Under the pieces are notes generated by a model. The model worked only from the letters and a program-made list of their open reading frames with translations, was not told the DNA's origin and did not search any database. Below, in pieces: positions 1 to 64,000 of a stretch of 64,000 bases of DNA; the stretch's first letter is position 1; the number at the start of each line of letters is the position of its first letter. The DNA is from Fibrobacter sp. UWB2 (GTDB taxonomy: Bacteria; Fibrobacterota; Fibrobacteria; Fibrobacterales; Fibrobacteraceae). Where the stretch lies: assembly GCF_002210425.1 (NCBI RefSeq), contig NZ_MWQK01000003.1, positions 372,001-436,000 of the forward strand, given 5' to 3'. Both the position numbers and the translations under genes were made by a program.

Positions 1-123
1 TTCTTCAAGTTCGTGGATAGCAGCGGTAAGGCTTGGCTGCGAAATAAACACTCGCTTAGACGCTTCGGTGATGTTTCGCGTGTCCGCAATAGCAATGGCG
101 TATTTAAGTTGTTGTAGAGTCAT
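1..123 (-). CDS. LysR-family transcriptional regulator, N-terminal fragment
   Basis: This gene runs off the left edge, so only the first 41 codons are visible, reading leftward from an ATG at 123. The residues begin MTLQQLKYAIAIADTRNITE and continue into SKRVFISQPSLTAAIHELEE, which is the winged helix-turn-helix of LysR-type regulators, including the SQPSLTAAI recognition-helix signature. It is divergent from metE with a 142-bp gap that contains a perfect dyad. By analogy with MetR/metE it could control metE, but the effector domain lies outside the window and the ligand cannot be inferred. Confidence 0.85.
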   Translation of the reverse strand, partial: MTLQQLKYAIAIADTRNITEASKRVFISQPSLTAAIHELEE

Positions 124-150
124 AAGTTTTCCTTATCGCTAGTTATAAAT

Positions 151-173
151 CACCATAGGAAAAATCTATGGTG
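151..173. promoter_or_regulatory. LysR-type operator-like dyad between lysR and metE
   Basis: CACCATAG and CTATGGTG form perfect 8-bp arms around a 7-base AT-rich spacer. The core ATAG-N7-CTAT satisfies the T-N11-A rule typical of LysR-family binding sites. It sits about 30 bp in front of the regulator start and about 93 bp in front of metE, where a divergent LysR protein would be expected to bind. The assignment is inference from position and symmetry. Confidence 0.6.
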
Positions 174-265
174 AACGCATAAAAAATAGTATTTTACCAA
201 TGATAAAAAGTGAGGTATATTTGGAGCGTTCAAAAAAAACAAAGTAAAAAGGTAGGTAAAACACT

Positions 266-2533
266 ATGAGCATTAAAACATCTGTAATTGGTTTCCCGCG
301 TATCGGTAAGAATCGTGAACTCAAGTTCGCTAGCGAAAAGTTCTTCAAGGGCGATATCTCCGAAGCTGAACTCCAGAAGGTCGCCGCAGAAATCCGCCAG
401 TACGGTTGGCAGAAGCAGAAGGCCGCAGGCATCGACTTCATTCCGTCCAACGACTTCTCGTTCTACGATAACGTTCTCGACACTGCATTTTTGCTGAACG
501 TCATTCCGGAACGCTACAGCAGCCTCGAATTGAGCACGCTCGAAAAGTATTTCGCCGCCGCCCACGGCTATCAGGGCGCAAAGGGCGATGTGAAGGCCCT
601 CCCGATGAAGAAGTGGTTCAATACGAACTATCATTACATTGTTCCGGAAATCGATGACGCTACCGATCTCAAGCTCGTCGGCAAGAAGCCGGTTGAAGAA
701 TTCAACGAAGCCAAATCGGCCGGAATTGAATCCATTCCGACGCTTATCGGCGCATACACATTCCTCCGCCTCGCCCGCTACAACGGCAACAAGAAGGCCA
801 AGGACTTCGCCGCAGCAGCTGTCAACGCTTACGCAGAACTCGCTGAAAAGCTCGCCGCCGCAGGCGCCAAGTGGATTTCTTTCGCAGAACCGGCTCTCGT
901 CTTCGACGTGACTGCAGAAGAACGCGAACTCTTCAAGACGATTTACGCAGAACTCTTGAGAAAGATTGGCGAAAAGAAGAACCTCAAGATTGCATTGCAG
1001 ACTTACTTCGGCGACATCCGCGATGTTTATCAGGATGTGGCCGCACTCGGCTTTGACGCTATCGGTTTGGATTTCGTCGAAGGGCTTAAGTCTCTTGAAC
1101 TTTTGAAGACGGGTTTCCCAAAGAACACGCTCCTCTTAGCAGGCGTTGTAAACGGCAAGAACATCTGGCGCGCCGATTACGCACAGAAGAATGCAATTCT
1201 CGACGAAATCAAGAAGTATGTCGCTGCAGAAAACGTTGTTGTTGGCACTTCTTGCTCTCTCCTGCATGTGCCCTACACGGTTGCTGCAGAACAGAAGCTT
1301 TCAGCCGACATTCTCAAGCACTTCGCATTCGCCGAAGAAAAGCTCGTGGAACTTGCAGAACTCGCAAGCGCTGACGCAGATGCACTCGCCAAGAACAAGG
1401 CTTTGTTCGCAACCGCTCGCGTTCAAGCAAACGCAAAGGTTCAGGCAGAACTCGCAGCACTCACCGCTGCTGATTTCGAACGCAAGCCGAGCCGCCTCGA
1501 TCGTCGCGAAGTGCAGAAGGCAGAATTCAAGTTGCCGGCATTCCCGACAACGACAATCGGTTCCTTCCCGCAGACTGCCGAAGTTCGCGCCAACCGTGCC
1601 GCATTCCGCAAGGGCGAAATTTCCAAGGAACAGTATGTGGAATTCAACCAGAAGAAGATTGCCGAATGCATCAAGTTGCAGGAAGAAATTGGCCTCGACG
1701 TGATTGTCCACGGTGAATTTGAACGTAATGACATGGTGGAATATTTCGGTTCCAAGATTGACGGCTTTGTGTTCACGCAGAACGCCTGGGTGCAGAGCTA
1801 CGGTACCCGTTGCGTGAAGCCGCCTGTCGTTTGGGGTGACGTGAGCCGCAGCGCTCCGATTACGGTTGAATGGTCCGTTTTCGCACAAAGTTGCACCAAG
1901 AAGCCGGTGAAGGGCATGCTTACAGGCCCCGTCACAATTCTCAACTGGTCCTTCCCGCGCGAAGACATTTCGCTCAAGACGCAGGCTCAAGAAATCGGCC
2001 TTGCCATCCGTGACGAAGTTTTGGACCTCGAAAAGAACGGCATCAGAATCATCCAGATTGACGAAGCCGCTCTTCGCGAAAAGTTGCCGCTCCGCAAGAG
2101 CGACTGGCACAAGGAATACCTCGACTGGGCAATCCCTGCATTCCGCCTAGTTCACGCCAAGGTCAAGCCCGAAACGCAGATTCACACGCACATGTGCTAT
2201 AGCGAATTCAACGACATCGTCCGCGACATCGACAACATGGACGCCGACGTAATCACATTCGAAGCCAGCCGTTCCGACCTCAAGCTGCTCGACGCCTTGA
2301 ACGACGCCAAGTTCGAAACACAGGTGGGCCCGGGTGTTTACGATATCCACTCTCCGCGTGTGCCGTCGGAACAGGAAATCGTCGATGCTCTGCACAAGAT
2401 CATCGCGAAAGTCCCGCAGCAGAATGTGTGGGTGAACCCGGATTGCGGTCTCAAGACTCGTGGCGAAACTGAAACGACGGCAAGCCTCAAGAACCTCGTC
2501 GCCGCCGCCAAGAAACTGCGCGAAGAAAAGTAA
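266..2533 (+). CDS. metE: Cobalamin-independent methionine synthase MetE
   Basis: This enzyme transfers the methyl group from 5-methyltetrahydropteroyl-polyglutamate to homocysteine without vitamin B12, the last step of methionine synthesis in the cytoplasm. The 755-residue length is normal for the family. The N-terminal half begins with the typical [15 protein letters not shown] segment. The C-terminal half has [10 protein letters not shown], the zinc-ligand segment HTHMCYSEF, and [11 protein letters not shown] carrying the second zinc cysteine. An AGGTAGG-like ribosome binding site precedes the ATG. A divergent LysR gene with a dyad lies upstream and probably regulates it. Confidence 0.97.
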
Positions 2534-2547
2534 AGCTAGAACGCACT

Positions 2548-2580
2548 GGGATCCTATCGGCCTATGGCCTCCAGGATGAC
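2548..2580. repeat. Dispersed hairpin repeat, copy 1
   Basis: This unit lies just after metE. It reads GGATCCTATCGGCC, then TATGGCCTCC, then AGGATGAC, and is flanked by GCACTG and CAGTGC, so the whole can fold into a hairpin. Closely related units lie at 2925-2955 and, in the opposite orientation, at 18117-18147. It probably belongs to a mobile intergenic palindromic family, and in this position it may also act as a weak terminator for metE. Confidence 0.7.
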
Positions 2581-2708
2581 AGTGCGCCATTCGCAAAAAA
2601 CTTACACCTCTACTGTCGTTGCAAGGAACACCTCTCTTTACTGATAGACAGATTCCAAGTTCGCTCTCGTCTATCCTTCCCCCTTGCGATGGCGGTAAAC
2701 GAACTAAT

Positions 2709-2738
2709 CCCCGCGTGCGTAATGCCGCGGGGATTTCC
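2709..2738 (+). terminator. GC-rich hairpin, possible terminator
   Basis: CCCCGCG and CGCGGGG form a 7-bp stem around a 10-base loop and are followed by ATTTCC. The T-tract is poor and metE ends 175 bp upstream, so termination is only possible. Apart from this hairpin and the two repeat units, the 464 bp between metE and the permease gene hold only AT-rich, promoter-like sequence around 2760-2870. I see no thiamine-pyrophosphate riboswitch there. Confidence 0.35.
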
Positions 2739-2924
2739 ATTTATACACAAATTTCATCAAAAACAATCTCTAACCAAATTCTATCACCAAAGCGTCTCTA
2801 TAGCAAAAATCTATAACAGAGCATAAAAAAGTAGTATATATAATAGGTCTTGCGACCACCCCACCCCATTGCTATCTTTGTGCCGCATTTGAAAGAAACA
2901 TCAAAAAACAAATGCAAGAAATAA

Positions 2925-2955
2925 TGGTTCCTATCGCCTTCGGCTTCAGGATGAC
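2925..2955. repeat. Dispersed hairpin repeat, copy 2
   Basis: On the minus strand this unit reads GTCATCCTGAAGCCGAAG followed by GCGATAGGAACCA. It differs from the copy at 18117-18147 at a single position out of 31. It lies in the 5' region of the permease gene, about 40 bp before the start codon, so it would be part of the mRNA leader. Confidence 0.8.
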
Positions 2956-2997
2956 GAAAGCGAAGCGACAAACGAAAGAGACAACAGGAGGTGCAAC

Positions 2998-4209
2998 ATG
3001 GAAAAACGCACAGGACTTTTTGCAAATGGAATTATATGGTTTGGCGTCGCCATTTCCGTCTCCGAAATTGAAGCCGGTATAGAAATTGGCGCTGCCGCAG
3101 CAAGGGATTCGCTCTGGCTCCCGCTCGTACTCGGACACATTCTGGGCGGCATTTTGCTCTTTTTCGTAGGCCTCATCGGAGCACGCGTTCGCTTGAACGC
3201 CATGGAAACAACAAAATCCTCATTCGGCAAATACGGTTCCAAGTTCTTCGCCGCGCTGAACACATTCCAGTTGCTCGCCTGGGTCGCCGTCTTGAACGCT
3301 CAGGGCGCTTCGGCCTTGGCAGGGCTCAACTTGCCGATTTCATTCCCCTTGACTTGCGTGATTCTCGCTGCTCTTATCGCCGCTTGGGTCTATGTGGGCA
3401 TCCGCCGTTCTGCAAACGTGACGACCGTCGTGATGGCCGCTCTTACTATTTTGCTCGCCATTCTTTCTGTGAAGTTGTTCGGACTAGATAGTTCGTCTGC
3501 AACAACCGCCGGAAACGCAGCAACCGCTACCGCTCTCAAGTTCTGGAACATTTTCGAGATTTCAATCGCGATGCCGATTTCTTGGTTGCCCGTGATTTCG
3601 GACTACACGAAGGACGCCGAAAAGCCCGTAAAGGCAACAGCAATTTCTGCCATCGCTTACACATTCGCAAGTCTCTGGATGTACATTATCGGTATTGAAA
3701 TTTCGGGCATTGGCGCAAGCAATAACATCGCGCAGGCCATTCTCCTCGCAGGTCTCGGCCTCCCCGGAATCATCATCGTAGTACTCTCGACAGTAACAAC
3801 AAACTTCCTTGCGGCAAACTCCGCTGGCGAATCTTCCAAGGCGATTTACAGTAAAATAAATCCAAAAATTGCAGGTGTCGTCGTGAGTTTCTTGAGCGCA
3901 GCGCTCGCTATTTCGGGAATCATGGAGCACTACATCAGCTTCCTTTACTTGATTGCCTCAGTATTCGCCCCGATGGCCGCAGTCCTTTTGGTTTCGTTCT
4001 ACTTCTCCAAAGATCGCACTGAATCGCTCGGCGTTTGGCTCTGGAACATTTTTGCTTGGCTCGCGGGCTTTATCGCTTACCAGGTAGCGGAACATTTCGA
4101 TTCCGTTTTCCTCGGCCCCACGCTTCTTGCGGTGATTGTATCAGCGGCATTCGCGTCCGTGCGCGTACTCTCGGAGAATAAAGGAGATTCCCGATCAAGT
4201 CGGGAATGA
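2998..4209 (+). CDS. NCS1-family permease, CytX-like
   Basis: This is a 403-residue integral membrane transporter with about twelve hydrophobic segments. It resembles the cytosine-permease/CytX branch of the nucleobase:cation symporter-1 family, whose members take up cytosine, hydroxymethylpyrimidine or related vitamin precursors. An AGGAGGTG ribosome binding site lies 6 bp before the ATG. The next gene encodes a pyridoxal/hydroxymethylpyrimidine-type kinase, which suggests uptake followed by trapping through phosphorylation of a B6 or B1 precursor; this is inference. The last eight codons and the stop come from a dispersed palindromic repeat at 4183-4211. Confidence 0.8.
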   Translation: MEKRTGLFANGIIWFGVAISVSEIEAGIEIGAAAARDSLWLPLVLGHILGGILLFFVGLIGARVRLNAMETTKSSFGKYGSKFFAALNTFQLLAWVAVLNAQGASALAGLNLPISFPLTCVILAALIAAWVYVGIRRSANVTTVVMAALTILLAILSVKLFGLDSSSATTAGNAATATALKFWNIFEISIAMPISWLPVISDYTKDAEKPVKATAISAIAYTFASLWMYIIGIEISGIGASNNIAQAILLAGLGLPGIIIVVLSTVTTNFLAANSAGESSKAIYSKINPKIAGVVVSFLSAALAISGIMEHYISFLYLIASVFAPMAAVLLVSFYFSKDRTESLGVWLWNIFAWLAGFIAYQVAEHFDSVFLGPTLLAVIVSAAFASVRVLSENKGDSRSSRE

Positions 4210-4211
4210 CA
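4183..4211. repeat. Short palindromic repeat overlapping the permease stop codon
   Basis: GGAGATTCCCGATCAAG is followed by TCGGGAATGACA. TTCCCGA and TCGGGAA pair as arms. The same layout (GGAG, a palindrome, then ATGACA) recurs at 11976-12005 with a different palindrome core. Here the unit encodes the C-terminal residues GDSRSSRE and the TGA stop of the permease. Confidence 0.75.
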
Positions 4212-4243
4212 CCTTCATTTTTAATTTTTAATTTTTACTCGTC

Positions 4244-5074
4244 ATGGCTCAGAAGAAAATTGCGTTAATCAATGATATCACAGGATTCGGCCGTTGCTCA
4301 ATTGCCGTCATGGCTCCGATTGTCTCGGCCATGAAAATCCAGGCCGTGGCAGTGCCCACCGCCATCCTTTCTACGCACACGCAATTTAGCGAATACTATT
4401 TCGACGACTACACGCCGAAAATGCGTGACTACATTCAGACGTATAAAAATCTGAACATGTCGTTCGATGCTATCGCCACAGGTTTTTTGGGTTCCGAAGA
4501 ACAGGTTGATATCGTCATCGATTTCTTCAAGACATTCAAGAAAAAAGGCGTGTTTACCTTGGTGGACCCTGTGATGGGCGACTACGGCATTCTTTACGAG
4601 ACCTATACGCCTACTTTGTGCGAAAAGATGAAAGCGCTTGTCCACTATGCCGACATCTTGACGCCGAACTTGACGGAACTTTGCACATTGACCGATACTG
4701 AATATCGTACAGAAGGTTTCACAGACGCACAACTCGGTGAAATGTGCAGCAAGCTCGCGGAACAAGGCCCGGAACACATCGTCGTCACGGGCATTCCGTA
4801 CAACAGTAAGCAAATCATGAACTACGTCTACAGCAAGGGCGAAGAGCCTCGAATTGTGATGGTCGACCGCATCGGCGGTGACCGCAGCGGAACTGGAGAC
4901 GTCATCAGTTCAATCATCGCGGGCATGTACATGAACGGCCACGACTTTTACGAATCAGTCAAAAAGGCCGCAGAATTTGTAACAAAGTGCATCCGCTACT
5001 GCGAAGACAATAACGTTCCCACGCATTGGGGACTTTGCTTCGAGATGTACCTTCGTGACTTGATGGAGGATTAA
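4244..5074 (+). CDS. pdxY: Pyridoxal/pyridoxamine kinase-like PfkB-family kinase
   Basis: This 276-residue cytoplasmic kinase is predicted to phosphorylate pyridoxal or pyridoxamine using ATP. Family features are the N-terminal INDITGFGRCS segment, VDPVMGDYG in the middle, the LTPNLTEL segment, and the C-terminal GDRSGTGDVISS stretch holding the anion hole and catalytic aspartate. Hydroxymethylpyrimidine kinases share this fold, so the substrate is not certain. No clear ribosome binding site precedes the ATG. It lies 34 bp after the permease gene and one base before the radical SAM gene, so the three probably form an operon. Confidence 0.8.
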   Translation: MAQKKIALINDITGFGRCSIAVMAPIVSAMKIQAVAVPTAILSTHTQFSEYYFDDYTPKMRDYIQTYKNLNMSFDAIATGFLGSEEQVDIVIDFFKTFKKKGVFTLVDPVMGDYGILYETYTPTLCEKMKALVHYADILTPNLTELCTLTDTEYRTEGFTDAQLGEMCSKLAEQGPEHIVVTGIPYNSKQIMNYVYSKGEEPRIVMVDRIGGDRSGTGDVISSIIAGMYMNGHDFYESVKKAAEFVTKCIRYCEDNNVPTHWGLCFEMYLRDLMED

Positions 5075-5075
5075 A

Positions 5076-5735
5076 ATGGTTGTTTATACTGTAACAGGAA
5101 ACGTTGGACAAGCAGGCTACCTCGACATCGCAGGTAGCGGCGACATCACCGGCAAGAATATTTATGTGAACATGACAAACCGCTGCCCGTGCAGTTGCGT
5201 TTTTTGCTTGCGCCAGACAAAGAAAATGATGGAAGGCAATTCGCTCTGGCTCAGAGGCGGCGAACCGAGTGTCAACGGCGTCATGAGCATTTTCGACAAG
5301 TACGACCTTTCCGTCATCAACGAACTCGTCTTTTGCGGCTACGGCGAGCCACTCGAACGTCTCCACGACGTGTGCAAAGTCATCGACCAACTGCACGGCA
5401 AATACCCGAAATTAAAAGTCCGCCTCAATACGAACGGACTTGCAAACCTGATCCACGGCAGAGACGTAACGCCCGATCTTGAAGGCCGTTTCAACACCGT
5501 TTCCATCTCGATGAACGCCCCGGATGCCGAAGAATTCCTGGAACTCACGCGCTCGAGATTCGGAATCCAGTCCTTCGACGCGCTGAAGGAATTCGCTGTG
5601 CTAGCGAAAGAGCACGTGCCAAACGTGGTCATGACCGTCGTCGAGAAAGTGATGCCCGAAGAAAAAATCGAACGCTGCCGCAAGATTTGCGAAGAGCTCG
5701 GCGTCACGCTGAGAGTTCGCCCCTTCGAAAGCTAA
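5076..5735 (+). CDS. Radical SAM protein, TatD-associated type
   Basis: The protein has 219 residues. The cluster motif CPCSCVFC fits CX3CX2C and follows NMTNR, as in the small radical SAM proteins usually found next to TatD nucleases. Later segments ELVFCGYGEP and VRLNTNG correspond to the SAM-binding and following beta strands. Its reaction is unknown in the family. The start is one base past the kinase stop, with GGAGG inside the kinase's last codons serving as the ribosome binding site. No tatD gene is present in this window. Confidence 0.85.
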   Translation: MVVYTVTGNVGQAGYLDIAGSGDITGKNIYVNMTNRCPCSCVFCLRQTKKMMEGNSLWLRGGEPSVNGVMSIFDKYDLSVINELVFCGYGEPLERLHDVCKVIDQLHGKYPKLKVRLNTNGLANLIHGRDVTPDLEGRFNTVSISMNAPDAEEFLELTRSRFGIQSFDALKEFAVLAKEHVPNVVMTVVEKVMPEEKIERCRKICEELGVTLRVRPFES

Positions 5736-5756
5736 GGAATAAAGCTAAGAAATGCT

Positions 5757-5786
5757 GCCGCCGACAAGATCGGCGGCATTTTTTTT
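5757..5786 (+). terminator. Rho-independent terminator after the permease-kinase-radical SAM operon
   Basis: GCCGCCGA and TCGGCGGC form an 8-bp stem around CAAGA and are followed by an A and eight Ts. It lies 22 bp after the radical SAM stop codon. Confidence 0.93.
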
Positions 5787-5838
5787 ACTCTTTTTCTTAA
5801 AATTAGAGCTATATTAAAATTAAATCGGAGGGGCTAGA

Positions 5839-7437
5839 ATGTTAATAGCATTATTATCAATTCTTCTCGTATGCTTTTTCACACTGATGGTTGTCATCGG
5901 TATCCACTGCAGAAAACACGCAACGGACGTAAACGGATTCGTGCTCGGCGGTAGAGATGTGGGGCCTTGGCTCACGGCATTCGCCTTTGGCACATCTTAC
6001 TTCTCGGCGGTCATCTTCGTCGGGTACGCAGGGCAATTCGGCTGGAACTTCGGCCTAGCCTCGACTTGGATTGGCCTCGGGAACGCATTCGTCGGTTCAC
6101 TGCTCGCCTGGGAAATTCTCGGGCGAAAGACCCGCGTGATGACACGCCATCTCGACACGAAAACCATGCCGGAGTTTTTCGAAAAGCGCTACCAGTCAAA
6201 AGCGTTGAAAATCATCGCATCGATTATCGTGTTCATCTTCCTCATTCCGTACACGGCATCTTTGTACAACGGACTTTCAAGTTTATTCAATATCGTATTT
6301 ACAATCCCCTATTGGGCAGTTATCGTTGTTATGGCGACTCTGACTGCAGTCTACGTCATCATCGGCGGCTACAAGGCAACAGCCATTAACGATTTTTTCC
6401 AGGGGCTTATCATGCTCATCGGCATTGTCGCCGTAATCTTTTCGGTTCTCGCAAGCAAGGGTGGCTTTACCGAATCGTTTGCCAAGCTTTCGGCAGACAG
6501 CATTGTACTTGAAAGTGGAACAACGTTAAATGGCGCATATGCCTCGTTCTTCGGGCCACATCCGTTAGACCTTTTATTTGTCGTCTTGCTCACGTCCCTT
6601 GGAACTTGGGGACTCCCGCAGATGGTTGCCAAATTCTATTCCATTAAAAACGAAGACGCCATCAAAAAAGGAACGTACATTTCCACATTTTTTGCAATTG
6701 TTGTCGCAGGTGGATGTTACTTTATCGGCGGCTTCGGAAGGCTCTTCAGCGAATCAGAATTCATCAAGAGAATGCCAGATGGAAGAATCCTTTTCGATTC
6801 CATCATCCCCGCAATGCTCCGCGATTTACCGGATCTCATCGTCGCCATCGTCATTGTTCTTGTGCTTTCGGCATCGATGTCCACGCTTTCTTCACTCGTG
6901 CTTACCTCCAGTTCCACGCTGACACTCGACGTTGTTGCACCAACCGTAAAAAAAGGAATGGACGAAAAGAAAAAGGTGTTCACAATGCGCATCTTTATCG
7001 TATTCTTCGTGATTGTCTCTGCAGTCATTGCCGTACTGAAAGACCGCTATAACATCACATTTATCGCACAGATGATGGGTGTTTCGTGGGGCGCACTTGC
7101 CGGCGCATTCCTCGCGCCATTCCTTTACGGACTTTATTCCAAACGCGTCACAAAGGAATCCGTTGCAGTATGTTTCGTTTTTGCCACCTGCATTACCATT
7201 ATCCAATTTTTACGCTCCTTTGGCGTAATCTCTTTCGATAACGAAGTGCTCGGCTACGTGTTCAAATCATCCATCAACTCAGGCGTTGTCTCGATGGTTG
7301 GCGGATTGATACTCGTTCCGGTTGTAAGCCTGTTTACACCGAAGCCCGACAAGAACTCGGTTGACCAAATCTTTGCATGCTACGAGCATACCTTTAAGGC
7401 TACGGTGAAACAGAAAGAAAGGCTAGAAGAAAACTAG
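5839..7437 (+). CDS. Sodium:solute symporter (SSS family)
   Basis: This is a 532-residue inner-membrane transporter with about thirteen hydrophobic helices. Family features include GGRDVGPWLTAFAFGTSYFS in the first helices, IGGYKATAINDFFQG in the middle and SASMSTLSSLVLTSSSTLTLD, which holds the serine-rich sodium-site region of PutP/PanF-like carriers. The substrate (proline, pantothenate, a sugar or another acid) cannot be told from sequence alone. A strong GGAGGGG ribosome binding site and a TATATT -10-like element lie upstream. It has its own transcription unit after the terminator at 5757-5786. Confidence 0.9.
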   Translation: MLIALLSILLVCFFTLMVVIGIHCRKHATDVNGFVLGGRDVGPWLTAFAFGTSYFSAVIFVGYAGQFGWNFGLASTWIGLGNAFVGSLLAWEILGRKTRVMTRHLDTKTMPEFFEKRYQSKALKIIASIIVFIFLIPYTASLYNGLSSLFNIVFTIPYWAVIVVMATLTAVYVIIGGYKATAINDFFQGLIMLIGIVAVIFSVLASKGGFTESFAKLSADSIVLESGTTLNGAYASFFGPHPLDLLFVVLLTSLGTWGLPQMVAKFYSIKNEDAIKKGTYISTFFAIVVAGGCYFIGGFGRLFSESEFIKRMPDGRILFDSIIPAMLRDLPDLIVAIVIVLVLSASMSTLSSLVLTSSSTLTLDVVAPTVKKGMDEKKKVFTMRIFIVFFVIVSAVIAVLKDRYNITFIAQMMGVSWGALAGAFLAPFLYGLYSKRVTKESVAVCFVFATCITIIQFLRSFGVISFDNEVLGYVFKSSINSGVVSMVGGLILVPVVSLFTPKPDKNSVDQIFACYEHTFKATVKQKERLEEN

Positions 7438-7439
7438 CC

Positions 7440-8285
7440 TTACGGCGCTAAGCCAATTAATTTATGGACTTCGGGACGGATTTGCAAGCTGGGCTTGCCC
7501 AGCAACCGTTCCAGGACCAAAATGCGCAAATAAGCGTATACAAGCGCTTGTTCTTCAACTTCCTTGATGGAAACATCTTGGCCAAAGTAGTTCCTTACAA
7601 ATTCATTCCAGAATGCAGTGGAGAGTTTTTTATCCATGTGATAAAGTTCCATCTCCATTTCTTCAGGAATTTGTCGAGTCTGGCGGTAGATAATGCCCAT
7701 ATCAAACCAAGGCGTTCCCGTGCAGAACTCGCTAAGGTCAATCAGGTACTTATGCCCATCTTCGGTAAAGATGATGTTGCCATGATGCAAGTCGCCATGA
7801 ACAGCCGTAGAGGCATCAGGCAGGCTATAGATAAAGCGTTCTAGCGCATTTTTTTCTTCCGGCGTCAAGAACGGATCGTCCATAATTTCCTGAGTGTACT
7901 GGAATTTAGCCGTCGGGAATGTTCCCTCAGCAGGCGTTGTCGAATGGAGCAACTTGCACGTTTCGGCAAATTCAAAAGCGAGCTTTTCCAACATTTCGGG
8001 GCGTTCACTCAAGGCCCTAGCAAAAGATTTCTTGCCAATAATCCGTTTGAACAGGATGCCAAGAGAGCCATCCGATGTGCGTACCAACTCGCCCGGCTCT
8101 GGGCAAGGCAGCCCCGTTTTATAGACTTTCCAAGCCCTGTCGAACTCGTCAAGCCCCATTTGTTCCAGCTCTGTGGGATAAAGCTTCAGCAGAATGTTCG
8201 GGTTGTCACGCTTAATATAGCTTTCGCCAAACTTTCCTCCCCCAGAAAGTTCATAATCTTGAATATTGATAATTTTCTCTTCCAT
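7440..8285 (-). CDS. Aminoglycoside phosphotransferase-like protein (Fibrobacter paralogous family)
   Basis: The 281-residue protein has the APH/choline-kinase fold. A glycine-rich loop is near residues 14-20, the catalytic loop is HGDLHHGN, and the metal-binding segment is YLIDLSEF. It resembles the paralogous set known from Fibrobacter succinogenes (TIGR02172). The substrate is unknown, and nothing here indicates antibiotic resistance. It converges with the symporter with only two bases between the stop codons. No obvious ribosome binding site precedes the ATG. Confidence 0.82.
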   Translation of the reverse strand: MEEKIINIQDYELSGGGKFGESYIKRDNPNILLKLYPTELEQMGLDEFDRAWKVYKTGLPCPEPGELVRTSDGSLGILFKRIIGKKSFARALSERPEMLEKLAFEFAETCKLLHSTTPAEGTFPTAKFQYTQEIMDDPFLTPEEKNALERFIYSLPDASTAVHGDLHHGNIIFTEDGHKYLIDLSEFCTGTPWFDMGIIYRQTRQIPEEMEMELYHMDKKLSTAFWNEFVRNYFGQDVSIKEVEEQALVYAYLRILVLERLLGKPSLQIRPEVHKLIGLAP

Positions 8286-8337
8286 ATTTTAAACATATAT
8301 AAAAATAGGATGAGAGGTTCGTTTTCCTTTAAAAAAA

Positions 8338-9126
8338 TCACGTCATCTCTTTCCACTTGACAAATAAACTTTTCACTTTTTGGAAATAATCACGAGTTTT
8401 CTCGGGTTCGATAAAGAATGTCGCTACGCAAACGACAAGGAACGTATTGAACATCAGTCCAACAAAAGCACTGGCAACATAATAGCCGCCATACATGTTT
8501 TCGCGCATATATCCTAGCGAGCCCCATAAAAGTTCGACAAATGCTATCACGGCATAAATTTTCAATATCAAAGAATTTCTTTTCACGATGGCGAACACGC
8601 CTAGAGCAATAGGCAACAAAGCCAACACTGCATTCACAATGGAAAATGATTCCGCACCTTTAAATAAACTCACAATAGATTGAATCATGTCATTTGCGCC
8701 ATCGACCAAGAAAAATGCTGCGCAGAATTGAAACAAGCCAAATGACGTAGCCTTTTTTGGTTCAATGAAAAATACAGCAACAACAAAAACTATCATGGGA
8801 TTCACAATTCGTTCAAGCAGACTGTTAAAGAGATGACTATAGCTAACACCAAGCGGCAAGCGATTAAAGTTCATGATGTCCATAATAGATCCGATCAAAA
8901 TACAAATGGCTATCCACACAGCATAGACTTTCAGAATCCGTATGTTCTTTTTAACAAGCGCAACTATCCCATAAATCAAAAGAATTGCATACACAAAAAC
9001 CAACGAAACATAGAACCCAGAAGAGCCGTCATCTGTCGTAGACATATTGAAAAATAGGCTCGCAATGTTATACAGCGCGTTCATAATCATGACGGCAGCA
9101 CAAACTCTAAGCAATGCTAAATTCAT
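8338..9126 (-). CDS. Membrane protein with an internal two-fold repeat
   Basis: The 262-residue protein is almost entirely hydrophobic. It consists of two related halves of about 120-130 residues, each with about four membrane segments. GIVALVKKNIRILKVYAV in the first half corresponds to GVFAIVKRNSLILKIYAV in the second, and VAVFFIEPKK corresponds to VATFFIEPEK. The upstream neighbour has the same architecture, so the pair arose by gene duplication of an already duplicated unit. I do not recognise the family and assign no function. Confidence 0.75.
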   Translation of the reverse strand: MNLALLRVCAAVMIMNALYNIASLFFNMSTTDDGSSGFYVSLVFVYAILLIYGIVALVKKNIRILKVYAVWIAICILIGSIMDIMNFNRLPLGVSYSHLFNSLLERIVNPMIVFVVAVFFIEPKKATSFGLFQFCAAFFLVDGANDMIQSIVSLFKGAESFSIVNAVLALLPIALGVFAIVKRNSLILKIYAVIAFVELLWGSLGYMRENMYGGYYVASAFVGLMFNTFLVVCVATFFIEPEKTRDYFQKVKSLFVKWKEMT

Positions 9127-9129
9127 AAA

Positions 9130-9978
9130 TCATCCTTTAATTTTCTGTAAGAACGATTTCACCCATTCAGGTTTAATAAAGAATACCGCAATGGCAATCA
9201 CGGTTGAAGTATGGAAAAGCGTATGGGCAACAAGCGAAACCGCAATATAAAGGTCTAATCCAGAGATGCGGATAAAATTGAATAAGTTCAACAAAATTTG
9301 AATAAATATCATAAAAGAGCCCACCATCAAGACTGGCACATTCTTTTTGACAAGCGCAAATACGCCTACTGCTAAATAAACAACACCAAAGAAAGCAAGC
9401 TGAAACACGGGAAGTTGCGTAAAGATAAAATGCGACAAGCTGTTCAATCCGCTTACAGCAAAGCAGATAGCGCAAAGCCGGAGCAAGAGATCCTGTTTTT
9501 CAGAAGTCACAAAAAACGCCGCCACGGCAACGACAACATTTATGTTAAAAATCAAGCTAATGAAGCTCTGGGCAAGATTCACTTCTCGCATTTCATTTCC
9601 CAACAAACCGCTTATAGGATTCATAGCGAATACACACAATACAACCCAGATAAAGAACAGCACCGCCAATATTTTTAGCGCCTTCACGCTCTTTTTGACA
9701 AGCGCAAATATCCCTAGCGCAAGTAAAACGGCAAAAGCCAAGACACCGAGCAGCACAACTAAGCCAACTCCCGAAGCCACCAACAGTCCGACCGTCGCAA
9801 GCAAATCTTCAAACGACGAATTCGTAAGTGCACTCCACAAAGAACTGAAAAATCCACCGTGCCCAGCCGAAATACACATATTGACGACAAAGTTCAACAG
9901 GTTCGCAATGAATACGATAACGCAAACCCTGAACAAAGCCAAGTTTCCGTTGAATTGATTTTTTTCTCCTTCGCTCAT
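9130..9978 (-). CDS. Membrane protein with an internal two-fold repeat, paralog of its neighbour
   Basis: The 282-residue protein has eight or nine hydrophobic segments. GIFALVKKSVKALKILAV and GVFALVKKNVPVLMVGSF mark the two repeat halves, which end in VAAFFVTSEK and IAVFFIKPEW. Three bases separate its stop from the next gene on the same strand, so the two are surely cotranscribed. The first half carries an extra hydrophobic insertion near residues 45-65. Function unknown. Confidence 0.75.
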   Translation of the reverse strand: MSEGEKNQFNGNLALFRVCVIVFIANLLNFVVNMCISAGHGGFFSSLWSALTNSSFEDLLATVGLLVASGVGLVVLLGVLAFAVLLALGIFALVKKSVKALKILAVLFFIWVVLCVFAMNPISGLLGNEMREVNLAQSFISLIFNINVVVAVAAFFVTSEKQDLLLRLCAICFAVSGLNSLSHFIFTQLPVFQLAFFGVVYLAVGVFALVKKNVPVLMVGSFMIFIQILLNLFNFIRISGLDLYIAVSLVAHTLFHTSTVIAIAVFFIKPEWVKSFLQKIKG

Positions 9979-9990
9979 TTGTCCTCTCTA

Positions 9991-10395
9991 TTAGATTAAA
10001 TATTCTTCCAGTTCTGGAAACGCATCGGAAGTAAAGTACATCGAGTGCCCCCTATACATCAACCAGCCAGCCCATCCATTTTTAGGATTCTTCGCTCTAG
10101 ACAATTTGAAAATTTCCTGCTTGATTGTAATGCTATTGCCAAGCAAAAAGGTAATCCGCACAAGTTCATTTTCAAGGAATTCGACTTTCTGCGGAGCTAT
10201 ATGTAGAGCAACAAAGCAAAAATAGAGCAAGAACAATTTATGGAAAACCCACATAAAGTTTATGGTATCATACGCACCGGAACGCACCATGACTACAAGG
10301 GAATACACAAACCAAAAGGCGCCAAAAAGGAACAACGCCACGGATGTCAAAGTGTCACCTTTGCTTTTCGTTACATATACTTTATTTTCATCCAT
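9991..10395 (-). CDS. Small two-helix membrane protein
   Basis: The 134-residue protein has a short polar N-terminus, two hydrophobic segments (roughly residues 16-36 and 48-66) and a polar C-terminal half beginning near VEFLENELVRITFLLG. This layout resembles small bacterial proteins with a PH-like cytosolic domain after two helices, but the similarity is weak. It is first in a probable operon with the two repeat-containing membrane proteins, 12 bp from the next gene. Confidence 0.6.
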   Translation of the reverse strand: MDENKVYVTKSKGDTLTSVALFLFGAFWFVYSLVVMVRSGAYDTINFMWVFHKLFLLYFCFVALHIAPQKVEFLENELVRITFLLGNSITIKQEIFKLSRAKNPKNGWAGWLMYRGHSMYFTSDAFPELEEYLI

Positions 10396-10441
10396 TTGAT
10401 TACCTCGTTCTAAAAATAAAAAAACGGCTCGGATTTTTCAG

Positions 10442-11899
10442 CTATTTATCCCTGCGCACTTTCCTATACCACACGGTAAACCACACGCAGGCCACGGCAA
10501 GGCAAACAAGGCCCAAAGGATAGCCAATGCAGTCGGGCAAATGAAGCGTCTGGCGCGAAACGAAGAAGTATGTCGTACAAACGGTGGTCATAAACAGGGC
10601 TGGAATAAGGGACACCCAAAAATTCTTCCGTTCCTGCACTAGATAGACTGTAATCGCCCATAGAGTAAATACAGAAAGCGTTTGGTTAAAAAATCCAAAG
10701 TATTGCCAAATAGTATTGAATCCATCGGGAACCTTGATTTGCCACACCAATATGGCGATAGACGTCGCAAACATGGGTACGCAAATGTAGAGACGATTGC
10801 GGATGGGACGCTGATCGATTTTCAGCCAATCCGCCACGATAAGGCGACCGGAGCGAAATGCCGTATCACCACTGCTAATGGGAGCCGCGACCACACCCAA
10901 TACGGCAAGGACCGCCCCCACAACGCCTAACCAATCATTACACACCAAATGCACCACCATCGGGGCCGAGGTAAAGAAACCATCCTTTGCACCTGAAATC
11001 TGTTCGTAGCCCGGTGGGCCTGCATAGAAAAACCACATGGAAACGGTAGCGCAAACAAGAGCAACAACGCCTTCGGTAATCATCGCCCCATAGAACACAC
11101 GACGGCCCATGCGCTCACTTGCGAGGCAACGCGCCATCATCGGTGTCTGCGTTCCATGAAAACCAGAAATAGCACCACAGGCAATAGTAATGAAAAGTGC
11201 AGGGAAAATATGGTCCGTAAATTTTCCTGGATTTGCACTAGCCCCCATATTGTGCAGGTTCGACCAAATTTCTGGCAGTTGCGGCATCTTGACAAAGAGC
11301 ATCACCATCAACGCCCCAGCCGTAAGCAGGAGCGAAATAGCAAACAAAGGATAAACCTTCCCAATAATTTTGTCGATGGGTGTCATCGTGGCGATTACGT
11401 AATAGACAAAGATGATAGCCACCCACATCATCACGTCACCGCCCAGCGTATGCAAAATTACCGCTGGAGAATAGACAAACACCGTTCCCGCAATGACCAA
11501 AGGAAACACGGTCAGCAACAACATGACCTTCCTCGTCTTGTCGCCCAGATACTTGCCAATCAGTTCGGGCATTCCCGCACCGCCGTTACGCATAGACAAC
11601 ATTCCGTTCAAGTAGTCGTGAACTGCCCCCGCAAAAATACAGCCAAGCACAATCCAGAGATAAGCGACTGGACCGAATTTTGCCCCCATGATTCCACCGA
11701 AGATGGGGCCCGTGCCAGCAATATTCAGAAACTGAATCGTATAAACTTTCCAACCGGGAAGTGCGATATAGTCCAGCCCGTCTTTTTTAGAAACTGCGGG
11801 AGTCTCACGGTCATCGGGACCGAACACGCGTTCCACAAAGCGGCCATAGAAAAAGTAACCCAGGATTAGGGCGGCAAGGCTCAGGATAAAAGAAATCAT
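10442..11899 (-). CDS. cstA: Carbon starvation protein CstA-family transporter
   Basis: This 485-residue polytopic membrane protein belongs to the CstA/BtsT family, whose studied members import peptides or pyruvate under carbon limitation. Diagnostic stretches are GPIFGGIMGAKFGPVAYLW, GCIFAGAVHDYLNGMLSMRN and SGFHGTQTPMMARCL. It is shorter than the roughly 700-residue E. coli CstA and matches the short form found in many anaerobes. It stands alone on the minus strand between a small membrane-protein operon and lysC. A 19-bp sequence that belongs to the lysC terminator is repeated just after its stop codon. Confidence 0.92.
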   Translation of the reverse strand: MISFILSLAALILGYFFYGRFVERVFGPDDRETPAVSKKDGLDYIALPGWKVYTIQFLNIAGTGPIFGGIMGAKFGPVAYLWIVLGCIFAGAVHDYLNGMLSMRNGGAGMPELIGKYLGDKTRKVMLLLTVFPLVIAGTVFVYSPAVILHTLGGDVMMWVAIIFVYYVIATMTPIDKIIGKVYPLFAISLLLTAGALMVMLFVKMPQLPEIWSNLHNMGASANPGKFTDHIFPALFITIACGAISGFHGTQTPMMARCLASERMGRRVFYGAMITEGVVALVCATVSMWFFYAGPPGYEQISGAKDGFFTSAPMVVHLVCNDWLGVVGAVLAVLGVVAAPISSGDTAFRSGRLIVADWLKIDQRPIRNRLYICVPMFATSIAILVWQIKVPDGFNTIWQYFGFFNQTLSVFTLWAITVYLVQERKNFWVSLIPALFMTTVCTTYFFVSRQTLHLPDCIGYPLGLVCLAVACVWFTVWYRKVRRDK

Positions 11900-11926
11900 A
11901 TAATCAAATTATACAATTTAATAGAC

Positions 11927-11956
11927 AAAAAACGGCTCGGATTTTATTCCGAGTCG
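11927..11956 (-). terminator. Terminator downstream of lysC
   Basis: CGGCTCGGA and TCCGAGTCG form a 9-bp stem around TTTTAT. Read on the minus strand, it is followed by six Ts. One pair is an A-C mismatch on the minus strand and a G-U wobble on the plus strand. Its position 57 bp after the lysC stop supports a role for lysC. Confidence 0.65.
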
Positions 11957-11975
11957 TCTTTGAAATGTCGCGTAG

Positions 11976-12005
11976 GGAGGTGCCCGCTCGGTGGCGGGCA
12001 TGACA
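11976..12005. repeat. Short palindromic repeat between lysC and its terminator
   Basis: GGAGGTGCCCGCTCG is followed by GTGGCGGGCATGACA. TGCCCGC and GCGGGCA are the arms. The flanks GGAG and ATGACA match those of the unit at 4183-4211, which shows a family with conserved ends and a compensating palindromic core. Confidence 0.7.
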
Positions 12006-12013
12006 ATCGCGAA

Positions 12014-13333
12014 TTACTTCACGAAGGCGGCGTAGATGGCCTTGATAGCCTTTTCAGTATCGGCTTCGTCAACACCAGTGATGATGTTGATCTGGGAAGA
12101 ACCCTGGTCGATAATGCGGACGTTCACCTTGTTTTCTGCGAGAGCCGTAAAGAGCTTTGCAGCAACACCGATCTTGTTCGTCATGCCGTGACCCACGGTA
12201 GCGATAAGAGCGATGCCCGGGAAAATCTTGATACGGTCCGGACGCATCTGCTGCGTGATGTCTTCGAGAACAACGTCCTGAACGGCGTCGAGAGCCTTGG
12301 AATCCACGACGATGCTCATGGAGTCAATTGCGCTCGGGCAGAGTTCGTAGGAGAGTCCTTCGCTTTCGAGCACAGCGAGCACGCGGCGGCCAAAGCCAAC
12401 TTCCTTGTTCATCATGGACTTTTCGATGTAGATCATCGAGAAGCCCTTGCGGCCTGCAACACCCGTAATCGGGAGCTTTGCGCTTTCCGGAGTCGGGCCA
12501 ATGATGGTGCCGGCGTCTTCCGGGCGGTTCGTGTTGCGGATGTTGATAGGAATCTTCTTGGCGCGGCAGGGGGCGATGGATTCATCGTGGAGCACGCTTG
12601 CACCGGAGTAAGCAAGTTCGCGGATTTCGCGATAGCTCACGTATTCGATCGGGAGCGGGCTTTCGACGATGCGCGGGTCAGCCATGAGCATGCCCGAAAC
12701 GTCGGTCCAGTTTTCGTACTTGGCAGCGTCAATGCCGTTAGCAAGGATAGCGCCAGTAATGTCGGAACCACCACGGCTGAAAGTCTTCACTTCGCCACGG
12801 AGGTTAGAGCCATAGAAGCCCGGCAAGACGTACAACTGATTTTCGTCGCCGAGAGCCTTTGCAATTTCTTCGTAAGTCTTCGGAGCGATGCGGTACTTGT
12901 CATCGAAAGTGATGAGCGGGTAGCTATCGACGAAGTTTGCACCGAGATACTTTGCCATGAGGCGTGCGCAGAGGAATTCGCCACGGCTCACGAGGAAGTC
13001 CGTGCTCACGGATTCCGGATGGTTCTTGAGCTTGTCTTCGAGACTGTCGAGGTCTTCGGTAAGCTTGTCTTCAAGACCGAGGTCCTTGCAGATTTCATCA
13101 TAGCGCTGGCGGATGAGGTTCCACGGCGTGGAGAAATCGAGGCCCTTGGAGGCGAGATCATAGGTGCTGTAGAGGAGGTCGGTCAGTTTGGTTTCTTTCG
13201 GGTTACGCTTGCCCGGAGCAGAAACGACGATGACTTTGCGGTTCTTGTCGCTTTCGACAATGGCCTTGATTTTTTTGAACTGACCTGCGTCGGCGACAGA
13301 GGAGCCACCGAACTTACATACGATTCTAGACAT
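12014..13333 (-). CDS. lysC: Aspartate kinase
   Basis: This cytoplasmic enzyme phosphorylates aspartate in the first step toward lysine, threonine, methionine and diaminopimelate. I place the start at 13333 because MSRIVCKFGGSSVAD is the conserved N-terminus and AAAGGAAT precedes it; the open frame extends 39 codons further without family similarity. Features are the KFGG nucleotide-binding start, FSRGGSDITGA in the kinase domain, and two ACT domains in the last 140 residues (FSMIYIEKSMM and ALIATVGHGM regions), implying feedback control. At 439 residues it is monofunctional. A roughly 137-nt structured leader and two similar promoters lie upstream. Confidence 0.95.
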   Translation of the reverse strand: MSRIVCKFGGSSVADAGQFKKIKAIVESDKNRKVIVVSAPGKRNPKETKLTDLLYSTYDLASKGLDFSTPWNLIRQRYDEICKDLGLEDKLTEDLDSLEDKLKNHPESVSTDFLVSRGEFLCARLMAKYLGANFVDSYPLITFDDKYRIAPKTYEEIAKALGDENQLYVLPGFYGSNLRGEVKTFSRGGSDITGAILANGIDAAKYENWTDVSGMLMADPRIVESPLPIEYVSYREIRELAYSGASVLHDESIAPCRAKKIPINIRNTNRPEDAGTIIGPTPESAKLPITGVAGRKGFSMIYIEKSMMNKEVGFGRRVLAVLESEGLSYELCPSAIDSMSIVVDSKALDAVQDVVLEDITQQMRPDRIKIFPGIALIATVGHGMTNKIGVAAKLFTALAENKVNVRIIDQGSSQINIITGVDEADTEKAIKAIYAAFVK

Positions 13334-13476
13334 GTTATTCCTTTGGGCCGCTGACCTCTCAGCTTCAAGCTTGACCGCTTTCCTCGCGATCATATCCCGT
13401 TCGGGATATTGCCCAAGCCTACCCATCGAGCCAGCCACTTGGTGTTTCACGACGGCATTTTACCGCCGCGCGGGCA
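13334..13476 (-). other. Structured 5' leader of lysC
   Basis: If transcription starts from the nearer promoter, the lysC mRNA has about 137 untranslated bases. Three hairpins can be read on the minus strand: an arm pair ATATCCCG/CGGGATAT, a GCTGA/TCAGC hairpin just before the ribosome binding site, and a small stem near 13455. This could be a regulatory leader for an amino-acid biosynthesis gene. I could not match it to the lysine riboswitch consensus. Confidence 0.35.
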
Positions 13477-13505
13477 AATATAGCTAAAGGCGAGAGTCGT
13501 GGCAA
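13477..13505 (-). promoter_or_regulatory. lysC promoter P1
   Basis: On the minus strand this reads TTGCCA, exactly 17 bases, then TATATT, a good sigma-70-type promoter. About 34 of its bases plus flanks are a near copy of P2 at 13563-13591, with the same spacing. Confidence 0.65.
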
Positions 13506-13537
13506 TGGGGCTTGCACCAATTGACATGACCGAGCCG

Positions 13538-13570
13538 ACTATATTCGCTCCGAAGGAGCGCCAATATAGT
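13538..13570. repeat. Interrupted inverted repeat overlapping lysC promoter P2
   Basis: ACTATATT and AATATAGT are perfect outer arms. CGCTCC and GGAGCG are perfect inner arms around GAA, with a two-base asymmetry between the blocks. The right arm contains the -10 element of P2, so a dimeric protein bound here could block the promoter. Confidence 0.6.
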
Positions 13571-13591
13571 TAAAGACGAGTGTCGCGACAA
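13563..13591 (-). promoter_or_regulatory. lysC promoter P2
   Basis: On the minus strand this reads TTGTCG, 17 bases, then TATATT. The spacer CGACACTCGTCTTTAAC is a near match to the P1 spacer CGACTCTCGCCTTTAGC, so the two promoters are a tandem duplication 86 bp apart. Confidence 0.55.
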
Positions 13592-13690
13592 TAGTGCTCG
13601 TCCAAATAATTAACAAAAATTTACAGGACAAACGGGCGAAAAAAGCGTGTTTATATAGTAGAGCCACCTCAAATAAATCTTTGAAGGTCT

Positions 13691-14644
13691 ATGAAGAAAC
13701 ACGAACAATTGATGCTTATCGCCGCAAAATCGAACATTCCCGTGCTACTGCAGGGGGAATCAGGAGTCGGCAAGGAAATCGCCGCCAAGTTTATTCACGA
13801 ACACAGCAAACGAAGCGAAGGGCCATTCGTCGCCCTCAACTGCGGCGCCATCGCAAGGAATCTCGCCGAAAGCCTTTTGGAAGGCGCCAAGAAAGGTTCT
13901 TACACCGGGGCCGCAAGTGACCACCGAGGCATCGTGCAGGCGGCAAACGGCGGCACGCTATTCCTCGACGAAATTGGCGAAATGCCATTCGACATGCAGA
14001 GCAAGCTTTTACGCATCTTGCAGGAACATTCCGTGCTCCCGCTCGGGGCCACGCAAAACGAGCCAGTCGACTTCAGGCTTGTCTGCGCGACAAACCGAGA
14101 CTTGCAAAACGAAGTCCACGATGGAAATTTCCGCAAGGACCTGTTCTTCAGGCTGAACGCCTTCCCTATCGTGATTCCGCCGCTCCGCAAAAGAGACGAC
14201 TTCGCCGAAATCGCCGCCACGCTATGGAACGAAATCACGGAAAGGACTTTCGCCGAAAAGTTCCCGCTCCGCGACTGGGAAATCAAGGAACTATCCAAGT
14301 TCAAATGGCCAGGCAACATCCGCCAATTGAAAAACGTCCTCCAACGCTACGCGCTTTTAAAGCAGCACGAAATTTCGCTCGAAGAAATCCTGTCCGAAGA
14401 ATTCTCGTACAAGACGATGAATGACGTCAAGGAAAATTACACATACCGAGCGCCAACAGCCATACGGGCATCAGCACCGAACTGGACGTTTATTCAAAAA
14501 GCGCTCAACGAAAACGACGGAAATAAAAGCAGGGCGGCAAAGGCGCTGAGAATCAGCCGAGGCTGCCTATGCTATCAAATAAAAAAGCACGAACTCCATG
14601 AATGGAACTCGTGCAAAAACTTAGCGGAATGCGCTGGAGCCTAG
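13691..14644 (+). CDS. Sigma-54-dependent activator, AAA+ and Fis-type DNA-binding domains only
   Basis: The 317-residue protein starts directly at the AAA+ domain. Walker A GESGVGKE is at 22-29, the sigma-54 contact loop is GSYTGA at 69-74 instead of GAFTGA, and Walker B is LFLDE at 90-94. Arginine fingers are in the FRKDLFFRLNAFP region. A Fis-like helix-turn-helix lies near 266-301. No receiver, GAF or PAS domain precedes it, as in PspF-like activators, so activity may be set by a partner protein or level. The last 13-15 residues run through the terminator of the convergent gene. GAAGGT precedes the ATG. Confidence 0.9.
   Translation: MKKHEQLMLIAAKSNIPVLLQGESGVGKEIAAKFIHEHSKRSEGPFVALNCGAIARNLAESLLEGAKKGSYTGAASDHRGIVQAANGGTLFLDEIGEMPFDMQSKLLRILQEHSVLPLGATQNEPVDFRLVCATNRDLQNEVHDGNFRKDLFFRLNAFPIVIPPLRKRDDFAEIAATLWNEITERTFAEKFPLRDWEIKELSKFKWPGNIRQLKNVLQRYALLKQHEISLEEILSEEFSYKTMNDVKENYTYRAPTAIRASAPNWTFIQKALNENDGNKSRAAKALRISRGCLCYQIKKHELHEWNSCKNLAECAGA
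14581..14614 (-). terminator. Minus-strand terminator embedded in the end of the sigma-54 activator gene
   Basis: As minus-strand RNA, GCACGAGUUCCAU pairs completely with AUGGAGUUCGUGC through 13 bp, two of them G-U wobbles, and is followed by UUUUUU. On the plus strand the same two positions are A-C mismatches. It therefore serves the PorV-like gene but lies 27 bp past its stop, inside the coding sequence of the opposite gene. Confidence 0.85.
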
Positions 14645-15555
14645 AACTTCACGCCAACGGCGATGTAATGGTTGCCGCCTTCGAATGCCGGGCGCGGGCT
14701 GTAAGCGTAGTCAAATACGACCATGCCAAACGTCACGCCGAGACCGCCACTGATAGCGTCTTCGGTATCCGGGCGAATTGCATAGCCCATGCGGAACGAG
14801 AGCATATCGAAGTAGACCACTTCGCCGCCAATCAAGACTTGAGCCTTTGTATCGGCACGGCGATACGCATCTACAGACAAATGCACCATCCAGCGGTCAA
14901 GAACCGGGATGAATCCCGTCACGCCCGCCTGGAGTGCAAGCGGGGACGCTTCTTTCCCAGATTCATACTTGCTTGCAAAGCCAAGATTTGTGAAGTTTGC
15001 GCCGAATGCAAAATAGTCATTCACGCGGAAAGAGCCGCCCGCATCGACCGAGAACAGAAATCCCGTTTCATCGTCAATCGTCTGCGTCGCAAAACGTGCC
15101 GAAGCGGCCCAGTTGAAAATCTTGGAACGGCTACCGAAACCTGCCAAAAGCGACCAGGCGTAAGAGCCGTATTCCGAAGTCTTGAGACCGTTCTCGTCAC
15201 GGCCTTCAATATTGTCGTAACCCAAAAAGTCAACAGCGAGTCCAAGCGTGTACTTGTCACCAAGCGGGAGGCCATAGTACGCCGAAACGAAGTTATCGGC
15301 ACCGCCATTGCCAAAAATCACCTGGCTGAGTCCAAATTCCGCCTCATTTGCAACGCTCATCGCAAGCGGATTGCGCGAAACTTCAGACACGCGGCCAGGA
15401 TCGGCAACGCCAGCACCCGAGAGCGCAGCCGCACGCGGCGAAACCTGCATCGCAAGGAACTTCATCGTCACACCGCCCGGATCCAAATGCCAATACTCCC
15501 CTGCAAACGCGAGGGAACCAACAGTCAGTGCAAACGAAAGAAACTTTTTGAACAT
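14641..15555 (-). CDS. PorV/PorQ-like outer-membrane beta-barrel protein
   Basis: The product is about 304 residues. I start at MFKKFLSFALTVGSLAFAGE, a signal peptide with cleavage after AFA; an in-frame ATG lies six codons upstream. The mature part has PGGVTMKFLAMQVSPRAAAL, the GxGxA-rich N-terminus typical of PorV/UPF0164 proteins, then alternating amphipathic strands ending in aromatic GGNHYIAVGVKF. Members occupy the outer membrane and several assist type IX secretion or act as porins; the role here is unproven. The stop overlaps that of the convergent activator by 3 bases. Confidence 0.8.
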   Translation of the reverse strand: MFKKFLSFALTVGSLAFAGEYWHLDPGGVTMKFLAMQVSPRAAALSGAGVADPGRVSEVSRNPLAMSVANEAEFGLSQVIFGNGGADNFVSAYYGLPLGDKYTLGLAVDFLGYDNIEGRDENGLKTSEYGSYAWSLLAGFGSRSKIFNWAASARFATQTIDDETGFLFSVDAGGSFRVNDYFAFGANFTNLGFASKYESGKEASPLALQAGVTGFIPVLDRWMVHLSVDAYRRADTKAQVLIGGEVVYFDMLSFRMGYAIRPDTEDAISGGLGVTFGMVVFDYAYSPRPAFEGGNHYIAVGVKF

Positions 15556-15596
15556 ACGATTTATAAGATACAAAAAATTGGGAATTCAGATTTTGT

Positions 15597-17105
15597 CTAA
15601 ACGCGCCAACCTTCCATAATCTTGAGGCAGTCCGCGAGGAGTTCTGCACTGCGTTCCTTGCCTTCGGTTTCCACATAGCAGCGGAATTCCGGAGCATTAC
15701 CGCTCGGGCGCAAGTGGATGATGTCGCCAGAATCGAATTCCATGCGATAGCCATCAACTTCGTTCAAAGAAACCATCTTGCCCTGGAACGCCTTGTCCTT
15801 TGCAAACTTGGAGGGCTTTGCAGCGAGAGCGCCGAACAGCTTTTCGCCGAGATTCTTTTCGCGAATTTCAGCGAGCTTCGCCTTGGACTTTTCGGTCGGG
15901 AATTCCTTGAGGCGGTCGCTCACGGTAAAGCGCTTCGGCAACTTGCGGAGCAAATCCACAACGCACATGCGTTCTTTGCGGACCATTACCATTACGGCAA
16001 TCATCGGGAGGAGGGCGTCACGTGTCGGGAGGGCCTTGAGTGTGCGGCCATCGAGCGTCAAATCCGTCTCGAGCAAGAAACCGCCATTGGCTTCGTAACC
16101 TGCAACCGTGAGGCTCTTGTCGTTTGCATCGACCAGGCTTTCCATGCCGGCAATCACATACGGACTACCAATGCGCGTACGGCAAATCTTTTCAAAGCTA
16201 CCGGACTTTTCAAGCGAAGTGTTGCAGCTCACCGGAGTTGCAATGCGCTTGATGCCAAGAGACTGTGCAGCCAAAATGCCAAGCACATCGCCACGGAGCC
16301 ACATGCCCACATCGTCTGCCAAAAGCGGGCGGTCAGAATCGCCGTCGGTGCTGAACACAGCATCCACGTAATCCTTGTGCGTAAATTCGCGAGCGAGTTC
16401 TTCATCTTCCTTGCGGATAGCTTCGGTATCGACCGGAACAAACACATCGCTACGGCCAAACGGCTTGACCGTCGCACCGAGGCTTTCGAGAACCTTCACC
16501 ACGATGTCGCGGCCCACAGCGGAATGCTGGTAAACGCCAATTGTGAGTCCGTGCAAAGCATCGCTACCGAAAAAGTCCGGGTAACGCTTGCAATAATTCG
16601 TTTCGGCTTCCGCTTCGACCGCCGGGAGTTCAGGCGCAGCCTTCAGCATGCCCTTGTCGTCAAAAAGCGCTTCGTCGAAATCGACCGACTGCGAAACAAT
16701 TCCCTGTTCGTCGGCTTTCGTGATTTCGCCATTCGGGTGGTTAAACTTGATACCGTTGCGGTCAGCCGGGATGTGGCTACCCGTCACCATGATGGTCGGC
16801 AAATGCTTATCGATGCCGTACATCGCAATAGCGGGGCTCGGGATGCGACCGCAGTAAATCACCTTCCAGTTTGCATCGGCGCCAGCCTGCACGAGAGACT
16901 TCAAAATGCGTTCCGTACTCGGACGCAAGTCGCCCGCAATCGCAATCGTATGTTCGCACTTGTAAGACGCTTCGCAGTACTTGATAAAGGAACGTGCATA
17001 CACATAGCACACACGGTCAGTCATAGCGCTCACGAGACCGCGGGCACCGCTCGTACCAAACGCTACCCCGGACTGTTTCATCACATCTTGCATCGCAACG
17101 GACAT
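15597..17105 (-). CDS. Phosphomannomutase/phosphoglucomutase-family phosphohexomutase
   Basis: The 502-residue enzyme interconverts hexose 1- and 6-phosphates. The phosphoserine loop is VTGSHIPADRNGIKF, a variant of TASHNP. The magnesium loop is STDGDSDRPLL, the sugar-specificity loop GYEANGG, and the phosphate site HLRPSGNAPEFR. GYEANGG fits the PMM/PGM group rather than GlmM, whose loop normally has GEQSGH. It would supply activated sugars for glycogen or surface polysaccharides. AGAGG lies 8 bp before the ATG. Confidence 0.88.
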   Translation of the reverse strand: MSVAMQDVMKQSGVAFGTSGARGLVSAMTDRVCYVYARSFIKYCEASYKCEHTIAIAGDLRPSTERILKSLVQAGADANWKVIYCGRIPSPAIAMYGIDKHLPTIMVTGSHIPADRNGIKFNHPNGEITKADEQGIVSQSVDFDEALFDDKGMLKAAPELPAVEAEAETNYCKRYPDFFGSDALHGLTIGVYQHSAVGRDIVVKVLESLGATVKPFGRSDVFVPVDTEAIRKEDEELAREFTHKDYVDAVFSTDGDSDRPLLADDVGMWLRGDVLGILAAQSLGIKRIATPVSCNTSLEKSGSFEKICRTRIGSPYVIAGMESLVDANDKSLTVAGYEANGGFLLETDLTLDGRTLKALPTRDALLPMIAVMVMVRKERMCVVDLLRKLPKRFTVSDRLKEFPTEKSKAKLAEIREKNLGEKLFGALAAKPSKFAKDKAFQGKMVSLNEVDGYRMEFDSGDIIHLRPSGNAPEFRCYVETEGKERSAELLADCLKIMEGWRV

Positions 17106-17151
17106 ATTAAACCTCTAAAATTGCCAATTGATTTTACAAAGGACAAGATAG

Positions 17152-17175
17152 AAAAAAGGACTCCCCCGAAAGTCC
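17152..17175 (-). terminator. Terminator between the small ORF and the phosphohexomutase gene
   Basis: On the minus strand GGACT and AGTCC pair, extended by two G-U pairs, around a tetraloop, and are followed by six Ts. It lies directly after the 27-codon ORF, which suggests that this ORF or a short RNA is a separate transcript. Confidence 0.65.
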
Positions 17176-17176
17176 A

Positions 17177-17260
17177 TCACTTCGCAAACGTAAACAGGAT
17201 TGCGGTGATAATTATAGCAGCGATAAGAGTAAAACACGAACACATACTCAGAATGTACAT
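17177..17260 (-). CDS. Possible 27-residue single-helix membrane peptide
   Basis: The frame reads MYILSMCSCFTLIAAIIITA and then ILFTFAK, a single hydrophobic helix ending in lysine, as expected for a small membrane protein. It stops two bases before the stem of the terminator at 17152-17175. A perfect 8-bp dyad lies just upstream. There is no convincing ribosome binding site, so the call is tentative; a small RNA is an alternative. No function can be given. Confidence 0.35.
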   Translation of the reverse strand: MYILSMCSCFTLIAAIIITAILFTFAK

Positions 17261-17265
17261 TTTGA

Positions 17266-17287
17266 TTTTGACACTTTACTGTCAAAA
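17266..17287. promoter_or_regulatory. Perfect dyad between the small ORF and rsmA
   Basis: TTTTGACA and TGTCAAAA are perfect inverted arms around CTTTAC. Each arm carries a TTGACA -35-like word on one strand, so this may be an operator overlapping two divergent promoters. Confidence 0.5.
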
Positions 17288-17311
17288 ACTCAAATTTCTA
17301 TATTCCCCGTT

Positions 17312-18094
17312 ATGGATAGAGCACGCCGTCGCAAATTTGGACAGAACTTTTTGGATGTTGAAACCGCCACCGCCATCGCAGGCGATTTGCCCGCCGAAGC
17401 AGGCGAATTCGTCCTTGAGATTGGTCCCGGTCACGGCGCCCTCACGGAGCACTTGCTCAATCGCGGGCTAGAACTCACCGCCGTCGAAATTGACGAGCAG
17501 TGCGTTGACGTCTTGAACGAAAAATTCAAGAACTACAAGAACTTCAACATTGTTAACATCGACTTTTTGAAGTTTGACTTGCAGGCGTTTTTGGATGCAC
17601 ACGCAAAACCTTGGGTTACCGGCAACTTGCCGTACAACGTAAGTACAGCAATTATAGCAGGGCTTATGCCGCGTTTGCACTTGACCAAAGGCTTTATGGG
17701 AATGGTGCAGCTCGAAGTCGCCGAACGCATTTGCGCAGAACCTTGCTCCAGCAATTACGGGAGCCTTTCCGTGCTCGTTTCTGCATTTGCGAACACGCAG
17801 ATTTTGCGCAAGATCGGGCCGGAACATTTCACGCCAAAGCCAAATGTCGATAGCGCGACGATGCTTTTGACACCGCGCGAAGATGCCCTCCAGGCGCCCG
17901 ACGGATTCTTTGACTTTGTACGTACCGCATTCACGCAAAAGCGCAAGACGCTTGCGAATTCCTTTGGACGCAATTACGACAAGAAGAAAATCCAGGCGAC
18001 CATTGAACTTTTGGATTGGCCTACGACCATCCGCGCCGAAGAACTCAGCCCCGAGCAGTTCCTGAATTTCTACAAGGCGTTTAAAGGTGAATAA
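17312..18094 (+). CDS. rsmA: 16S rRNA adenine-N6,N6-dimethyltransferase
   Basis: RsmA (KsgA) dimethylates two adjacent adenines in the 3' hairpin of 16S rRNA during small-subunit assembly. The 260-residue protein begins RARRRKFGQNFLDVE, has the SAM site LEIGPGHGALTEHLL and the catalytic motif TGNLPYNVSTAI. No ribosome binding site is visible. A TATATT box ends seven bases before the ATG, so the transcript may be leaderless. Its stop is separated from the next gene by 62 bp made almost wholly of repeat sequence. Confidence 0.95.
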   Translation: MDRARRRKFGQNFLDVETATAIAGDLPAEAGEFVLEIGPGHGALTEHLLNRGLELTAVEIDEQCVDVLNEKFKNYKNFNIVNIDFLKFDLQAFLDAHAKPWVTGNLPYNVSTAIIAGLMPRLHLTKGFMGMVQLEVAERICAEPCSSNYGSLSVLVSAFANTQILRKIGPEHFTPKPNVDSATMLLTPREDALQAPDGFFDFVRTAFTQKRKTLANSFGRNYDKKKIQATIELLDWPTTIRAEELSPEQFLNFYKAFKGE

Positions 18095-18116
18095 GGAGAT
18101 GCCCGCAAAAGGCACT

Positions 18117-18147
18117 GTCATCCTGGAGCCGAAGGCGATAGGAACCA
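18117..18147. repeat. Dispersed hairpin repeat, copy 3
   Basis: GTCATCCTGGAGCCGAAG is followed by GCGATAGGAACCA. It is 30/31 identical to the reverse complement of 2925-2955 and related to 2548-2580. It is preceded by GGAGATGCCCGC, which matches the start of the other palindromic family (11976-12005), so the 62-bp spacer is a composite of two repeat types. Confidence 0.8.
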
Positions 18148-18156
18148 TAAGAGAAA

Positions 18157-18990
18157 ATGAAAATTAAGATTCTCATAGACAACATCAGCGGTGCCGAAAA
18201 GCAATTAAAAGGTGAATGGGGACTTTGCGTCTACACCGAATTCAACGGCAAGCGCATTCTGCTCGACACGGGAGCCTCTGCGCAATTTGCGAAGAACGCC
18301 GCCATCATGGGAATCGACATTTCCAGAATTGACGCCGGCGTCTTGAGCCATGCGCATTACGATCACGCCGACGGCATGCAGGAATTCTTCGACAAGAACG
18401 ACCACGCCAAATTCTACTTGCGTGATGCCGCCCGCGAAAACTGCTACCACACGCACAAATTCTTAAAGTTTTTCACATACCAAGAATACATCGGCATCCG
18501 CAAAGGAACTCTCAAGCGCAATGCCGACCGAATCGTATTTGCAAAAGGCGACTGTGAAATTTTTCCGGGAGTCACCCTCGTCGGCCACAAGACTCCGAAC
18601 CTCGATGAAATTGGCAAGCGCGCCCACATGAGCGTCAAGGAAAACGGAAAGTACCGCCCCGACAGTTTCAACCACGAACAAAGTCTAGTCTTCGACACAC
18701 CCAAGGGATTGTTCATCATGAACAGCTGTAGCCACGGTGGCGCGGACAACATCATCAAGGAAATCGAAGCGACATTCCCCGGCAAACAGATTTACGCCAT
18801 TCTCGGCGGGTTCCATTTATTCCGCACACCCGATGACCGCGTAAAAGCATTCGCCGAACGCCTCCGCGATTTGAACGTTCAAAAAATCTACACAGGGCAT
18901 TGCACCGGGCAACGCGCCTACGAGATTTTGCACGATGTGCTCGGCGACAAAGTCGAACAGATGCACACCGGCATGGAAATTGAGGTGTAG
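18157..18990 (+). CDS. Metallo-beta-lactamase-fold hydrolase (COG1237-like)
   Basis: The 277-residue protein has the zinc motif SHAHYDHADG near residue 65, a second histidine in NSCSHGGADN, and a GGFHLF segment followed by YTGHCTGQRAY near the C-terminus. This layout fits the MBL subgroup named after dihydropterin-beta-ribofuranosylaminobenzene phosphate synthase, whose bacterial substrates are mostly unknown. The AGGAACC at the end of the upstream repeat is the only candidate ribosome binding site. The substrate is undetermined. Confidence 0.82.
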   Translation: MKIKILIDNISGAEKQLKGEWGLCVYTEFNGKRILLDTGASAQFAKNAAIMGIDISRIDAGVLSHAHYDHADGMQEFFDKNDHAKFYLRDAARENCYHTHKFLKFFTYQEYIGIRKGTLKRNADRIVFAKGDCEIFPGVTLVGHKTPNLDEIGKRAHMSVKENGKYRPDSFNHEQSLVFDTPKGLFIMNSCSHGGADNIIKEIEATFPGKQIYAILGGFHLFRTPDDRVKAFAERLRDLNVQKIYTGHCTGQRAYEILHDVLGDKVEQMHTGMEIEV

Positions 18991-18995
18991 AGTTC

Positions 18996-19787
18996 CTAAG
19001 CGGGATCGTTCACCGGTTTGCTGTAATCGCGTTCGCCAAACAAGGCCGTTCCCACGCGAATCATCGTAGAGCCTTCTTCAATCGCGACTTCCAAATCAAG
19101 CGTCATACCCATCGAAAGCTGATCGAACTTTGCGAAGGCGCCACCTTTCGCAAGGAACTTCTGCTGCAAATTACGCAAAAACGCAAAGCATTCGCGGCTG
19201 TCTTCAGGAACGCCCGTATTCTTGCCAATCGTCATGAGACCGCGGAAACGCAAATGCGGGAAGTTTTCGCTCTTGCCGTCGACAGCTGCGCCCGCGCGGG
19301 CCTCAAGGTCGTTCAAAAATGCTTCAGCTTCGTGAACATCCAGGCCGCTCTTCGTTTCTTCTTCGCCAGCATTCACCTGGAACAAAATATCGAGAACTTT
19401 GCCCTGACCATTTGCAGCTGCCGCACAGACCTTTTCCAACTTTTCCACCGCTTCGATACTTGCAATGGAATGGATGCAGTCGGCCACGAGCGCCGCCTTC
19501 TTGAGCTTGTTACTTTGCACAGGACCAATCACATGGCAACGCACGCGGCTTCCGTCCTTTGCCGTGCGCGGTTCAGAAAATTTGAGTTCCGCTTCTTGCA
19601 CACGGTTCTCGCCAAAATCGGTGGCGCCCAAAGCAATCGCATTTTCCACAGCTTCTGCCGGGTGGAACTTGCTCACCCACACAAGCTTAACCGAATCACG
19701 GCTACGGCCCGCAATCTTGCAAGCCTCGCCAATCCTTGCTTCGAGAGCTGCAAGGTGCTCGCGCATTTCATCAAGAGTGAATTCCAT
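18996..19787 (-). CDS. YggS/PLPBP-family pyridoxal-phosphate-binding protein
   Basis: The 263-residue protein belongs to the YggS family, which controls cellular pyridoxal-phosphate levels without known catalysis. The PLP lysine is K40 in VWVSKFHP. Other family segments are FGENRVQEAELK, HVIGPVQSNKLK, FRGLMTIG and LSMGMTLDLEVAIEEGST. It converges with the hydrolase gene with five bases between stops. The family often sits in cell-division or proC loci, but here it stands alone. Confidence 0.93.
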   Translation of the reverse strand: MEFTLDEMREHLAALEARIGEACKIAGRSRDSVKLVWVSKFHPAEAVENAIALGATDFGENRVQEAELKFSEPRTAKDGSRVRCHVIGPVQSNKLKKAALVADCIHSIASIEAVEKLEKVCAAAANGQGKVLDILFQVNAGEEETKSGLDVHEAEAFLNDLEARAGAAVDGKSENFPHLRFRGLMTIGKNTGVPEDSRECFAFLRNLQQKFLAKGGAFAKFDQLSMGMTLDLEVAIEEGSTMIRVGTALFGERDYSKPVNDPA

Positions 19788-19863
19788 AATAACAGTAAAA
19801 TCAGTCGCGCCGACGGCGCTTTGAGGTTAATTATCAAGCAGAAATTAGAAATTTTTCAACCCA

Positions 19864-20403
19864 TCATAAAAACCAAGGCAATGCAATCAACGTACCAATC
19901 GCAAATACGACTGTATAACCGACTAGTAAAAATTTAGGCGATTTTTTCTTAAGTCCATCACCGCAACAATAAGTCAAAAGTTCCATATTTAAAAATGCGT
20001 ACGCCACAATTGCCATATTCAATATAATCAAAGGAATCAGTATAATCCACACTATATTTCCCAATACGGCTGTAACTACTAATGGCCAAAAAGGTGTTGT
20101 CGCCAAAAAACATATCATAGATTTACTTTTCTGACGCTTCAAACAAAACAAATACAACAATGACAGTGGAATTCCAGCAAGGAATGGAAGATATAAGCTC
20201 GCAGCAAACTCGCCTATATAATTAAAACTATCCATGTTCTCTCTGCCATAGGCATCATTAATGGCAACTTCTTTTTGATACCAAAACCACGGCAAACTAA
20301 ATAAAACCATATTCATCAACATACAAATGATGACTGGCCATTTCTTTACTACAAATTGTTCTTGATTTTCAGGAGTTCCCACATCAATCATTTCATTCCC
20401 CAT
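19864..20403 (-). CDS. Hypothetical membrane protein
   Basis: The 179-residue protein has about five hydrophobic segments, near residues 22-41, 67-86, 94-114, 116-138 and 158-178. The reading frame is AT-rich compared with nearby genes. It lies six bases after the 107-residue membrane-protein gene on the same strand, so the pair is probably an operon. I recognise no family. An in-frame ATG four codons in is an alternative start. Confidence 0.6.
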   Translation of the reverse strand: MGNEMIDVGTPENQEQFVVKKWPVIICMLMNMVLFSLPWFWYQKEVAINDAYGRENMDSFNYIGEFAASLYLPFLAGIPLSLLYLFCLKRQKSKSMICFLATTPFWPLVVTAVLGNIVWIILIPLIILNMAIVAYAFLNMELLTYCCGDGLKKKSPKFLLVGYTVVFAIGTLIALPWFL

Positions 20404-20409
20404 CCATCG

Positions 20410-20733
20410 TTAAATCATCCTTGACTTCAATCGCACAATCAGATATTTCATTTTGCTTATCGGACGTTTCCAAAGTCTGCGATAGAAAAGCACCAATGGC
20501 GCCCCAAACGATATCGGTAAAAAAGGAGCCAATATAATCGCTATAAAAAAATCAGGTCCAATATCAGATTGACTTGGATCTTCTAAACCCATAAATCTTA
20601 TATAACTATACGCAAAAGCAATTGCAAATATAATTGCGGGCAAAAGTAAACAAAAAGCCTCCACTATCATAATGTGAATAACTTTCTTTTTTTCAAAAAC
20701 ATATAAAGGCTTAGATTTTTGCATATTTTCCAA
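20410..20733 (-). CDS. Hypothetical small membrane protein
   Basis: The 107-residue protein has a basic N-terminus (QKSKPLYVFEKKK), two hydrophobic segments near residues 19-42 and 62-85, and a very basic C-terminal tail (RRLWKRPISKMKYLIVRLKS). Base composition is AT-rich like its partner downstream, which may hint at recent acquisition. It is divergent from the outer-membrane protein gene at 20820. No function assigned. Confidence 0.55.
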   Translation of the reverse strand: MENMQKSKPLYVFEKKKVIHIMIVEAFCLLLPAIIFAIAFAYSYIRFMGLEDPSQSDIGPDFFIAIILAPFLPISFGAPLVLFYRRLWKRPISKMKYLIVRLKSRMI

Positions 20734-20766
20734 AATACAAAAATTACAACCCCCATTTCATCTAAT

Positions 20767-20795
20767 TTGATTATATTACTTGTATAAAGTATAAT
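20767..20795 (+). promoter_or_regulatory. Promoter of the outer-membrane protein gene at 20820
   Basis: TTGATT, a 17-base spacer and TATAAT make a near-consensus sigma-70 promoter. The predicted start near 20802 leaves a short leader containing AAGAAGG before the ATG. Confidence 0.7.
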
Positions 20796-20819
20796 TGCTT
20801 TTTAAGAAGGACCTAAACC

Positions 20820-21416
20820 ATGCGAAAGATTTTTTTGCTCCTACTGTTTTTCGCCTCGTTCGCCTCAGCAGGCTTTTATTTTGACTTTACATTATCGCCA
20901 GTTATTCGGCATCTAGAAGCAACCCACACAACGCCAGAATCGTTGTACCAAGAATACAAAGAAGAATACCTTGGATACAATGGCGTAGGTGGACTTGTTT
21001 CAACGCGTTTCGGCGGTTTAATCAAGGGCGTTGTCGCCATTTACGGAAATATGGAACTTGAATTAACTAGAGGTCAGGCCAACGGCTGGAACAAGAAAAA
21101 TCGCGAACGTTCAGCGTCCATCTTCTACGGAGTGGGTCCAGGAGTAACCGTTTATCCATTTTTCAAATCATCCGGAAGTCTTCAAAACCTTTATTTATCG
21201 ACCCTAATGAATATCCAAATCGGCGGTGGCGGCGGAATCGGTCTTTTAGGTGGCAACTATAGATTTGAAACGGGCTATCTGTGGCAATCATCCGAACGAT
21301 TCTATTCAGGCATCGCCATAGGCGCCGACGTTCTCGCCACAGGAGGTTTTGACAGTCATATAAAAGACGAAAAAGGCTATTCCATCTGGATTGGATTTAA
21401 ACTTATTCGTAAATAG
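20820..21416 (+). CDS. Small predicted outer-membrane beta-barrel protein
   Basis: The 198-residue protein has a signal peptide MRKIFLLLLFFASFASAG, probably cut after ASA. The mature region contains amphipathic strands and Gly-rich turns (NIQIGGGGGIGLLGGNYRFE), and ends in an alternating hydrophobic strand IWIGFKLIRK. This suggests a small outer-membrane barrel but no family is recognised. It has its own promoter and a terminator 8 bp after the stop. Confidence 0.65.
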   Translation: MRKIFLLLLFFASFASAGFYFDFTLSPVIRHLEATHTTPESLYQEYKEEYLGYNGVGGLVSTRFGGLIKGVVAIYGNMELELTRGQANGWNKKNRERSASIFYGVGPGVTVYPFFKSSGSLQNLYLSTLMNIQIGGGGGIGLLGGNYRFETGYLWQSSERFYSGIAIGADVLATGGFDSHIKDEKGYSIWIGFKLIRK

Positions 21417-21424
21417 CAAAAAAG

Positions 21425-21457
21425 GCCCGCGCACATCACTGTGGCGGGCACTTTTTT
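21425..21457. terminator. Bidirectional terminator between the barrel protein gene and lon
   Basis: GCCCGC and GCGGGC pair, with an inner CAC/GTG stem. It is followed by ACTTTTTTT on the plus strand and by CTTTTTT on the minus strand, so it can end both convergent transcripts. Confidence 0.88.
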
Positions 21458-21468
21458 TGCACAATTAA

Positions 21469-23820
21469 TTACGCTTTCTTCGCGCTTTTTGCGACCTTCG
21501 GCACTTTGAACAAAATCTTCACGATTTCGTCAATATGCTTGTGCGGGTAAATCTTGAGGCCCTTCTTCGCCGGGTCCGGAAGTTCCGCCACATCCTTCTT
21601 GTTGCCTTCCGGCAAGTGGAGCGTCTTCACGCCAGCAGCGAGTGCAGCAAGCGCCTTCTCGTTCAAGCCGCCAATCGGGAGGCAGGCGCCCGTAAGACTC
21701 ACTTCGCCCGTAAACGCAATGTCCGGTGAAATCGGCTGCTTCGTAAACGCACTCAAGAGGCAGAGCGTAAGCGCAATACCTGCAGAAGGTCCATCCTTCG
21801 GCACAGCACCTTCCGGCACGTGAATGTGGATGTCCGTCTTACGCACAATCGCAGGGTCAATGCCAAAGCGTTGCAAGCGTTCACGAACAAGCGAAACAGC
21901 AATCTGTGCCGATTCCTTCATCACGTCGCCAAGCTTACCCGTCAAAATCAGCTGACCCTTGCCGCTCAAGAGCATGCATTCAATAGGCAAAATTTCGCCA
22001 CCGACACTTGTCCAGGCAAGGCCTGTCACAACGCCCGGGCGGCCCGGTTCCGGCAGCTGGTTGTCCAAGAATCTCGGAGCGCCGAGGTAATCCTGAAGCA
22101 CCTTCGCCGTCACTTCCGGCTTGATTTTTTTGCCCATCACAATGTCTTTTGCACGATGGCGCACCGCACTTTCAAGCACGCGTTCGAGTTCACGGACGCC
22201 CGCTTCGCGCGTCCAGCCACGCATCACGGCGTTAATCATCTCGTCACTGAAGCTCACCTGTTCGCCAAGCTTCACACCCGTGCGTTCACAGATGCGCGGG
22301 AGCAAATACTTACCCGCAATCTGCAACTTTTCATGCGGATAGTAGCCCGGCAAGCGCACCACTTCCATACGGTCGCGCAGAGCTTCCGGAATTTCGCCTT
22401 CACTGTTTGCCGTCGCAATAAAGAGCACACGGGAGAGGTCGAGCCCCACTTCCATAAAGTGGTCGGTAAAGTCATGGTTCTGTTCCGGGTCCAAAACTTC
22501 GAGCATAGCGCTTGCAGGGTCACCTCTAAAATCGCTTGCCATCTTGTCGATTTCATCGAGCAAAATGACCGGGTTCATGCACTTTGCACGGCGCAAAGCG
22601 TGAATAAATCTACCCGGCATCGCACCAATGTAAGTGCGGCGGTGACCACGGATTTCAGCTTCGTCACGCACGCCACCAAGCGTAATGCGGACAAAGTTAC
22701 GCTGCATCGCCGTTGCAATCGATTCCACGAGAGTCGTCTTGCCAACGCCCGGAGGGCCCACAAGGCAAAGGATCGGAGCGCGGCGTTCCGTACCGGTAAG
22801 CTTCAGCACGGCCACGTATTCCATGATGCGTTCCTTGACCTTGTCGAGGCCAAAGTGCTTGGAATCGAGTTCCGCCTTCACCTTCTTCATGTTAAGAACA
22901 GTATCGGTATAAACGCCATACGGGAGTGCCAAAAACCAGTCCACGTAATTGCGGCTCACCGCGTATTCCGGGGAGGTCGGCTGCATCATGCGCATGCGAC
23001 CGATTTCTTCTTCGAGCTTTTCTTCAATCGCCTTGCTAAACTTCTTGGCCTTGATTTTCTTGAGCAACTGGTCCGGTTCCGAAGCACCGCCATTTTCGCC
23101 GTCCAGTTCATCCTGCAACTGGCGAATCTGCTCCGAGATAAACCATTCCTTCTGCTGCTGAGCCATCTTCTGGCGCACGTTCTGCTGAACGCGAATCATC
23201 ACGTTCTCGTTTTCCTGCGCAACCTGCATCAGGCTAATCAAACGATCCGCAAGAGCGTCAATCGTTTCCATTTCCAGAAGTGCCTGCTTCTCGGAAAGCG
23301 AAATCGAGAGGAACGGAATCATCCCGTAAAATGCGTTGATGTGGCTATCCATCGTAAAGAGCGCTTCGACCATGCCTTCGGCGATGTTCCTGTGCATGGC
23401 ATACTCGCGGAACATGTTCAGCACATCTTCAAACTTTTCGCTCTTGTCTTCGGCCTTGATAAAATGTTCTCTCGGCGAGACCGTCACCTGCAAAAAATTA
23501 TCACGCAAAGCAATCGAACGGAGATCCACAATGGAATCGCCTTCCAGCACGACCTTCACACAGCCATTCGGGAACGGCGTCACATTCGCCACGCGGGCAA
23601 CCACGCCCACCGAGTAAAGGTCGAGCATCGGGTTGTCGAGCGTTTCCTGTTCCACATTCTTCTGTGCAACCAAGATAATTTCGTTGTTATGATTCTCAGC
23701 AAATTCCAGAGCACGCAAGGACATCTCGCGGCCCACCAAAATGCGTCTAGTCGTCAGCGGAAATACAACAGCATCCCTCAGAGGGAGCAACGGATACGTT
23801 TTATTAAAGTCAAAAGCCAT
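21469..23820 (-). CDS. lon: ATP-dependent protease Lon
   Basis: The 783-residue cytoplasmic protease degrades misfolded and regulatory proteins. An N-terminal substrate domain begins PLLPLRDAVVFP. The AAA+ module has Walker A GPPGVGKT at 356-362 and Walker B ILLDEIDK. The proteolytic domain has catalytic S679 in KDGPSAG and K722 in GGLNEK, which usually reads GGLKEK. It follows tig-clpP-clpX on the same strand, but a terminator stands between. No ribosome binding site is visible and TATAGT-like sequence abuts the start, so the leader may be very short. Confidence 0.97.
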   Translation of the reverse strand: MAFDFNKTYPLLPLRDAVVFPLTTRRILVGREMSLRALEFAENHNNEIILVAQKNVEQETLDNPMLDLYSVGVVARVANVTPFPNGCVKVVLEGDSIVDLRSIALRDNFLQVTVSPREHFIKAEDKSEKFEDVLNMFREYAMHRNIAEGMVEALFTMDSHINAFYGMIPFLSISLSEKQALLEMETIDALADRLISLMQVAQENENVMIRVQQNVRQKMAQQQKEWFISEQIRQLQDELDGENGGASEPDQLLKKIKAKKFSKAIEEKLEEEIGRMRMMQPTSPEYAVSRNYVDWFLALPYGVYTDTVLNMKKVKAELDSKHFGLDKVKERIMEYVAVLKLTGTERRAPILCLVGPPGVGKTTLVESIATAMQRNFVRITLGGVRDEAEIRGHRRTYIGAMPGRFIHALRRAKCMNPVILLDEIDKMASDFRGDPASAMLEVLDPEQNHDFTDHFMEVGLDLSRVLFIATANSEGEIPEALRDRMEVVRLPGYYPHEKLQIAGKYLLPRICERTGVKLGEQVSFSDEMINAVMRGWTREAGVRELERVLESAVRHRAKDIVMGKKIKPEVTAKVLQDYLGAPRFLDNQLPEPGRPGVVTGLAWTSVGGEILPIECMLLSGKGQLILTGKLGDVMKESAQIAVSLVRERLQRFGIDPAIVRKTDIHIHVPEGAVPKDGPSAGIALTLCLLSAFTKQPISPDIAFTGEVSLTGACLPIGGLNEKALAALAAGVKTLHLPEGNKKDVAELPDPAKKGLKIYPHKHIDEIVKILFKVPKVAKSAKKA

Positions 23821-23856
23821 ACACTATAAAGATAGTATTTTGAAAGGTCAGGGAAC

Positions 23857-23888
23857 AAAAAAGCAGTCACCGTTTTTCGGCAACTGCT
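23857..23888 (-). terminator. Terminator of the tig-clpP-clpX operon
   Basis: On the minus strand AGCAGTTGCCG and CGGTGACTGCT pair around five As, with a TG/TG interruption, and are followed by six Ts. It lies 55 bp after the clpX stop and 36 bp before the lon start. Confidence 0.85.
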
Positions 23889-23943
23889 AAGATTTACATT
23901 CGTGAAGTCGCAGCATCTAGGAATCCGCAACCCTCTACAACAA

Positions 23944-25197
23944 CTAGGACTTTTTCTTGTTGTGCGTGAGGCCTTCCTTCACCATTTCGACAGTCACAGT
24001 GAACTTCTTTTCGCCAGAGCCTGGCATCTTGAACATAGCCTGCTGCAGCACGCGTTCCATCACGGAGCGGAGCCCACGTGCACCCGTCTTGCGGGTCATC
24101 GTTTCGCGGACGATTTCCTTGAGGGCATCGTCTTCGAATTCGAGCTTGATGTTGTCCATTGCAAACAAGCTCTTATACTGCTTCACGAGAGCGTTCTTTG
24201 GCTTCGTCAAGATGTTGAGGAGAGCCGTCTCGTCGAGTTCTTCGAGAGCAACCGCAATCGGCAAACGTCCGACAATTTCCGGGATGAGGCCGAACTTGAT
24301 CAAGTCTTCCGGCTCGAGCTGCTTGAAGAGTTCGCTCAAGCTGTTTTCGCTTGCAGTGTGGATATCGGCACCAAAGCCCATACCACCCTGGTTCACGCGC
24401 TGGGAGATAATCTTGTCCAAGGTTTCAAAGGCGCCACCGCAAATGAACAGGATGTTTCTCGTGTTCACCTGCACAAGCGGCTGTTCCGGATGCTTACGGC
24501 CACCCTTCGGCGGGACCGATGCAACCGTACCTTCCAAGAGCTTGAGGAGCCCCTGCTGCACGCCTTCACCGCTCACGTCTCGCGTGATGGAGGGGTTAGC
24601 GGTCTTCCTTGCAATCTTATCGATTTCGTCGATAAAGATAATGCCACGTTCAGCTTTGGCCACATCGTAATCGGCAGCCTGCAACAGGCGCACGATAATG
24701 CTATCGACGTCTTCGCCCACGTAACCAGCTTCAGTCAAGACCGTCGCATCAGCAATCGTGAACGGCACGTCCAAAAAACGGGCCATCGTCTGCGCCAAGA
24801 GCGTCTTACCCGAACCGGTCGGGCCGACCAGGAGCAAGTTCGACTTTTCGACATCGACATCGTCCTTGGACTTGTGCGTCTGCTTGTAGCGCAAGCGTTT
24901 GTAATGGTTGTAAACCGCCACAGAGAGCGCCATCTTTGCACGGTCCTGCCCAATGACAAAATCGTCCAAGTGCGCCTTGATTTCGGTCGGGAGCGGGAGC
25001 GGCTTTGAAGAAATTTCCTTCGCTTCCTGTTCCTGTTTCGTACGTGCCAAGTCTTCTTCAAGAATGCGGCTGCACATGCGTATGCAATCACTGCAAATAT
25101 ACGCACCGGCACCGGTGATCATCTTTTCGACTTGTTCTGCCGGCTTTCCGCAAAAACTGCAGCTTACAGCCGGGTGGTTCTTGCCACTACGGTACAT
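23944..25197 (-). CDS. clpX: ATP-dependent Clp protease ATP-binding subunit ClpX
   Basis: ClpX unfolds substrates and feeds them to ClpP. The 417-residue protein has the zinc-binding domain C13, C16, C35, C38, then Walker [12 protein letters not shown], the pore loop GYVGED, Walker [10 protein letters not shown] and the RKH loop in KGGRKHPEQ. The ClpP-docking tripeptide appears as MGF in [10 protein letters not shown] rather than the usual IGF. The start ATG shares its A with the clpP stop (TAATG), so translation is coupled. GAGGGA precedes it. Confidence 0.97.
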
Positions 25198-25787
25198 TAA
25201 ATTCCCTCTTTACGCGGCACAAAAATTTCATCGATGACGCCAAAGGCCTTAGCTTCTTCCGGGCTCATGTAAAAGTCGCGGTCCGTCTTTTCGCGGACTT
25301 CGTCGACAGGCTTTCCGGTATGCTTAGCGACAATTTCGGTAAGCGTATCCTTCGTGCGGATAATTTCCTTGGCGGTAATCTGAATATCTGTAGATTGTCC
25401 AGTAGCGGCACCCGACGGCTGGTGCAACATGATGCGGGAATGCGGGAGCGCATAGCGCTTGCCCTTTGTACCTGCAGCAAGGAGCACGGCGGCCATCGAA
25501 GCACAACTACCAATGCAGATCGTAGCGATATTCGGGCGTACGTGCTGCATGGTATCATAAATGGCAAGCCCTGCCGACACGTAACCGCCCGGGCTGTTGA
25601 TATACAGCGTGATATCCTTTTCCGGATTCTCGTATTCAAGGAAAATCAACTGGGCCATGACGTTGTTTGCCACTTCGTCGTTAATCGGCGTGCCCAAAAA
25701 GATGATACGTTCCTTGAGAAGTCTGGAATAGATATCGTAAGCGCGTTCACCGCGCCCGGTTGTTTCAATGACGGTAGGGATGATCAT
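25197..25787 (-). CDS. clpP: ATP-dependent Clp protease proteolytic subunit ClpP
   Basis: ClpP forms the double-ring peptidase chamber used by ClpX. The 196-residue protein has the catalytic triad S97 (GSCASMAA), H122 (RIMLHQP) and D171 (KTDRDFYM), plus the INSPGG oxyanion segment. A strong AGAGGA ribosome binding site precedes the ATG. It lies 12 bp after tig and overlaps clpX by one base, the usual tig-clpP-clpX order. Confidence 0.98.
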
Positions 25788-25799
25788 TTATTCCTCTTA

Positions 25800-27059
25800 T
25801 TACTTTGTTTCTTCAGCAGCCGGACGGATACCGACGATGAAGTCAGCAGCCATCTGGAAGCGAAGTTCATCGCGCAGCTGGTTGATACGGCCAGACTGGC
25901 GGAAGTGGTTCTTCAGATTTTCGAATTCCACGTGGTAAGCGTTAGCCATCTGCTGGAGGCGTTCGTCAACGAGAGCCTGCGTCGGCTTGATCTTTTCCTG
26001 CGTAGCAACGAATTCGAGAATGCGGTGCTTCTTGATTTCACGGATAGCTTCACCGGAGAGTTCATTTATCTGTTCTTCGGTCGGTTCCACAACGTCCTTT
26101 TCGCTCTGGGCATTGCGGTTGAGCGTCCACTTGATGAGGTCGTAGATGCGAGCCTTCGGCACTTCGAACGGGTTAGCTTCGATGAGCTTGTCGATAGCTT
26201 CGTTGATAGCCTTGTTCTTAGCAGCGTCCTTCTTCTGGGCGGCGAGGCTTTCAGCGAGGTTGTTTCTCAAGTCAGCTTCGTCCTTGACGCCAATCTGCTT
26301 GCAGAAATCTTCGTCCAAAGTCGGCGGAACGATTTCGCGGACGTCCTTGATTTCGACGTTGAACTGAGCAGTCTTGCCGCGGTAGCGTTCGTCCTTGTGG
26401 TCATCCGGATACTTGAAGTTGATTTCCTTCTTGTCGCCGGCCTTAGAGCCCATGAGGCCTTCGTCGAATCCCGGAGAAGCGGATTCACCGAGGAGGGAGC
26501 GGAATTCCTTGTTTTCCGGAAGTTCCTGCTTTTCACCGTCGATAACAACTTCGATATAGTCGCCAACGACAACGTCACCCTTCTTGGCTTCGCGGTCAAC
26601 GTGTTCGTCCTTGCTCCACATCTGCATGAGGCGGTCGAATTCGGCCTGGACTTCTTCTTCGTGGACGGCGGTAGCCGGAACGGTGATGCCCGTGTCAGCG
26701 TAGCCCTTGATGTCGATTTCCGGATCAACTTCGACTTCGACCTTAAGTGTGATGTCGCTCTTTTCGTCGTCGTTGAAATCCTTCACGAGCATCTTGCCGA
26801 CCGGGATGATGTTCGCCTTCTTGAGTTCTTCCTGAACGATAGAGTTCACGACTTCATCGACAGCTTCGTGACGGATGGACGGTCCGAACTGCTTCAAGAT
26901 CATGGACTTCGGCACTTGACCCTGGCGGAAGCCCTTCAAGGCGACCTGCTTCTTGTACTGAGAAAGCTTCTTTTCGAACGGAACCTTGAGATCACCCTGC
27001 GGGATTGTAATTTCAAGGGTGCGCACGGTTGCGCTTGTTTCTTTGATTTCAGCGGACAT
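25800..27059 (-). CDS. tig: Trigger factor
   Basis: Trigger factor is the ribosome-bound chaperone with peptidyl-prolyl isomerase activity. The 419-residue protein carries the ribosome-docking signature FRQGQVPKSM near residue 44, at its usual place in the N-terminal domain. A FKBP-like central domain contains GDYIEVVIDGE, and a long helical C-terminal region follows. The protein is strongly acidic and charged, as usual. GGAG precedes the ATG and a tRNA-Leu gene lies 44 bp upstream on the same strand. Confidence 0.95.
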   Translation of the reverse strand: MSAEIKETSATVRTLEITIPQGDLKVPFEKKLSQYKKQVALKGFRQGQVPKSMILKQFGPSIRHEAVDEVVNSIVQEELKKANIIPVGKMLVKDFNDDEKSDITLKVEVEVDPEIDIKGYADTGITVPATAVHEEEVQAEFDRLMQMWSKDEHVDREAKKGDVVVGDYIEVVIDGEKQELPENKEFRSLLGESASPGFDEGLMGSKAGDKKEINFKYPDDHKDERYRGKTAQFNVEIKDVREIVPPTLDEDFCKQIGVKDEADLRNNLAESLAAQKKDAAKNKAINEAIDKLIEANPFEVPKARIYDLIKWTLNRNAQSEKDVVEPTEEQINELSGEAIREIKKHRILEFVATQEKIKPTQALVDERLQQMANAYHVEFENLKNHFRQSGRINQLRDELRFQMAADFIVGIRPAAEETK

Positions 27060-27103
27060 ATATACTCCGGTATACGGTTGTTAAAAAGGTGATAAAAAAG
27101 AAC

Positions 27104-27183
27104 TGCGAGGGGTGGGAGTCGAACCCACACACCGAAGTACCAGATCCTAAGTCTGGCGCGTCTGCCAATTCCGCCACTCTCGC
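27104..27183 (-). tRNA. tRNA-Leu (anticodon UAG)
   Basis: The minus strand folds into a class II cloverleaf. The D-arm starts GGCGGAATTGGCAGACGC, the anticodon stem is CCAGA/TCTGG with loop CTTAGGA (anticodon TAG), there is a short extra arm TACTTCGGTG, and the T-arm is GTGGGTTCGACTCCCAC. Discriminator A73 fits leucine. CCA is not encoded. The acceptor stem GCGAGAG/CCCTCGC carries an A6-C67 mismatch, and the variable arm is short for leucine. Confidence 0.93.
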
Positions 27184-27224
27184 GATTTCAAGACCAAAGA
27201 TACAAAAAATTGCCTAAAAACGAA

Positions 27225-27911
27225 TCACCTTTTTTCGATGATACCGTAAAAACGGGAAGGGTAACGCTTTGGAATCAGGCCAAGCTTGTTCAGTACGCGG
27301 AACGGGAGCATCAAAAGGCCAAGCGGCCCTCTGAAACAGTCGCGCAAGAGCCTGATACCAGCCCCCGGGAACAAGTAGTCGCCCATCGTGAGGCGATACT
27401 CCACACCAAGGGAATCAAGCATCTGCTTCATCTCGTCGTACGAAAAATGCCACAAGTGGTCGGATACCGCAATATGCGCATACGTGAGCCCGCATTCAAA
27501 CAAAGTGTTAAAATCGTCCGTACACGGGAGCGAAAACACCACGCGCTTTTTGGCAGCCCCGATGGCAGACTTCAAGAAGTCCACCGGATTTGGCACATGT
27601 TCCAAGACCTCGATCATCATGACCGTATCGGCAAGGTTTTCGCCAAGCGGTTCGCCCGGTTCAAGCAATTTAGTCTTGAGTCCGTTCTTCTCGGCAACTG
27701 CAAGCGACTTCTCGTTGATATCGGCGACAGTCGTGTCAAAGCCCGCCTTCTTCATCTCGAGCGAATAGGCGCCCGCTCCACCACCGAGATCGAGAACAGT
27801 CTCCCCGCGAACTTCGCGAAGCAAGAACTCGACCAGTGGCCTGTGGGCCTCACCCGGCTTTGCCGGCGGACCCGGAACGAAGAAAGAACTTTGACCTTGC
27901 AATTTTCCCAT
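27225..27911 (-). CDS. Class I SAM-dependent methyltransferase
   Basis: The protein of about 228 residues has SAM motif I VLDLGGGAGAYSLEM, motif II TTVADINEKSL and motif VMMIEVLEHVPNP, like UbiE/COQ5-type or polysaccharide-associated methyltransferases. I chose the ATG at 27911 because the frame upstream overlaps the divergent flippase gene; a start at 28007 would add 32 residues. No ribosome binding site lies near, while a TATATT box is six bases away, so the mRNA may be leaderless. Its place beside polysaccharide genes suggests a sugar or lipid substrate, which is inference. Confidence 0.75.
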   Translation of the reverse strand: MGKLQGQSSFFVPGPPAKPGEAHRPLVEFLLREVRGETVLDLGGGAGAYSLEMKKAGFDTTVADINEKSLAVAEKNGLKTKLLEPGEPLGENLADTVMMIEVLEHVPNPVDFLKSAIGAAKKRVVFSLPCTDDFNTLFECGLTYAHIAVSDHLWHFSYDEMKQMLDSLGVEYRLTMGDYLFPGAGIRLLRDCFRGPLGLLMLPFRVLNKLGLIPKRYPSRFYGIIEKR

Positions 27912-27941
27912 AGCACAAATATATAAATTATCTTTACCTCC

Positions 27942-29177
27942 ATGTTTCAAGCTTTCCGCAATATAAGAATCGGTGTTTTCATCGCATTTGTAAACCTCCT
28001 TATCCAAGGAATTTCATTTTTTGTCCAGAATTTTATTGCGCGTAACCTTGGAACCGCCTCTTACGGGCATTTCGGGCTGCTCCAGACCGACTACTCCATC
28101 TTCTGCGCCATCGCCGATTTCGGCATGACGACCCTCATCCTCGCCTTTTTCGGGAGCCGTGCCACAAAAGGTTCTCTTTTCAGGAGCATCCTCCAGCTTA
28201 GACTTTTCTCCGCCGTGGTTGCCGCACTTCTCATGGTCGCCTTCGCGTTCGCATTCCGCTACAACCACCCGATTTTCTACGGCGAACTGATTTTCACATT
28301 CGGGCTCGTGTTCCAGCATGCGTTTTTCGACTGGTACTTCATCTGCGGAAAATTCTGGAAGCGTCTCTTCGTCTCGAAGCTACTGCACACGATTTCGTAT
28401 TCCGCGGTCATGGGAGCGGCCCTACTCTACTTCAAGATTGAACGCATCGAGTTCATTGCGCTTGCGATGGTGCTTGCCGCCCTCCCCGCATTCTTCTATG
28501 GCGTCACGCAGGCGTTCCACGCACACCTCTTAAAAATCACGCGCCGCACGTTCCACTTTATCGCGCTCATGGTCAAGGCGGGCATCCCGTACGCCATTTC
28601 GAGCTTTGCCGCCTTTGCCTACCTCCCCATCGGGCTTTACGTCGCAGATAAATTCGCAAGCGCCGAATTCCTCGGCTGCTATAACTTCGGGCATAAAATT
28701 CTCGTGCTCTGCTCGGGCATCATGGTTCACTTCATCTCGTCGAACCTCATCACGCTCCATTCCACGCACGACAAAAACCTCCACCTGAAAGACATCGCGG
28801 TATTCACGCTGTTCATTGCGATTTGCTCATCGCCCCTGTGGTTATTCCCCTCATGGATTTTAAAAATTCTCTTCTTTGCAGCCCCGTGGACTGACGCTAC
28901 GTTACAGACAAGCGCAAATATTTTACAGATACTTTCGTTCTCGCTCATTTTCCAGGCCGCACGCACCACGCTCATCTCGACACTCCTCAAGGAGCACGCT
29001 ACACGCGCCTACGCCGTCATGGTAAGCATCGGCGGAGCCTCGAACGTCATCGCCTGCATGCTCGCAGGCCTCTATCTCGAAAATGCAATGATACCGCTAT
29101 TTGCACTCACAGGCGATCTCGTGATCACCGCAATCCTGTTCGGGTATTTCACCCACCACGGCAGGGTCCGCTGGTAA
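27942..29177 (+). CDS. Polysaccharide flippase, Wzx/RfbX-like
   Basis: The 411-residue membrane protein has about twelve hydrophobic segments and begins with the family-typical stretch FVQNFIARNLGTASYGHFGL of MOP-superfamily flippases, which move lipid-linked oligosaccharides across the inner membrane. It is the only plus-strand gene of the polysaccharide block. Its last 81 bases overlap the end of the convergent polymerase gene, so both C-termini share the same DNA. The start has no clear ribosome binding site. Confidence 0.82.
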   Translation: MFQAFRNIRIGVFIAFVNLLIQGISFFVQNFIARNLGTASYGHFGLLQTDYSIFCAIADFGMTTLILAFFGSRATKGSLFRSILQLRLFSAVVAALLMVAFAFAFRYNHPIFYGELIFTFGLVFQHAFFDWYFICGKFWKRLFVSKLLHTISYSAVMGAALLYFKIERIEFIALAMVLAALPAFFYGVTQAFHAHLLKITRRTFHFIALMVKAGIPYAISSFAAFAYLPIGLYVADKFASAEFLGCYNFGHKILVLCSGIMVHFISSNLITLHSTHDKNLHLKDIAVFTLFIAICSSPLWLFPSWILKILFFAAPWTDATLQTSANILQILSFSLIFQAARTTLISTLLKEHATRAYAVMVSIGGASNVIACMLAGLYLENAMIPLFALTGDLVITAILFGYFTHHGRVRW

Positions 29178-30455
29178 AATCGAGCGCTTGCCGCTGCTCA
29201 CCGTGCAGACAAAGAAGAAGAACGACATCCACACCCAGTACATACTTTGCTTGTAACCGGTCGTGAAGTTCCACAGGATAATCCACATCATGAACGTCGC
29301 AGTGAGCAAAAGCATAAACGGATTTTTCGCAACCGCCATCCGGTGGTAGCAGAACGTAAAGAGCACGCCAAAGAAAAACGGCAACAAGAAGATTCCGGGG
29401 AGACCGAAGTCCTTGTACGCATCCCACAAGTACGGAATCGTATTTAAGCCTGTGTACTTCACCACGCTTTCGTTAAACGGCGTATCCCACCCAAAGTTCG
29501 TCTGGAGCCCATCACCAATGTGCAACAGGTGCGTCACGCCAAAGAACGCGTCAATGCCGTACGTCCAGTCGTGCTCAGGGATATCGCTATATCGGTTGAA
29601 GGCGTAATCCAGGTTCCAGTAGTTATTCGCCACGTACTTGTACGGGAGCAGAGCCACTTCCTTTGCAATCTTACTGTCAGTCACATCGGAATTGCCATAC
29701 TGCCCCTTGAGCGATGCCACCGCTACAAAGAAGATGCAGACAAACACCGTCACCACCGCAAGCGAGCGCCATGAAAAACGCCCGCGCAAGTAGTTGAACA
29801 AAATCATGAACATGCCAAGGCAAAGCATGTTGATACCGCGGCTCGGGTACGTCGCAAACGAAAGGAGAATCGTAAACACCACCATGCAGCGCGATGCATA
29901 GCGCACCCAGCGCACCGGGTTCATTGACTTAAACGATGCGACTGCAAAAAGGCCAACCACCATTGCGCCCGACGTAAAGAAGTCTGCGTACTTGAGCACG
30001 TCGTTATCCTTACCCGTGAGCCACTGCGACGGATTATCCGTCAACAGTACCAGGTTCCCCGCCACCGAGATGACGCCGAGCACGCCCACAAAGAAATACG
30101 CAAACGCCGAAAAGCTGAGGAAGAAATGGCAGACCCAGTTGTACTCGCCATGAACCTCAAGCTTCTTCTGCAGTGGCGGACCACCAGACGATTTCCACGC
30201 GAAATCCGTCACATAGCAACCGACCAAAAAGCAGAACATGCCGCCGCCCCACACGAGCCACGTCGAATAGTTGAAGTCCGACATCATCGGCAAGAACTGC
30301 AAATAGGAGACGCCAAGCATCACCATCTGCACCAAGAAGTACAGAGTCGACGGGCGGAAAAAATCTTCCTTGAAAATAGAGACAAGCACCAAGGCAACGA
30401 GAGCAAGCGTAAACATCACGCTTGATTCTGGATGAGCAAACAACGCCTCCATCAT
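29097..30455 (-). CDS. O-antigen/exopolysaccharide polymerase-like membrane protein (Wzy-like)
   Basis: The 452-residue protein has about eleven hydrophobic segments and one large loop near residues 245-340 that contains DWTYGIDAFFG and FNESVVKYTGLNTIPYLWDAYKDFG, followed by GIFLLPFFFG. This layout is that of oligosaccharide repeat-unit polymerases. It is followed by Wzz-like and Wza-like genes on the same strand, but transcription order is Wza, Wzz, then this gene. The last 27 codons overlap the flippase gene on the other strand. Confidence 0.75.
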   Translation of the reverse strand: MMEALFAHPESSVMFTLALVALVLVSIFKEDFFRPSTLYFLVQMVMLGVSYLQFLPMMSDFNYSTWLVWGGGMFCFLVGCYVTDFAWKSSGGPPLQKKLEVHGEYNWVCHFFLSFSAFAYFFVGVLGVISVAGNLVLLTDNPSQWLTGKDNDVLKYADFFTSGAMVVGLFAVASFKSMNPVRWVRYASRCMVVFTILLSFATYPSRGINMLCLGMFMILFNYLRGRFSWRSLAVVTVFVCIFFVAVASLKGQYGNSDVTDSKIAKEVALLPYKYVANNYWNLDYAFNRYSDIPEHDWTYGIDAFFGVTHLLHIGDGLQTNFGWDTPFNESVVKYTGLNTIPYLWDAYKDFGLPGIFLLPFFFGVLFTFCYHRMAVAKNPFMLLLTATFMMWIILWNFTTGYKQSMYWVWMSFFFFVCTVSSGKRSILPADPAVVGEIPEQDCGDHEIACECK

Positions 30456-30473
30456 GCCTTGACGCCCCAGAAA

Positions 30474-31673
30474 TTACTTATGCCAGAAGCAGACTTTCTT
30501 GACGAAGAAATCCCACTCGGCAGCGGTCTTAGAGTTCGTGCGGCTTTCAGAGCGCATGTACTCGACAAGGTTGCTGAGAAGTGTTGCCAAGAAGAACGAG
30601 AAGAACACCGTGAACGCGAGGATAAGTCCACGCTTCGGAGAAATCTTCTTGTCGTTTTCCCATGGCGGTTCAAGCACATGCAGGTTCGTGAGCGTCTTCG
30701 CTTCTTCCAGGCGCATCTGTTCGCTCTGCTGGCGCAGCACCTTGTACATCGCTTCCTGGATGCGGATTTCCGCTTCGCGCCTCAGGTATTCCGCATAAAG
30801 TTCCGGGGACTTCTTGAGCTCGATCATACCGATGTTGCTATGCTTGCCCTTGAGCGCTCCGCCGAGTGCGGAATTCATTCCCTTCATGCGCTTCGAAAGT
30901 TCCTGGTAACGCTTGCTGTTCTCGCCGCGGTCAAGCTTTTCGAAGTTCATCTCCATGTTCACTTCTTCGCGCATCGCCTGCAACTCGCTCAGGTACTTGA
31001 TAGTCGCCTCGAGCTGCACGTTCGGTTCGTACACATTGTTCTTCACCTGGAAATCGACAAAGTCCTTGAGCAGGGAATCCAGCGCATGTTCGCAGGAATC
31101 AAGCCTTGACTGGAAATACTCCCTGGACTGGCGGGCCTGCTTCGTCTTGAACGCATTGAACGAGGAATCCGCCTTGTCGAGCATGAAGTTCAGGACCTCG
31201 ACAGCAAGCTTTGCATCCGTATCCTTGTAATAGATAGAAAGCATGTCTTCCTTGTTCAGCTCGAGACCGAAGTTCTTGCGGAACTCCTTCAGCAAGTCGG
31301 CATGGAACTTTCCCTTGAACTTGTAGTGCTTTGCAAGATTAAACTTGTCGATGACCATGTTGTGCAATTCCCAGGAATTGAGAATCGTCCAAACGGCATT
31401 CACGTCCTCGTTGTCCATGGAAATTCCAAGGAGCGAACTCATGCCCGAAGAACCCATGAGCCCGCTGAGCATCCCCGACATCGGCTGCGTCGAGGCCGGC
31501 GGAGTGACAATCGCCGAGGCGGCGTACTTCGGCTTCACGACCCACATGACCATCACAAAGGCAATAATTGTCGGGATAAGGACTACCGCGGTAACAAACT
31601 TGAAATGCTTCAAGTCGTTATTCAAAATCCGCAGACAGATTTCAACAAAACCAATAGACTCTTGCTTTTCCAT
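30474..31673 (-). CDS. Chain-length determinant/polysaccharide co-polymerase (Wzz family)
   Basis: The 399-residue protein has one N-terminal transmembrane helix (residues 25-46), a large periplasmic region rich in charged coiled coil (about 150-340), and a second helix near 350-375 after the proline-containing segment VLEPPWENDKKISPKRG. No C-terminal tyrosine-kinase domain is fused. Such proteins set polysaccharide length together with the Wzy-like polymerase, whose gene lies 18 bp away. The adjoining Wza-like gene ends three bases before this start. Confidence 0.85.
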   Translation of the reverse strand: MEKQESIGFVEICLRILNNDLKHFKFVTAVVLIPTIIAFVMVMWVVKPKYAASAIVTPPASTQPMSGMLSGLMGSSGMSSLLGISMDNEDVNAVWTILNSWELHNMVIDKFNLAKHYKFKGKFHADLLKEFRKNFGLELNKEDMLSIYYKDTDAKLAVEVLNFMLDKADSSFNAFKTKQARQSREYFQSRLDSCEHALDSLLKDFVDFQVKNNVYEPNVQLEATIKYLSELQAMREEVNMEMNFEKLDRGENSKRYQELSKRMKGMNSALGGALKGKHSNIGMIELKKSPELYAEYLRREAEIRIQEAMYKVLRQQSEQMRLEEAKTLTNLHVLEPPWENDKKISPKRGLILAFTVFFSFFLATLLSNLVEYMRSESRTNSKTAAEWDFFVKKVCFWHK

Positions 31674-31676
31674 AAG

Positions 31677-32852
31677 CTACTTGTTGGTGGTATAAATGAT
31701 GAACACGGTCGAAATCACGCTCAGGAGGGACGCCATGAAAATGGTAAAGTCCTTGAACGATTCATAATGGCTCTTCGGGAGTTCAATAAAGTCGCCCGGC
31801 AAAATCGGATCAGAGGCCACGTTGATGGAGGTCGCCTCCGGCTTTTTGCCGCGCCAGACCTTGACCTGGTTCCAGTTACCCGTTACCGTATTTACACCGC
31901 TCGAAGCGATGTAGTCGATTGCATGCCAAGTCGGATTGTAGTTGTAGCGGCCGATAAAGTTCAACGCCCCGCCAACATACACGAACAGCTCCTTCACAAA
32001 GAACTCGATTTCAGTATTCGGCTCGACCGTCGTCGTCTTCATTTCGGCAAGCGTAATCCAGCGCGGATCCTTGTCCGGTTCACGCACGCACACCGACTTG
32101 TAACCAAAGTTGTGCATCCTGTTTGCACCGGCAAGGTCAAAGTAATCGGCAAGTGTCCTTTCCGGACGGTAAGCAACGCTCGTCCTGTATCCGGGGAACA
32201 ACAACGTAACGTTATCGCCCATCGGCACGAACGGCACAAAAATCTTGTCGCCCTGTTCAAGCATCACATCATTTTCGAATTCGCCATTCGTCGTCATCGT
32301 GGTATAATTCACATGAATCGTGTCCTTGCCGCGAATCACCTGGACATCTTCCGTATTCGCATTAGCAAGCGGATTTCCGATCGCACGGATAAACTGGCTA
32401 AGTCTCGTCTGCGGATCGACAATATGCTGGCCCACAAGGCCTACGGCACCCATCGCATTCACGCGGAACTTCTTCAAGGCCGCAAGCTGCACAAAGCAGA
32501 ACTCGCGCTTGTAGCGCTTGGAAACGAGGTCGAGAATCATCTTCTGCGCTTCGCCAAATGTCTTGCCGCCCACATGCACGGCACCGCATTCCTCGACAGC
32601 CACATTCCCGTCCGGATACACCTGAATAGAGAGGTACTTATCTTCAAGCATCAAGTCCAGAAAGTCGCCCGGACCGAGCACGTAATTGGAATCCACGGCC
32701 ATTTCTGCATACATCGGCGTAAGCGATGCGGCACCACGCGTAGACGTCCCTTCGCCAAGGACAAGGCTCTTGGTCCCAGAATTGCCAAACATCGATTCCG
32801 ATGCAAAGGCACACACACACGCCAAAAGAAGATAGACAATAAAAGATCGCAT
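31677..32852 (-). CDS. Polysaccharide export protein, Wza-like with SLBB repeats
   Basis: The 391-residue protein starts with a signal peptide MRSFIVYLLLACVCAFA. LLAC could serve as a lipobox, while cleavage after AFA is the alternative. VDSNYVLGPGDFLDLMLEDKY is the polysaccharide-export domain, followed by SLBB-like modules (GAVGLVGQHIVDPQTRLSQF; LFVYVGGALNFIGRYNY). It ends in a hydrophobic segment, IFMASLLSVISTVFIIY, unlike the amphipathic helix of E. coli Wza. It probably forms the outer-membrane export channel of the Wzx/Wzy-type pathway encoded beside it. Confidence 0.85.
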   Translation of the reverse strand: MRSFIVYLLLACVCAFASESMFGNSGTKSLVLGEGTSTRGAASLTPMYAEMAVDSNYVLGPGDFLDLMLEDKYLSIQVYPDGNVAVEECGAVHVGGKTFGEAQKMILDLVSKRYKREFCFVQLAALKKFRVNAMGAVGLVGQHIVDPQTRLSQFIRAIGNPLANANTEDVQVIRGKDTIHVNYTTMTTNGEFENDVMLEQGDKIFVPFVPMGDNVTLLFPGYRTSVAYRPERTLADYFDLAGANRMHNFGYKSVCVREPDKDPRWITLAEMKTTTVEPNTEIEFFVKELFVYVGGALNFIGRYNYNPTWHAIDYIASSGVNTVTGNWNQVKVWRGKKPEATSINVASDPILPGDFIELPKSHYESFKDFTIFMASLLSVISTVFIIYTTNK

Positions 32853-32929
32853 AATGCTTTTCTACAGTTGAGAAAAAGGATGACAAGTTACCTAATTATA
32901 CAAAAATTAAAATGAAGAGTAGAACCAAA

Positions 32930-32976
32930 TCATCAGTTATTGGTCATTAGTCATTGGTTATTTGTCAATGGCTATG
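32930..32976. repeat. AT-rich short-period repeat cluster
   Basis: The words CAGTTATTGGT, CATTAGTCATTGGT and TATTTGTCAATGG follow one another with a 7-base rhythm (AGTCATT/GGTTATT). Similar clusters lie at 58724-58755 and 62640-62690. The surrounding 32853-33042 interval otherwise holds only the rplQ terminator. Confidence 0.6.
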
Positions 32977-32981
32977 GATGC

Positions 32982-33013
32982 AAAAAGGGGACACGGTATA
33001 AAAACCATGTCCC
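32982..33013 (-). terminator. Terminator of the ribosomal protein superoperon
   Basis: On the minus strand GGGACATGG pairs fully with CCGTGTCCC (one U-G wobble) around TTTTTATA and is followed by C and five Ts. It lies about 30 bp after the rplQ stop. Confidence 0.9.
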
Positions 33014-33042
33014 TTTTTAAAAGCGGTTGACCGTTTTTGATC

Positions 33043-33516
33043 TTAGTTAGCGGACTTGCCTTCGCCTTCGACCATGTCAACAGCAGCGTCAGCCTTAGCA
33101 GGTTCAGCAGCCTTCTTAGCCTTAGCAACGATTTCGTCTTCGACGAGACCGATAAGAGCCATTTCAGCAGCGTCGCCGGCGCGGTTCGGGCCGAGCTTCA
33201 GCACGCGAGTGTAACCGCCGTTGCGGTTAGCATAACGCGGACCGATCGTGTTGAACAAATCCTGGAGAACCTTCGGGTCCATCACGAAGCGAGCAGCTTC
33301 ACGACGTGCAGAAAGGTCACCCTTCTTTGCGTAGGTAATCATGCGTTCAACAGCACCACGGACAAGCTTTGCCTTGTGGAGAGTGGTACGCACATAGCGC
33401 TTGTTCTGATCCGTTTCCATGCCCTTCTCGAGAATAGAAGTCGTGAGGGCGCGGAGGATGGCACGCTTGTGTTGGGCGTTAACACCCAGTTTCTTGTTTT
33501 TTACACCGTGTCTCAT
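33043..33516 (-). CDS. rplQ: 50S ribosomal protein L17
   Basis: L17 is recognised from MRHGVKNKKLGVNAQHKRAI and the following helices. At 157 residues it is longer than the usual 115-130 because of an acidic-alanine C-terminal tail after residue about 130 (AKKAAEPAKADAAVDMVEGE). It is the last gene of the superoperon, two bases after rpoA. Confidence 0.97.
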   Translation of the reverse strand: MRHGVKNKKLGVNAQHKRAILRALTTSILEKGMETDQNKRYVRTTLHKAKLVRGAVERMITYAKKGDLSARREAARFVMDPKVLQDLFNTIGPRYANRNGGYTRVLKLGPNRAGDAAEMALIGLVEDEIVAKAKKAAEPAKADAAVDMVEGEGKSAN

Positions 33517-33518
33517 GT

Positions 33519-34493
33519 TTAATCCTTCAAGTAATCATCGACGTCCATGCCAAAAGAAAGGCCCATCGACGTCAACACCTCGTTAAGTTCAACCAAGGAC
33601 TTCCTACCGAAGTTCTTGTATTTGAGCATATCGTTTTCCTTGTTGCGAACAAGCTCGCCAATGGTATGGATGTTTGCCATACGGAGGCAGTTGCTGGAGC
33701 GAACGGAAAGTTCCAGATCGTCCACGCGCATACGGAGGAGGTTAGCGATACGCTGACGTTCTTCATCCATTTCGAGTTCTTCAGGAGATTCGAGATCGCC
33801 TTCGAAGTTGATGAAGATTTCCAAGTGATCCACAAGAAGCTTTGCAGCGTATGCAAGAGCGTCTTCCGGGTCAATGGAACCGTCTGTTGTAATTTCAAGT
33901 TCCAGACGGTTGTAGTCCGTCTTCTGACCAACGCGGGTATCGCTGATGTGCATTGCGACTTTCTGAACCGGGTTGAAGTTCGCATCCATGGCGATAACGC
34001 CAATCGGAGCGTCCTTGTCCTTAAGTTCGTCGGCAACAACATAACCACGACCGCAGGAGATCTTCACGTCCATCGACAGAGAAGCGTTGCCGTTCAATGT
34101 CGCAATGTGAACATCCGGAGTCAGGATAGTGACATTTGGATTGTCCATAAAGTCCTTGGCCGTGACTTCGCCATCACCGGACATGTCCAGGTGAAGGGTT
34201 TCATCATGATCAGACAGGAGCTTTACACGGATGCTCTTGAGGTTGAGGATAATGTCAGTGACATCTTCCTTAACACCCGGAATCGTCGAAAATTCCTTGT
34301 CAACGCCTTCGATTTTCACGGAGACAATAGCCGCACCCTGCAGAGAGGAGAGGAGCACGCGACGGAGAGCGTTACCGAGGGTGATACCCCAGCCACGTTC
34401 CAAGGCTTCTACGACAAACTTGGCGTAGCGGCCATCTTCGCCGGTTTCCACTTTCTGGAAGCTGCGCGGCATCTGAAGTGATTTCCACATCAT
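33519..34493 (-). CDS. rpoA: RNA polymerase alpha subunit
   Basis: The 324-residue subunit has the dimerisation/assembly domain (GWGITLGNALRRVLLSSLQGA near residue 34) and the C-terminal DNA-binding domain ELSVRSSNCLRMANI with FGRKSLVELNEV, which keeps the arginine, asparagine and lysine that contact UP elements and activators. AGAGGT precedes the start. rpsD, which usually lies just upstream, is missing. Confidence 0.98.
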   Translation of the reverse strand: MMWKSLQMPRSFQKVETGEDGRYAKFVVEALERGWGITLGNALRRVLLSSLQGAAIVSVKIEGVDKEFSTIPGVKEDVTDIILNLKSIRVKLLSDHDETLHLDMSGDGEVTAKDFMDNPNVTILTPDVHIATLNGNASLSMDVKISCGRGYVVADELKDKDAPIGVIAMDANFNPVQKVAMHISDTRVGQKTDYNRLELEITTDGSIDPEDALAYAAKLLVDHLEIFINFEGDLESPEELEMDEERQRIANLLRMRVDDLELSVRSSNCLRMANIHTIGELVRNKENDMLKYKNFGRKSLVELNEVLTSMGLSFGMDVDDYLKD

Positions 34494-34511
34494 TGGCGAT
34501 ACCTCTTTGGA

Positions 34512-34952
34512 TTAAATTCTTCTCTTCTTTTTAGGACGGCAACCATTGTGCGGAATGCCCGTCACGTCTCGAATAGAGAGAACTTCGAGGCCCGCATTCT
34601 TGAGAGCGCGGACGGCAGATTCACGGCCACCACCAGCACCCTTAACGCGAACGTCCACCTTGCGCATGCCGAGATCGAATGCCTTGTGGGCAGCGGTTTC
34701 AGCGGCGAGCTGGGCTGCAAACGGAGTGCTCTTGCGGGAGCCCTTGAAACCGGAGTTACCCGGAGAACCCCAAGCGACAACGTTGCCACGAGCGTCGGTG
34801 ATAGAAACGATTGTATTGTTGAAGGAAGCGAACACGCAGGCGATACCCTGGATGTCAATGCGCTTCTTGCCCTTCTTGATCTTGACTTCTTCAGCAGCAG
34901 CCGGAGCTTCAGCAGCGGCAGCAGCAGTTTCCTTGATTTCTTCTTCAGCCAC
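34512..34952 (-). CDS. rpsK: 30S ribosomal protein S11
   Basis: The core from [20 protein letters not shown] to the basic end [11 protein letters not shown] is typical S11. The 146-residue protein carries an extra N-terminal stretch of about 25 residues rich in alanine and glutamate ([16 protein letters not shown]-like), absent from E. coli S11 (129 residues). It follows rpsM by 11 bp and is followed directly by rpoA instead of rpsD. Confidence 0.97.
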
Positions 34953-34963
34953 GATGATACTCC

Positions 34964-35332
34964 TTACTTCTTCTTGTTAGCCACAGTCTTCTTGGGGCCC
35001 TTACGTGTGCGGGCGTTGGTGCGGGAACGCTGACCGCGGACCGGGAGGCCCTTGCGGTGGCGGATGCCGCGATAGCAGCCAATGTCCTGCAAACGCTTGA
35101 TGTTCAAGGTAACTTCTGCGCGGAGCTGACCTTCCACAGAGTATTCATCTTCCAAAAGATGACGAATCTTACCTTGTTCTTCTTCAGTCAGGTCGTCACA
35201 CTTCTTGTTCTTGTCAATGCCCAACTGAGCACAGACCTTGTTAGCGGTGAACAGACCGACACCATAGATTGCCGTCAGACCGTATTCAACAGTCTTGTTT
35301 TTCGGTAAATCGACACCAGCGATACGTGCCAT
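34964..35332 (-). CDS. rpsM: 30S ribosomal protein S13
   Basis: The 122-residue protein begins [20 protein letters not shown] and contains [19 protein letters not shown], the S13 signature. It sits on the head of the 30S subunit and contacts P-site tRNA through its basic C-terminal tail. It lies 9 bp after rpmJ, in the normal infA-rpmJ-rpsM order. Confidence 0.98.
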
Positions 35333-35341
35333 ACGATCTCC

Positions 35342-35458
35342 TTATCCCTGCTTCTGCTTGTGACGGGGGTTCTTCGAACAGATGATGCGCAATACACCCT
35401 TACGACGGATGATCTTGCAGTTTTCACATCTGGGTTTAATGGAGGCTTTGATTTTCAT
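35342..35458 (-). CDS. rpmJ: 50S ribosomal protein L36
   Basis: This 38-residue gene reads [20 protein letters not shown] and continues [19 protein letters not shown]11, C14, C27 and H33 are the zinc ligands, so this is the zinc-containing form. It lies between infA and rpsM. Confidence 0.97.
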
Positions 35459-35485
35459 AGGTTTGACCTTCTTTTGTAATACCTA

Positions 35486-35704
35486 TTACTTGTAACGGTA
35501 AGTAATTCGCCCGCGATTTAAATCGTACGGGGAAATCTCGACCAACACTTTGTCGTCCGGCAAGATTCTAATGAAATGCCGGCGCATTTTTCCTGAAACA
35601 TGCGCGAGGATCTCGTGACCATTTCCGAGTTGAACACGGAAGAAAGCGTTGGGCAGAGCTTCCAACACAACGCCTTCTACTTGTATACCTTCTTCTTTAG
35701 CCAC
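35486..35704 (-). CDS. infA: Translation initiation factor IF-1
   Basis: The 72-residue S1-like OB-fold protein contains [18 protein letters not shown] and ends GRITYRYK, typical IF-1. The start codon is GTG and its G overlaps the TAG stop of secY, so initiation is coupled to secY termination. The genes map and adk, often between secY and infA, are absent. Confidence 0.97.
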
Positions 35705-37065
35705 TAGGATGCCATCCTGCCGCGAATGCGGCCACGTTTCAAGAAACCTTCATAATTCTTGGTATGCAACTGGGCTTCGAGCTGACGAAGAGTATCCAGA
35801 GCAACACCTACCACGATCAAGACCGAGGTACCCCCAATATAGAAACTCATATTGAGAGCGTCTTTCAAATGCAGGGGAACGACGCTGATTAAAGCGAGGT
35901 AAAGAGACCCAGGCAATGAAATTCTGGTCAAAACGTGGTCAATGTATTCTGCTGTCTGCTTACCCGGACGGACTCCCGGAATAAACCCACCACTTCTCTT
36001 GAGGTTTTCGGCAATGTCGTTCGGGTTGTACTGGATTGCCGTGTAGAAGTAGGTGAAGAATATGATGAGGAGGGCATCTACTACGCTGTAGGAGATGTGT
36101 CCCGGAATAAATGCAGAAGCAAAAGCCTGCATCGCAGATACGTTCGGGAACCAAGATGCAACCATGGCCGGAATGAACATGATGCAAGATGCGAAGATCA
36201 CGGGAATCACGTTAGCGGTGTTCACCTTGAAAGGCAAATAGCTAGCCTGACCACCCAAGACCTTGTTTCCGACGGTCCTGCGAGGACTTTGGAGTGGAAT
36301 GCGACGGGTCGCCTGCTCAACGAAAACGATGAAGCCGACAATGACAACCACGAGCGCCAAGATGAAAAACTCGATCGCAAGCGGCTGGATGCCTTCAACA
36401 AACATTTCCCCTTCAGCCATAATGGCCCGCGGAAGGCCACCGACGATACCGGCGAAAATGATAAGAGAAATACCGTTACCCACACCGTGCGAGGTAATCT
36501 GCTCGCCAAGGTACATCAAGAAGATGGTACCTACGGTGAAGGTTAACGTAGCAAGGAGACGAAAGCCTACGTTGCCGAGACCAGACGAGAAATTGTCGGA
36601 AAGGACCGAGATTCCCGTACCGGCGGCCGTCGTCACCTTGAGGTTCGAAAGCCACATAGAAATGCCCCATCCCTGCAAGGCGGAAAGGACCACCGTGAAG
36701 TATCGGGTATACTGATTCAGCTTAGCGCGACCTTCCTGACCCTCCTTCTGGAGCATCTGGATGGCCGGAATGACCGAGCCCATCAACTGGAGGATGATGC
36801 TTGCGCTGATGTACGGCATGATACCGAGGGCAAATACAGTCGCCTTAGCGAATGCACCGCCGGTAAACGAATCGTACAGGCCAAACAGGTTATTCGAATT
36901 TTTGAAGTATTCTGCGAGAACCGCAGCATTTACTCCGGGGATGGAGATGTGAGCGCCAATACGATAAACAATCAAAAGACCAAGCGTAAAAAGAATCTTT
37001 TTACGCAGGTCTGCGATTTTGAACGCATTGACGAACGCACCGATGGCTTTCGTAACTGCTTCCAT
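35704..37065 (-). CDS. secY: Preprotein translocase subunit SecY
   Basis: The 453-residue protein has ten transmembrane helices and forms the protein-conducting channel. The first helix [20 protein letters not shown] and the plug/gate region [17 protein letters not shown] are clear. The cytoplasmic loop with [13 protein letters not shown] binds SecA and the ribosome. It overlaps rplO upstream and infA downstream by one base each. Confidence 0.98.
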
Positions 37066-37505
37066 TAGATGATCTCAACTTTGCCGCCAGCAGCTTCAAT
37101 GGCAGCCTTTGCCTTTTCGCTGATAGCGTTAACCTTTACGTTGATAGCCTTGTCGATAGAACCAAAAGCGAGGACCTTGACCGGCAGTTCGGCGTTCTTG
37201 ATGAAGCCCTGGTCGAAGAGGACCTTGGCATCGAAATCAGTAACGCTGACACCAGCGAGGCGCTTCAGGTTCACGATCTGGAATTCAACACCAGCGTGCT
37301 TGAAGCCGCGCTTCGGGATACGACGGTGAATCGGCATCTGGCCGCCTTCGAAAGCGACGCGACCGGCCTTAGCGCTCTTACGAGCACCAGCACCCTTCTG
37401 ACCACGACCGGCAGTCGTGCCCCAGCCAGAGCCCGGACCACGACCAATGCGCTTGCGGCTCTTGCCCTTGGCAGCCTTGCCAGGATTGAGAGTATTGAGT
37501 TCCAT
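37065..37505 (-). CDS. rplO: 50S ribosomal protein L15
   Basis: The 146-residue protein begins with the basic glycine-rich stretch NPGKAAKGKSRKRIGRGPGS typical of L15 and has the GFKHAGVEFQIVNLKRL core. Its stop overlaps the secY start by one base. It lies one base after rpmD. Confidence 0.98.
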   Translation of the reverse strand: MELNTLNPGKAAKGKSRKRIGRGPGSGWGTTAGRGQKGAGARKSAKAGRVAFEGGQMPIHRRIPKRGFKHAGVEFQIVNLKRLAGVSVTDFDAKVLFDQGFIKNAELPVKVLAFGSIDKAINVKVNAISEKAKAAIEAAGGKVEII

Positions 37506-37506
37506 C

Positions 37507-37686
37507 TTAGATCTCCTCGACCTTGACCATGTCCTTCACGGCATTGATCATGCCCTGGATGGACGGAGTCAGATTGTGTTCAACAGTTTGTCCGATCTTG
37601 CGGAGGCCGAGTGCAGCCACGTTAGCGCGGTGCACCGGAAGGCGACGGACGATACCCTTGATCAAAGTAATACGAACTTTCTTCAT
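37507..37686 (-). CDS. rpmD: 50S ribosomal protein L30
   Basis: The 59-residue protein reads MKKVRITLIKGIVRRLPVHR, then NVAALGLRKIGQTVEHNLTP, matching L30 including the conserved LGLRKIG segment. It sits between rpsE and rplO as in the standard spc operon. Confidence 0.96.
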   Translation of the reverse strand: MKKVRITLIKGIVRRLPVHRANVAALGLRKIGQTVEHNLTPSIQGMINAVKDMVKVEEI

Positions 37687-37699
37687 TAGGTATTACTCC

Positions 37700-38194
37700 T
37701 TAGGCTTCAAAACCACGCAACTTGGCGCAGTCCTGTTTGTTCTTCTGAGAAAGCAGGCCTTCCAAGCAAGCGCTGACGACAGTGCTCGGGTTGGAGGAAC
37801 CGTGAATCTTCGTGAGGATGTTGCGGACACCGGCGAGTTCGAGAACTGCACGGGCAGCAGCACCGGCGATAACACCAGTACCCGGAGCAGCCGGCATGAG
37901 GAGGATGCGGGTAGAACCGCTCTTCACTTCGATGTCGTGCGGGATGGTGCCATCGAGGAGCTGAACTTCCACGATGTTTCTCTGGGCAGCTTCGGTACCC
38001 TTACGGATAGCTTCGGAAACTTCCTTAGCCTTGCCGAGACCGACACCGACCTTGCCGTTCTTGTTGCCGACGACAACGAGAGCGGAGAAGGACATGCGAC
38101 GGCCGCCCTTGACGGTCTTAGCGCAACGGTTGATGTGTACAACCTTGTCTTCAAATTCAGAAACTTGAGCTTCGCGTTCCAAAGTGTACCTCAC
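37700..38194 (-). CDS. rpsE: 30S ribosomal protein S5
   Basis: The 164-residue protein has the RNA-binding segment [20 protein letters not shown] and [17 protein letters not shown], and a C-terminal domain with [12 protein letters not shown]. Its start overlaps the rplR stop by one base. S5 shapes the mRNA entry site and affects decoding accuracy. Confidence 0.98.
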
Positions 38195-38565
38195 TAGAAT
38201 TTGAGTCCGCCTTCACGAGCTCCCTCAGCGAGAGCCTGAACGCGACCGTGATAGATGTAACCGCCGCGGTCGAAGACCACGGATTCAATGCCCTTGGACT
38301 TGGCGAGTTCAGCAATCTGGAGACCGAGCTGCTTAGCCTGTTCGGTCTTCGTCATTTCACCAAACTTACCCTGGAATTCCTTGGAAGCTGTGGTGACCTG
38401 AGCGACAGACTTGTTGTTTTCGTCATCAAAGATCTGGGCAATCATGTGAGACAAGGAACGGCGAACAGCCAAACGAGGGCATTCTGCAGTTCCGACAACA
38501 GACTTGCGTACGCGTTCGTGGCGTGCGATTCTGGACTGGATTCTTTTTTTAGCAATTGCAGTCAT
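38194..38565 (-). CDS. rplR: 50S ribosomal protein L18
   Basis: The 123-residue protein binds 5S rRNA. It begins with basic IAKKRIQSRIARHERVRKSV, continues with PRLAVRRSLSHMIAQIFDD, and ends VFDRGGYIYHGRVQALAEGA, all typical of L18. It lies 9 bp after rplF. Confidence 0.98.
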   Translation of the reverse strand: MTAIAKKRIQSRIARHERVRKSVVGTAECPRLAVRRSLSHMIAQIFDDENNKSVAQVTTASKEFQGKFGEMTKTEQAKQLGLQIAELAKSKGIESVVFDRGGYIYHGRVQALAEGAREGGLKF

Positions 38566-38574
38566 AGTTTACCC

Positions 38575-39114
38575 TTATTTACCTGTCTTCTTACCTTGCT
38601 TGCGACGCACAATTTCGCCAGCGTACTTGATGCCCTTGCCCTTATACGGTTCAGGCTTACGGTACTTGCGAATTTCTGCGGCAGCCTGGCCAACCTTCTG
38701 CTTGTCGATGCCGGAGATCGTAATCTTCAGCGGATCAACAGCCTTCAGTTCAACGCCTTCCGGAGCCTTGAAGATCACCGGATGAGAGAAGCCGAGAACC
38801 AAGTTGAGGTCCTTGCCCTTCTGTTCGACGCGGTAGCCAACGCCAACGATTTCGAGAGTCTTCTGGAAACCCTTGGTCACGCCTTCGACCATGTTATTGA
38901 CGAGAGCGCGAGTGGTGCCGTGCATAGCGCGGGTGAACTTTTCATCATTCGGGCGGGTGAAGGAGAGCTTGTCGCCATCGAGCTTGATGGAGATGAGTTC
39001 GTGAACGTTCGTTTCGAGCTTGCCCTTCGGGCCTTCGACCTTGATGTTCTGACCGTTGACGTTAACCTTAACGCCAGCCGGGATAGTGATAATAGCTTTA
39101 CCGATACGGGACAT
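38575..39114 (-). CDS. rplF: 50S ribosomal protein L6
   Basis: I start at MSRIGKAIITIPAGVKVNV (39114). It has AAAGG at proper spacing and does not overlap rpsH; an in-frame ATG three codons earlier is too close to that site. The C-terminal PEPYKGKGIKYAGEIVRRKQ is the L6 signature. About 179 residues. Confidence 0.96.
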   Translation of the reverse strand: MSRIGKAIITIPAGVKVNVNGQNIKVEGPKGKLETNVHELISIKLDGDKLSFTRPNDEKFTRAMHGTTRALVNNMVEGVTKGFQKTLEIVGVGYRVEQKGKDLNLVLGFSHPVIFKAPEGVELKAVDPLKITISGIDKQKVGQAAAEIRKYRKPEPYKGKGIKYAGEIVRRKQGKKTGK

Positions 39115-39116
39115 CT

Positions 39117-39512
39117 TTACCATACCTTTGCGATGACTTCGCCACCCACCTTGAGTTCGCGGGCTTCGTGGTCAGTCATGACACCTTTAGATGTGGAGAT
39201 GATAGCATAGCCGAGGCCGTTGCGAACGCGCGGAAGCTTGGCCACGTCAACGTAGTGACGGAGACCCGGCGTAGAAACGCGCTGGAGGCCCTGGATAGCG
39301 GATTCGCCCTTCGTGTAACGGAGGAGGACCTTGAGGATGCCCTGCTTACCGTCATCGACGACGACGAACTTCTTAATGAAACCTTTTTCCTGCAACACAC
39401 GTGCAATATCACGCTTCAGATTGCTGGCAGGAATGTCCACCACGGGGAGCTTTGCCGTAGAGGCATTGCGGATACGGGTGAGCATATCGGCGATAGTATC
39501 TGTCATTGCCAT
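39117..39512 (-). CDS. rpsH: 30S ribosomal protein S8
   Basis: The 131-residue protein contains DTIADMLTRIRNASTAKLPV and ends ISTSKGVMTDHEARELKVGG, typical S8. GGAGAG precedes the first ATG. In many bacteria S8 represses its own operon through a helix in the rplE leader region; I did not identify such a site here. Confidence 0.98.
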   Translation of the reverse strand: MAMTDTIADMLTRIRNASTAKLPVVDIPASNLKRDIARVLQEKGFIKKFVVVDDGKQGILKVLLRYTKGESAIQGLQRVSTPGLRHYVDVAKLPRVRNGLGYAIISTSKGVMTDHEARELKVGGEVIAKVW

Positions 39513-39524
39513 TTTATACTCTCC

Positions 39525-39710
39525 TTACCAAGACGACTTTGTGATACCGGGGATTTCGCCGGCGAGTGCCATTTCGCGGAAGCAAATACGGCAAAGGCCA
39601 AAGCGGCGCATAAAGGCGTGCGGCCTACCGCAACGCTTGCAACGGTTGTACCCACGAACGGTATACTTCGGAGTACGCTTGCATTTTTCAATCATTCTTC
39701 TGCTTGCCAT
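39525..39710 (-). CDS. rpsN: 30S ribosomal protein S14, zinc-binding short form
   Basis: The 61-residue protein has four zinc cysteines, C24, C27, C40 and C43, in [20 protein letters not shown]. This is the short zinc-dependent type, unlike the roughly 100-residue zinc-free S14 of E. coli. It lies between rplE and rpsH. Confidence 0.98.
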
Positions 39711-39719
39711 GGTATTACC

Positions 39720-40259
39720 TTACTTCCTGAAGGGGAGTCCAAGTTCTTCGAGGAGGGCACGGCCTTCGTCGTCCGTCTTAGCGGAAGTGACGAAAGAAAT
39801 GTCCATACCGAAGGTACGGGAAATCTTGTCAATGTCGATTTCAACAAAGATCGTCTGTTCCTTGATGCCGAGGGTGAAGTTACCCATGCCATCAAAGCCA
39901 CGGCGTGCGAGACCACGGAAGTCACGGACACGCGGAAGGTCGATGTTGATGAAACGATAGAGGAAGTCCCACATGTTGTCGCCATGAAGTGTGACCTTAG
40001 CACCGATGCCGATACCTTCACGGAGGTGGAAGTTAGCGACAGCCTTCTTAGCGTTAGTGACAATAGCCTTCTGACCGGTGATAGCAGTGAGAGTGTCAGC
40101 AGCTTCGTCAAGAATCTTGCGGTTCTGGGAAGCGGCGCCCACGCCCATGTTGAGCACGATCTTTTCGAGACGCGGAATCTGCATCACGTTCTTGTAGGCA
40201 AACTTTTGCTGCAAGGCCGGAACGACCTTTTCGAGATAGAATTGCTTCATCTGGTTCAT
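39720..40259 (-). CDS. rplE: 50S ribosomal protein L5
   Basis: The 179-residue protein binds 5S rRNA and touches the small subunit. The segments [20 protein letters not shown] and [20 protein letters not shown] are diagnostic. It lies 9 bp after rplX. Confidence 0.98.
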
Positions 40260-40268
40260 TGCGTTACC

Positions 40269-40568
40269 TTACACAGCCTTTCCAGTTTTAACACTGGTAC
40301 GAACGCCCTTCTTACCCTTTTCGCGAACGATGCGGGTACGAACGGGAGTGTTGCCTTCGAGAAGCATCACGTTGGAAATGTCAATCGGCAATTCCTTTTC
40401 AACGATGCCACCAGTCTGATTGGTCTGAGACGGCTTTTCGTGACGCTTGCGGACGTTGACGCCCGAAACGGTCACCTTGCCATCCTTGACGCTGATGACT
40501 TGACCGGTCTTGCCCTTGTCAACACCGGAAATCACCTTGACGTTATCATTCTTCTTGATGTTAGCCAT
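40269..40568 (-). CDS. rplX: 50S ribosomal protein L24
   Basis: The 99-residue protein has the KOW motif [20 protein letters not shown] and the [17 protein letters not shown] segment of L24, an assembly-initiator protein of the large subunit. Its ATG overlaps the rplN stop by one base. Confidence 0.98.
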
Positions 40569-40936
40569 TAGAGAACCTCAGGTGCGAGGGAGATGATCTT
40601 CATGTATTTCTTGTCGCGGAGCTCACGAGCCACCGGTCCAAAAATACGGGTTCCACGCGGTTCGCCATCCTTGTTGATGAGAACCACTGCGTTGTCGGAG
40701 AAACGAATGAACGTTCCGTCCGGACGTGCGATTTCTTTAGCTGTGCGGACGACGACGGCGTCGGCCACGGAACCCTTCTTCACCTTGCTCTGGGGGATAG
40801 CGTCCTTAACGGCTACCTTGATGACATCACCGATGCTAGCATAGCGACGGTTTGTGCCACCCAAAACACGGATGCAGGCGACTTCCTTGGCACCACTGTT
40901 ATCGGCCACGACGAGTCTGGTTTCTTCTTGAATCAT
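40568..40936 (-). CDS. rplN: 50S ribosomal protein L14
   Basis: The 122-residue protein starts [20 protein letters not shown] and ends [20 protein letters not shown], an almost textbook L14. It lies 20 bp after rpsQ. Confidence 0.99.
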
Positions 40937-40956
40937 ATTCGCCTTACTCCAGGAGT

Positions 40957-41211
40957 TTACTTCTTCTTTTCCACAATGCGGACGAGGCGCCAGCGCTTCG
41001 TTGCAGAGAGGGGACGAGTTTCCATGATTTCGACCAAGTCGCCTTCTTCGGCTTCATTCTTTTCATCGTGAGCCTTGAGCTTGCTGGTCGTAGTCATGAT
41101 CTTGTTGTACATCGGGTGACGCTTGCGGTTTTCGACCACAACCGTAATCGTCTTGTCCATCTTGTCGGAGGAGACGATACCCTGCTTGACTTTACGAAGG
41201 TTTCTTTCCAT
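40957..41211 (-). CDS. rpsQ: 30S ribosomal protein S17
   Basis: The 84-residue OB-fold protein contains [20 protein letters not shown] and [20 protein letters not shown], the S17 signature. It lies 17 bp after rpmC. Confidence 0.98.
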
Positions 41212-41228
41212 TTCCTGCTCCTGCCGGC

Positions 41229-41420
41229 TTATGCCTTGGCCTTTTCGCTGAGGATGGTCTTGATTCTGGCGATGTCCTTGCGGGCAGCTTGAATCACAGA
41301 GGGTTTTTCCAAATTACCGAGCTTCGCAGTCATGCGGTAATTGAACAAATCGAGATTCAACTGAGCCAGTTTTTCCTTGAGCTGGTCAACGCCCAGTTCT
41401 TTCAATTCACGTGCTTTCAT
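41229..41420 (-). CDS. rpmC: 50S ribosomal protein L29
   Basis: I start at [20 protein letters not shown] (41420) because GGAG precedes it and its A overlaps the rplP stop (TAATG). A longer open frame to 41450 adds ten unrelated residues. The 63-residue, two-helix protein has the [19 protein letters not shown] signature. Confidence 0.95.
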
Positions 41421-41833
41421 TAGATCTCCGATTCTTCGATGATTTTGCACTTAAGGGGGAGCTTCTGAATTGCGACATGGAGAGCTTCCATGGCAAGTTC
41501 ACGTTCAACACCACCCATTTCAAAAAGGATGCGACCCGGGAGGATTACGGCTGCCCAGAATTCGACTGCGCCCTTACCCTTACCCATACGGGCTTCTGCA
41601 GGGTGACGGGTAATCGGCTTATCGGGGAAGACGCGAATCCACACGCGACCACCACGCTTGATCTTACGAGTCATGGCGATACGAGCAGCTTCGATCTGGC
41701 GAGCGGTGAGCCAGCACTTTTCAAGAGCCTGGATACCGAATTCGCCAAAGGCGATATAGTTGCCACGAGAGGCGACGCCCTTCATGCGCCCTTTCATTTG
41801 CTTACGATGCAATGTTCTTTTCGGACTCAGCAT
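41420..41833 (-). CDS. rplP: 50S ribosomal protein L16
   Basis: The 137-residue protein begins [20 protein letters not shown] and contains [20 protein letters not shown]. The segment [20 protein letters not shown] is also typical of L16, which lies near the A site of the peptidyl transferase centre. Confidence 0.98.
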
Positions 41834-41835
41834 AA

Positions 41836-42495
41836 TTACTTCTCTCTCTTGTTGTCGTTCATGACGTCCTTACCGATCTTTTCACCGTGCATGATCCACA
41901 CCTTGATACCGATGGCACCATAAACGGTCTTAGCGATGGCAGTTGCGTAGTCGATGTCAGCACGAAGAGTGTGCAGAGGCACGCGGCCTTCGGCATACTT
42001 TTCAACGCGGGCAATTTCGGCACCACCGAGGCGGCCGCCGCACTGCACCTTGATACCTTCCACACCCATGCGCATAGCGGACTGGATAGCACGCTTCATG
42101 GCACGGCGGAAAGAAATACGCTTTTCGAGCTGGCGAGCAATGTTTTCAGCCACGAGCTTGGCATCAGTTTCCGGACGCTTGATTTCGTGGACTGCAATAT
42201 AGATTTCTTTACCGGTGAGGAACTGGAGTTCGCCCTTCAAACGTTCCAATTCTTCGCCCTTTTTACCGATAACGATACCCGGGCGAGCGGTATAGAGGTT
42301 AACGTTCACCTTCTTGACGGTACGTTCGATGCCAACCTTGGAGAGGGAGGCATGTTCGAAACGCTTCATCAAGTAGCGACGGAGCACGATATCTTCATAG
42401 AGAAGATCGGCAAACTTGTCTTCGGCATACCACTTGGATTCCCAACCGCGGATAACGCCAAGACGAAGACCATTAGGATGAGTTTTGTGACCCAT
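41836..42495 (-). CDS. rpsC: 30S ribosomal protein S3
   Basis: The 219-residue protein begins [20 protein letters not shown], has the KH domain [19 protein letters not shown] and the C-terminal [21 protein letters not shown]3 helps unwind mRNA at the entry tunnel. It lies two bases after rplV. Confidence 0.98.
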
Positions 42496-42497
42496 TG

Positions 42498-42848
42498 TTA
42501 ATTCTCCTTGTCTGCGACAACGACGGTGATGTGGGAGAGCGGCTTTTCGATACGGAAAGCACGGCCCTGGGAACGCGGGTGAATGCGCTTCATGATCGTA
42601 CCACCATCAGCGGTGATGGTCTTGATCACGATTTCTTCGGCGGAAACCGGAGCGGCGGACTTCTGCTTCAAGTTAGCGACAGCGGACTTGAGAGCATTTT
42701 CAACCAGCGGAGCACCCTTGGTCTGCGTACGGAGGATGGAGAGCATCGCGAAGGCTTCGCTGACGGACTTGCCACGAACGAGGTCGACTACGCGACGGAG
42801 CTTGCGAACGCCGTAACGGACGTTTTTAACTTTAGCAACAGCTTGCAT
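42498..42848 (-). CDS. rplV: 50S ribosomal protein L22
   Basis: The 116-residue protein has [20 protein letters not shown] at the N-terminus and the beta-hairpin [20 protein letters not shown], whose loop lines the exit tunnel. Its start overlaps the rpsS stop by one base. Confidence 0.98.
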
Positions 42849-43129
42849 TATTTCTTGCCTCCAGCAGTTTCAGTCTTGCGGTGACCGCGGAAAGTACGGG
42901 TCATGGAGAATTCGCCGAGCTTATGGCCAACCATGTTTTCGGTGACATAAACCGGAAGGAACTGCTTGCCGTTATAGACGGAGAACGTGAGTCCGACCAT
43001 ATCCGGGACGATTGTGGAACGACGGGACCAGGTCTTGATAGCCTGTTTCTTGTCGGAACCGGCCATCGCCTGGGCCTTGCTGAGAACGTGGGAATCCACG
43101 AACGCACCTTTCTTAAGGGATCTAGACAT
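42848..43129 (-). CDS. rpsS: 30S ribosomal protein S19
   Basis: The 93-residue protein contains [20 protein letters not shown] and [20 protein letters not shown], the S19 signature. It lies three bases after rplB. Confidence 0.98.
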
Positions 43130-43132
43130 GAA

Positions 43133-43963
43133 TTAGGCCCTCTTCTGACGATGACGTACGATGAACTTATCAGTACGCTTGTTGTTACGAGTTTTTGCAC
43201 CCTTAGAGTTCTTACCCCAAGGAGAGCACGGATGACGACCACCAGAGGTACGACCTTCACCACCACCAAGGGGGTGATCGACCGGGTTCATAACGACACC
43301 ACGGACGGCCGGGCGCTTGCCGAGCCAGCGAGAGCGGCCTGCAGAACCCGAGGATTCATTCATGTGATCGATATTGGAAACCTGGCCAACGGTAGCGAGG
43401 CAGTCTTCCGGGATGTAGCGGACTTCGCCACTCGGAAGCTTGACCTGGCAGAGCTTGCCGTCCTTAGCAACCAGTTCTGCACCGGCACCAGCGGAACGAG
43501 CAATCTGGGCACCCTTGCCCGGCTTCATTTCGATGTTGTGGATAATGGTGTTGAGCGGAATGTCGCGGAGAGGAATTGCGTTACCTACGCGGAATTCAGC
43601 ACCTTCACCAGCGTTCAGCACATCGCCAACCTTGATTTCGGCCGGAGCGATGATGTATGCGCGCTTGCCGTTTTCGTACTTGACGAGAGCGATGCGAGCG
43701 GTACGGTTCGGATCGTATTCGATCGTTTCGACAGTGCAGGAGAGACCGGCAAACTGACGCTTGAAGTCGATGATACGATACAGTTTCTTGTGACCACCAC
43801 CACGACGACGGGAGGTAATTTCACCAGCATTGTTACGGCCGGAGCTACGCTTGATACCTTCGGTAAGCGGCTTGTACGGCTTTACAGCAGAGAGTTCCTT
43901 GCGGTCACCAATCTGCTTGTAACGCAGTGTCGGGGTAATCGGGCGATAAGATTTCAGACCCAT
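43133..43963 (-). CDS. rplB: 50S ribosomal protein L2
   Basis: The 276-residue protein contains [20 protein letters not shown] near the start and [20 protein letters not shown] near the end, which holds the conserved histidine near the peptidyl transferase centre. It lies two bases after rplW. Confidence 0.99.
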
Positions 43964-43965
43964 GG

Positions 43966-44268
43966 TTATACTCCTTCAAACTCGGCAATCTTTTGCCCGG
44001 CCTTCAATGTGATGTAGGCCTTCTTCCAGTTCGGTTTCTTGCCAGCGACCATACGGACGCGCTTGATCTTGCCGCGGTTGATCAAAGTGTTGACCTTAGC
44101 GACCTTGACTTCAAAGCGCTTTTCGATAGCAGCCTTGATGTCTTCCTTAGAAGCGTCCATGGCGACCTTGAACACGTACTTGTGCACGTCGTTACGCTTG
44201 TTCACCATGTTCTTCATGGTTTCTTCGGTAACGTGCGGAGCAACGAGGATTTCGCGAATTTCTTTCAT
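43966..44268 (-). CDS. rplW: 50S ribosomal protein L23
   Basis: The 100-residue protein sits at the tunnel exit and docks trigger factor. [20 protein letters not shown] and [20 protein letters not shown] are typical. Its ATG overlaps the rplD stop by one base. Confidence 0.97.
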
Positions 44269-44888
44269 TAGCGGCCTCCTTCAAGTTCTGCGAGAGCAGC
44301 CTGAGAGATGACAACGTTATTTGCACGAACAACATCGTAAGTGTTGACGTCAGCTACGCGAGCGCAGCGGCACCAAGGAATGTTGTTAGAGGAAAGATAG
44401 AGGTTCTGATCCTTTTCGCTAACGATGAAGAGAACGTTGCGCTGTTCGATGCCGGACTTGGCGAGAACAGAGAGGAGATCCTTGGTCTTCGGAGCGCTGA
44501 AGCTGAGAGCTTCGAACACGGAGACCTTTCCTTCGCTAGCCTTGGAGGCGAGAGCGGAGTAGAAAGCGATCTTCTTGACCTTCTTGTTCACCTTTTCGAA
44601 GTAGTCATGAGACTTCGGACCGTGTGCCTTAGCACCACGAACCCAAACTGCAGAGGTGTTCTGACCGGAACGAGCGCGGCCGGTACCCTTCTGCTTCCAC
44701 GGCTTCTGGCCACCGCCACTGACTTCGCCCTTGGACTTAGTCTGAGCAGTACCCTGACGATTGTTATTCAGGATAGCCTTGATGTGGAGGTACATGCAGA
44801 CCTTGTTGACTTCCTGGTCGAAGAGAGCCGGGAGCTGGATATCATTCTTAAAATCGCCAGTAGCGGCGAAAAGCTTTGCACTAGCCAT
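44268..44888 (-). CDS. rplD: 50S ribosomal protein L4
   Basis: The 206-residue protein has the basic loop RQGTAQTKSKGEVSGGGQKP and KGTGRARSGQNTSAVWVRGA that reaches the exit tunnel. E. coli L4 also represses its own operon, but no such leader site was recognised here. It overlaps rplC and rplW by one base on each side. Confidence 0.98.
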   Translation of the reverse strand: MASAKLFAATGDFKNDIQLPALFDQEVNKVCMYLHIKAILNNNRQGTAQTKSKGEVSGGGQKPWKQKGTGRARSGQNTSAVWVRGAKAHGPKSHDYFEKVNKKVKKIAFYSALASKASEGKVSVFEALSFSAPKTKDLLSVLAKSGIEQRNVLFIVSEKDQNLYLSSNNIPWCRCARVADVNTYDVVRANNVVISQAALAELEGGR

Positions 44889-45505
44889 TAGTCTTTCCTC
44901 ACCACGATGATGCTGTTCTTCGGGCCCGGGACAGCGCCACGGACGAAGATCAGGTTGCGGTCGCCATCAACTTTGACGACCTGGAGGTGCTTCACGGTCA
45001 CTTTCTTGTTGCCGTATTGACCAGCCATACGCTTACCCGGGAAAACACGACCCGGATAGGAGTGAGCGGACGTACCACCCGGTTCGCGCATATTGTGCGT
45101 ACCATGGGAACGAGGACCGCTATGGAAACCGTGGCGCTTGATAGTGCCAGAGAAACCATGACCCTTGGAGATGCCAGAGACGTTCACAGTCTTTGCATCA
45201 GCGAAGTCGGCAGCGCCGAATTCCTTGCCAACCGGCCAGGATTCGAGATCAGCGACATCAAATTCAGCGAGGTGTTCACGAACAGCCACGTCAGCCTTCT
45301 TGAAATGGCCGACTTCTGCCTTATTGGCGCGCTGTTCCTTCTTGAGACCAAAGCCGATCTGGACAGCAGTGTAGCCGTCCTTCTCTTCTGTCTTATGGCA
45401 AACGACCACGCACGGACCGGCTTCGAGAACCGTGACAGGGACGCATTCGCCCTGTTCCGTGAACACTTGGGTCATTCCCAATTTCTTTGCGAGAATACCG
45501 TTCAT
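44888..45505 (-). CDS. rplC: 50S ribosomal protein L3
   Basis: The 205-residue protein begins NGILAKKLGMTQVFTEQGEC and contains GFSGTIKRHGFHSGPRSHGT and RVFPGKRMAGQYGNKKVTVK, diagnostic of L3. It follows rpsJ by five bases. Confidence 0.98.
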   Translation of the reverse strand: MNGILAKKLGMTQVFTEQGECVPVTVLEAGPCVVVCHKTEEKDGYTAVQIGFGLKKEQRANKAEVGHFKKADVAVREHLAEFDVADLESWPVGKEFGAADFADAKTVNVSGISKGHGFSGTIKRHGFHSGPRSHGTHNMREPGGTSAHSYPGRVFPGKRMAGQYGNKKVTVKHLQVVKVDGDRNLIFVRGAVPGPKNSIIVVRKD

Positions 45506-45510
45506 TGTTA

Positions 45511-45819
45511 TTAGACCTTAATTTCGACTTCAACGCCTGCCGGCAAGTCAAGTTTCATGAGGGAATCTACAGTTTGCGGCGTAGCATCAAGGATGTCGAT
45601 AAGACGCTTGTGCGTACGGGATTCGAACTGTTCACGAGAAGTCTTGTCAATATGCGGAGAGCGGAGCACCGTATACTTCTGGATCTTCGTCGGGAGAGGG
45701 ATGGGGCCTGCAATACGAGCCCCAGTGTTCTTAGCTGTATTCACGATATCTTGAGCAGAGCGGTCGATCATACGATGATCGAAGCTCTTCAAGCGAATAC
45801 GGATGCGTTCACCAGCCAT
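45511..45819 (-). CDS. rpsJ: 30S ribosomal protein S10
   Basis: The 102-residue protein contains [20 protein letters not shown] and the [20 protein letters not shown] segment. S10 is also the NusE antitermination factor. It is the first ribosomal gene after tuf, nine bases downstream. Confidence 0.98.
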
Positions 45820-45828
45820 GATTATTCC

Positions 45829-47013
45829 TTACTTGATGATTTCGGTAACAGAGCCAGCACCAACAGTACGTCCACCTTCGCGGATAGCGAAGCGGAGCTG
45901 CTTTTCCATGGCGATCGGAGCGATGAGGTTCACGTGGATCGTGACCGTATCACCCGGGGTAACCATTTCGACGCCTTCCGGGAGCTGAATCGTGCCGGTA
46001 ACGTCGGTGGTGCGGAAGTAGAACTGAGGACGGTAGCCGTTCATGAACGGCGTGTGGCGGCCACCTTCGTCCTTAGTGAGAACGTAGATTTCAGCCTTGA
46101 ATTCGGTGTGCGGAGTGACAGACTTCGGAGCGGCGAGAACCATGCCACGGACGATGTCCTTCTTTTCAGCGCCACGGAGGAGGAGACCAACGTTGTCACC
46201 TGCCTGAGCGTCGTCGAGAAGCTTGCGGAACATTTCAACACCGGTGATGACGTATTCGGTGGTTTCACCGAGACCGATACGTTCAACCTTGTCGTTCAAG
46301 CGAACGACACCGCGTTCGATACGGCCAGTAGCGACAGTGCCGCGGCCAGTAATCGTGAACACGTCTTCGATCGGCATGAGGAACGGCTTGTCGGTATCGC
46401 GCTGCGGGAGCGGGATGTATTCGTCGCAAGCGTTCATGAGTTCCATGACCTTGTCCTGGTATTCCGGATCGCCTTCAAGAGCCTTGAGTGCAGAACCGCG
46501 GATAATCGGGGTGTTGTCACCGTCAAAGTCATACTTGGACAGAAGTTCGCGAACTTCCATTTCGACGAGGTCGAGAATTTCGGCATCGTCAACCATGTCG
46601 CACTTGTTCATGAACACGACGATCTTCGGCACGCCAACCTGGTGAGCGAGAAGGATGTGTTCGCGAGTCTGCGGCATCGGGCCGTCAGTAGCAGCAACGA
46701 CGAGGATAGCGCCGTCCATCTGAGCAGCACCAGTCACCATGTTCTTCACATAGTCAGCATGCCCCGGGCAGTCGACGTGTGCGTAGTGACGGTTTGCAGT
46801 GGTGTATTCCACGTGAGAGGTGTTAATCGTGATACCACGAGCCTTTTCTTCCGGAGCGTTGTCGATTTCGTCGAAACGCTTTGCAGCGGCAAGACCCTTA
46901 GCAGCAAGGGTGGTGCAGATTGCAGCGGTCAAAGTGGTTTTACCGTGGTCAACGTGGCCGATGGTGCCAATGTTGCAGTGCGGCTTGCTTCTGTCAAAAT
47001 GTTCTTTTGCCAT
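45829..47013 (-). CDS. tuf: Elongation factor Tu
   Basis: The 394-residue GTPase delivers aminoacyl-tRNA to the ribosome. G1 is [14 protein letters not shown]3 is [12 protein letters not shown] and G4 is NKCDM, followed by the two beta-barrel domains. It heads the superoperon; fusA, rpsG and rpsL, which often precede it, are not present upstream. AGAGGA precedes the start codon. Confidence 0.99.
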
Positions 47014-47686
47014 TTTTTCCTCTTCTTCAGCAGAAGGTTTATCGCTTCAAGTTCAAGAGAACTACACGAGTTCTCCGTATTTTCGCAAAGCATAGGAAGC
47101 GGTACTCTGCGAAATTGGAACACAAATTTAATAATTTCTAGATTATTTGCAAGATTTTTTCTTTTGAAATTTCGCCAAAAATGCGGATTTTCGGACTTAT
47201 CCACAGTTTTTCGGCCGTTTTTTGGCTGTTGAAAAAGCCCATTTTTCGTGGGCAAAAAATGCCTTTTTTTGCTCAAATTTCAAAGGTTCAATATTTTATT
47301 TCAACTATAAAACCAAGTTTCCAACATTTTATCAACATTTTCAACAAAGCACAGTTTTTCTAGTTCACATTCCATATTTCAGTATGCAAAAAGATTTTTA
47401 CATTACAAAATTTTACAAAGTTTTACCTTTCCAGGCTCCCCAACCCATTGACTTTCAATATTTTGAGATTTTCCGTCCCACCAAGAAAACCAAATTACGT
47501 TTTCTGAAATCTCCCCTATCGACTGTCGACAAACTATCACAAACGGAAAATTGATCACCGACCAACAACCAGGCTCCAAGTTGTCCTAAATCACGATAAC
47601 GACCTGAAAAGATTTTTTACAAGACATTATATATAATATTTCTATCTTTTAATAAAGGTGTTTGGGGATAATTTCGAGGAACTTCT
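47014..47686. other. 673-bp AT-rich intergenic region between tuf and the first endoglucanase gene
   Basis: The region separates divergent transcripts and must contain the tuf/ribosomal promoter and the promoter of the endoglucanase. I see no gene in it. It contains one perfect DnaA-box word TTATCCACA (47197-47205) and the near matches TTATCAACA (47329-47337) and TTTTCAACA (47338-47346). A TATATAATATT stretch near 47630-47642 may be the endoglucanase -10 region. Confidence 0.5.
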
Positions 47687-49351
47687 ATGAAATACCCCCT
47701 TTTGAGGTCCCTGCTTACGCTTGGGGCACTCGCTTTGGCTTGTTCGTGTTCAGATGACAAATCGCCCAACAGTGGTGAGTCTTCTTTTGTACCCTGTGAA
47801 GACGCCTGGTACCTGAAAGATTACGGTCTTTTGATGTATCAGGATTTGAAAGTCACTGATCTTAGCGGAAATGAAGTCGGTAAGCTAGTCCCTGTTCAGG
47901 GAACTCTGGTTGCCATCGTCAAGGACTTGTCCGGCAACACCATCATCCCCCAAGTTGATCTTGCTACAACTCCGGTCCTCACGGGTGACCCGACAAAGTG
48001 CAACGCCAACCCTAAGCCGCAGCCAAGCACAGCCATTTCGTCCTGCATTGACGCTTGGTACTTAGCGGCCACCAAGAACTATCTCCTTTATGCAGACCTC
48101 ACGGTGACCGATGAAGCCGGCACGCAGGTCGGCACAATCGTCGCATCCACGGGTTCTTCCCTCGTCAATATAGTTGACCTGTCCGGCAAGCCGATTATCA
48201 ACAACATCGACCTCAATTCGCTCACGCTTATCCACGGCGACAATGTCCGCTACAAGATTTTGGAACCGGCCTTCCACCTGAAGGATGCAACCGGCGACTA
48301 TGTGATTTACCAGAACACGGTCGTCACCATGCCGGACGGCACCCCCATTGGCTACGCCGACTTTGCAACAAACTCCATCAAGTACATCGACCAGGTCACA
48401 GTTCTCACTACGACCTCGAACATCCTTACGCTCCCGATCCTCACGCCGGGCGGAAAATGCGTAGACTACGCCGGTGTAGTCGCCTCCTCGTCGAGCACCA
48501 ACCCGGTTTACAGCAGCTCTTCTGTATATAACCCGCCTAACCCGAACAGCAGCAGTGCAACACCGAAGAGCAGTTCTTCCAAGCCGAAGAGCAGCAGCTC
48601 CGCTCCTCCTCCGAGCAGCAGTTCCGCTCCTGTCACGAACCAGTGCCCGACTATCAAGACTAAGGGCGGTGGCGGTTCTGGTTGGGCTACCCGTTACTGG
48701 GACTGCTGCAAGCCTCACTGCTCCTGGCCAGAACACGCACACGGCAACTACTCCAAGCAGTGCACCAACAAGGGCAAGACCGAAAACACAAACTGGGGCG
48801 ACGGTAGTATCTGCAGCGGCGGTTCCCAGATGACCTGCACAAGCCAGATTCCGTTCACGATTGACGGTTGCACCGAAATGGCATTCGCATTCGCGGCAGT
48901 TCCGGCAGCAAACGGCGGTCAGTGCGGTAAGTGCTTCCAGCTCACCTTCACCGGTACCGGCAAGTATTCTAACGACGCAAACATCAAGAGACTCAAAGGC
49001 AAGAAGCTCATCATCATGGCAACAAACGTTGGTGGCGACGTTCAGCAGGGACAGTTCGACATCATGATCCCGGGTGGTGGCGTCGGTATATTCAACGGAT
49101 GCTCTAGCATGGGCTGGGGCAGCCAGGGCGCTCAATACGGCGGTCTCCTTTCTGATTGCGAAACCGAAACGAAGTACGCCGCAGGCAAATACAAGAGCTG
49201 CCTCACCGAAAAGTGCAACAAGTCCTTCGCCAACGACGAACAGGCAAGAAAGGGATGCCTCTTCCTCGCCGACTGGATGGGCGCAGCAGGCAACCCGGAA
49301 CACAACTACGTCGAAGTGGAATGCCCGCAGGTCCTCAAGGACAAGTACTAA
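47687..49351 (+). CDS. GH45-family endoglucanase with Ser-rich linker, lipoprotein-like
   Basis: The 554-residue protein is predicted to cut cellulose internally. The signal peptide ends LGALALACSCSD, a possible lipobox, so the enzyme may be anchored to the cell surface. Residues 25-270 hold a cysteine-poor region with repeated segments (CEDAWYLKDY; CIDAWYLAAT). A Ser/Pro/Lys linker spans about 272-320. The catalytic domain starts GWATRYWDCCKPHCSWPEH, the GH45 signature, with the likely base D339. The likely acid is D458 in GQFDIMIPGGGVGIFNGC, 119 residues later. GAGGAA precedes the ATG, and a terminator follows. The next gene is a paralog. Confidence 0.9.
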   Translation: MKYPLLRSLLTLGALALACSCSDDKSPNSGESSFVPCEDAWYLKDYGLLMYQDLKVTDLSGNEVGKLVPVQGTLVAIVKDLSGNTIIPQVDLATTPVLTGDPTKCNANPKPQPSTAISSCIDAWYLAATKNYLLYADLTVTDEAGTQVGTIVASTGSSLVNIVDLSGKPIINNIDLNSLTLIHGDNVRYKILEPAFHLKDATGDYVIYQNTVVTMPDGTPIGYADFATNSIKYIDQVTVLTTTSNILTLPILTPGGKCVDYAGVVASSSSTNPVYSSSSVYNPPNPNSSSATPKSSSSKPKSSSSAPPPSSSSAPVTNQCPTIKTKGGGGSGWATRYWDCCKPHCSWPEHAHGNYSKQCTNKGKTENTNWGDGSICSGGSQMTCTSQIPFTIDGCTEMAFAFAAVPAANGGQCGKCFQLTFTGTGKYSNDANIKRLKGKKLIIMATNVGGDVQQGQFDIMIPGGGVGIFNGCSSMGWGSQGAQYGGLLSDCETETKYAAGKYKSCLTEKCNKSFANDEQARKGCLFLADWMGAAGNPEHNYVEVECPQVLKDKY

Positions 49352-49374
49352 TAAAAAAGTCTAAATCGGAACTA

Positions 49375-49405
49375 AACGCCCCGCACAGGGGCGTTTTTCT
49401 TTTTT
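49375..49405 (+). terminator. Terminator of the first endoglucanase gene
   Basis: AACGCCCC and GGGGCGTT pair around GCACA and are followed by TTTCTTTTTT. It lies 24 bp after the stop codon. Confidence 0.93.
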
Positions 49406-49566
49406 GTAAGTCTTTGATAATAAATAAGTTGTGCGTAACTTCACATAATTACATTGTATAGTTCTTTTTACTCTTATTTACGAGCATTTTAGAGGATAAG
49501 ATTTTATCTTTTACCGCGGATGATTGGAATACAGGGTGTGATATATTTACAAGGGCTTATTATATC

Positions 49567-51246
49567 ATGAAGAATAGACTGTTCAAAACCCTCACAATTT
49601 TCGGACTTTCCCTGCTCGCTTGGAACTGCTCCGAAGATCTCTCCTCTGCCACACAAGCTGCAGCTTCGAACCTTCCGTTTACACAGGCAAAGCCTGCTTT
49701 GGAAGTCGATCAGACTTGCTGGATGCTTACTACTGGCTCACAGATTTTCCTTATCGTGCCTAATGGTACCAGCACGTACCTCGTCACCAACGAAGCTAGC
49801 GTTGCTGTAGGCACTTTCGATGTCGCTACTGGCACTATCGTTGATGCAAGCGGCTCCGCCGTTGTCACAAACGTAAAGCTTGAAACACTCCCTGTCGTGA
49901 ACCCGGACAAGACCATTACTTATACCGATGGTTCCAAGGCCACCATTTACGGTGAAACGATTCTCCTTCCGGGCGGAATCGACCCGAACGCCTCCACGAC
50001 GACTCCGGGCACAAGCGTCACTGCAAGCAGCTCCTCTGTCTACAATCCGGGCACGACGCTCCCCACGGTAAGCTCGAGCTCTGCCAAGACACAGACCCCG
50101 ACCCCAGTCGCTTCTTCCTCTTCGCAGAAGACCCAGCAGCCTGTAGCAAGCTCTTCTTCGCAGCAGCAGCCGAAGTCCTCCGCAACCACATCGAACAAGC
50201 AGTGCAATGGCCAGTGCTATGACAGTGCTTCGGGCAAATGCGTTGCCTATTACGATCAGCTGACCGGCTCCAAGGGCGAAAAATACGCCTACGACAATGA
50301 TTGCAAGGTAAACTGCTACTACGATCCTGAAAATAAGAATTGCCAGAACATGACCGGCTCTACACCTTCTCAGCAGCCGAAATCCAGCTCTAGCGTGAAG
50401 TCTTCTTCTTCACAGCAACAGCAGCAGGCAAAATCCTCTTCGTCTCAGCAGCAGCAACAGCCGAAGTCCTCCAGCAGCCAGCCGAAATCTTCGTCTAGCC
50501 AGCAGCAACAGCAGAACAACCCCAACGCTTCCGCCGAAGAAGCCAAGTACCTCAATGCAGGCGCCGGTGGACAGCAGGGCTTTGCCACCCGTTACTGGGA
50601 CTGCTGCATGCCTCACTGCTCCTGGCCAGAACATGGTGGCGCCGCCAAGACTTGCGACGCCAAGGGCAAGACCCCGATCGGCAACACTAACGGCAGTATC
50701 TGCTCCGGCGGCCAGGGCACCACTTGCACAAGCCAGATTCCTATAATCGTGAGCGACAAGCTCGCCTACGCATTCGCAGCAACTCCGGGTAATGACGCCA
50801 CATGCGGCAAGTGCTTCGCCCTCACCTTTACTGGTACCGGCAAGTACGAAACCAAGGCAAACCACCAGGCTCTCAAGGGCAAGACTCTCGTCGTGATGGC
50901 ATCCAATATCGGTTATGACGTGCAAGGCGGTCAGTTCGACATCATGATCCCGGGCGGCGGTTTCGGTGCTTTCAATGGTTGCAGCCAGATGGGCTGGAAC
51001 ATCCCGAGCAACTCCACGACTTACGGCGGTCTCCTCTCCGACTGCGAAAAGGAAGTCGGATACAATGGCGACCTTTTGAACAAACGCAAGCAGTGCCTCA
51101 CCGAAAAGTGCAACAGCGCATTTGCAAGCGACACCCAGGCCAAGGAAGGGTGCCTCTTCCTCGCCACATGGATGGAAGCAGCAGGCAACCCGAACCACAC
51201 TTATAAAGAAGTTGAATGCCCGGCTGCTTTGAAGGCCAAATTCTAA
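49567..51246 (+). CDS. GH45-family endoglucanase with Ser/Gln-rich linkers, lipoprotein-like
   Basis: The 559-residue protein is a tandem paralog of the previous gene. The N-terminus is MKNRLFKTLTIFGLSLLAWN followed by CSED, a relaxed lipoprotein signal. After a short N-terminal domain come two low-complexity linkers around a cysteine-rich module (CNGQCYDSASGKCVAYYD, CYYDPENKNC; about 217-262). The second linker has runs of four to six glutamines between SSSS blocks. The catalytic domain begins GFATRYWDCCMPHCSWPEH with the likely base D345, and has the likely acid D458 in GQFDIMIPGGG. TATATT lies about 30 bp upstream. A terminator follows. Confidence 0.9.
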   Translation: MKNRLFKTLTIFGLSLLAWNCSEDLSSATQAAASNLPFTQAKPALEVDQTCWMLTTGSQIFLIVPNGTSTYLVTNEASVAVGTFDVATGTIVDASGSAVVTNVKLETLPVVNPDKTITYTDGSKATIYGETILLPGGIDPNASTTTPGTSVTASSSSVYNPGTTLPTVSSSSAKTQTPTPVASSSSQKTQQPVASSSSQQQPKSSATTSNKQCNGQCYDSASGKCVAYYDQLTGSKGEKYAYDNDCKVNCYYDPENKNCQNMTGSTPSQQPKSSSSVKSSSSQQQQQAKSSSSQQQQQPKSSSSQPKSSSSQQQQQNNPNASAEEAKYLNAGAGGQQGFATRYWDCCMPHCSWPEHGGAAKTCDAKGKTPIGNTNGSICSGGQGTTCTSQIPIIVSDKLAYAFAATPGNDATCGKCFALTFTGTGKYETKANHQALKGKTLVVMASNIGYDVQGGQFDIMIPGGGFGAFNGCSQMGWNIPSNSTTYGGLLSDCEKEVGYNGDLLNKRKQCLTEKCNSAFASDTQAKEGCLFLATWMEAAGNPNHTYKEVECPAALKAKF

Positions 51247-51293
51247 TCAAAAACGGCCAAAAGCGCTAAGCGTCATAGTCAAAACTTATAGAA

Positions 51294-51318
51294 GCACCCT
51301 CTCAAAGGGTGCTTTTTT
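51294..51318 (+). terminator. Terminator of the second endoglucanase gene
   Basis: GCACCCT and AGGGTGC pair around CTCAA and are followed by six Ts. It lies about 48 bp after the stop codon. Confidence 0.93.
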
Positions 51319-51386
51319 GATTATGTCTTGAAATTATGGAAACTATTGTTTGCACACATTTTATGGCATATTCATAAAATTAAAGA

Positions 51387-51734
51387 ATGCGTTATGACAT
51401 TGACGTCATCCGAAAAGCTGAAATAGAACTTTTAGCACAGATGCAGGGAGCGACTTCCTTAACAAAGAAAAAACTCGCTTTAGACAGCGGGATTAGTCGT
51501 CAGCACCTTGGACTCGTCGCAAAGGGCAAGCGCAATCTTTCCGTCAAATCTTTTTGCGACCTCGCAGACGCTTTCGGCTGTACAGCCACCGAACTGATGT
51601 CCAAGCTAGAAGCTTTAATGTTGGAGCAAATCCAGCTCCAGACGCCTGCCGCAGCCGACAAGGCTAAGGGCATAAACTATATCAATAAAGCTATTCTGGA
51701 CAAAAACAATCCAGGAAAAAAGCCTAAACTATAA
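51387..51734 (+). CDS. XRE-family DNA-binding protein
   Basis: The 115-residue protein has a helix-turn-helix around residues 25-64 (KKKLALDSGISRQHLGLVAK, then GKRNLSVKSFCDLADAFG), the Cro/C1 type. The C-terminal tail is polar and ends in basic residues. No ribosome binding site is clear. It converges with the protease gene with 12 bp between stops. Its target is unknown; the nearby endoglucanase genes are one possibility. Confidence 0.75.
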   Translation: MRYDIDVIRKAEIELLAQMQGATSLTKKKLALDSGISRQHLGLVAKGKRNLSVKSFCDLADAFGCTATELMSKLEALMLEQIQLQTPAAADKAKGINYINKAILDKNNPGKKPKL

Positions 51735-51746
51735 TCACAATCGCCT

Positions 51747-52799
51747 TTAGAATTGCTCAAGCAGCTGGATGCGTTCGGGCGTATCCGGGTGCGTGCAGAA
51801 CAAGATGTTCGCCTTTGCAACCCAGCCCTTGAGTCCCATATTGTTATCGAATTCCTCGTCCGGATGGATGACGTAAAGCTGAGCAATGTCATTGCGCTGC
51901 ACCGACATTAGCCCAGGATCATTGGAAATCTTACGTAGCGCAGAAGCAAGCGCCAAGGGGTCGCCACAAAGCTCGGCACCGCCGGCATCGGCTACGTACT
52001 CGCGCTTACGCGAAATTGCAAGGCGCGTAAACCAGGTGAAAACATAGCCGATAGAGCTCCAGATAAACACAAGCAGCAAAATAAGGATAAGATACGCATC
52101 AGCCCTTCCACTATTGCGGCTACGCTTAGATGAACTCCGCGGAGTATGGATCATGGCACTCATAAGCTTCAAGGAAACCGTCTGAATCGTCGCAAAAATT
52201 CCAACGAACACAATGCACACCACCATCAGGCGCGTATCGCGATTCTTGATGTGCGTAAGCTCATGGCCAACAACCGCCGAAAGTTCCCGATCGTCCAGCT
52301 TTTCAATAAGACCTGTCGTGAGCGTTATCGTGAATGAAGGAATATCGATGCCACTTGCAAAAGCGTTCATTCCAGAATCTTTAATAATGTTGATTTGTGG
52401 CATCTCGATGCCACCTGCAATGCAGAGATTCTCGACAATGTTGTAGACACGCAAGTTATCCTTGCGTTCAACAGGTTTTGCATGAGTGGCATGACGGATA
52501 ATTGCAGTATTGGCACAATAAGCAATAATAAACCACACACCTACAATTTGCAGCGTGTATGGAATTACGGCCTTGAAGCAATGCCATATTTCGGGCCAGT
52601 GAAAAGTCCCATAATTTGTTTGCGATGCATGATTCGCAAGGCACCCCCCTTCAACAATGTTACAAAGCGCCCCAAAAAAGTCAAGACCCAGAATAACCAG
52701 AAGAATCATTCCCAGCAAAATCACTGGGAACATGAAAAGCAGAATCACCGTATTGCGGTTATTCCGCCAAATCTGGGTTTGAAGACCGACGTATTTCAT
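51747..52799 (-). CDS. M48-family membrane metalloprotease, HtpX-like
   Basis: The 350-residue protein has two N-terminal membrane segments (residues 18-45 and 80-98). The zinc motif HELTH is at 179-183, further hydrophobic segments follow near 192-215 and 233-258, and the third ligand is the glutamate of REYVADAGG. It resembles HtpX, which degrades damaged membrane proteins. It is preceded in the operon by lemA, nine bases away, a common pairing. Confidence 0.88.
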   Translation of the reverse strand: MKYVGLQTQIWRNNRNTVILLFMFPVILLGMILLVILGLDFFGALCNIVEGGCLANHASQTNYGTFHWPEIWHCFKAVIPYTLQIVGVWFIIAYCANTAIIRHATHAKPVERKDNLRVYNIVENLCIAGGIEMPQINIIKDSGMNAFASGIDIPSFTITLTTGLIEKLDDRELSAVVGHELTHIKNRDTRLMVVCIVFVGIFATIQTVSLKLMSAMIHTPRSSSKRSRNSGRADAYLILILLLVFIWSSIGYVFTWFTRLAISRKREYVADAGGAELCGDPLALASALRKISNDPGLMSVQRNDIAQLYVIHPDEEFDNNMGLKGWVAKANILFCTHPDTPERIQLLEQF

Positions 52800-52808
52800 T
52801 GAGGAAAA

Positions 52809-53366
52809 TTAGAACTTCACCTCAGGGGCCTTTTCAAGCGTTGCCCTATTCTCCATTGCCTCGTACATGGCGGCACGCTTAAAGTTGAACATGCCCGCAA
52901 TGATATTGCTCGGGAATGTTTCACAAGCGTTGTTGAATTCGCGAGTCGTAGAATTGAAGAAGCGGCGTGCAGCGGCAAGCTTGTTCTCAATGTCGGCAAG
53001 TTCCGTCTGCAACTGCAAGAAGTTCTGGTTCGCCTTGAGTTCCGGATAAGCTTCGAGTGAAACGCGGAGCCCGGCAAGCGCACCGGACAGAGCCTTGTCA
53101 GCGGCAACCTTTTCGTCGATAGTCGTTGCGCTCATGGCGGCCGCACGAGCGGCAGTCACCCTTTCGAGCACATCCTTTTCGTGAGTGGCATACCCCTTGA
53201 CCGTCGAGACCAACTGCGGAACAAGATCAAAACGCTGCTTGAGCTGCACATCGATATTCGCAAACGCATTTTCGCGATTGTTGCGAAGCTTCACAAGCCC
53301 ATTGTACATGGAAATGAAAACGGCGATGACGATGAAAATGACTGCGACTACGATAACTACGGTCAT
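52809..53366 (-). CDS. lemA: LemA family protein
   Basis: I start at 53366 because AGGAGAT precedes that ATG; a longer frame to 53441 adds 25 unlikely residues. The 185-residue protein has an N-terminal helix VVIVVAVIFIVIAVFISMYN, then NNRENAFANIDVQLKQRFDL, the LemA signature, and a long helical body. LemA proteins have unknown biochemical roles and often lie beside M48 proteases, as here. Confidence 0.92.
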   Translation of the reverse strand: MTVVIVVAVIFIVIAVFISMYNGLVKLRNNRENAFANIDVQLKQRFDLVPQLVSTVKGYATHEKDVLERVTAARAAAMSATTIDEKVAADKALSGALAGLRVSLEAYPELKANQNFLQLQTELADIENKLAAARRFFNSTTREFNNACETFPSNIIAGMFNFKRAAMYEAMENRATLEKAPEVKF

Positions 53367-53469
53367 ATAATCTCCTTTCTTCTTGTGGAAATAATATACA
53401 TAAAAACAAGAAGAAAAAGAAAGCCCACGGAAGATATCCATGGACTTTAAATTCGTGATTTAATTTAAG

Positions 53470-54414
53470 TTATTTGCCTTGGGCGCGAACGGCTTCCGGC
53501 AGCGGCTTAGTATCTTCGAGCAGGCGATCGGCCCATTCGTCCCAGAACTTGCAGCGTTCGCCCTCGAGCTTCATCTTCGCAAATTTCACCGGTTCCGTTT
53601 CGACGGCGAGCGTTACCACAGATTCCTTGTAAGCCTGCGGGAGCCCTGCGACATGTGCCATGCGCTTCTTGAGTTCCGCGACGGTCGCATCGAGAATATC
53701 GACTTCAAAGCGGCGCTCGATGTAGCGGCGGGTAATGAATCCAAGCGACATAAAGTAATCGCCTTGGTTTCCTTCGGCAAGGTAATTCTTGTTGCGCAAA
53801 TTCTTGAGAGCAAGTACAGCTTCTTCGTACGGCGGGAGCTGCGGAGCTTCACCGCGCTTTGCAAATTTCTTGTGCAAGAACCAGCCAAGGAATACGAGCA
53901 ATGCAACACCAAGCACAGCGAGCAATACATAAAGCCACTGCGGGAGTCTCGGGTCGCTCAGCGGGTCTTCCACTTCGAGAATATCAGCTTCTTCGCCAGT
54001 CGTACGATTAGAAACCTTGACCGCGACCGGGTCCGTATGCGTCTTGACTGTATCCGTTCCGACAACGGCATTCACTTCTTGCGGGGCAATCAAAAAGTCG
54101 CCGCTTACAAATGTATTGAGCGTTGCAAGCCAAGTGAACTTCGCAGTGCCTTTGGGCATGCCCTCGGTAATTTTTTCATTCTTCATTTCCTTGACTTCAA
54201 AGCTGCCAAGGTTACCGACAAAACTCGGCAAATCGACAATCGCATTTTCAGGCGCCGTGACCTGGATTTCGTAATTAAACTTGTCGCCGATAAAGACCTG
54301 TGCGTTATCGACATTTGCCTTGACCGTCAAGTCAAAAGCATGGGCAGAAACAACTAAAAGTACCGCAAGCGAAAAAAGGAATTTAAAATTTTTCATTGAA
54401 ATAAAACGAGACAT
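53470..54414 (-). CDS. BatD-like single-pass membrane protein
   Basis: I chose the start at 54414 (MSRFISMKNFKFLFSLAVLL) since GAGG lies eight bases before it; a later ATG at 54396 is possible. A signal peptide ends SAHAFD. The periplasmic part has Ig-like strands (AQVFIGDKFNYEIQVTAPEN), a helix near 192-215 spans the membrane, and a cytosolic helical domain follows. This resembles BatD proteins of MoxR/Bat systems, although no moxR or batA is present here. About 314 residues. Confidence 0.65.
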   Translation of the reverse strand: MSRFISMKNFKFLFSLAVLLVVSAHAFDLTVKANVDNAQVFIGDKFNYEIQVTAPENAIVDLPSFVGNLGSFEVKEMKNEKITEGMPKGTAKFTWLATLNTFVSGDFLIAPQEVNAVVGTDTVKTHTDPVAVKVSNRTTGEEADILEVEDPLSDPRLPQWLYVLLAVLGVALLVFLGWFLHKKFAKRGEAPQLPPYEEAVLALKNLRNKNYLAEGNQGDYFMSLGFITRRYIERRFEVDILDATVAELKKRMAHVAGLPQAYKESVVTLAVETEPVKFAKMKLEGERCKFWDEWADRLLEDTKPLPEAVRAQGK

Positions 54415-54491
54415 TTTAAACCTCAAAAAGGAATATACAAAAAAATAAAATCTTAAACAAATCGCAACCGCTACACATCGCGGCACTTCTC

Positions 54492-55055
54492 CTACCGCTT
54501 ACCAATCACTTTCTTCAGTATTCTCTGGCTGCGTAGCGCAACAGTCGGGTGTTCCCTGTAAATCGATGCAAAAAGTTTCGTGTACGGGATTTCGCATTCG
54601 GCAAGTTCCTGCATGGCAGCTTTCGCCTTCTGCTTCCCTACTTCCTTAAACGCATATGCATCTGCTTCGAATTCCTGATTCCAGCAATACCAATTGAAAA
54701 AGTAGCGGAACGGGATTGCCACCAAATGGAGCCACAGAATCGCTTCGAAAAAGCTCCAATTCCAGCGAGTGACCATCGCCGCCAAGAACCAGACGGCAAC
54801 CATCAAAAACGCCACCTTCATCAGGTTACGTAAAATCGAGTGGCGCAAAACGCGATGACCTTCTTCATGCTTTTCCACGAACAAACTAGTCGGAGGATCG
54901 CTGCGATTCTCAGGCAAAGGTACAATGTCATTTACTAGCGGGATCAATCGCAACACGGCAAAAAAGCCACCGCGCAACTGCGTGAGCCTGCGTTCACGAA
55001 TTTCAAGAAGCGTCCGTAAAACAACTTCTAGACAAAGTAATACATATAACAACAT
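54492..55055 (-). CDS. Short M48-like membrane zinc metalloprotease
   Basis: The 187-residue protein has an N-terminal hydrophobic start, the zinc motif HEEGH at 63-67, two membrane segments near 77-96 and 104-124, and EFEAD at 128-132, which matches the third-ligand motif of M48 peptidases. It is about half the size of the HtpX-like protein nearby. The combination supports an active protease, but the annotation rests on motifs only. Confidence 0.6.
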   Translation of the reverse strand: MLLYVLLCLEVVLRTLLEIRERRLTQLRGGFFAVLRLIPLVNDIVPLPENRSDPPTSLFVEKHEEGHRVLRHSILRNLMKVAFLMVAVWFLAAMVTRWNWSFFEAILWLHLVAIPFRYFFNWYCWNQEFEADAYAFKEVGKQKAKAAMQELAECEIPYTKLFASIYREHPTVALRSQRILKKVIGKR

Positions 55056-55084
55056 AACAGAAATACGCGCAGTTCAATCTATGC

Positions 55085-56953
55085 TTAAGCAAGATTTTTC
55101 ACGAATGCACTCAAACGCTTTGCCGATTCTTCGAGACGCGTCCTCTCCCATTCCATGAATCCCTTGTCCACCGGATGGGCACTGTCGTAATCATCGAAAA
55201 TCTTGCGGCCGCGTTCGTTATCGCGATCCAGGCCATGGCTCACATTATCGAACCATTCCTTGTCGAGCTGTCTGTAACGTTTGACCAAGTCATCCATCGT
55301 TTCGGGGAGCGTCACGACTCGTGCAATTTCCTTGTTCGTATCGCCAAGCAGCTTGCGCAATTCACGCGGAGACTGCTTCGAGAGTGATTCGTCGCCTTCC
55401 ACAAGCGTAAGCATCAAGTCGAGTACATAGCGTTCAAGGTATTCACCATACGTCTTGATGGCGCTCTGGCGCACGCGCTCGCGCATAAAGTTTTCACCGA
55501 GCCCGTCAATATCAGATTTCGTATAAACGTCCTTGACATTTGATACTTGCAAGCGGTTGTATGCATCAAACACCAAGCGAGCCGTTTCAGGATTGTAAAT
55601 CGAGTAGAACGTTGAGGGTACAAGGCCCTTGCCACGGATAGCATACTTATACGCATTGCGGTCAAGCGCATACGCATTCTTTGCATAGTTCCAGCCCGGC
55701 ACAATTTCGTTTAAACGCGGAGCCACACCCACCAGCTGCGGGTCGCCCGCATGAATCAGCGAGAACGGGAACTTGAGACGCTGCGGCAAAGTCGTGAGCC
55801 CACTTGCAATCAAAGTAAACGGAGACTCGCGGAAATTCGACGGGAACTTGATGTTCACGCCAAGACCAAAGAACATGCCCTGGCCCGGCATTACTTCCTG
55901 GTCTGGCATGCGGCCCGTGTGATTGCTACCGACGTTTGCACCATAGCCCAAGTTACCACAGCCTTCCGGCCAGAGCGCCGCAATCAAAAGCGAATGGTGG
56001 TGCATCTGCGTCATCGGTCCCATGTAAGAACTGTTGACTTCACCTTCTTCGATATGGCAGCACGGCGCAATGATAGACGACTTCACAATCGCCTTGCAGC
56101 CGACCTTGCAACGGCTCATCAGCACAGAGCTCTGGACCTCGGCACCCGTGTGTACCTTCACCCCCATCTGCACATTCGTATTTTCGAGAATCACGGAATC
56201 GTAGACATGGCTCGATTCTTCGAGCGAACTCATGATGATGGAATTGCGAATCTTTGCAGCACCTTCGATGCGGGCATGCGCACCAATCCAGCTATTGCGG
56301 ATAATGTTCGTATTCGAGACGACCGCGCCCTTGCCCACAATTCCAAACGGGAGCGCAAGTTCAGACCTGTAGGTACTGAGCATTTCGACAAACGAATCCT
56401 GGACACCCTGTTCTGCCTTGTGGAACAATTGCAAGTCGACAAGCTCCGTCGTGAGTTCCGGGAACACCAGCACCTCACGGCCGCCCATCTCGTTACCCAC
56501 GTTAATCGACGAACCGACCATGTAATTAATCTTGCCGCTGCTCACAAGCGTGCCTACGTTATGCACAACTGAACTGCTGCGCACAAGCACATTGCTAAGC
56601 ATCGAGACCTTATAAATCAAGGCATTCTCGATAATGCAGTTGTGGACCATGCAGTCATAGATACCTGTAGCGACTGAAACATCGCCCGGCAAAAGGAGCG
56701 TGCCGAAGAACTTCGGGAGGCGCACATCACCCATAAAGCTCGAACGGAAAATACGGTTCGGGTCAAAGTCCGGCTCGACCAAAACCTTAGTCCAGTCATC
56801 GCAACTGTTCCCGTTTTTCTCCAAAATCTGGATTTCGAAAGCCGTCATCGGACGGTACTTGCCAGTCGCTGACTTAATGACCTTAAAATTCTCGACCGAA
56901 GTAGCCAAAACACTGCTCTTCAGCGCTTTTTTCAATTTTAACAATCGCTGCAT
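55085..56953 (-). CDS. DUF4954-type protein with a left-handed beta-helix
   Basis: The protein of about 622 residues has many hexapeptide-type turns between residues about 75 and 330 (VVSNTNIIRNSWIGAHARIE; GAEVQSSVLMSRCKVGCKAI), typical of left-handed beta-helices of acyl- and nucleotidyl-transferases. A histidine-rich QMHHHSLLIAALWPEG follows, then a helical C-terminal region. It matches the uncharacterised DUF4954 family of Bacteroidota and Fibrobacterota. I start at 56953 since the longer frame to 57004 overlaps the divergent gene. The reaction is unknown. Confidence 0.75.
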   Translation of the reverse strand: MQRLLKLKKALKSSVLATSVENFKVIKSATGKYRPMTAFEIQILEKNGNSCDDWTKVLVEPDFDPNRIFRSSFMGDVRLPKFFGTLLLPGDVSVATGIYDCMVHNCIIENALIYKVSMLSNVLVRSSSVVHNVGTLVSSGKINYMVGSSINVGNEMGGREVLVFPELTTELVDLQLFHKAEQGVQDSFVEMLSTYRSELALPFGIVGKGAVVSNTNIIRNSWIGAHARIEGAAKIRNSIIMSSLEESSHVYDSVILENTNVQMGVKVHTGAEVQSSVLMSRCKVGCKAIVKSSIIAPCCHIEEGEVNSSYMGPMTQMHHHSLLIAALWPEGCGNLGYGANVGSNHTGRMPDQEVMPGQGMFFGLGVNIKFPSNFRESPFTLIASGLTTLPQRLKFPFSLIHAGDPQLVGVAPRLNEIVPGWNYAKNAYALDRNAYKYAIRGKGLVPSTFYSIYNPETARLVFDAYNRLQVSNVKDVYTKSDIDGLGENFMRERVRQSAIKTYGEYLERYVLDLMLTLVEGDESLSKQSPRELRKLLGDTNKEIARVVTLPETMDDLVKRYRQLDKEWFDNVSHGLDRDNERGRKIFDDYDSAHPVDKGFMEWERTRLEESAKRLSAFVKNLA

Positions 56954-56981
56954 GGTTAAAAAATAGACTAAATTAGGGGCG

Positions 56982-57446
56982 ATGATGAAGGAATACCTCT
57001 TCAACTTGATTAAAAAACATCAATACAATATCTCCATCTATACGGAAGATATTTTTGAGAGACGTTGTCAGGAAGAAATTATCCGCAGCGACGAGGATAA
57101 GAGTTCCTTCGTGTACATTGAATTTGATTTTGACTCCATCGACAATACCCTCGGGAATGAGAGCAATTCCCAGCTGTTCTGGAACATCTTTCTAGAGACG
57201 CTCTCCAAGAACAAGCGCGGGAACGACATCCTTGGATTCCTCGAACACGAAAGTGGAATCGGGCTTTTGCTTCTGGATTCAAAAATTGATGGCTGGACAC
57301 GCCTTATCGGTCGCTTTATCCGCACTGCAAGCAAGCACAACTTCGATATCATGAACCTCGTGTTTGAGAAAAACGTGAAGCCCATCGTCTACCCAAGCTG
57401 CATCCAGGATATCCAGGCACAGCAAGCCGCAAAGCAGGAACAATGA
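56982..57446 (+). CDS. Hypothetical protein, possibly a degenerate GGDEF-like domain
   Basis: The 154-residue protein has no signal or membrane segment. FVYIEFDFDSIDNTLGNESN, a helix ending SKNKRGNDILGFLEHESGI and then GLLLLDSKIDGWTRLIGRF follow the order beta-helix-RxxD-beta-hairpin-beta of GGDEF domains. However, LEHESG replaces the catalytic GGDEF signature. I infer a non-catalytic, perhaps regulatory, domain; a search could easily refute this. Its stop overlaps the glycosyltransferase start in ATGA, so the two are translated together. Confidence 0.55.
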   Translation: MMKEYLFNLIKKHQYNISIYTEDIFERRCQEEIIRSDEDKSSFVYIEFDFDSIDNTLGNESNSQLFWNIFLETLSKNKRGNDILGFLEHESGIGLLLLDSKIDGWTRLIGRFIRTASKHNFDIMNLVFEKNVKPIVYPSCIQDIQAQQAAKQEQ

Positions 57447-58684
57447 AAGTCCTTGTCATAGGCTCCGTTTATCCGAGATTTCAAGAAGACGCCGAAGTTC
57501 CCTGGCTGCGCACTTCCATCGCGCACCTCAAAAAGGCAGGCGTTGAAATCCAGGTACTCGCCCCTGCGTACAAAGGACTCAAGAGCCACGACATCGATGG
57601 CACGCATGTGAACCGCTTCCGCTATGCGCCCGCCTCTTGGGAAATCCTCACGCACGAAGAAGGCGCTCCAAGCAAAATAGCCTCCAAGCCGTGGTTGCAG
57701 CTGCTTGCTATTCCCTATATCATTAACGGATTTTTCCAGTGCATCAGGATTTGCCGCAAGTGGCGCCCTGACGTGATTCACGCACATTGGCCGTTCCCGC
57801 ACGCCTACATCGCTCTCGGCGCAGCAAAGCTTTTTAAAATTCCGCTTGTGCTAAATTTCCACGGTGCAGAGCTCTTGCTCATCCGCAAAAAGAAGTGGGT
57901 CAAGCCGCTTTTGAAATTTGCCATCGGACAGGCTCAGGCAATCTTTGCAAACTCGAGTTTCACCGCCGGGAAAATCAAGGCGCTCCGCAATGTGGACGTC
58001 GAATGGAGCCCGTACGGAACGACTCTCGAAGGGGCAAGTCTTCCCCTCGCTTCTGCTGCAGATGCAGCATCCGCTACCCCTTCTAGCGGGGGCACCCCGC
58101 AACGCCCCGAACCGCATGCAATAAACAACAAGTTCAAGATTCTCTTTGTCGGTCGACACATCGAACGCAAGGGAATCTGCTACCTCATCGAAGCCGCAAA
58201 GTACTTGCCCAGAGACAAGTTCGAAATCCGCATCGTCGGTGTCGGAGACTTGACCGAACAGCTTAAGCAGCAAGCAGCCGCAGTAAACGACGGCGCCGAA
58301 ATCATTTTCACGGGCAAGCTCTCGCCCGAGGATCTCGCAAACGAATACAAGACGGCAAACGTCTTTACGCTCCCTGCCATCGTCGACCACAAGGGCGACA
58401 CCGAAGGACTCGGAGTCGTGCTCATCGAAGCGATGGAACTTGGACTGCCGATTGTTGCAAGCAATGTCGGCGGCATCCCGGATGTCGTTGTCGACGGAGA
58501 GTCCGGAATTCTCGTTCCCGAGAAAGACCCTGCTGCGCTTGCCGACGCCTTCAAGCGTCTCGAAGCAGACCCGACATTGATTCAAAAACTTCTTGCCGGC
58601 GCCCGCAACCGCATTGACAAGTGCTTCACCTGGGATGGCATCATCGAACGCCAGGTTGAAGTCTACAAGCGCCTTCAGCAATAA
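57443..58684 (+). CDS. Glycosyltransferase family 4
   Basis: The 413-residue GT-B enzyme has the N-terminal domain with DVIHAHWPFPHAYIALGAAK and FHGAELLLIRKK. The C-terminal domain starts FKILFVGRHIERKGICYLIE and carries TEGLGVVLIEAMELGLPIVA, the EX7E nucleotide-sugar site. Between the domains, residues about 197-225 form an unusual Ala/Ser/Pro-rich stretch encoded by palindromic DNA. It overlaps the upstream gene by four bases and ends in a strong terminator. The substrate is unknown. Confidence 0.92.
   Translation: MKVLVIGSVYPRFQEDAEVPWLRTSIAHLKKAGVEIQVLAPAYKGLKSHDIDGTHVNRFRYAPASWEILTHEEGAPSKIASKPWLQLLAIPYIINGFFQCIRICRKWRPDVIHAHWPFPHAYIALGAAKLFKIPLVLNFHGAELLLIRKKKWVKPLLKFAIGQAQAIFANSSFTAGKIKALRNVDVEWSPYGTTLEGASLPLASAADAASATPSSGGTPQRPEPHAINNKFKILFVGRHIERKGICYLIEAAKYLPRDKFEIRIVGVGDLTEQLKQQAAAVNDGAEIIFTGKLSPEDLANEYKTANVFTLPAIVDHKGDTEGLGVVLIEAMELGLPIVASNVGGIPDVVVDGESGILVPEKDPAALADAFKRLEADPTLIQKLLAGARNRIDKCFTWDGIIERQVEVYKRLQQ
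58031..58103. repeat. Palindrome-rich in-frame insertion in the glycosyltransferase gene
   Basis: Three small palindromes follow one another: GGGG/CCCC around CAAGTCTT (58031-58046), TGCTGCA/TGCAGCA around GA (58054-58069), and CCGCTA/TAGCGG around CCCCTTC (58071-58089), then GGGGCACCCC. The translated residues (ASAADAASATPSSGGTPQRP) lie in the inter-domain linker, where GT4 enzymes are usually much shorter. Confidence 0.6.
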
Positions 58685-58693
58685 ACAAAAAAA

Positions 58694-58719
58694 CCGCGAT
58701 TCTTCGCGGCATTTTTTTT
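58694..58719 (+). terminator. Terminator after the glycosyltransferase gene
   Basis: CCGCGA and TCGCGG pair around TTCT and are followed by CA and eight Ts. It lies 10 bp after the stop codon. Confidence 0.93.
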
Positions 58720-58723
58720 CAAT

Positions 58724-58755
58724 ATTTCTAATAACTAGTAACTTGGAACTATTAA
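58724..58755. repeat. AT-rich short-period repeat cluster
   Basis: The minus strand reads TTAGTTAATAGTTCC, then AAGTTACTAGTTATTAG, the same words found in the cluster at 62640-62690 and in the same rhythm as the cluster at 32930-32976. Confidence 0.65.
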
Positions 58756-58764
58756 CTAATTAAA

Positions 58765-59190
58765 TTACTTGATCTTAAATCCGGCCTTTTCGAAAGCGAG
58801 CTTGTTTTCCGGATTCTTCAAGGCAACATTCGTAATCCAGTCATATTCTGCAATGCCGCCCTGCAGGCCTACACGAGCGCAGAGCTGGTCACGGGCAACG
58901 TTATATGCATTGAGAATCTGGATCTTTTCAAAATCCTTGGCATTGTCGATTTTTTCGGACCACTTCACGCCAAGTTCAACAAGCCCATTGCTTGCCTTAG
59001 CATAAACGATAGCCTTTTCAACAGTGATGACGGATTTTGCAGGAGCCGTAAACGGAAGCACAGGAACAATCGGCTGCGACTGCGGCAACACGACCTGATT
59101 TGCAGTTGTTGCTTCCGGCTGCTTGTCAGAACAAGAAACAAAAAAAGAGGCGATTGCCAAAAGTGAAATTACTAGAATTTTTTTTGACAT
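58765..59190 (-). CDS. Hypothetical lipoprotein
   Basis: The 141-residue protein has a lipoprotein signal peptide, KKILVISLLAIASFFVSC, with the lipidated cysteine at residue 20. A proline-rich spacer of about 30 residues follows, then a helical domain of about 85 residues containing LVELGVKWSEKIDNAKDFEK. No family is recognised. It is transcribed just downstream of the tRNA-Met gene and ends convergently with the glycosyltransferase gene. Confidence 0.65.
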   Translation of the reverse strand: MSKKILVISLLAIASFFVSCSDKQPEATTANQVVLPQSQPIVPVLPFTAPAKSVITVEKAIVYAKASNGLVELGVKWSEKIDNAKDFEKIQILNAYNVARDQLCARVGLQGGIAEYDWITNVALKNPENKLAFEKAGFKIK

Positions 59191-59211
59191 GCTCGCCTCT
59201 TTTTTTTGTAA

Positions 59212-59283
59212 TAGCGGTTCAGGGATTTGAACCCCGGACCAATGGATTATGATTCCAGTGCTCTACCGCTGAGCTAAACCGCC
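59212..59283 (-). tRNA. tRNA-Met (anticodon CAU)
   Basis: The minus strand folds as a class I tRNA. The acceptor stem is GGCGGTT/AACCGCT with a G1-U72 wobble, the D-arm GCTC/GAGC, the anticodon loop ATCATAA (anticodon CAT), the T-arm CGGGGTTCAAATCCCTG, and A73. CCA is not encoded. The paired 1-72 end argues for an elongator methionine tRNA or the lysidine-modified Ile2 tRNA rather than the initiator. C27-U43 in the anticodon stem is unpaired. Confidence 0.88.
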
Positions 59284-59317
59284 ATTGACCCAAATTTAAC
59301 AAAAGGTTTTAAAATTT

Positions 59318-60067
59318 TCAAGGGGTCTTTGAAAAATAAACCTTAGTTTCTAAAAAATTTTCGCCCCATTCAATCACGCGCCAACCCGGTGCAGCGGAGC
59401 TCAGACAAAATACCGAAATATTCGGATCAATCTGCATCTGCGTCGATGGAGTCACGTAAACTGTCTTGTCACCAAAATGCTCAAGCATCTCGCTGTGATA
59501 ATGTCCCACAAAAATATGCTTGAGATTCTTTATCTTCAAAAGCGTCGCCTGGACTTCGTCAATATTCTTCATCGCATACCGCAAGTCCATAAACTTGTGG
59601 TCGCAATGGCAAGGAGGATGGTGGAGGAACAGCAAAACCTCGCCATCCACTTTTGCAGTTTCCTGTTCAAGCCATGTCAGCTGTTCACTGGAAACTGTAC
59701 CGTCCGCGCTGTCCAAGAAAAAGATGGAACGACCGTCGATATCGTAACGGTAATAGCATTTTCCATTGTGAACCTTGCCCTTCAAGTCAAAATACTTCTC
59801 CATGACTTCAAGGTCATCGTGGTTCCCCGGAATAACGCACACCGGTACTTTGCAATCTTTCAGCACCTGGGCGACAAACTCGTAGGCACCCGGCGTCGCA
59901 TTATCGGCCAGGTCACCAGAAATAACCAGAAGGTCCAAGCCTTTCATGGTTTCGGAATTGTATGCAGTCAGGAAATTCTTACGGACATCGATATCCTGCA
60001 CAGGACTCGCATTTTCACCAATGTGAGTATCAGATATCTGACCTATCTTAAGAACTCTTCTTTCCAT
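59318..60067 (-). CDS. Calcineurin-like metallophosphoesterase (CpdA-like)
   Basis: The 249-residue protein has all dimetal motifs in order: SDTHIGE, VISGDLADN, VIPGNHDDLE, FLHHPPCHCDH and FVGHYHSEM. It resembles cyclic-nucleotide phosphodiesterases of the CpdA/Icc type, though the substrate cannot be told. No ribosome binding site is seen; two TATATTCTA words lie 10-25 bp upstream of the ATG and may be -10 elements, giving a very short leader. Confidence 0.85.
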   Translation of the reverse strand: MERRVLKIGQISDTHIGENASPVQDIDVRKNFLTAYNSETMKGLDLLVISGDLADNATPGAYEFVAQVLKDCKVPVCVIPGNHDDLEVMEKYFDLKGKVHNGKCYYRYDIDGRSIFFLDSADGTVSSEQLTWLEQETAKVDGEVLLFLHHPPCHCDHKFMDLRYAMKNIDEVQATLLKIKNLKHIFVGHYHSEMLEHFGDKTVYVTPSTQMQIDPNISVFCLSSAAPGWRVIEWGENFLETKVYFSKTP

Positions 60068-60429
60068 ACATCTACGTAGAATATACTAGAATATAGCTTT
60101 TGAGACTAAAAAATGAAAACTTTATTCGCTTTTTTGTGCTTTTTATGATAAAGTGCGTGCAATTGTGAACTTCATCACAGAATCTTCAACATACTTTCGT
60201 GACCATTTCGTGAATTAGCATTGAAAACTCAGGTTCAACATCTATCAACGTTGAAGAAAGTGAATAGATTTTAAATTTTCAACATTAATCCACATTTTCT
60301 TTATCTCTATAAGTCATTGAATATCATCAAGTTACGTTTTAACCTTAAATTTTTTATCCACTATTCACTACATTAAATACTAAATATCATATATAAATAT
60401 ATCTAGTATTATTTAATATAGTCGGTTGA
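60068..60429. other. AT-rich intergenic region with several DnaA-box-like words
   Basis: No gene is visible in these 362 bp. The sequence is very AT-rich, especially 60295-60425. DnaA-box-like words are TAATCCACA (60286-60294), TTATCCACT (60354-60362), TTCATCACA (60171-60179), TTTTCAACA (60276-60284), TCTTCAACA (60183-60191) and GGTTCAACA (60232-60240). A perfect palindrome TCAACGTTGA is at 60245-60254. It lies 1.2 kb from parB. A replication-origin role is possible but unproven. Confidence 0.45.
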
Positions 60430-60786
60430 TTACTTTTCTTTTTTGCTTGCGGGCGTTTCGTTCATATCGCAGGAACCCTGAAATACAGCTCCTTCGTTAA
60501 TGACGAGCTGATCGGCCTTTACGTTTCCGATTATTTTGGCATTATCCTGGAGGATAAGTTTAGTTTTGCAGTCCACATTTCCCTTGATGACACCTGCAAG
60601 AATAGCGGCGCCACATTTGACGTCGCCATCAATAATGGCAAGCTTTTCAAGAATCAGTTCACCGTCGATGGTTACATTTCCGTAAACCTTCCCGGCAATG
60701 CGCAAATCCGTTTTTCCGGCTATGTCGCCATTGACCTGGACGTTTCTCCCAACTTGAGTAAATTCCTGTTCGTTCTTGCTTGCCAT
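60430..60786 (-). CDS. Bactofilin
   Basis: The 118-residue protein is a short bactofilin, a nucleotide-free polymer-forming cytoskeletal protein built as a right-handed beta-helix. Repeats of about 16-18 residues are visible, with segments VNGDIAGKTDLRIAGKVYGN and VTIDGELILEKLAIIDGDVK. Partners of bactofilins are often M23 endopeptidases that shape the cell wall, and the gene just upstream in the operon is one. AGGGGA precedes the ATG. Confidence 0.92.
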   Translation of the reverse strand: MASKNEQEFTQVGRNVQVNGDIAGKTDLRIAGKVYGNVTIDGELILEKLAIIDGDVKCGAAILAGVIKGNVDCKTKLILQDNAKIIGNVKADQLVINEGAVFQGSCDMNETPASKKEK

Positions 60787-60819
60787 AATTTTCCCCTAAT
60801 TTATTGCGCTAATAATTCG

Positions 60820-61620
60820 CTAGTAAGTAAATATCGTTTCTGGATCTTGCGGAACGTTATTCTTGGTAATGGAATAATGCACGTGCGGACCACTCGTATT
60901 TCCGGTATCGCCTACGTAGCCTATGACATCGCCTTTTGTGACATTCGCACCCCTTCGGGTCCTGATGCTCTTGAGATGTGAATAAGACGACTTGTAACCA
61001 TTCTGGTGGTCGATGACAACTGTGTTTCCGAGGTCGCCACTGTTACCTGCGAATGTGACTTTGCCGCTGCCCGATGCAAAGACCGGGTTCCCCTTGCGTG
61101 CCGAGATGTCGATACCCAGGTGCTTGTTTTCGTACGAGAATTTTTTACTGATGATGCCCACAGCCGGAATCACGTTCGGGATTCGTTCCAGTCGGATTTT
61201 TTCGTCGGTCGTAAGCCAGTTGTGGATACCTTCGAAATCGATCTGGTTTTTCGCAGACGGCACATGCGCAAAGCGGTTGCGTTCAATGATGCTGTTGATT
61301 TTGTTGGAGTCGTTTTCGAGGAACGTCTCGAAAATATTCTGGATTCGGTTTTCCATGATCCACAGCGAATCAAGTCTCGAGAAAAGTTCTTCGTAGTTCG
61401 CGTTCTGCTTTACGAGCTGTGCATTGTGCACGCGCATCTTTTCGTAAGAGATGAGAGTCTTGTTGATCTTTGCAATGTGGACTATGAACAAAATAAGAAT
61501 AATAGCGACCAGGACAAGCCCGATATGGAACAAGACAAACTGCTTGCTCGATATGCGGTACTTCCTTGAACCGGTCGTGTTTTCCGGAATAATCTGGATG
61601 GTGTAATACTTACGACTCAC
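60820..61620 (-). CDS. M23-family membrane-anchored peptidoglycan endopeptidase
   Basis: The 266-residue protein has a short cytosolic start, one transmembrane helix (residues about 28-50), a coiled-coil region (52-110) and a C-terminal LytM domain. HLGIDISARKGNPVFA holds the HxxxD ligands and GPHVHYSI the HxH ligands, so the zinc site is complete. It probably cleaves peptide cross-links in the periplasm and works with the bactofilin encoded 33 bp downstream. parB ends 10 bp before its start. Confidence 0.93.
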   Translation of the reverse strand: MSRKYYTIQIIPENTTGSRKYRISSKQFVLFHIGLVLVAIILILFIVHIAKINKTLISYEKMRVHNAQLVKQNANYEELFSRLDSLWIMENRIQNIFETFLENDSNKINSIIERNRFAHVPSAKNQIDFEGIHNWLTTDEKIRLERIPNVIPAVGIISKKFSYENKHLGIDISARKGNPVFASGSGKVTFAGNSGDLGNTVVIDHQNGYKSSYSHLKSIRTRRGANVTKGDVIGYVGDTGNTSGPHVHYSITKNNVPQDPETIFTY

Positions 61621-61630
61621 GATTTTACCG

Positions 61631-62629
61631 TTAGCGGTTGTCCATTATTTCCTGAATTCGAGTCAGGTCGTCCATGGAATAGTAGTTGATGACGATAGTG
61701 CCCTTGGTCTGATCCTTGGCGCTCGGATTGAGTGCGACCTTTGTACCGAAGAACGTTTCGAGCCTGTTCTCGAAATTCTTGAGGTCGGCGCTGAGTTCCG
61801 GCTTCGGTCTCGGTTCGCTGCCGTGGACTTCCGGCATTTCATCTTCTTCGGGAGCTTGGGGAGCGTCGGCCGGATTGGTTGTAGAATCTTCTGCAGCTTC
61901 AGCAGATTTTTCAAACGGGTCTTCACCGCGGGCGATCGCTTCGATCTGGCGGACGTTCAATCCTTCTTCGATGACGCGTTTTGCAAGAGCTTCCGGATCT
62001 GCAATTTTTTCACTGCAGAGAGCACGGGCGGCACCGCCTGCAAGTTTGCCTTCCTGAATCCAGGCCTGGACCTGGTTTGGGAGCTTCAAAAGACGAAGTG
62101 CGTTTGTGATGGCGGAACGGGACTTGCCGACCGTCTTGGCCAAGTCGTCGTGCGTATAGTTGTGGTTGTCGATCAACTGCTGGTAAGACTGTGCCACTTC
62201 AATCGGGTTCAAGTCCACACGCTGGATGTTCTCGATGAGAGCCCATTCGCTCATGGTCTTGTCGTCGAGATTTTCGTAAACCTGAGCCTTGATGGTTCTG
62301 CAGTTGGCAAGTTTCGATGCACGGGTACGGCGTTCACCACTGATAATCTGGTAACGGTCGCCTACCTTGCGGACAGCAATCGGCTGGATAAGTCCGTGCT
62401 TTTCGATGGTTTCAGCAAGTTCGACAAGTTCATCATCGTCGAAGAACTTACGCGGCTGGAACGGGTTCGGGTCAATCAAGTCGATGTTGATTTCGACGAT
62501 TTTCTGATTGTCCGGATTTACGTTTTCGGTAGCTCCGGTATTGTTGATAGCGTTATCGACAGAGTTGCCGAGAACATCGTGTGCCTTAAAAATTGCAGAG
62601 AGACCGCGACCAAGTGCTTGTTTACCCAT
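61631..62629 (-). CDS. parB: Chromosome-partitioning protein ParB
   Basis: The 332-residue protein binds parS sites and acts as a CTP-dependent clamp. It starts KQALGRGLSAIF, contains NPFQPRKFFDDDELVELAET and the CTP-binding IISGERRTRASK. The central helix-turn-helix is DLAKTVGKSRSAITNALRLL. An acidic, low-complexity linker near 240-270 precedes the C-terminal dimerisation domain. AGGAA lies at the edge of an AT-rich repeat just before the ATG. No full parS site was found in the window. Confidence 0.97.
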   Translation of the reverse strand: MGKQALGRGLSAIFKAHDVLGNSVDNAINNTGATENVNPDNQKIVEINIDLIDPNPFQPRKFFDDDELVELAETIEKHGLIQPIAVRKVGDRYQIISGERRTRASKLANCRTIKAQVYENLDDKTMSEWALIENIQRVDLNPIEVAQSYQQLIDNHNYTHDDLAKTVGKSRSAITNALRLLKLPNQVQAWIQEGKLAGGAARALCSEKIADPEALAKRVIEEGLNVRQIEAIARGEDPFEKSAEAAEDSTTNPADAPQAPEEDEMPEVHGSEPRPKPELSADLKNFENRLETFFGTKVALNPSAKDQTKGTIVINYYSMDDLTRIQEIMDNR

Positions 62630-62639
62630 TTTTTAGTTC

Positions 62640-62690
62640 CTAGTTATTAGTTACTAGTTAATAGTTAGTAGTCAATGGTTATTAATTAAA
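62640..62690. repeat. AT-rich short-period repeat cluster upstream of parB
   Basis: TAGTTATTAGTTACTAG is followed by TTAATAGTTAGTAGTCAATG, a tandem of 7-base words of the form AGTTANT. The cluster supplies part of the parB leader. Confidence 0.65.
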
Positions 62691-62701
62691 AGTTTATGCA
62701 A

Positions 62702-62798
62702 GTGTCATTCTGAGCGAAGCCGTTAGGCGAAGTCGAAGAATCCAGTGAAGTTGTTGCCTGGATCCTTCCCCTATCACTTCGTTCTAGGGTCAGGATGA
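62702..62798. repeat. Two inverted copies of a dispersed repeat between parA and parB
   Basis: The left copy begins GTGTCATTCTGAGCGAAG and ends GAAGAATCCAG. The right copy, on the other strand, begins GTCATCCTGA and ends GAAGGATCCAG. The pair forms a roughly 95-base imperfect inverted repeat that could fold into a long hairpin in the parA-parB transcript. The GTCATCCTGA start is shared with the repeats at 2925 and 18117. Confidence 0.7.
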
Positions 62799-62803
62799 CT
62801 TCG

Positions 62804-63589
62804 TCACTTTTCTTTGTTCAGTATTTCTTCGGCGAGCTTCATGTACGACTGCGAACCAGTGCTCTGCACATCGTAAAGGATGACCGGCTTGCCGTGGGAC
62901 GGAGCTTCGGAGAGTTTCACGTTGCGCGGAATCATCGTCTGGAAAACGGTGTCGCTCAGGTTTTCGCGAACTTCTTCGGCAACCTGCTTCGAAAGGCTCA
63001 GACGGGAATCGTACATCGTGAGGAGGGCGCCTTCGATTTTCAAGTTGGAGTTCAGATTCTTCTGGACTTCACGGATAGTCTTGAAAAGTTCAGTCATACC
63101 CTGCAATGCATAATATTCACACTGCACCGGAATGAGCACGCTCGTTGCGGCCGTCAGTGTATTAATTGTGAGTAAGTTCAGGCTCGGAGGAGCGTCGATG
63201 ATGATGAAATCGAACTCCTGCTTGAGAACGTTCATCACACGTTCGAGTCTGCGTTCGCGGCTCATGGCGTTGACAAGTTCAATTTCCATGACGGCGAGGT
63301 CCGGTCCAGAAGTGATGACCTTGAGGTATTCAAGCGACGTGTCCAAGATGGCGGGCTTGATATTTTCGAGCGTGAGATTGTCCGGATTACCAGCCATGTC
63401 CAGGATTTCGTGGATATCCATATCTTGGGATTCCATGAAACCGAGACCTTGAGAGGCATTACCCTGCGGGTCCATGTCTAAAAGAAGTGTCTTCTTTTCA
63501 AGGGCTGCAAAACTCGCGGCCAAGTTTACGGCCGTAGTAGTTTTACCGACACCACCTTTTTGGTTGCATATGGCGATAATTTTACTCAT
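62804..63589 (-). CDS. parA: Chromosome-partitioning ATPase ParA (Soj)
   Basis: The 261-residue protein has the deviant Walker A CNQKGGVGKTTTAVNLAAS at the N-terminus, the switch LLLDMDPQGNAS, and Walker B FIIIDAPPSLNLLT. This is the short chromosomal Soj/ParA form without an N-terminal DNA-binding domain. Its start overlaps the end of rsmG by eight bases. A 174-bp repeat-filled gap separates it from parB. Confidence 0.97.
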   Translation of the reverse strand: MSKIIAICNQKGGVGKTTTAVNLAASFAALEKKTLLLDMDPQGNASQGLGFMESQDMDIHEILDMAGNPDNLTLENIKPAILDTSLEYLKVITSGPDLAVMEIELVNAMSRERRLERVMNVLKQEFDFIIIDAPPSLNLLTINTLTAATSVLIPVQCEYYALQGMTELFKTIREVQKNLNSNLKIEGALLTMYDSRLSLSKQVAEEVRENLSDTVFQTMIPRNVKLSEAPSHGKPVILYDVQSTGSQSYMKLAEEILNKEK

Positions 63590-64000
63590 TATTACCTCGG
63601 GTGACTAGAGCGTACACCTGTTCTTCTTCTGGAAGTTCGTACTTCTGGATATGCACTTTCGGATCGTTTTCCAAATGGGCAATATTGTTGAAGCTCTTCA
63701 GCGTGACAAAAGTTCCGCCGTGCTTGAGACCTGCCTGGGCACGTTCCCAGTCGTTTTCGAAAGTCGAGAGGGCGCGGCAGCTGATAAAGTCAAGGTCTGT
63801 GAGGCCGGAAGTTTCAAAGCGCTTGCCGACGACGGTCAAGTTGTCCAGGTGAAGTTTTTCCTTGACCATCTGCATAAAGTTCACGCGCATGTGGCGTGGT
63901 TCAACAGCATAGAACTGCACGTTCGGCATAGCAATTGCAAGCGGGAAAACTGGGCAACCTGCACCAGCACCCATATCGGCCCAACGGAGTTTGCCACCCT
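63582..64000 (-). CDS. rsmG: 16S rRNA guanine-N7 methyltransferase RsmG, C-terminal part
   Basis: The gene enters from the right edge, so its start is missing. The visible 139 codons contain KLRWADMGAGAGCPVFPLAI, the SAM-binding motif, then FISCRALSTFENDWERAQAG, matching RsmG (GidB), which methylates a guanine in the 530 loop of 16S rRNA. The order rsmG-parA-parB is the classic arrangement near bacterial replication origins. Confidence 0.93.
   Translation of the reverse strand, partial: GGKLRWADMGAGAGCPVFPLAIAMPNVQFYAVEPRHMRVNFMQMVKEKLHLDNLTVVGKRFETSGLTDLDFISCRALSTFENDWERAQAGLKHGGTFVTLKSFNNIAHLENDPKVHIQKYELPEEEQVYALVTRGNNE

Follow-up and report, generated by a model that had tools for sequence, protein, structure and literature searches.

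Tandem GH45 endoglucanases of Fibrobacter sp. UWB2 carry a candidate lipid anchor and an apparently undescribed N-terminal repeat that may be exchanged between lineages

The tandem GH45 locus and its catalytic domains

Fibrobacter is a gut bacterium that digests fibre. The window analysed here (the whole stretch of 64,000 nucleotides, C3:372001-436000) comes from the genome of Fibrobacter sp. UWB2, family Fibrobacteraceae (3.53 Mb, 15 contigs), and contains two adjacent genes, gene 1 and gene 2, for the putative surface lipoproteins P1 and P2 (Table 1). The pair is flanked on one side by tuf and ribosomal protein genes (named from sequence) and on the other by HTH, M48 and LemA genes. A terminator-like hairpin follows each of the two genes, so they look like separate transcription units and not an operon. 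Besides the pair, this genome has two more GH45 genes, four in all: one lies about 52 kb downstream and the other at the edge of a contig.

Table 1. Features of the tandem GH45 locus, in positions of the window.
Feature	Position	Strand	Length or basis
Gene 1 (P1), GH45 endoglucanase, putative surface lipoprotein	47687..49351	+	554 aa
P1 signal peptide, candidate lipid-anchor Cys (C19 or C21), then S-D-D	47687..47749	+	sequence
P1 N-repeat copy 1, ~60 aa, all-beta (predicted)	47801..47983	+	E 7e-16, profile A2
P1 N-repeat copy 2	48050..48235	+	E 6e-20, profile A2
P1 N-repeat copy 3	48266..48448	+	E 1e-22, profile A2
P1 Ser/Pro/Lys linker	48473..48640	+	translation
P1 GH45 catalytic domain	48677..49345	+	PF02015; D339, D451, D458
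Terminator-like hairpin 3' of gene 1	49374..49396	+	consensus match only
Gene 2 (P2), GH45 endoglucanase, putative surface lipoprotein	49567..51246	+	559 aa
P2 signal peptide, candidate lipid-anchor Cys21, then S-E-D	49567..49629	+	Cys invariant in alignment A6
Hypervariable island of gene 2	49600..50150	+	identity profile vs locus L007
P2 N-repeat, one copy	49717..49905	+	E 2e-21
P2 Cys-rich module, 6 Cys, within Ser/Gln linkers	50197..50355	+	E 6e-28, profile A3
P2 Ser/Gln/Pro/Lys linker	50356..50556	+	translation
P2 GH45 catalytic domain	50578..51231	+	PF02015
Terminator-like hairpin 3' of gene 2	51290..51316	+	consensus match only

Searches with PF02015 gave 116-117.6 bits for P1 and 96.9-100 bits for P2, both far above the curated cut-off of 27 bits. 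Both proteins also matched solved GH45 endoglucanases in the PDB (E 8e-31 for P1 and 1e-28 for P2), the nearest entries to the catalytic domains being 5gly/5glx and 5h4u. The Asp residues equivalent to D10, D114 and D121 of HiCel45A were present in all aligned GH45 domains (88/88), P1 and P2 included. An initial sequence-only reading had proposed two adjacent GH45 genes with the expected aspartates, and this was upheld, no Asp being lost from either protein on alignment. By sequence, P1 and P2 are predicted to be ordinary GH45 cellulases in which the catalytic base, acid and assisting Asp are intact.

The same reading called GH45 best known from fungi and eukaryotes, and the oddness that this implied was not supported: the domain was present in 98 of the 101 Fibrobacteraceae genomes sampled and in 80 of the 121 genomes of the phylum sample, and F. 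succinogenes S85 has four such genes (PMC3079729). The idea of a rare, eukaryote-derived oddity was therefore rejected as news. Two or three tandem GH45 genes recurred at most of the Fibrobacter loci fetched; given a family that is near-universal in Fibrobacteraceae and an adjacent pair in S85, neither GH45 nor the tandem layout is new. In a phylogeny of the catalytic domains, an analysis that the initial reading had proposed, P1-type and P2-type domains formed two separate groups, and the four eukaryotic sequences fell outside both, with other Fibrobacterota, in a tree of few eukaryotes and long branches. A GH45 domain from a Myxococcales MAG (L030:1-1090) paired in this tree with one from another Fibrobacterota family (100/99), a possible inter-phylum transfer.

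N-termini, repeats and ancillary modules

In 57 distinct GH45 N-termini a signal sequence leads up to a conserved Cys, after which most have S-D/E-D/E, in agreement with the lipid anchoring first suggested from the N-termini of the pair. The acidic motif varied (SDD/SED/SEE) and the lipobox was non-canonical: the residues ahead of the Cys were often W-N or C-S, many N-termini had N or S at -1, and position -3 held a residue other than Leu. In Bacteroidetes, SDDDD and SDDFE work as signals that send lipoproteins to the cell surface (PMC5080379), and because Cys-S-D/E-D/E resembles them, P1/P2-type GH45 enzymes are, by analogy, likely surface lipoproteins. Neither P1 nor P2 matched Por_Secre_tail, the C-terminal domain of T9SS-type sorting, even with E values up to 1 allowed. 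A lipoprotein reading departs from the published view of S85, whose genome paper gives signal peptide 'No' for Fisuc_1425/1426 in its Table 2 and reports a membrane-anchoring domain in none of its cellulases (PMC3079729). Literature searches gave nothing specific on whether these GH45s are lipoproteins.

Alignment of the N-terminal regions showed that those of P1 and P2 are homologous and built from a repeat of ~60 aa (the N-repeat), present three times in P1 and once in P2, with the core W-L ... Y-L-I-Y ... V-T-D ..G..V-G ... I-D..G. The divergent architectures noted at first were thus confirmed in part: the linkers (Ser/Pro/Lys in P1 versus Ser/Gln in P2) and the six-Cys module really differ, but 'unrelated' does not hold, as the N-repeat is common to both. 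In the window genome, a profile search found the N-repeat only in P1, P2, the third GH45 (one copy) and one stand-alone lipoprotein, and in 14 further genomes the carriers were mostly GH45-sized ORFs or the stand-alone protein. The latter (136 aa, a single repeat; G000 C4:5309-5677, loci L056/L061) is encoded just ahead of a large methyltransferase-like ORF, at a distance of a few bases. Among 61 genomes sampled in the genus, ten others have it at 65-92% identity, a degree of conservation that argues against a decayed GH45.

The N-terminal domains and the Cys-rich module had been described as unrecognised, and database searches agreed. The N-repeat matched no Pfam or NCBIfam family, the sole outcome of the NCBIfam search being a sub-threshold MiiA-motif match, and PDB sequence searches with the N-repeat and Cys-module profiles returned only noise at E 0.04-0.08. 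Structure prediction, also proposed at the outset, gave a confident all-beta AF2 model of the three-repeat region of P1 (pLDDT 85.7, pTM 0.57) and a low-confidence model of whole P2 (pLDDT 61). The N-region model had no match in a fold search of the PDB (Foldseek best E 0.015, VIA best Z 4.2, taken as no match), which does not prove that the fold is new. Since neither Pfam nor NCBIfam recognises it and the PDB gave no confident match to its fold, the N-repeat appears to be an undescribed family.

The Cys-rich module of P2 (53 aa, six Cys) is the only copy in the window genome. It occurred in seven of nine other Fibrobacter genomes, one copy each, within a GH45-sized ORF of 539-596 aa, and four of the Cys were invariant across eight diverse members. 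The remaining two, G049 and G061, had an unrelated beta module of ~85 aa in its place in the second of their tandem GH45 ORFs, and one protein from horse faeces had both modules. On these sequence comparisons, the Cys-rich module represents a second unnamed family, interchangeable with the beta module at one position. The third tandem GH45 of two closely related sheep-gut loci (L017:5482 and L019:6968) likewise differed by a beta/Cys module swap. The beta module was also found in GH5 cellulases (L139, L142; genomes G029, G010) whose C-terminus weakly matches Por_Secre_tail, which ties the module to polysaccharide degradation.

This sharing with GH5 cellulases, together with the position of the Cys module in the linker ahead of the catalytic domain, a typical place for a carbohydrate-binding module (CBM), would fit an explanation in which the N-repeat, Cys and beta modules are all new CBMs whose variation follows that of plant polysaccharides. 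Unrecognised CBMs are indeed to be expected, since the cellulases of S85 are without known crystalline-cellulose-binding CBMs (PMC3079729). The N-repeat, however, adjoins the putative lipid anchor and so lies away from the substrate, and one lipoprotein has the repeat with no enzyme attached. None of the three modules had a convincing Pfam match or a significant PDB fold match to a known CBM, which is weak evidence, and we consider the CBM explanation rather unlikely.

Mosaic divergence of the GH45 genes

When gene 2 was compared with locus L007, nucleotide identity was 97% from just ahead of the gene into the signal peptide, dropped to 60-72% in the N-domain (the hypervariable island of Table 1), rose to 98-100% in the Cys module and linker (400 bases from 50200), and was 90-99% across the catalytic domain and about 89% past the gene. 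Compared with L015, the catalytic domain reached 99% identity as protein and 89% in fourfold sites, with the neighbouring genes at 43-52% and the N-domain at 46%. The clearest pair among well-assembled genomes was G042 and G075, where fourfold identity, taken at sites that are few and alignment-dependent in strongly diverged stretches, was 27% for the P1 N-domain and 28% for the P2 N-domain versus 86% for M48, 84% for LemA and 87% for the P2 catalytic domain (Fisher p=1.8e-21). The N-domains of close species were ~50% identical, with fourfold sites (27%) at the random level. For the window genome (G000), the difference was significant against G075 (p=8e-6) and G054 (p=1e-4) and not against G049 (p=0.19) or G042 (p=0.11); all of these p-values are per pair and uncorrected, from 21 pairs that share ancestry, and the relatives compared include several MAGs. 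In five relatives, the stand-alone N-repeat protein was 80-92% identical to that of the window genome versus 49-55% for the N-domain of P1 and 48-73% for that of P2.

Fourfold identity so far below that of neighbouring genes indicates that drift alone is insufficient, and replacement by older, diverged alleles could account for it. A fast-drifting spacer under little constraint, with neither exchange nor selection, would agree with the low complexity nearby and with an N-repeat copy number of one to three. We regard it as highly improbable: relaxed constraint should leave fourfold identity unlowered, the N-repeat is well predicted and keeps its conserved core, and the stand-alone protein is conserved. 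The strongest new result is that these GH45 genes are mosaics: an N-domain of an apparently undescribed family varies wildly among close relatives, as if exchanged, while the catalytic part is near-constant.

The first GH45 catalytic domain of L013 (2541-3200) was 100% identical to that of L014 over ~660 bases, between flanks at 65-85%. Both loci are from MAGs, and this pattern could be recent recombination or a chimera. It is also what one would see if the mosaics were artefacts of metagenome assembly, with tandem GH45 genes misjoined. Misassembly is a highly improbable source of the mosaics in general: the pattern also occurs in contiguous, near-complete assemblies (15 contigs for the window genome, ~10 for G054 and ~9 for G034), and what varies is the N-domain, whereas the part present in tandem is the catalytic domain. 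The sequence comparisons directly show the domain content, the catalytic residues, the homology of the repeats, the exchange of modules and the mosaic divergence. Literature searches on recombination in these GH45s found nothing specific.

A surface-tethered model and its relation to known systems

We favour, and hold to be fairly likely, the explanation that these endoglucanases are tethered to the surface and that the module closest to the membrane is diversified through allele exchange. P1 and P2 would be exported, inverting GH45 endo-beta-1,4-glucanases, as their sequences suggest, carrying a lipid on the N-terminal Cys and exposed at the outer surface. One to three N-repeat copies would form a stalk or docking region next to the membrane, followed outward by Ser-rich linkers, to which gene 2 adds an exchangeable ancillary module (Cys-rich or beta) nearer the substrate. 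The outermost catalytic domain would cut cellulose chains held against the cell. Between lineages the N-module would be replaced by recombination, probably under diversifying pressure, with the catalytic domains meanwhile conserved or homogenised. Candidate drivers of the N-domain variation are phage, predator or partner recognition, or ligand specificity. We infer lipidation, outer-surface export, the stalk or docking role of the N-module and the selective cause of its variation. Publications on S85 lend indirect support: FSU_1893 was up 1.36-fold in the envelope on cellulose (PMC6851124), and Fisuc_1426 was detected in a fraction labelled EM (PMC4668043). That fraction is of extracellular type, and detection there could also mean release, which would speak against tethering. 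More tentatively, the N-repeat may be a new class of hypervariable, antigen-like surface module on cell-envelope cellulases. Recombination would swap it among lineages, as an escape from phages, predators or host factors or for a change of binding partner, and would leave the enzyme constant.

It has long been asked how Fibrobacter, with neither cellulosomes nor known cellulose-binding modules, keeps cellulose and its cellulases at the cell surface. The motif for a lipid anchor and the unnamed module family on its conserved GH45 cellulases offer testable parts of an answer. The hypervariable island suggests that a digestive enzyme may face recognition pressure, which would be unexpected for a rumen cellulase.

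Among the closest known systems is that of F. succinogenes S85, which like the window genome has four GH45 genes with two of them adjacent; this pair, Fisuc_1425/FSU_1893 and Fisuc_1426/FSU_1894, has been assayed and has cellulase and xylanase activities (PMC3079729). Judging from the arrangement, P1 and P2 would be the orthologues of Fisuc_1425 and Fisuc_1426. In contrast to our reading of P1 and P2, the S85 genome paper lists the pair without a CBM, anchor or signal peptide (PMC3079729). No description of the N-repeat, Cys and beta modules or of their exchange was found in the literature searched. Fungal GH45 enzymes (HiCel45A and relatives: 2eng, 5gly, 6mvi, 1l8f) and an animal GH45 (5h4u) are alike in the catalytic domain and the three Asp, but the fungal enzymes are not known to carry the modules of Fibrobacter P1 and P2. 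The extra module known from fungal GH45 enzymes, where there is one, is CBM1. Similarly, the surface lipoprotein glycanases of Sus type in Bacteroidetes share the Cys followed by S-D/E-D/E (PMC5080379). Unlike in Sus-type systems, no SusC/SusD was found among the neighbour genes read. Surface antigens have hypervariable domains that vary by allele exchange, and they resemble gene 2 in the sharp-edged variable island between conserved flanks; the difference is that here the variable island lies on a catabolic enzyme.
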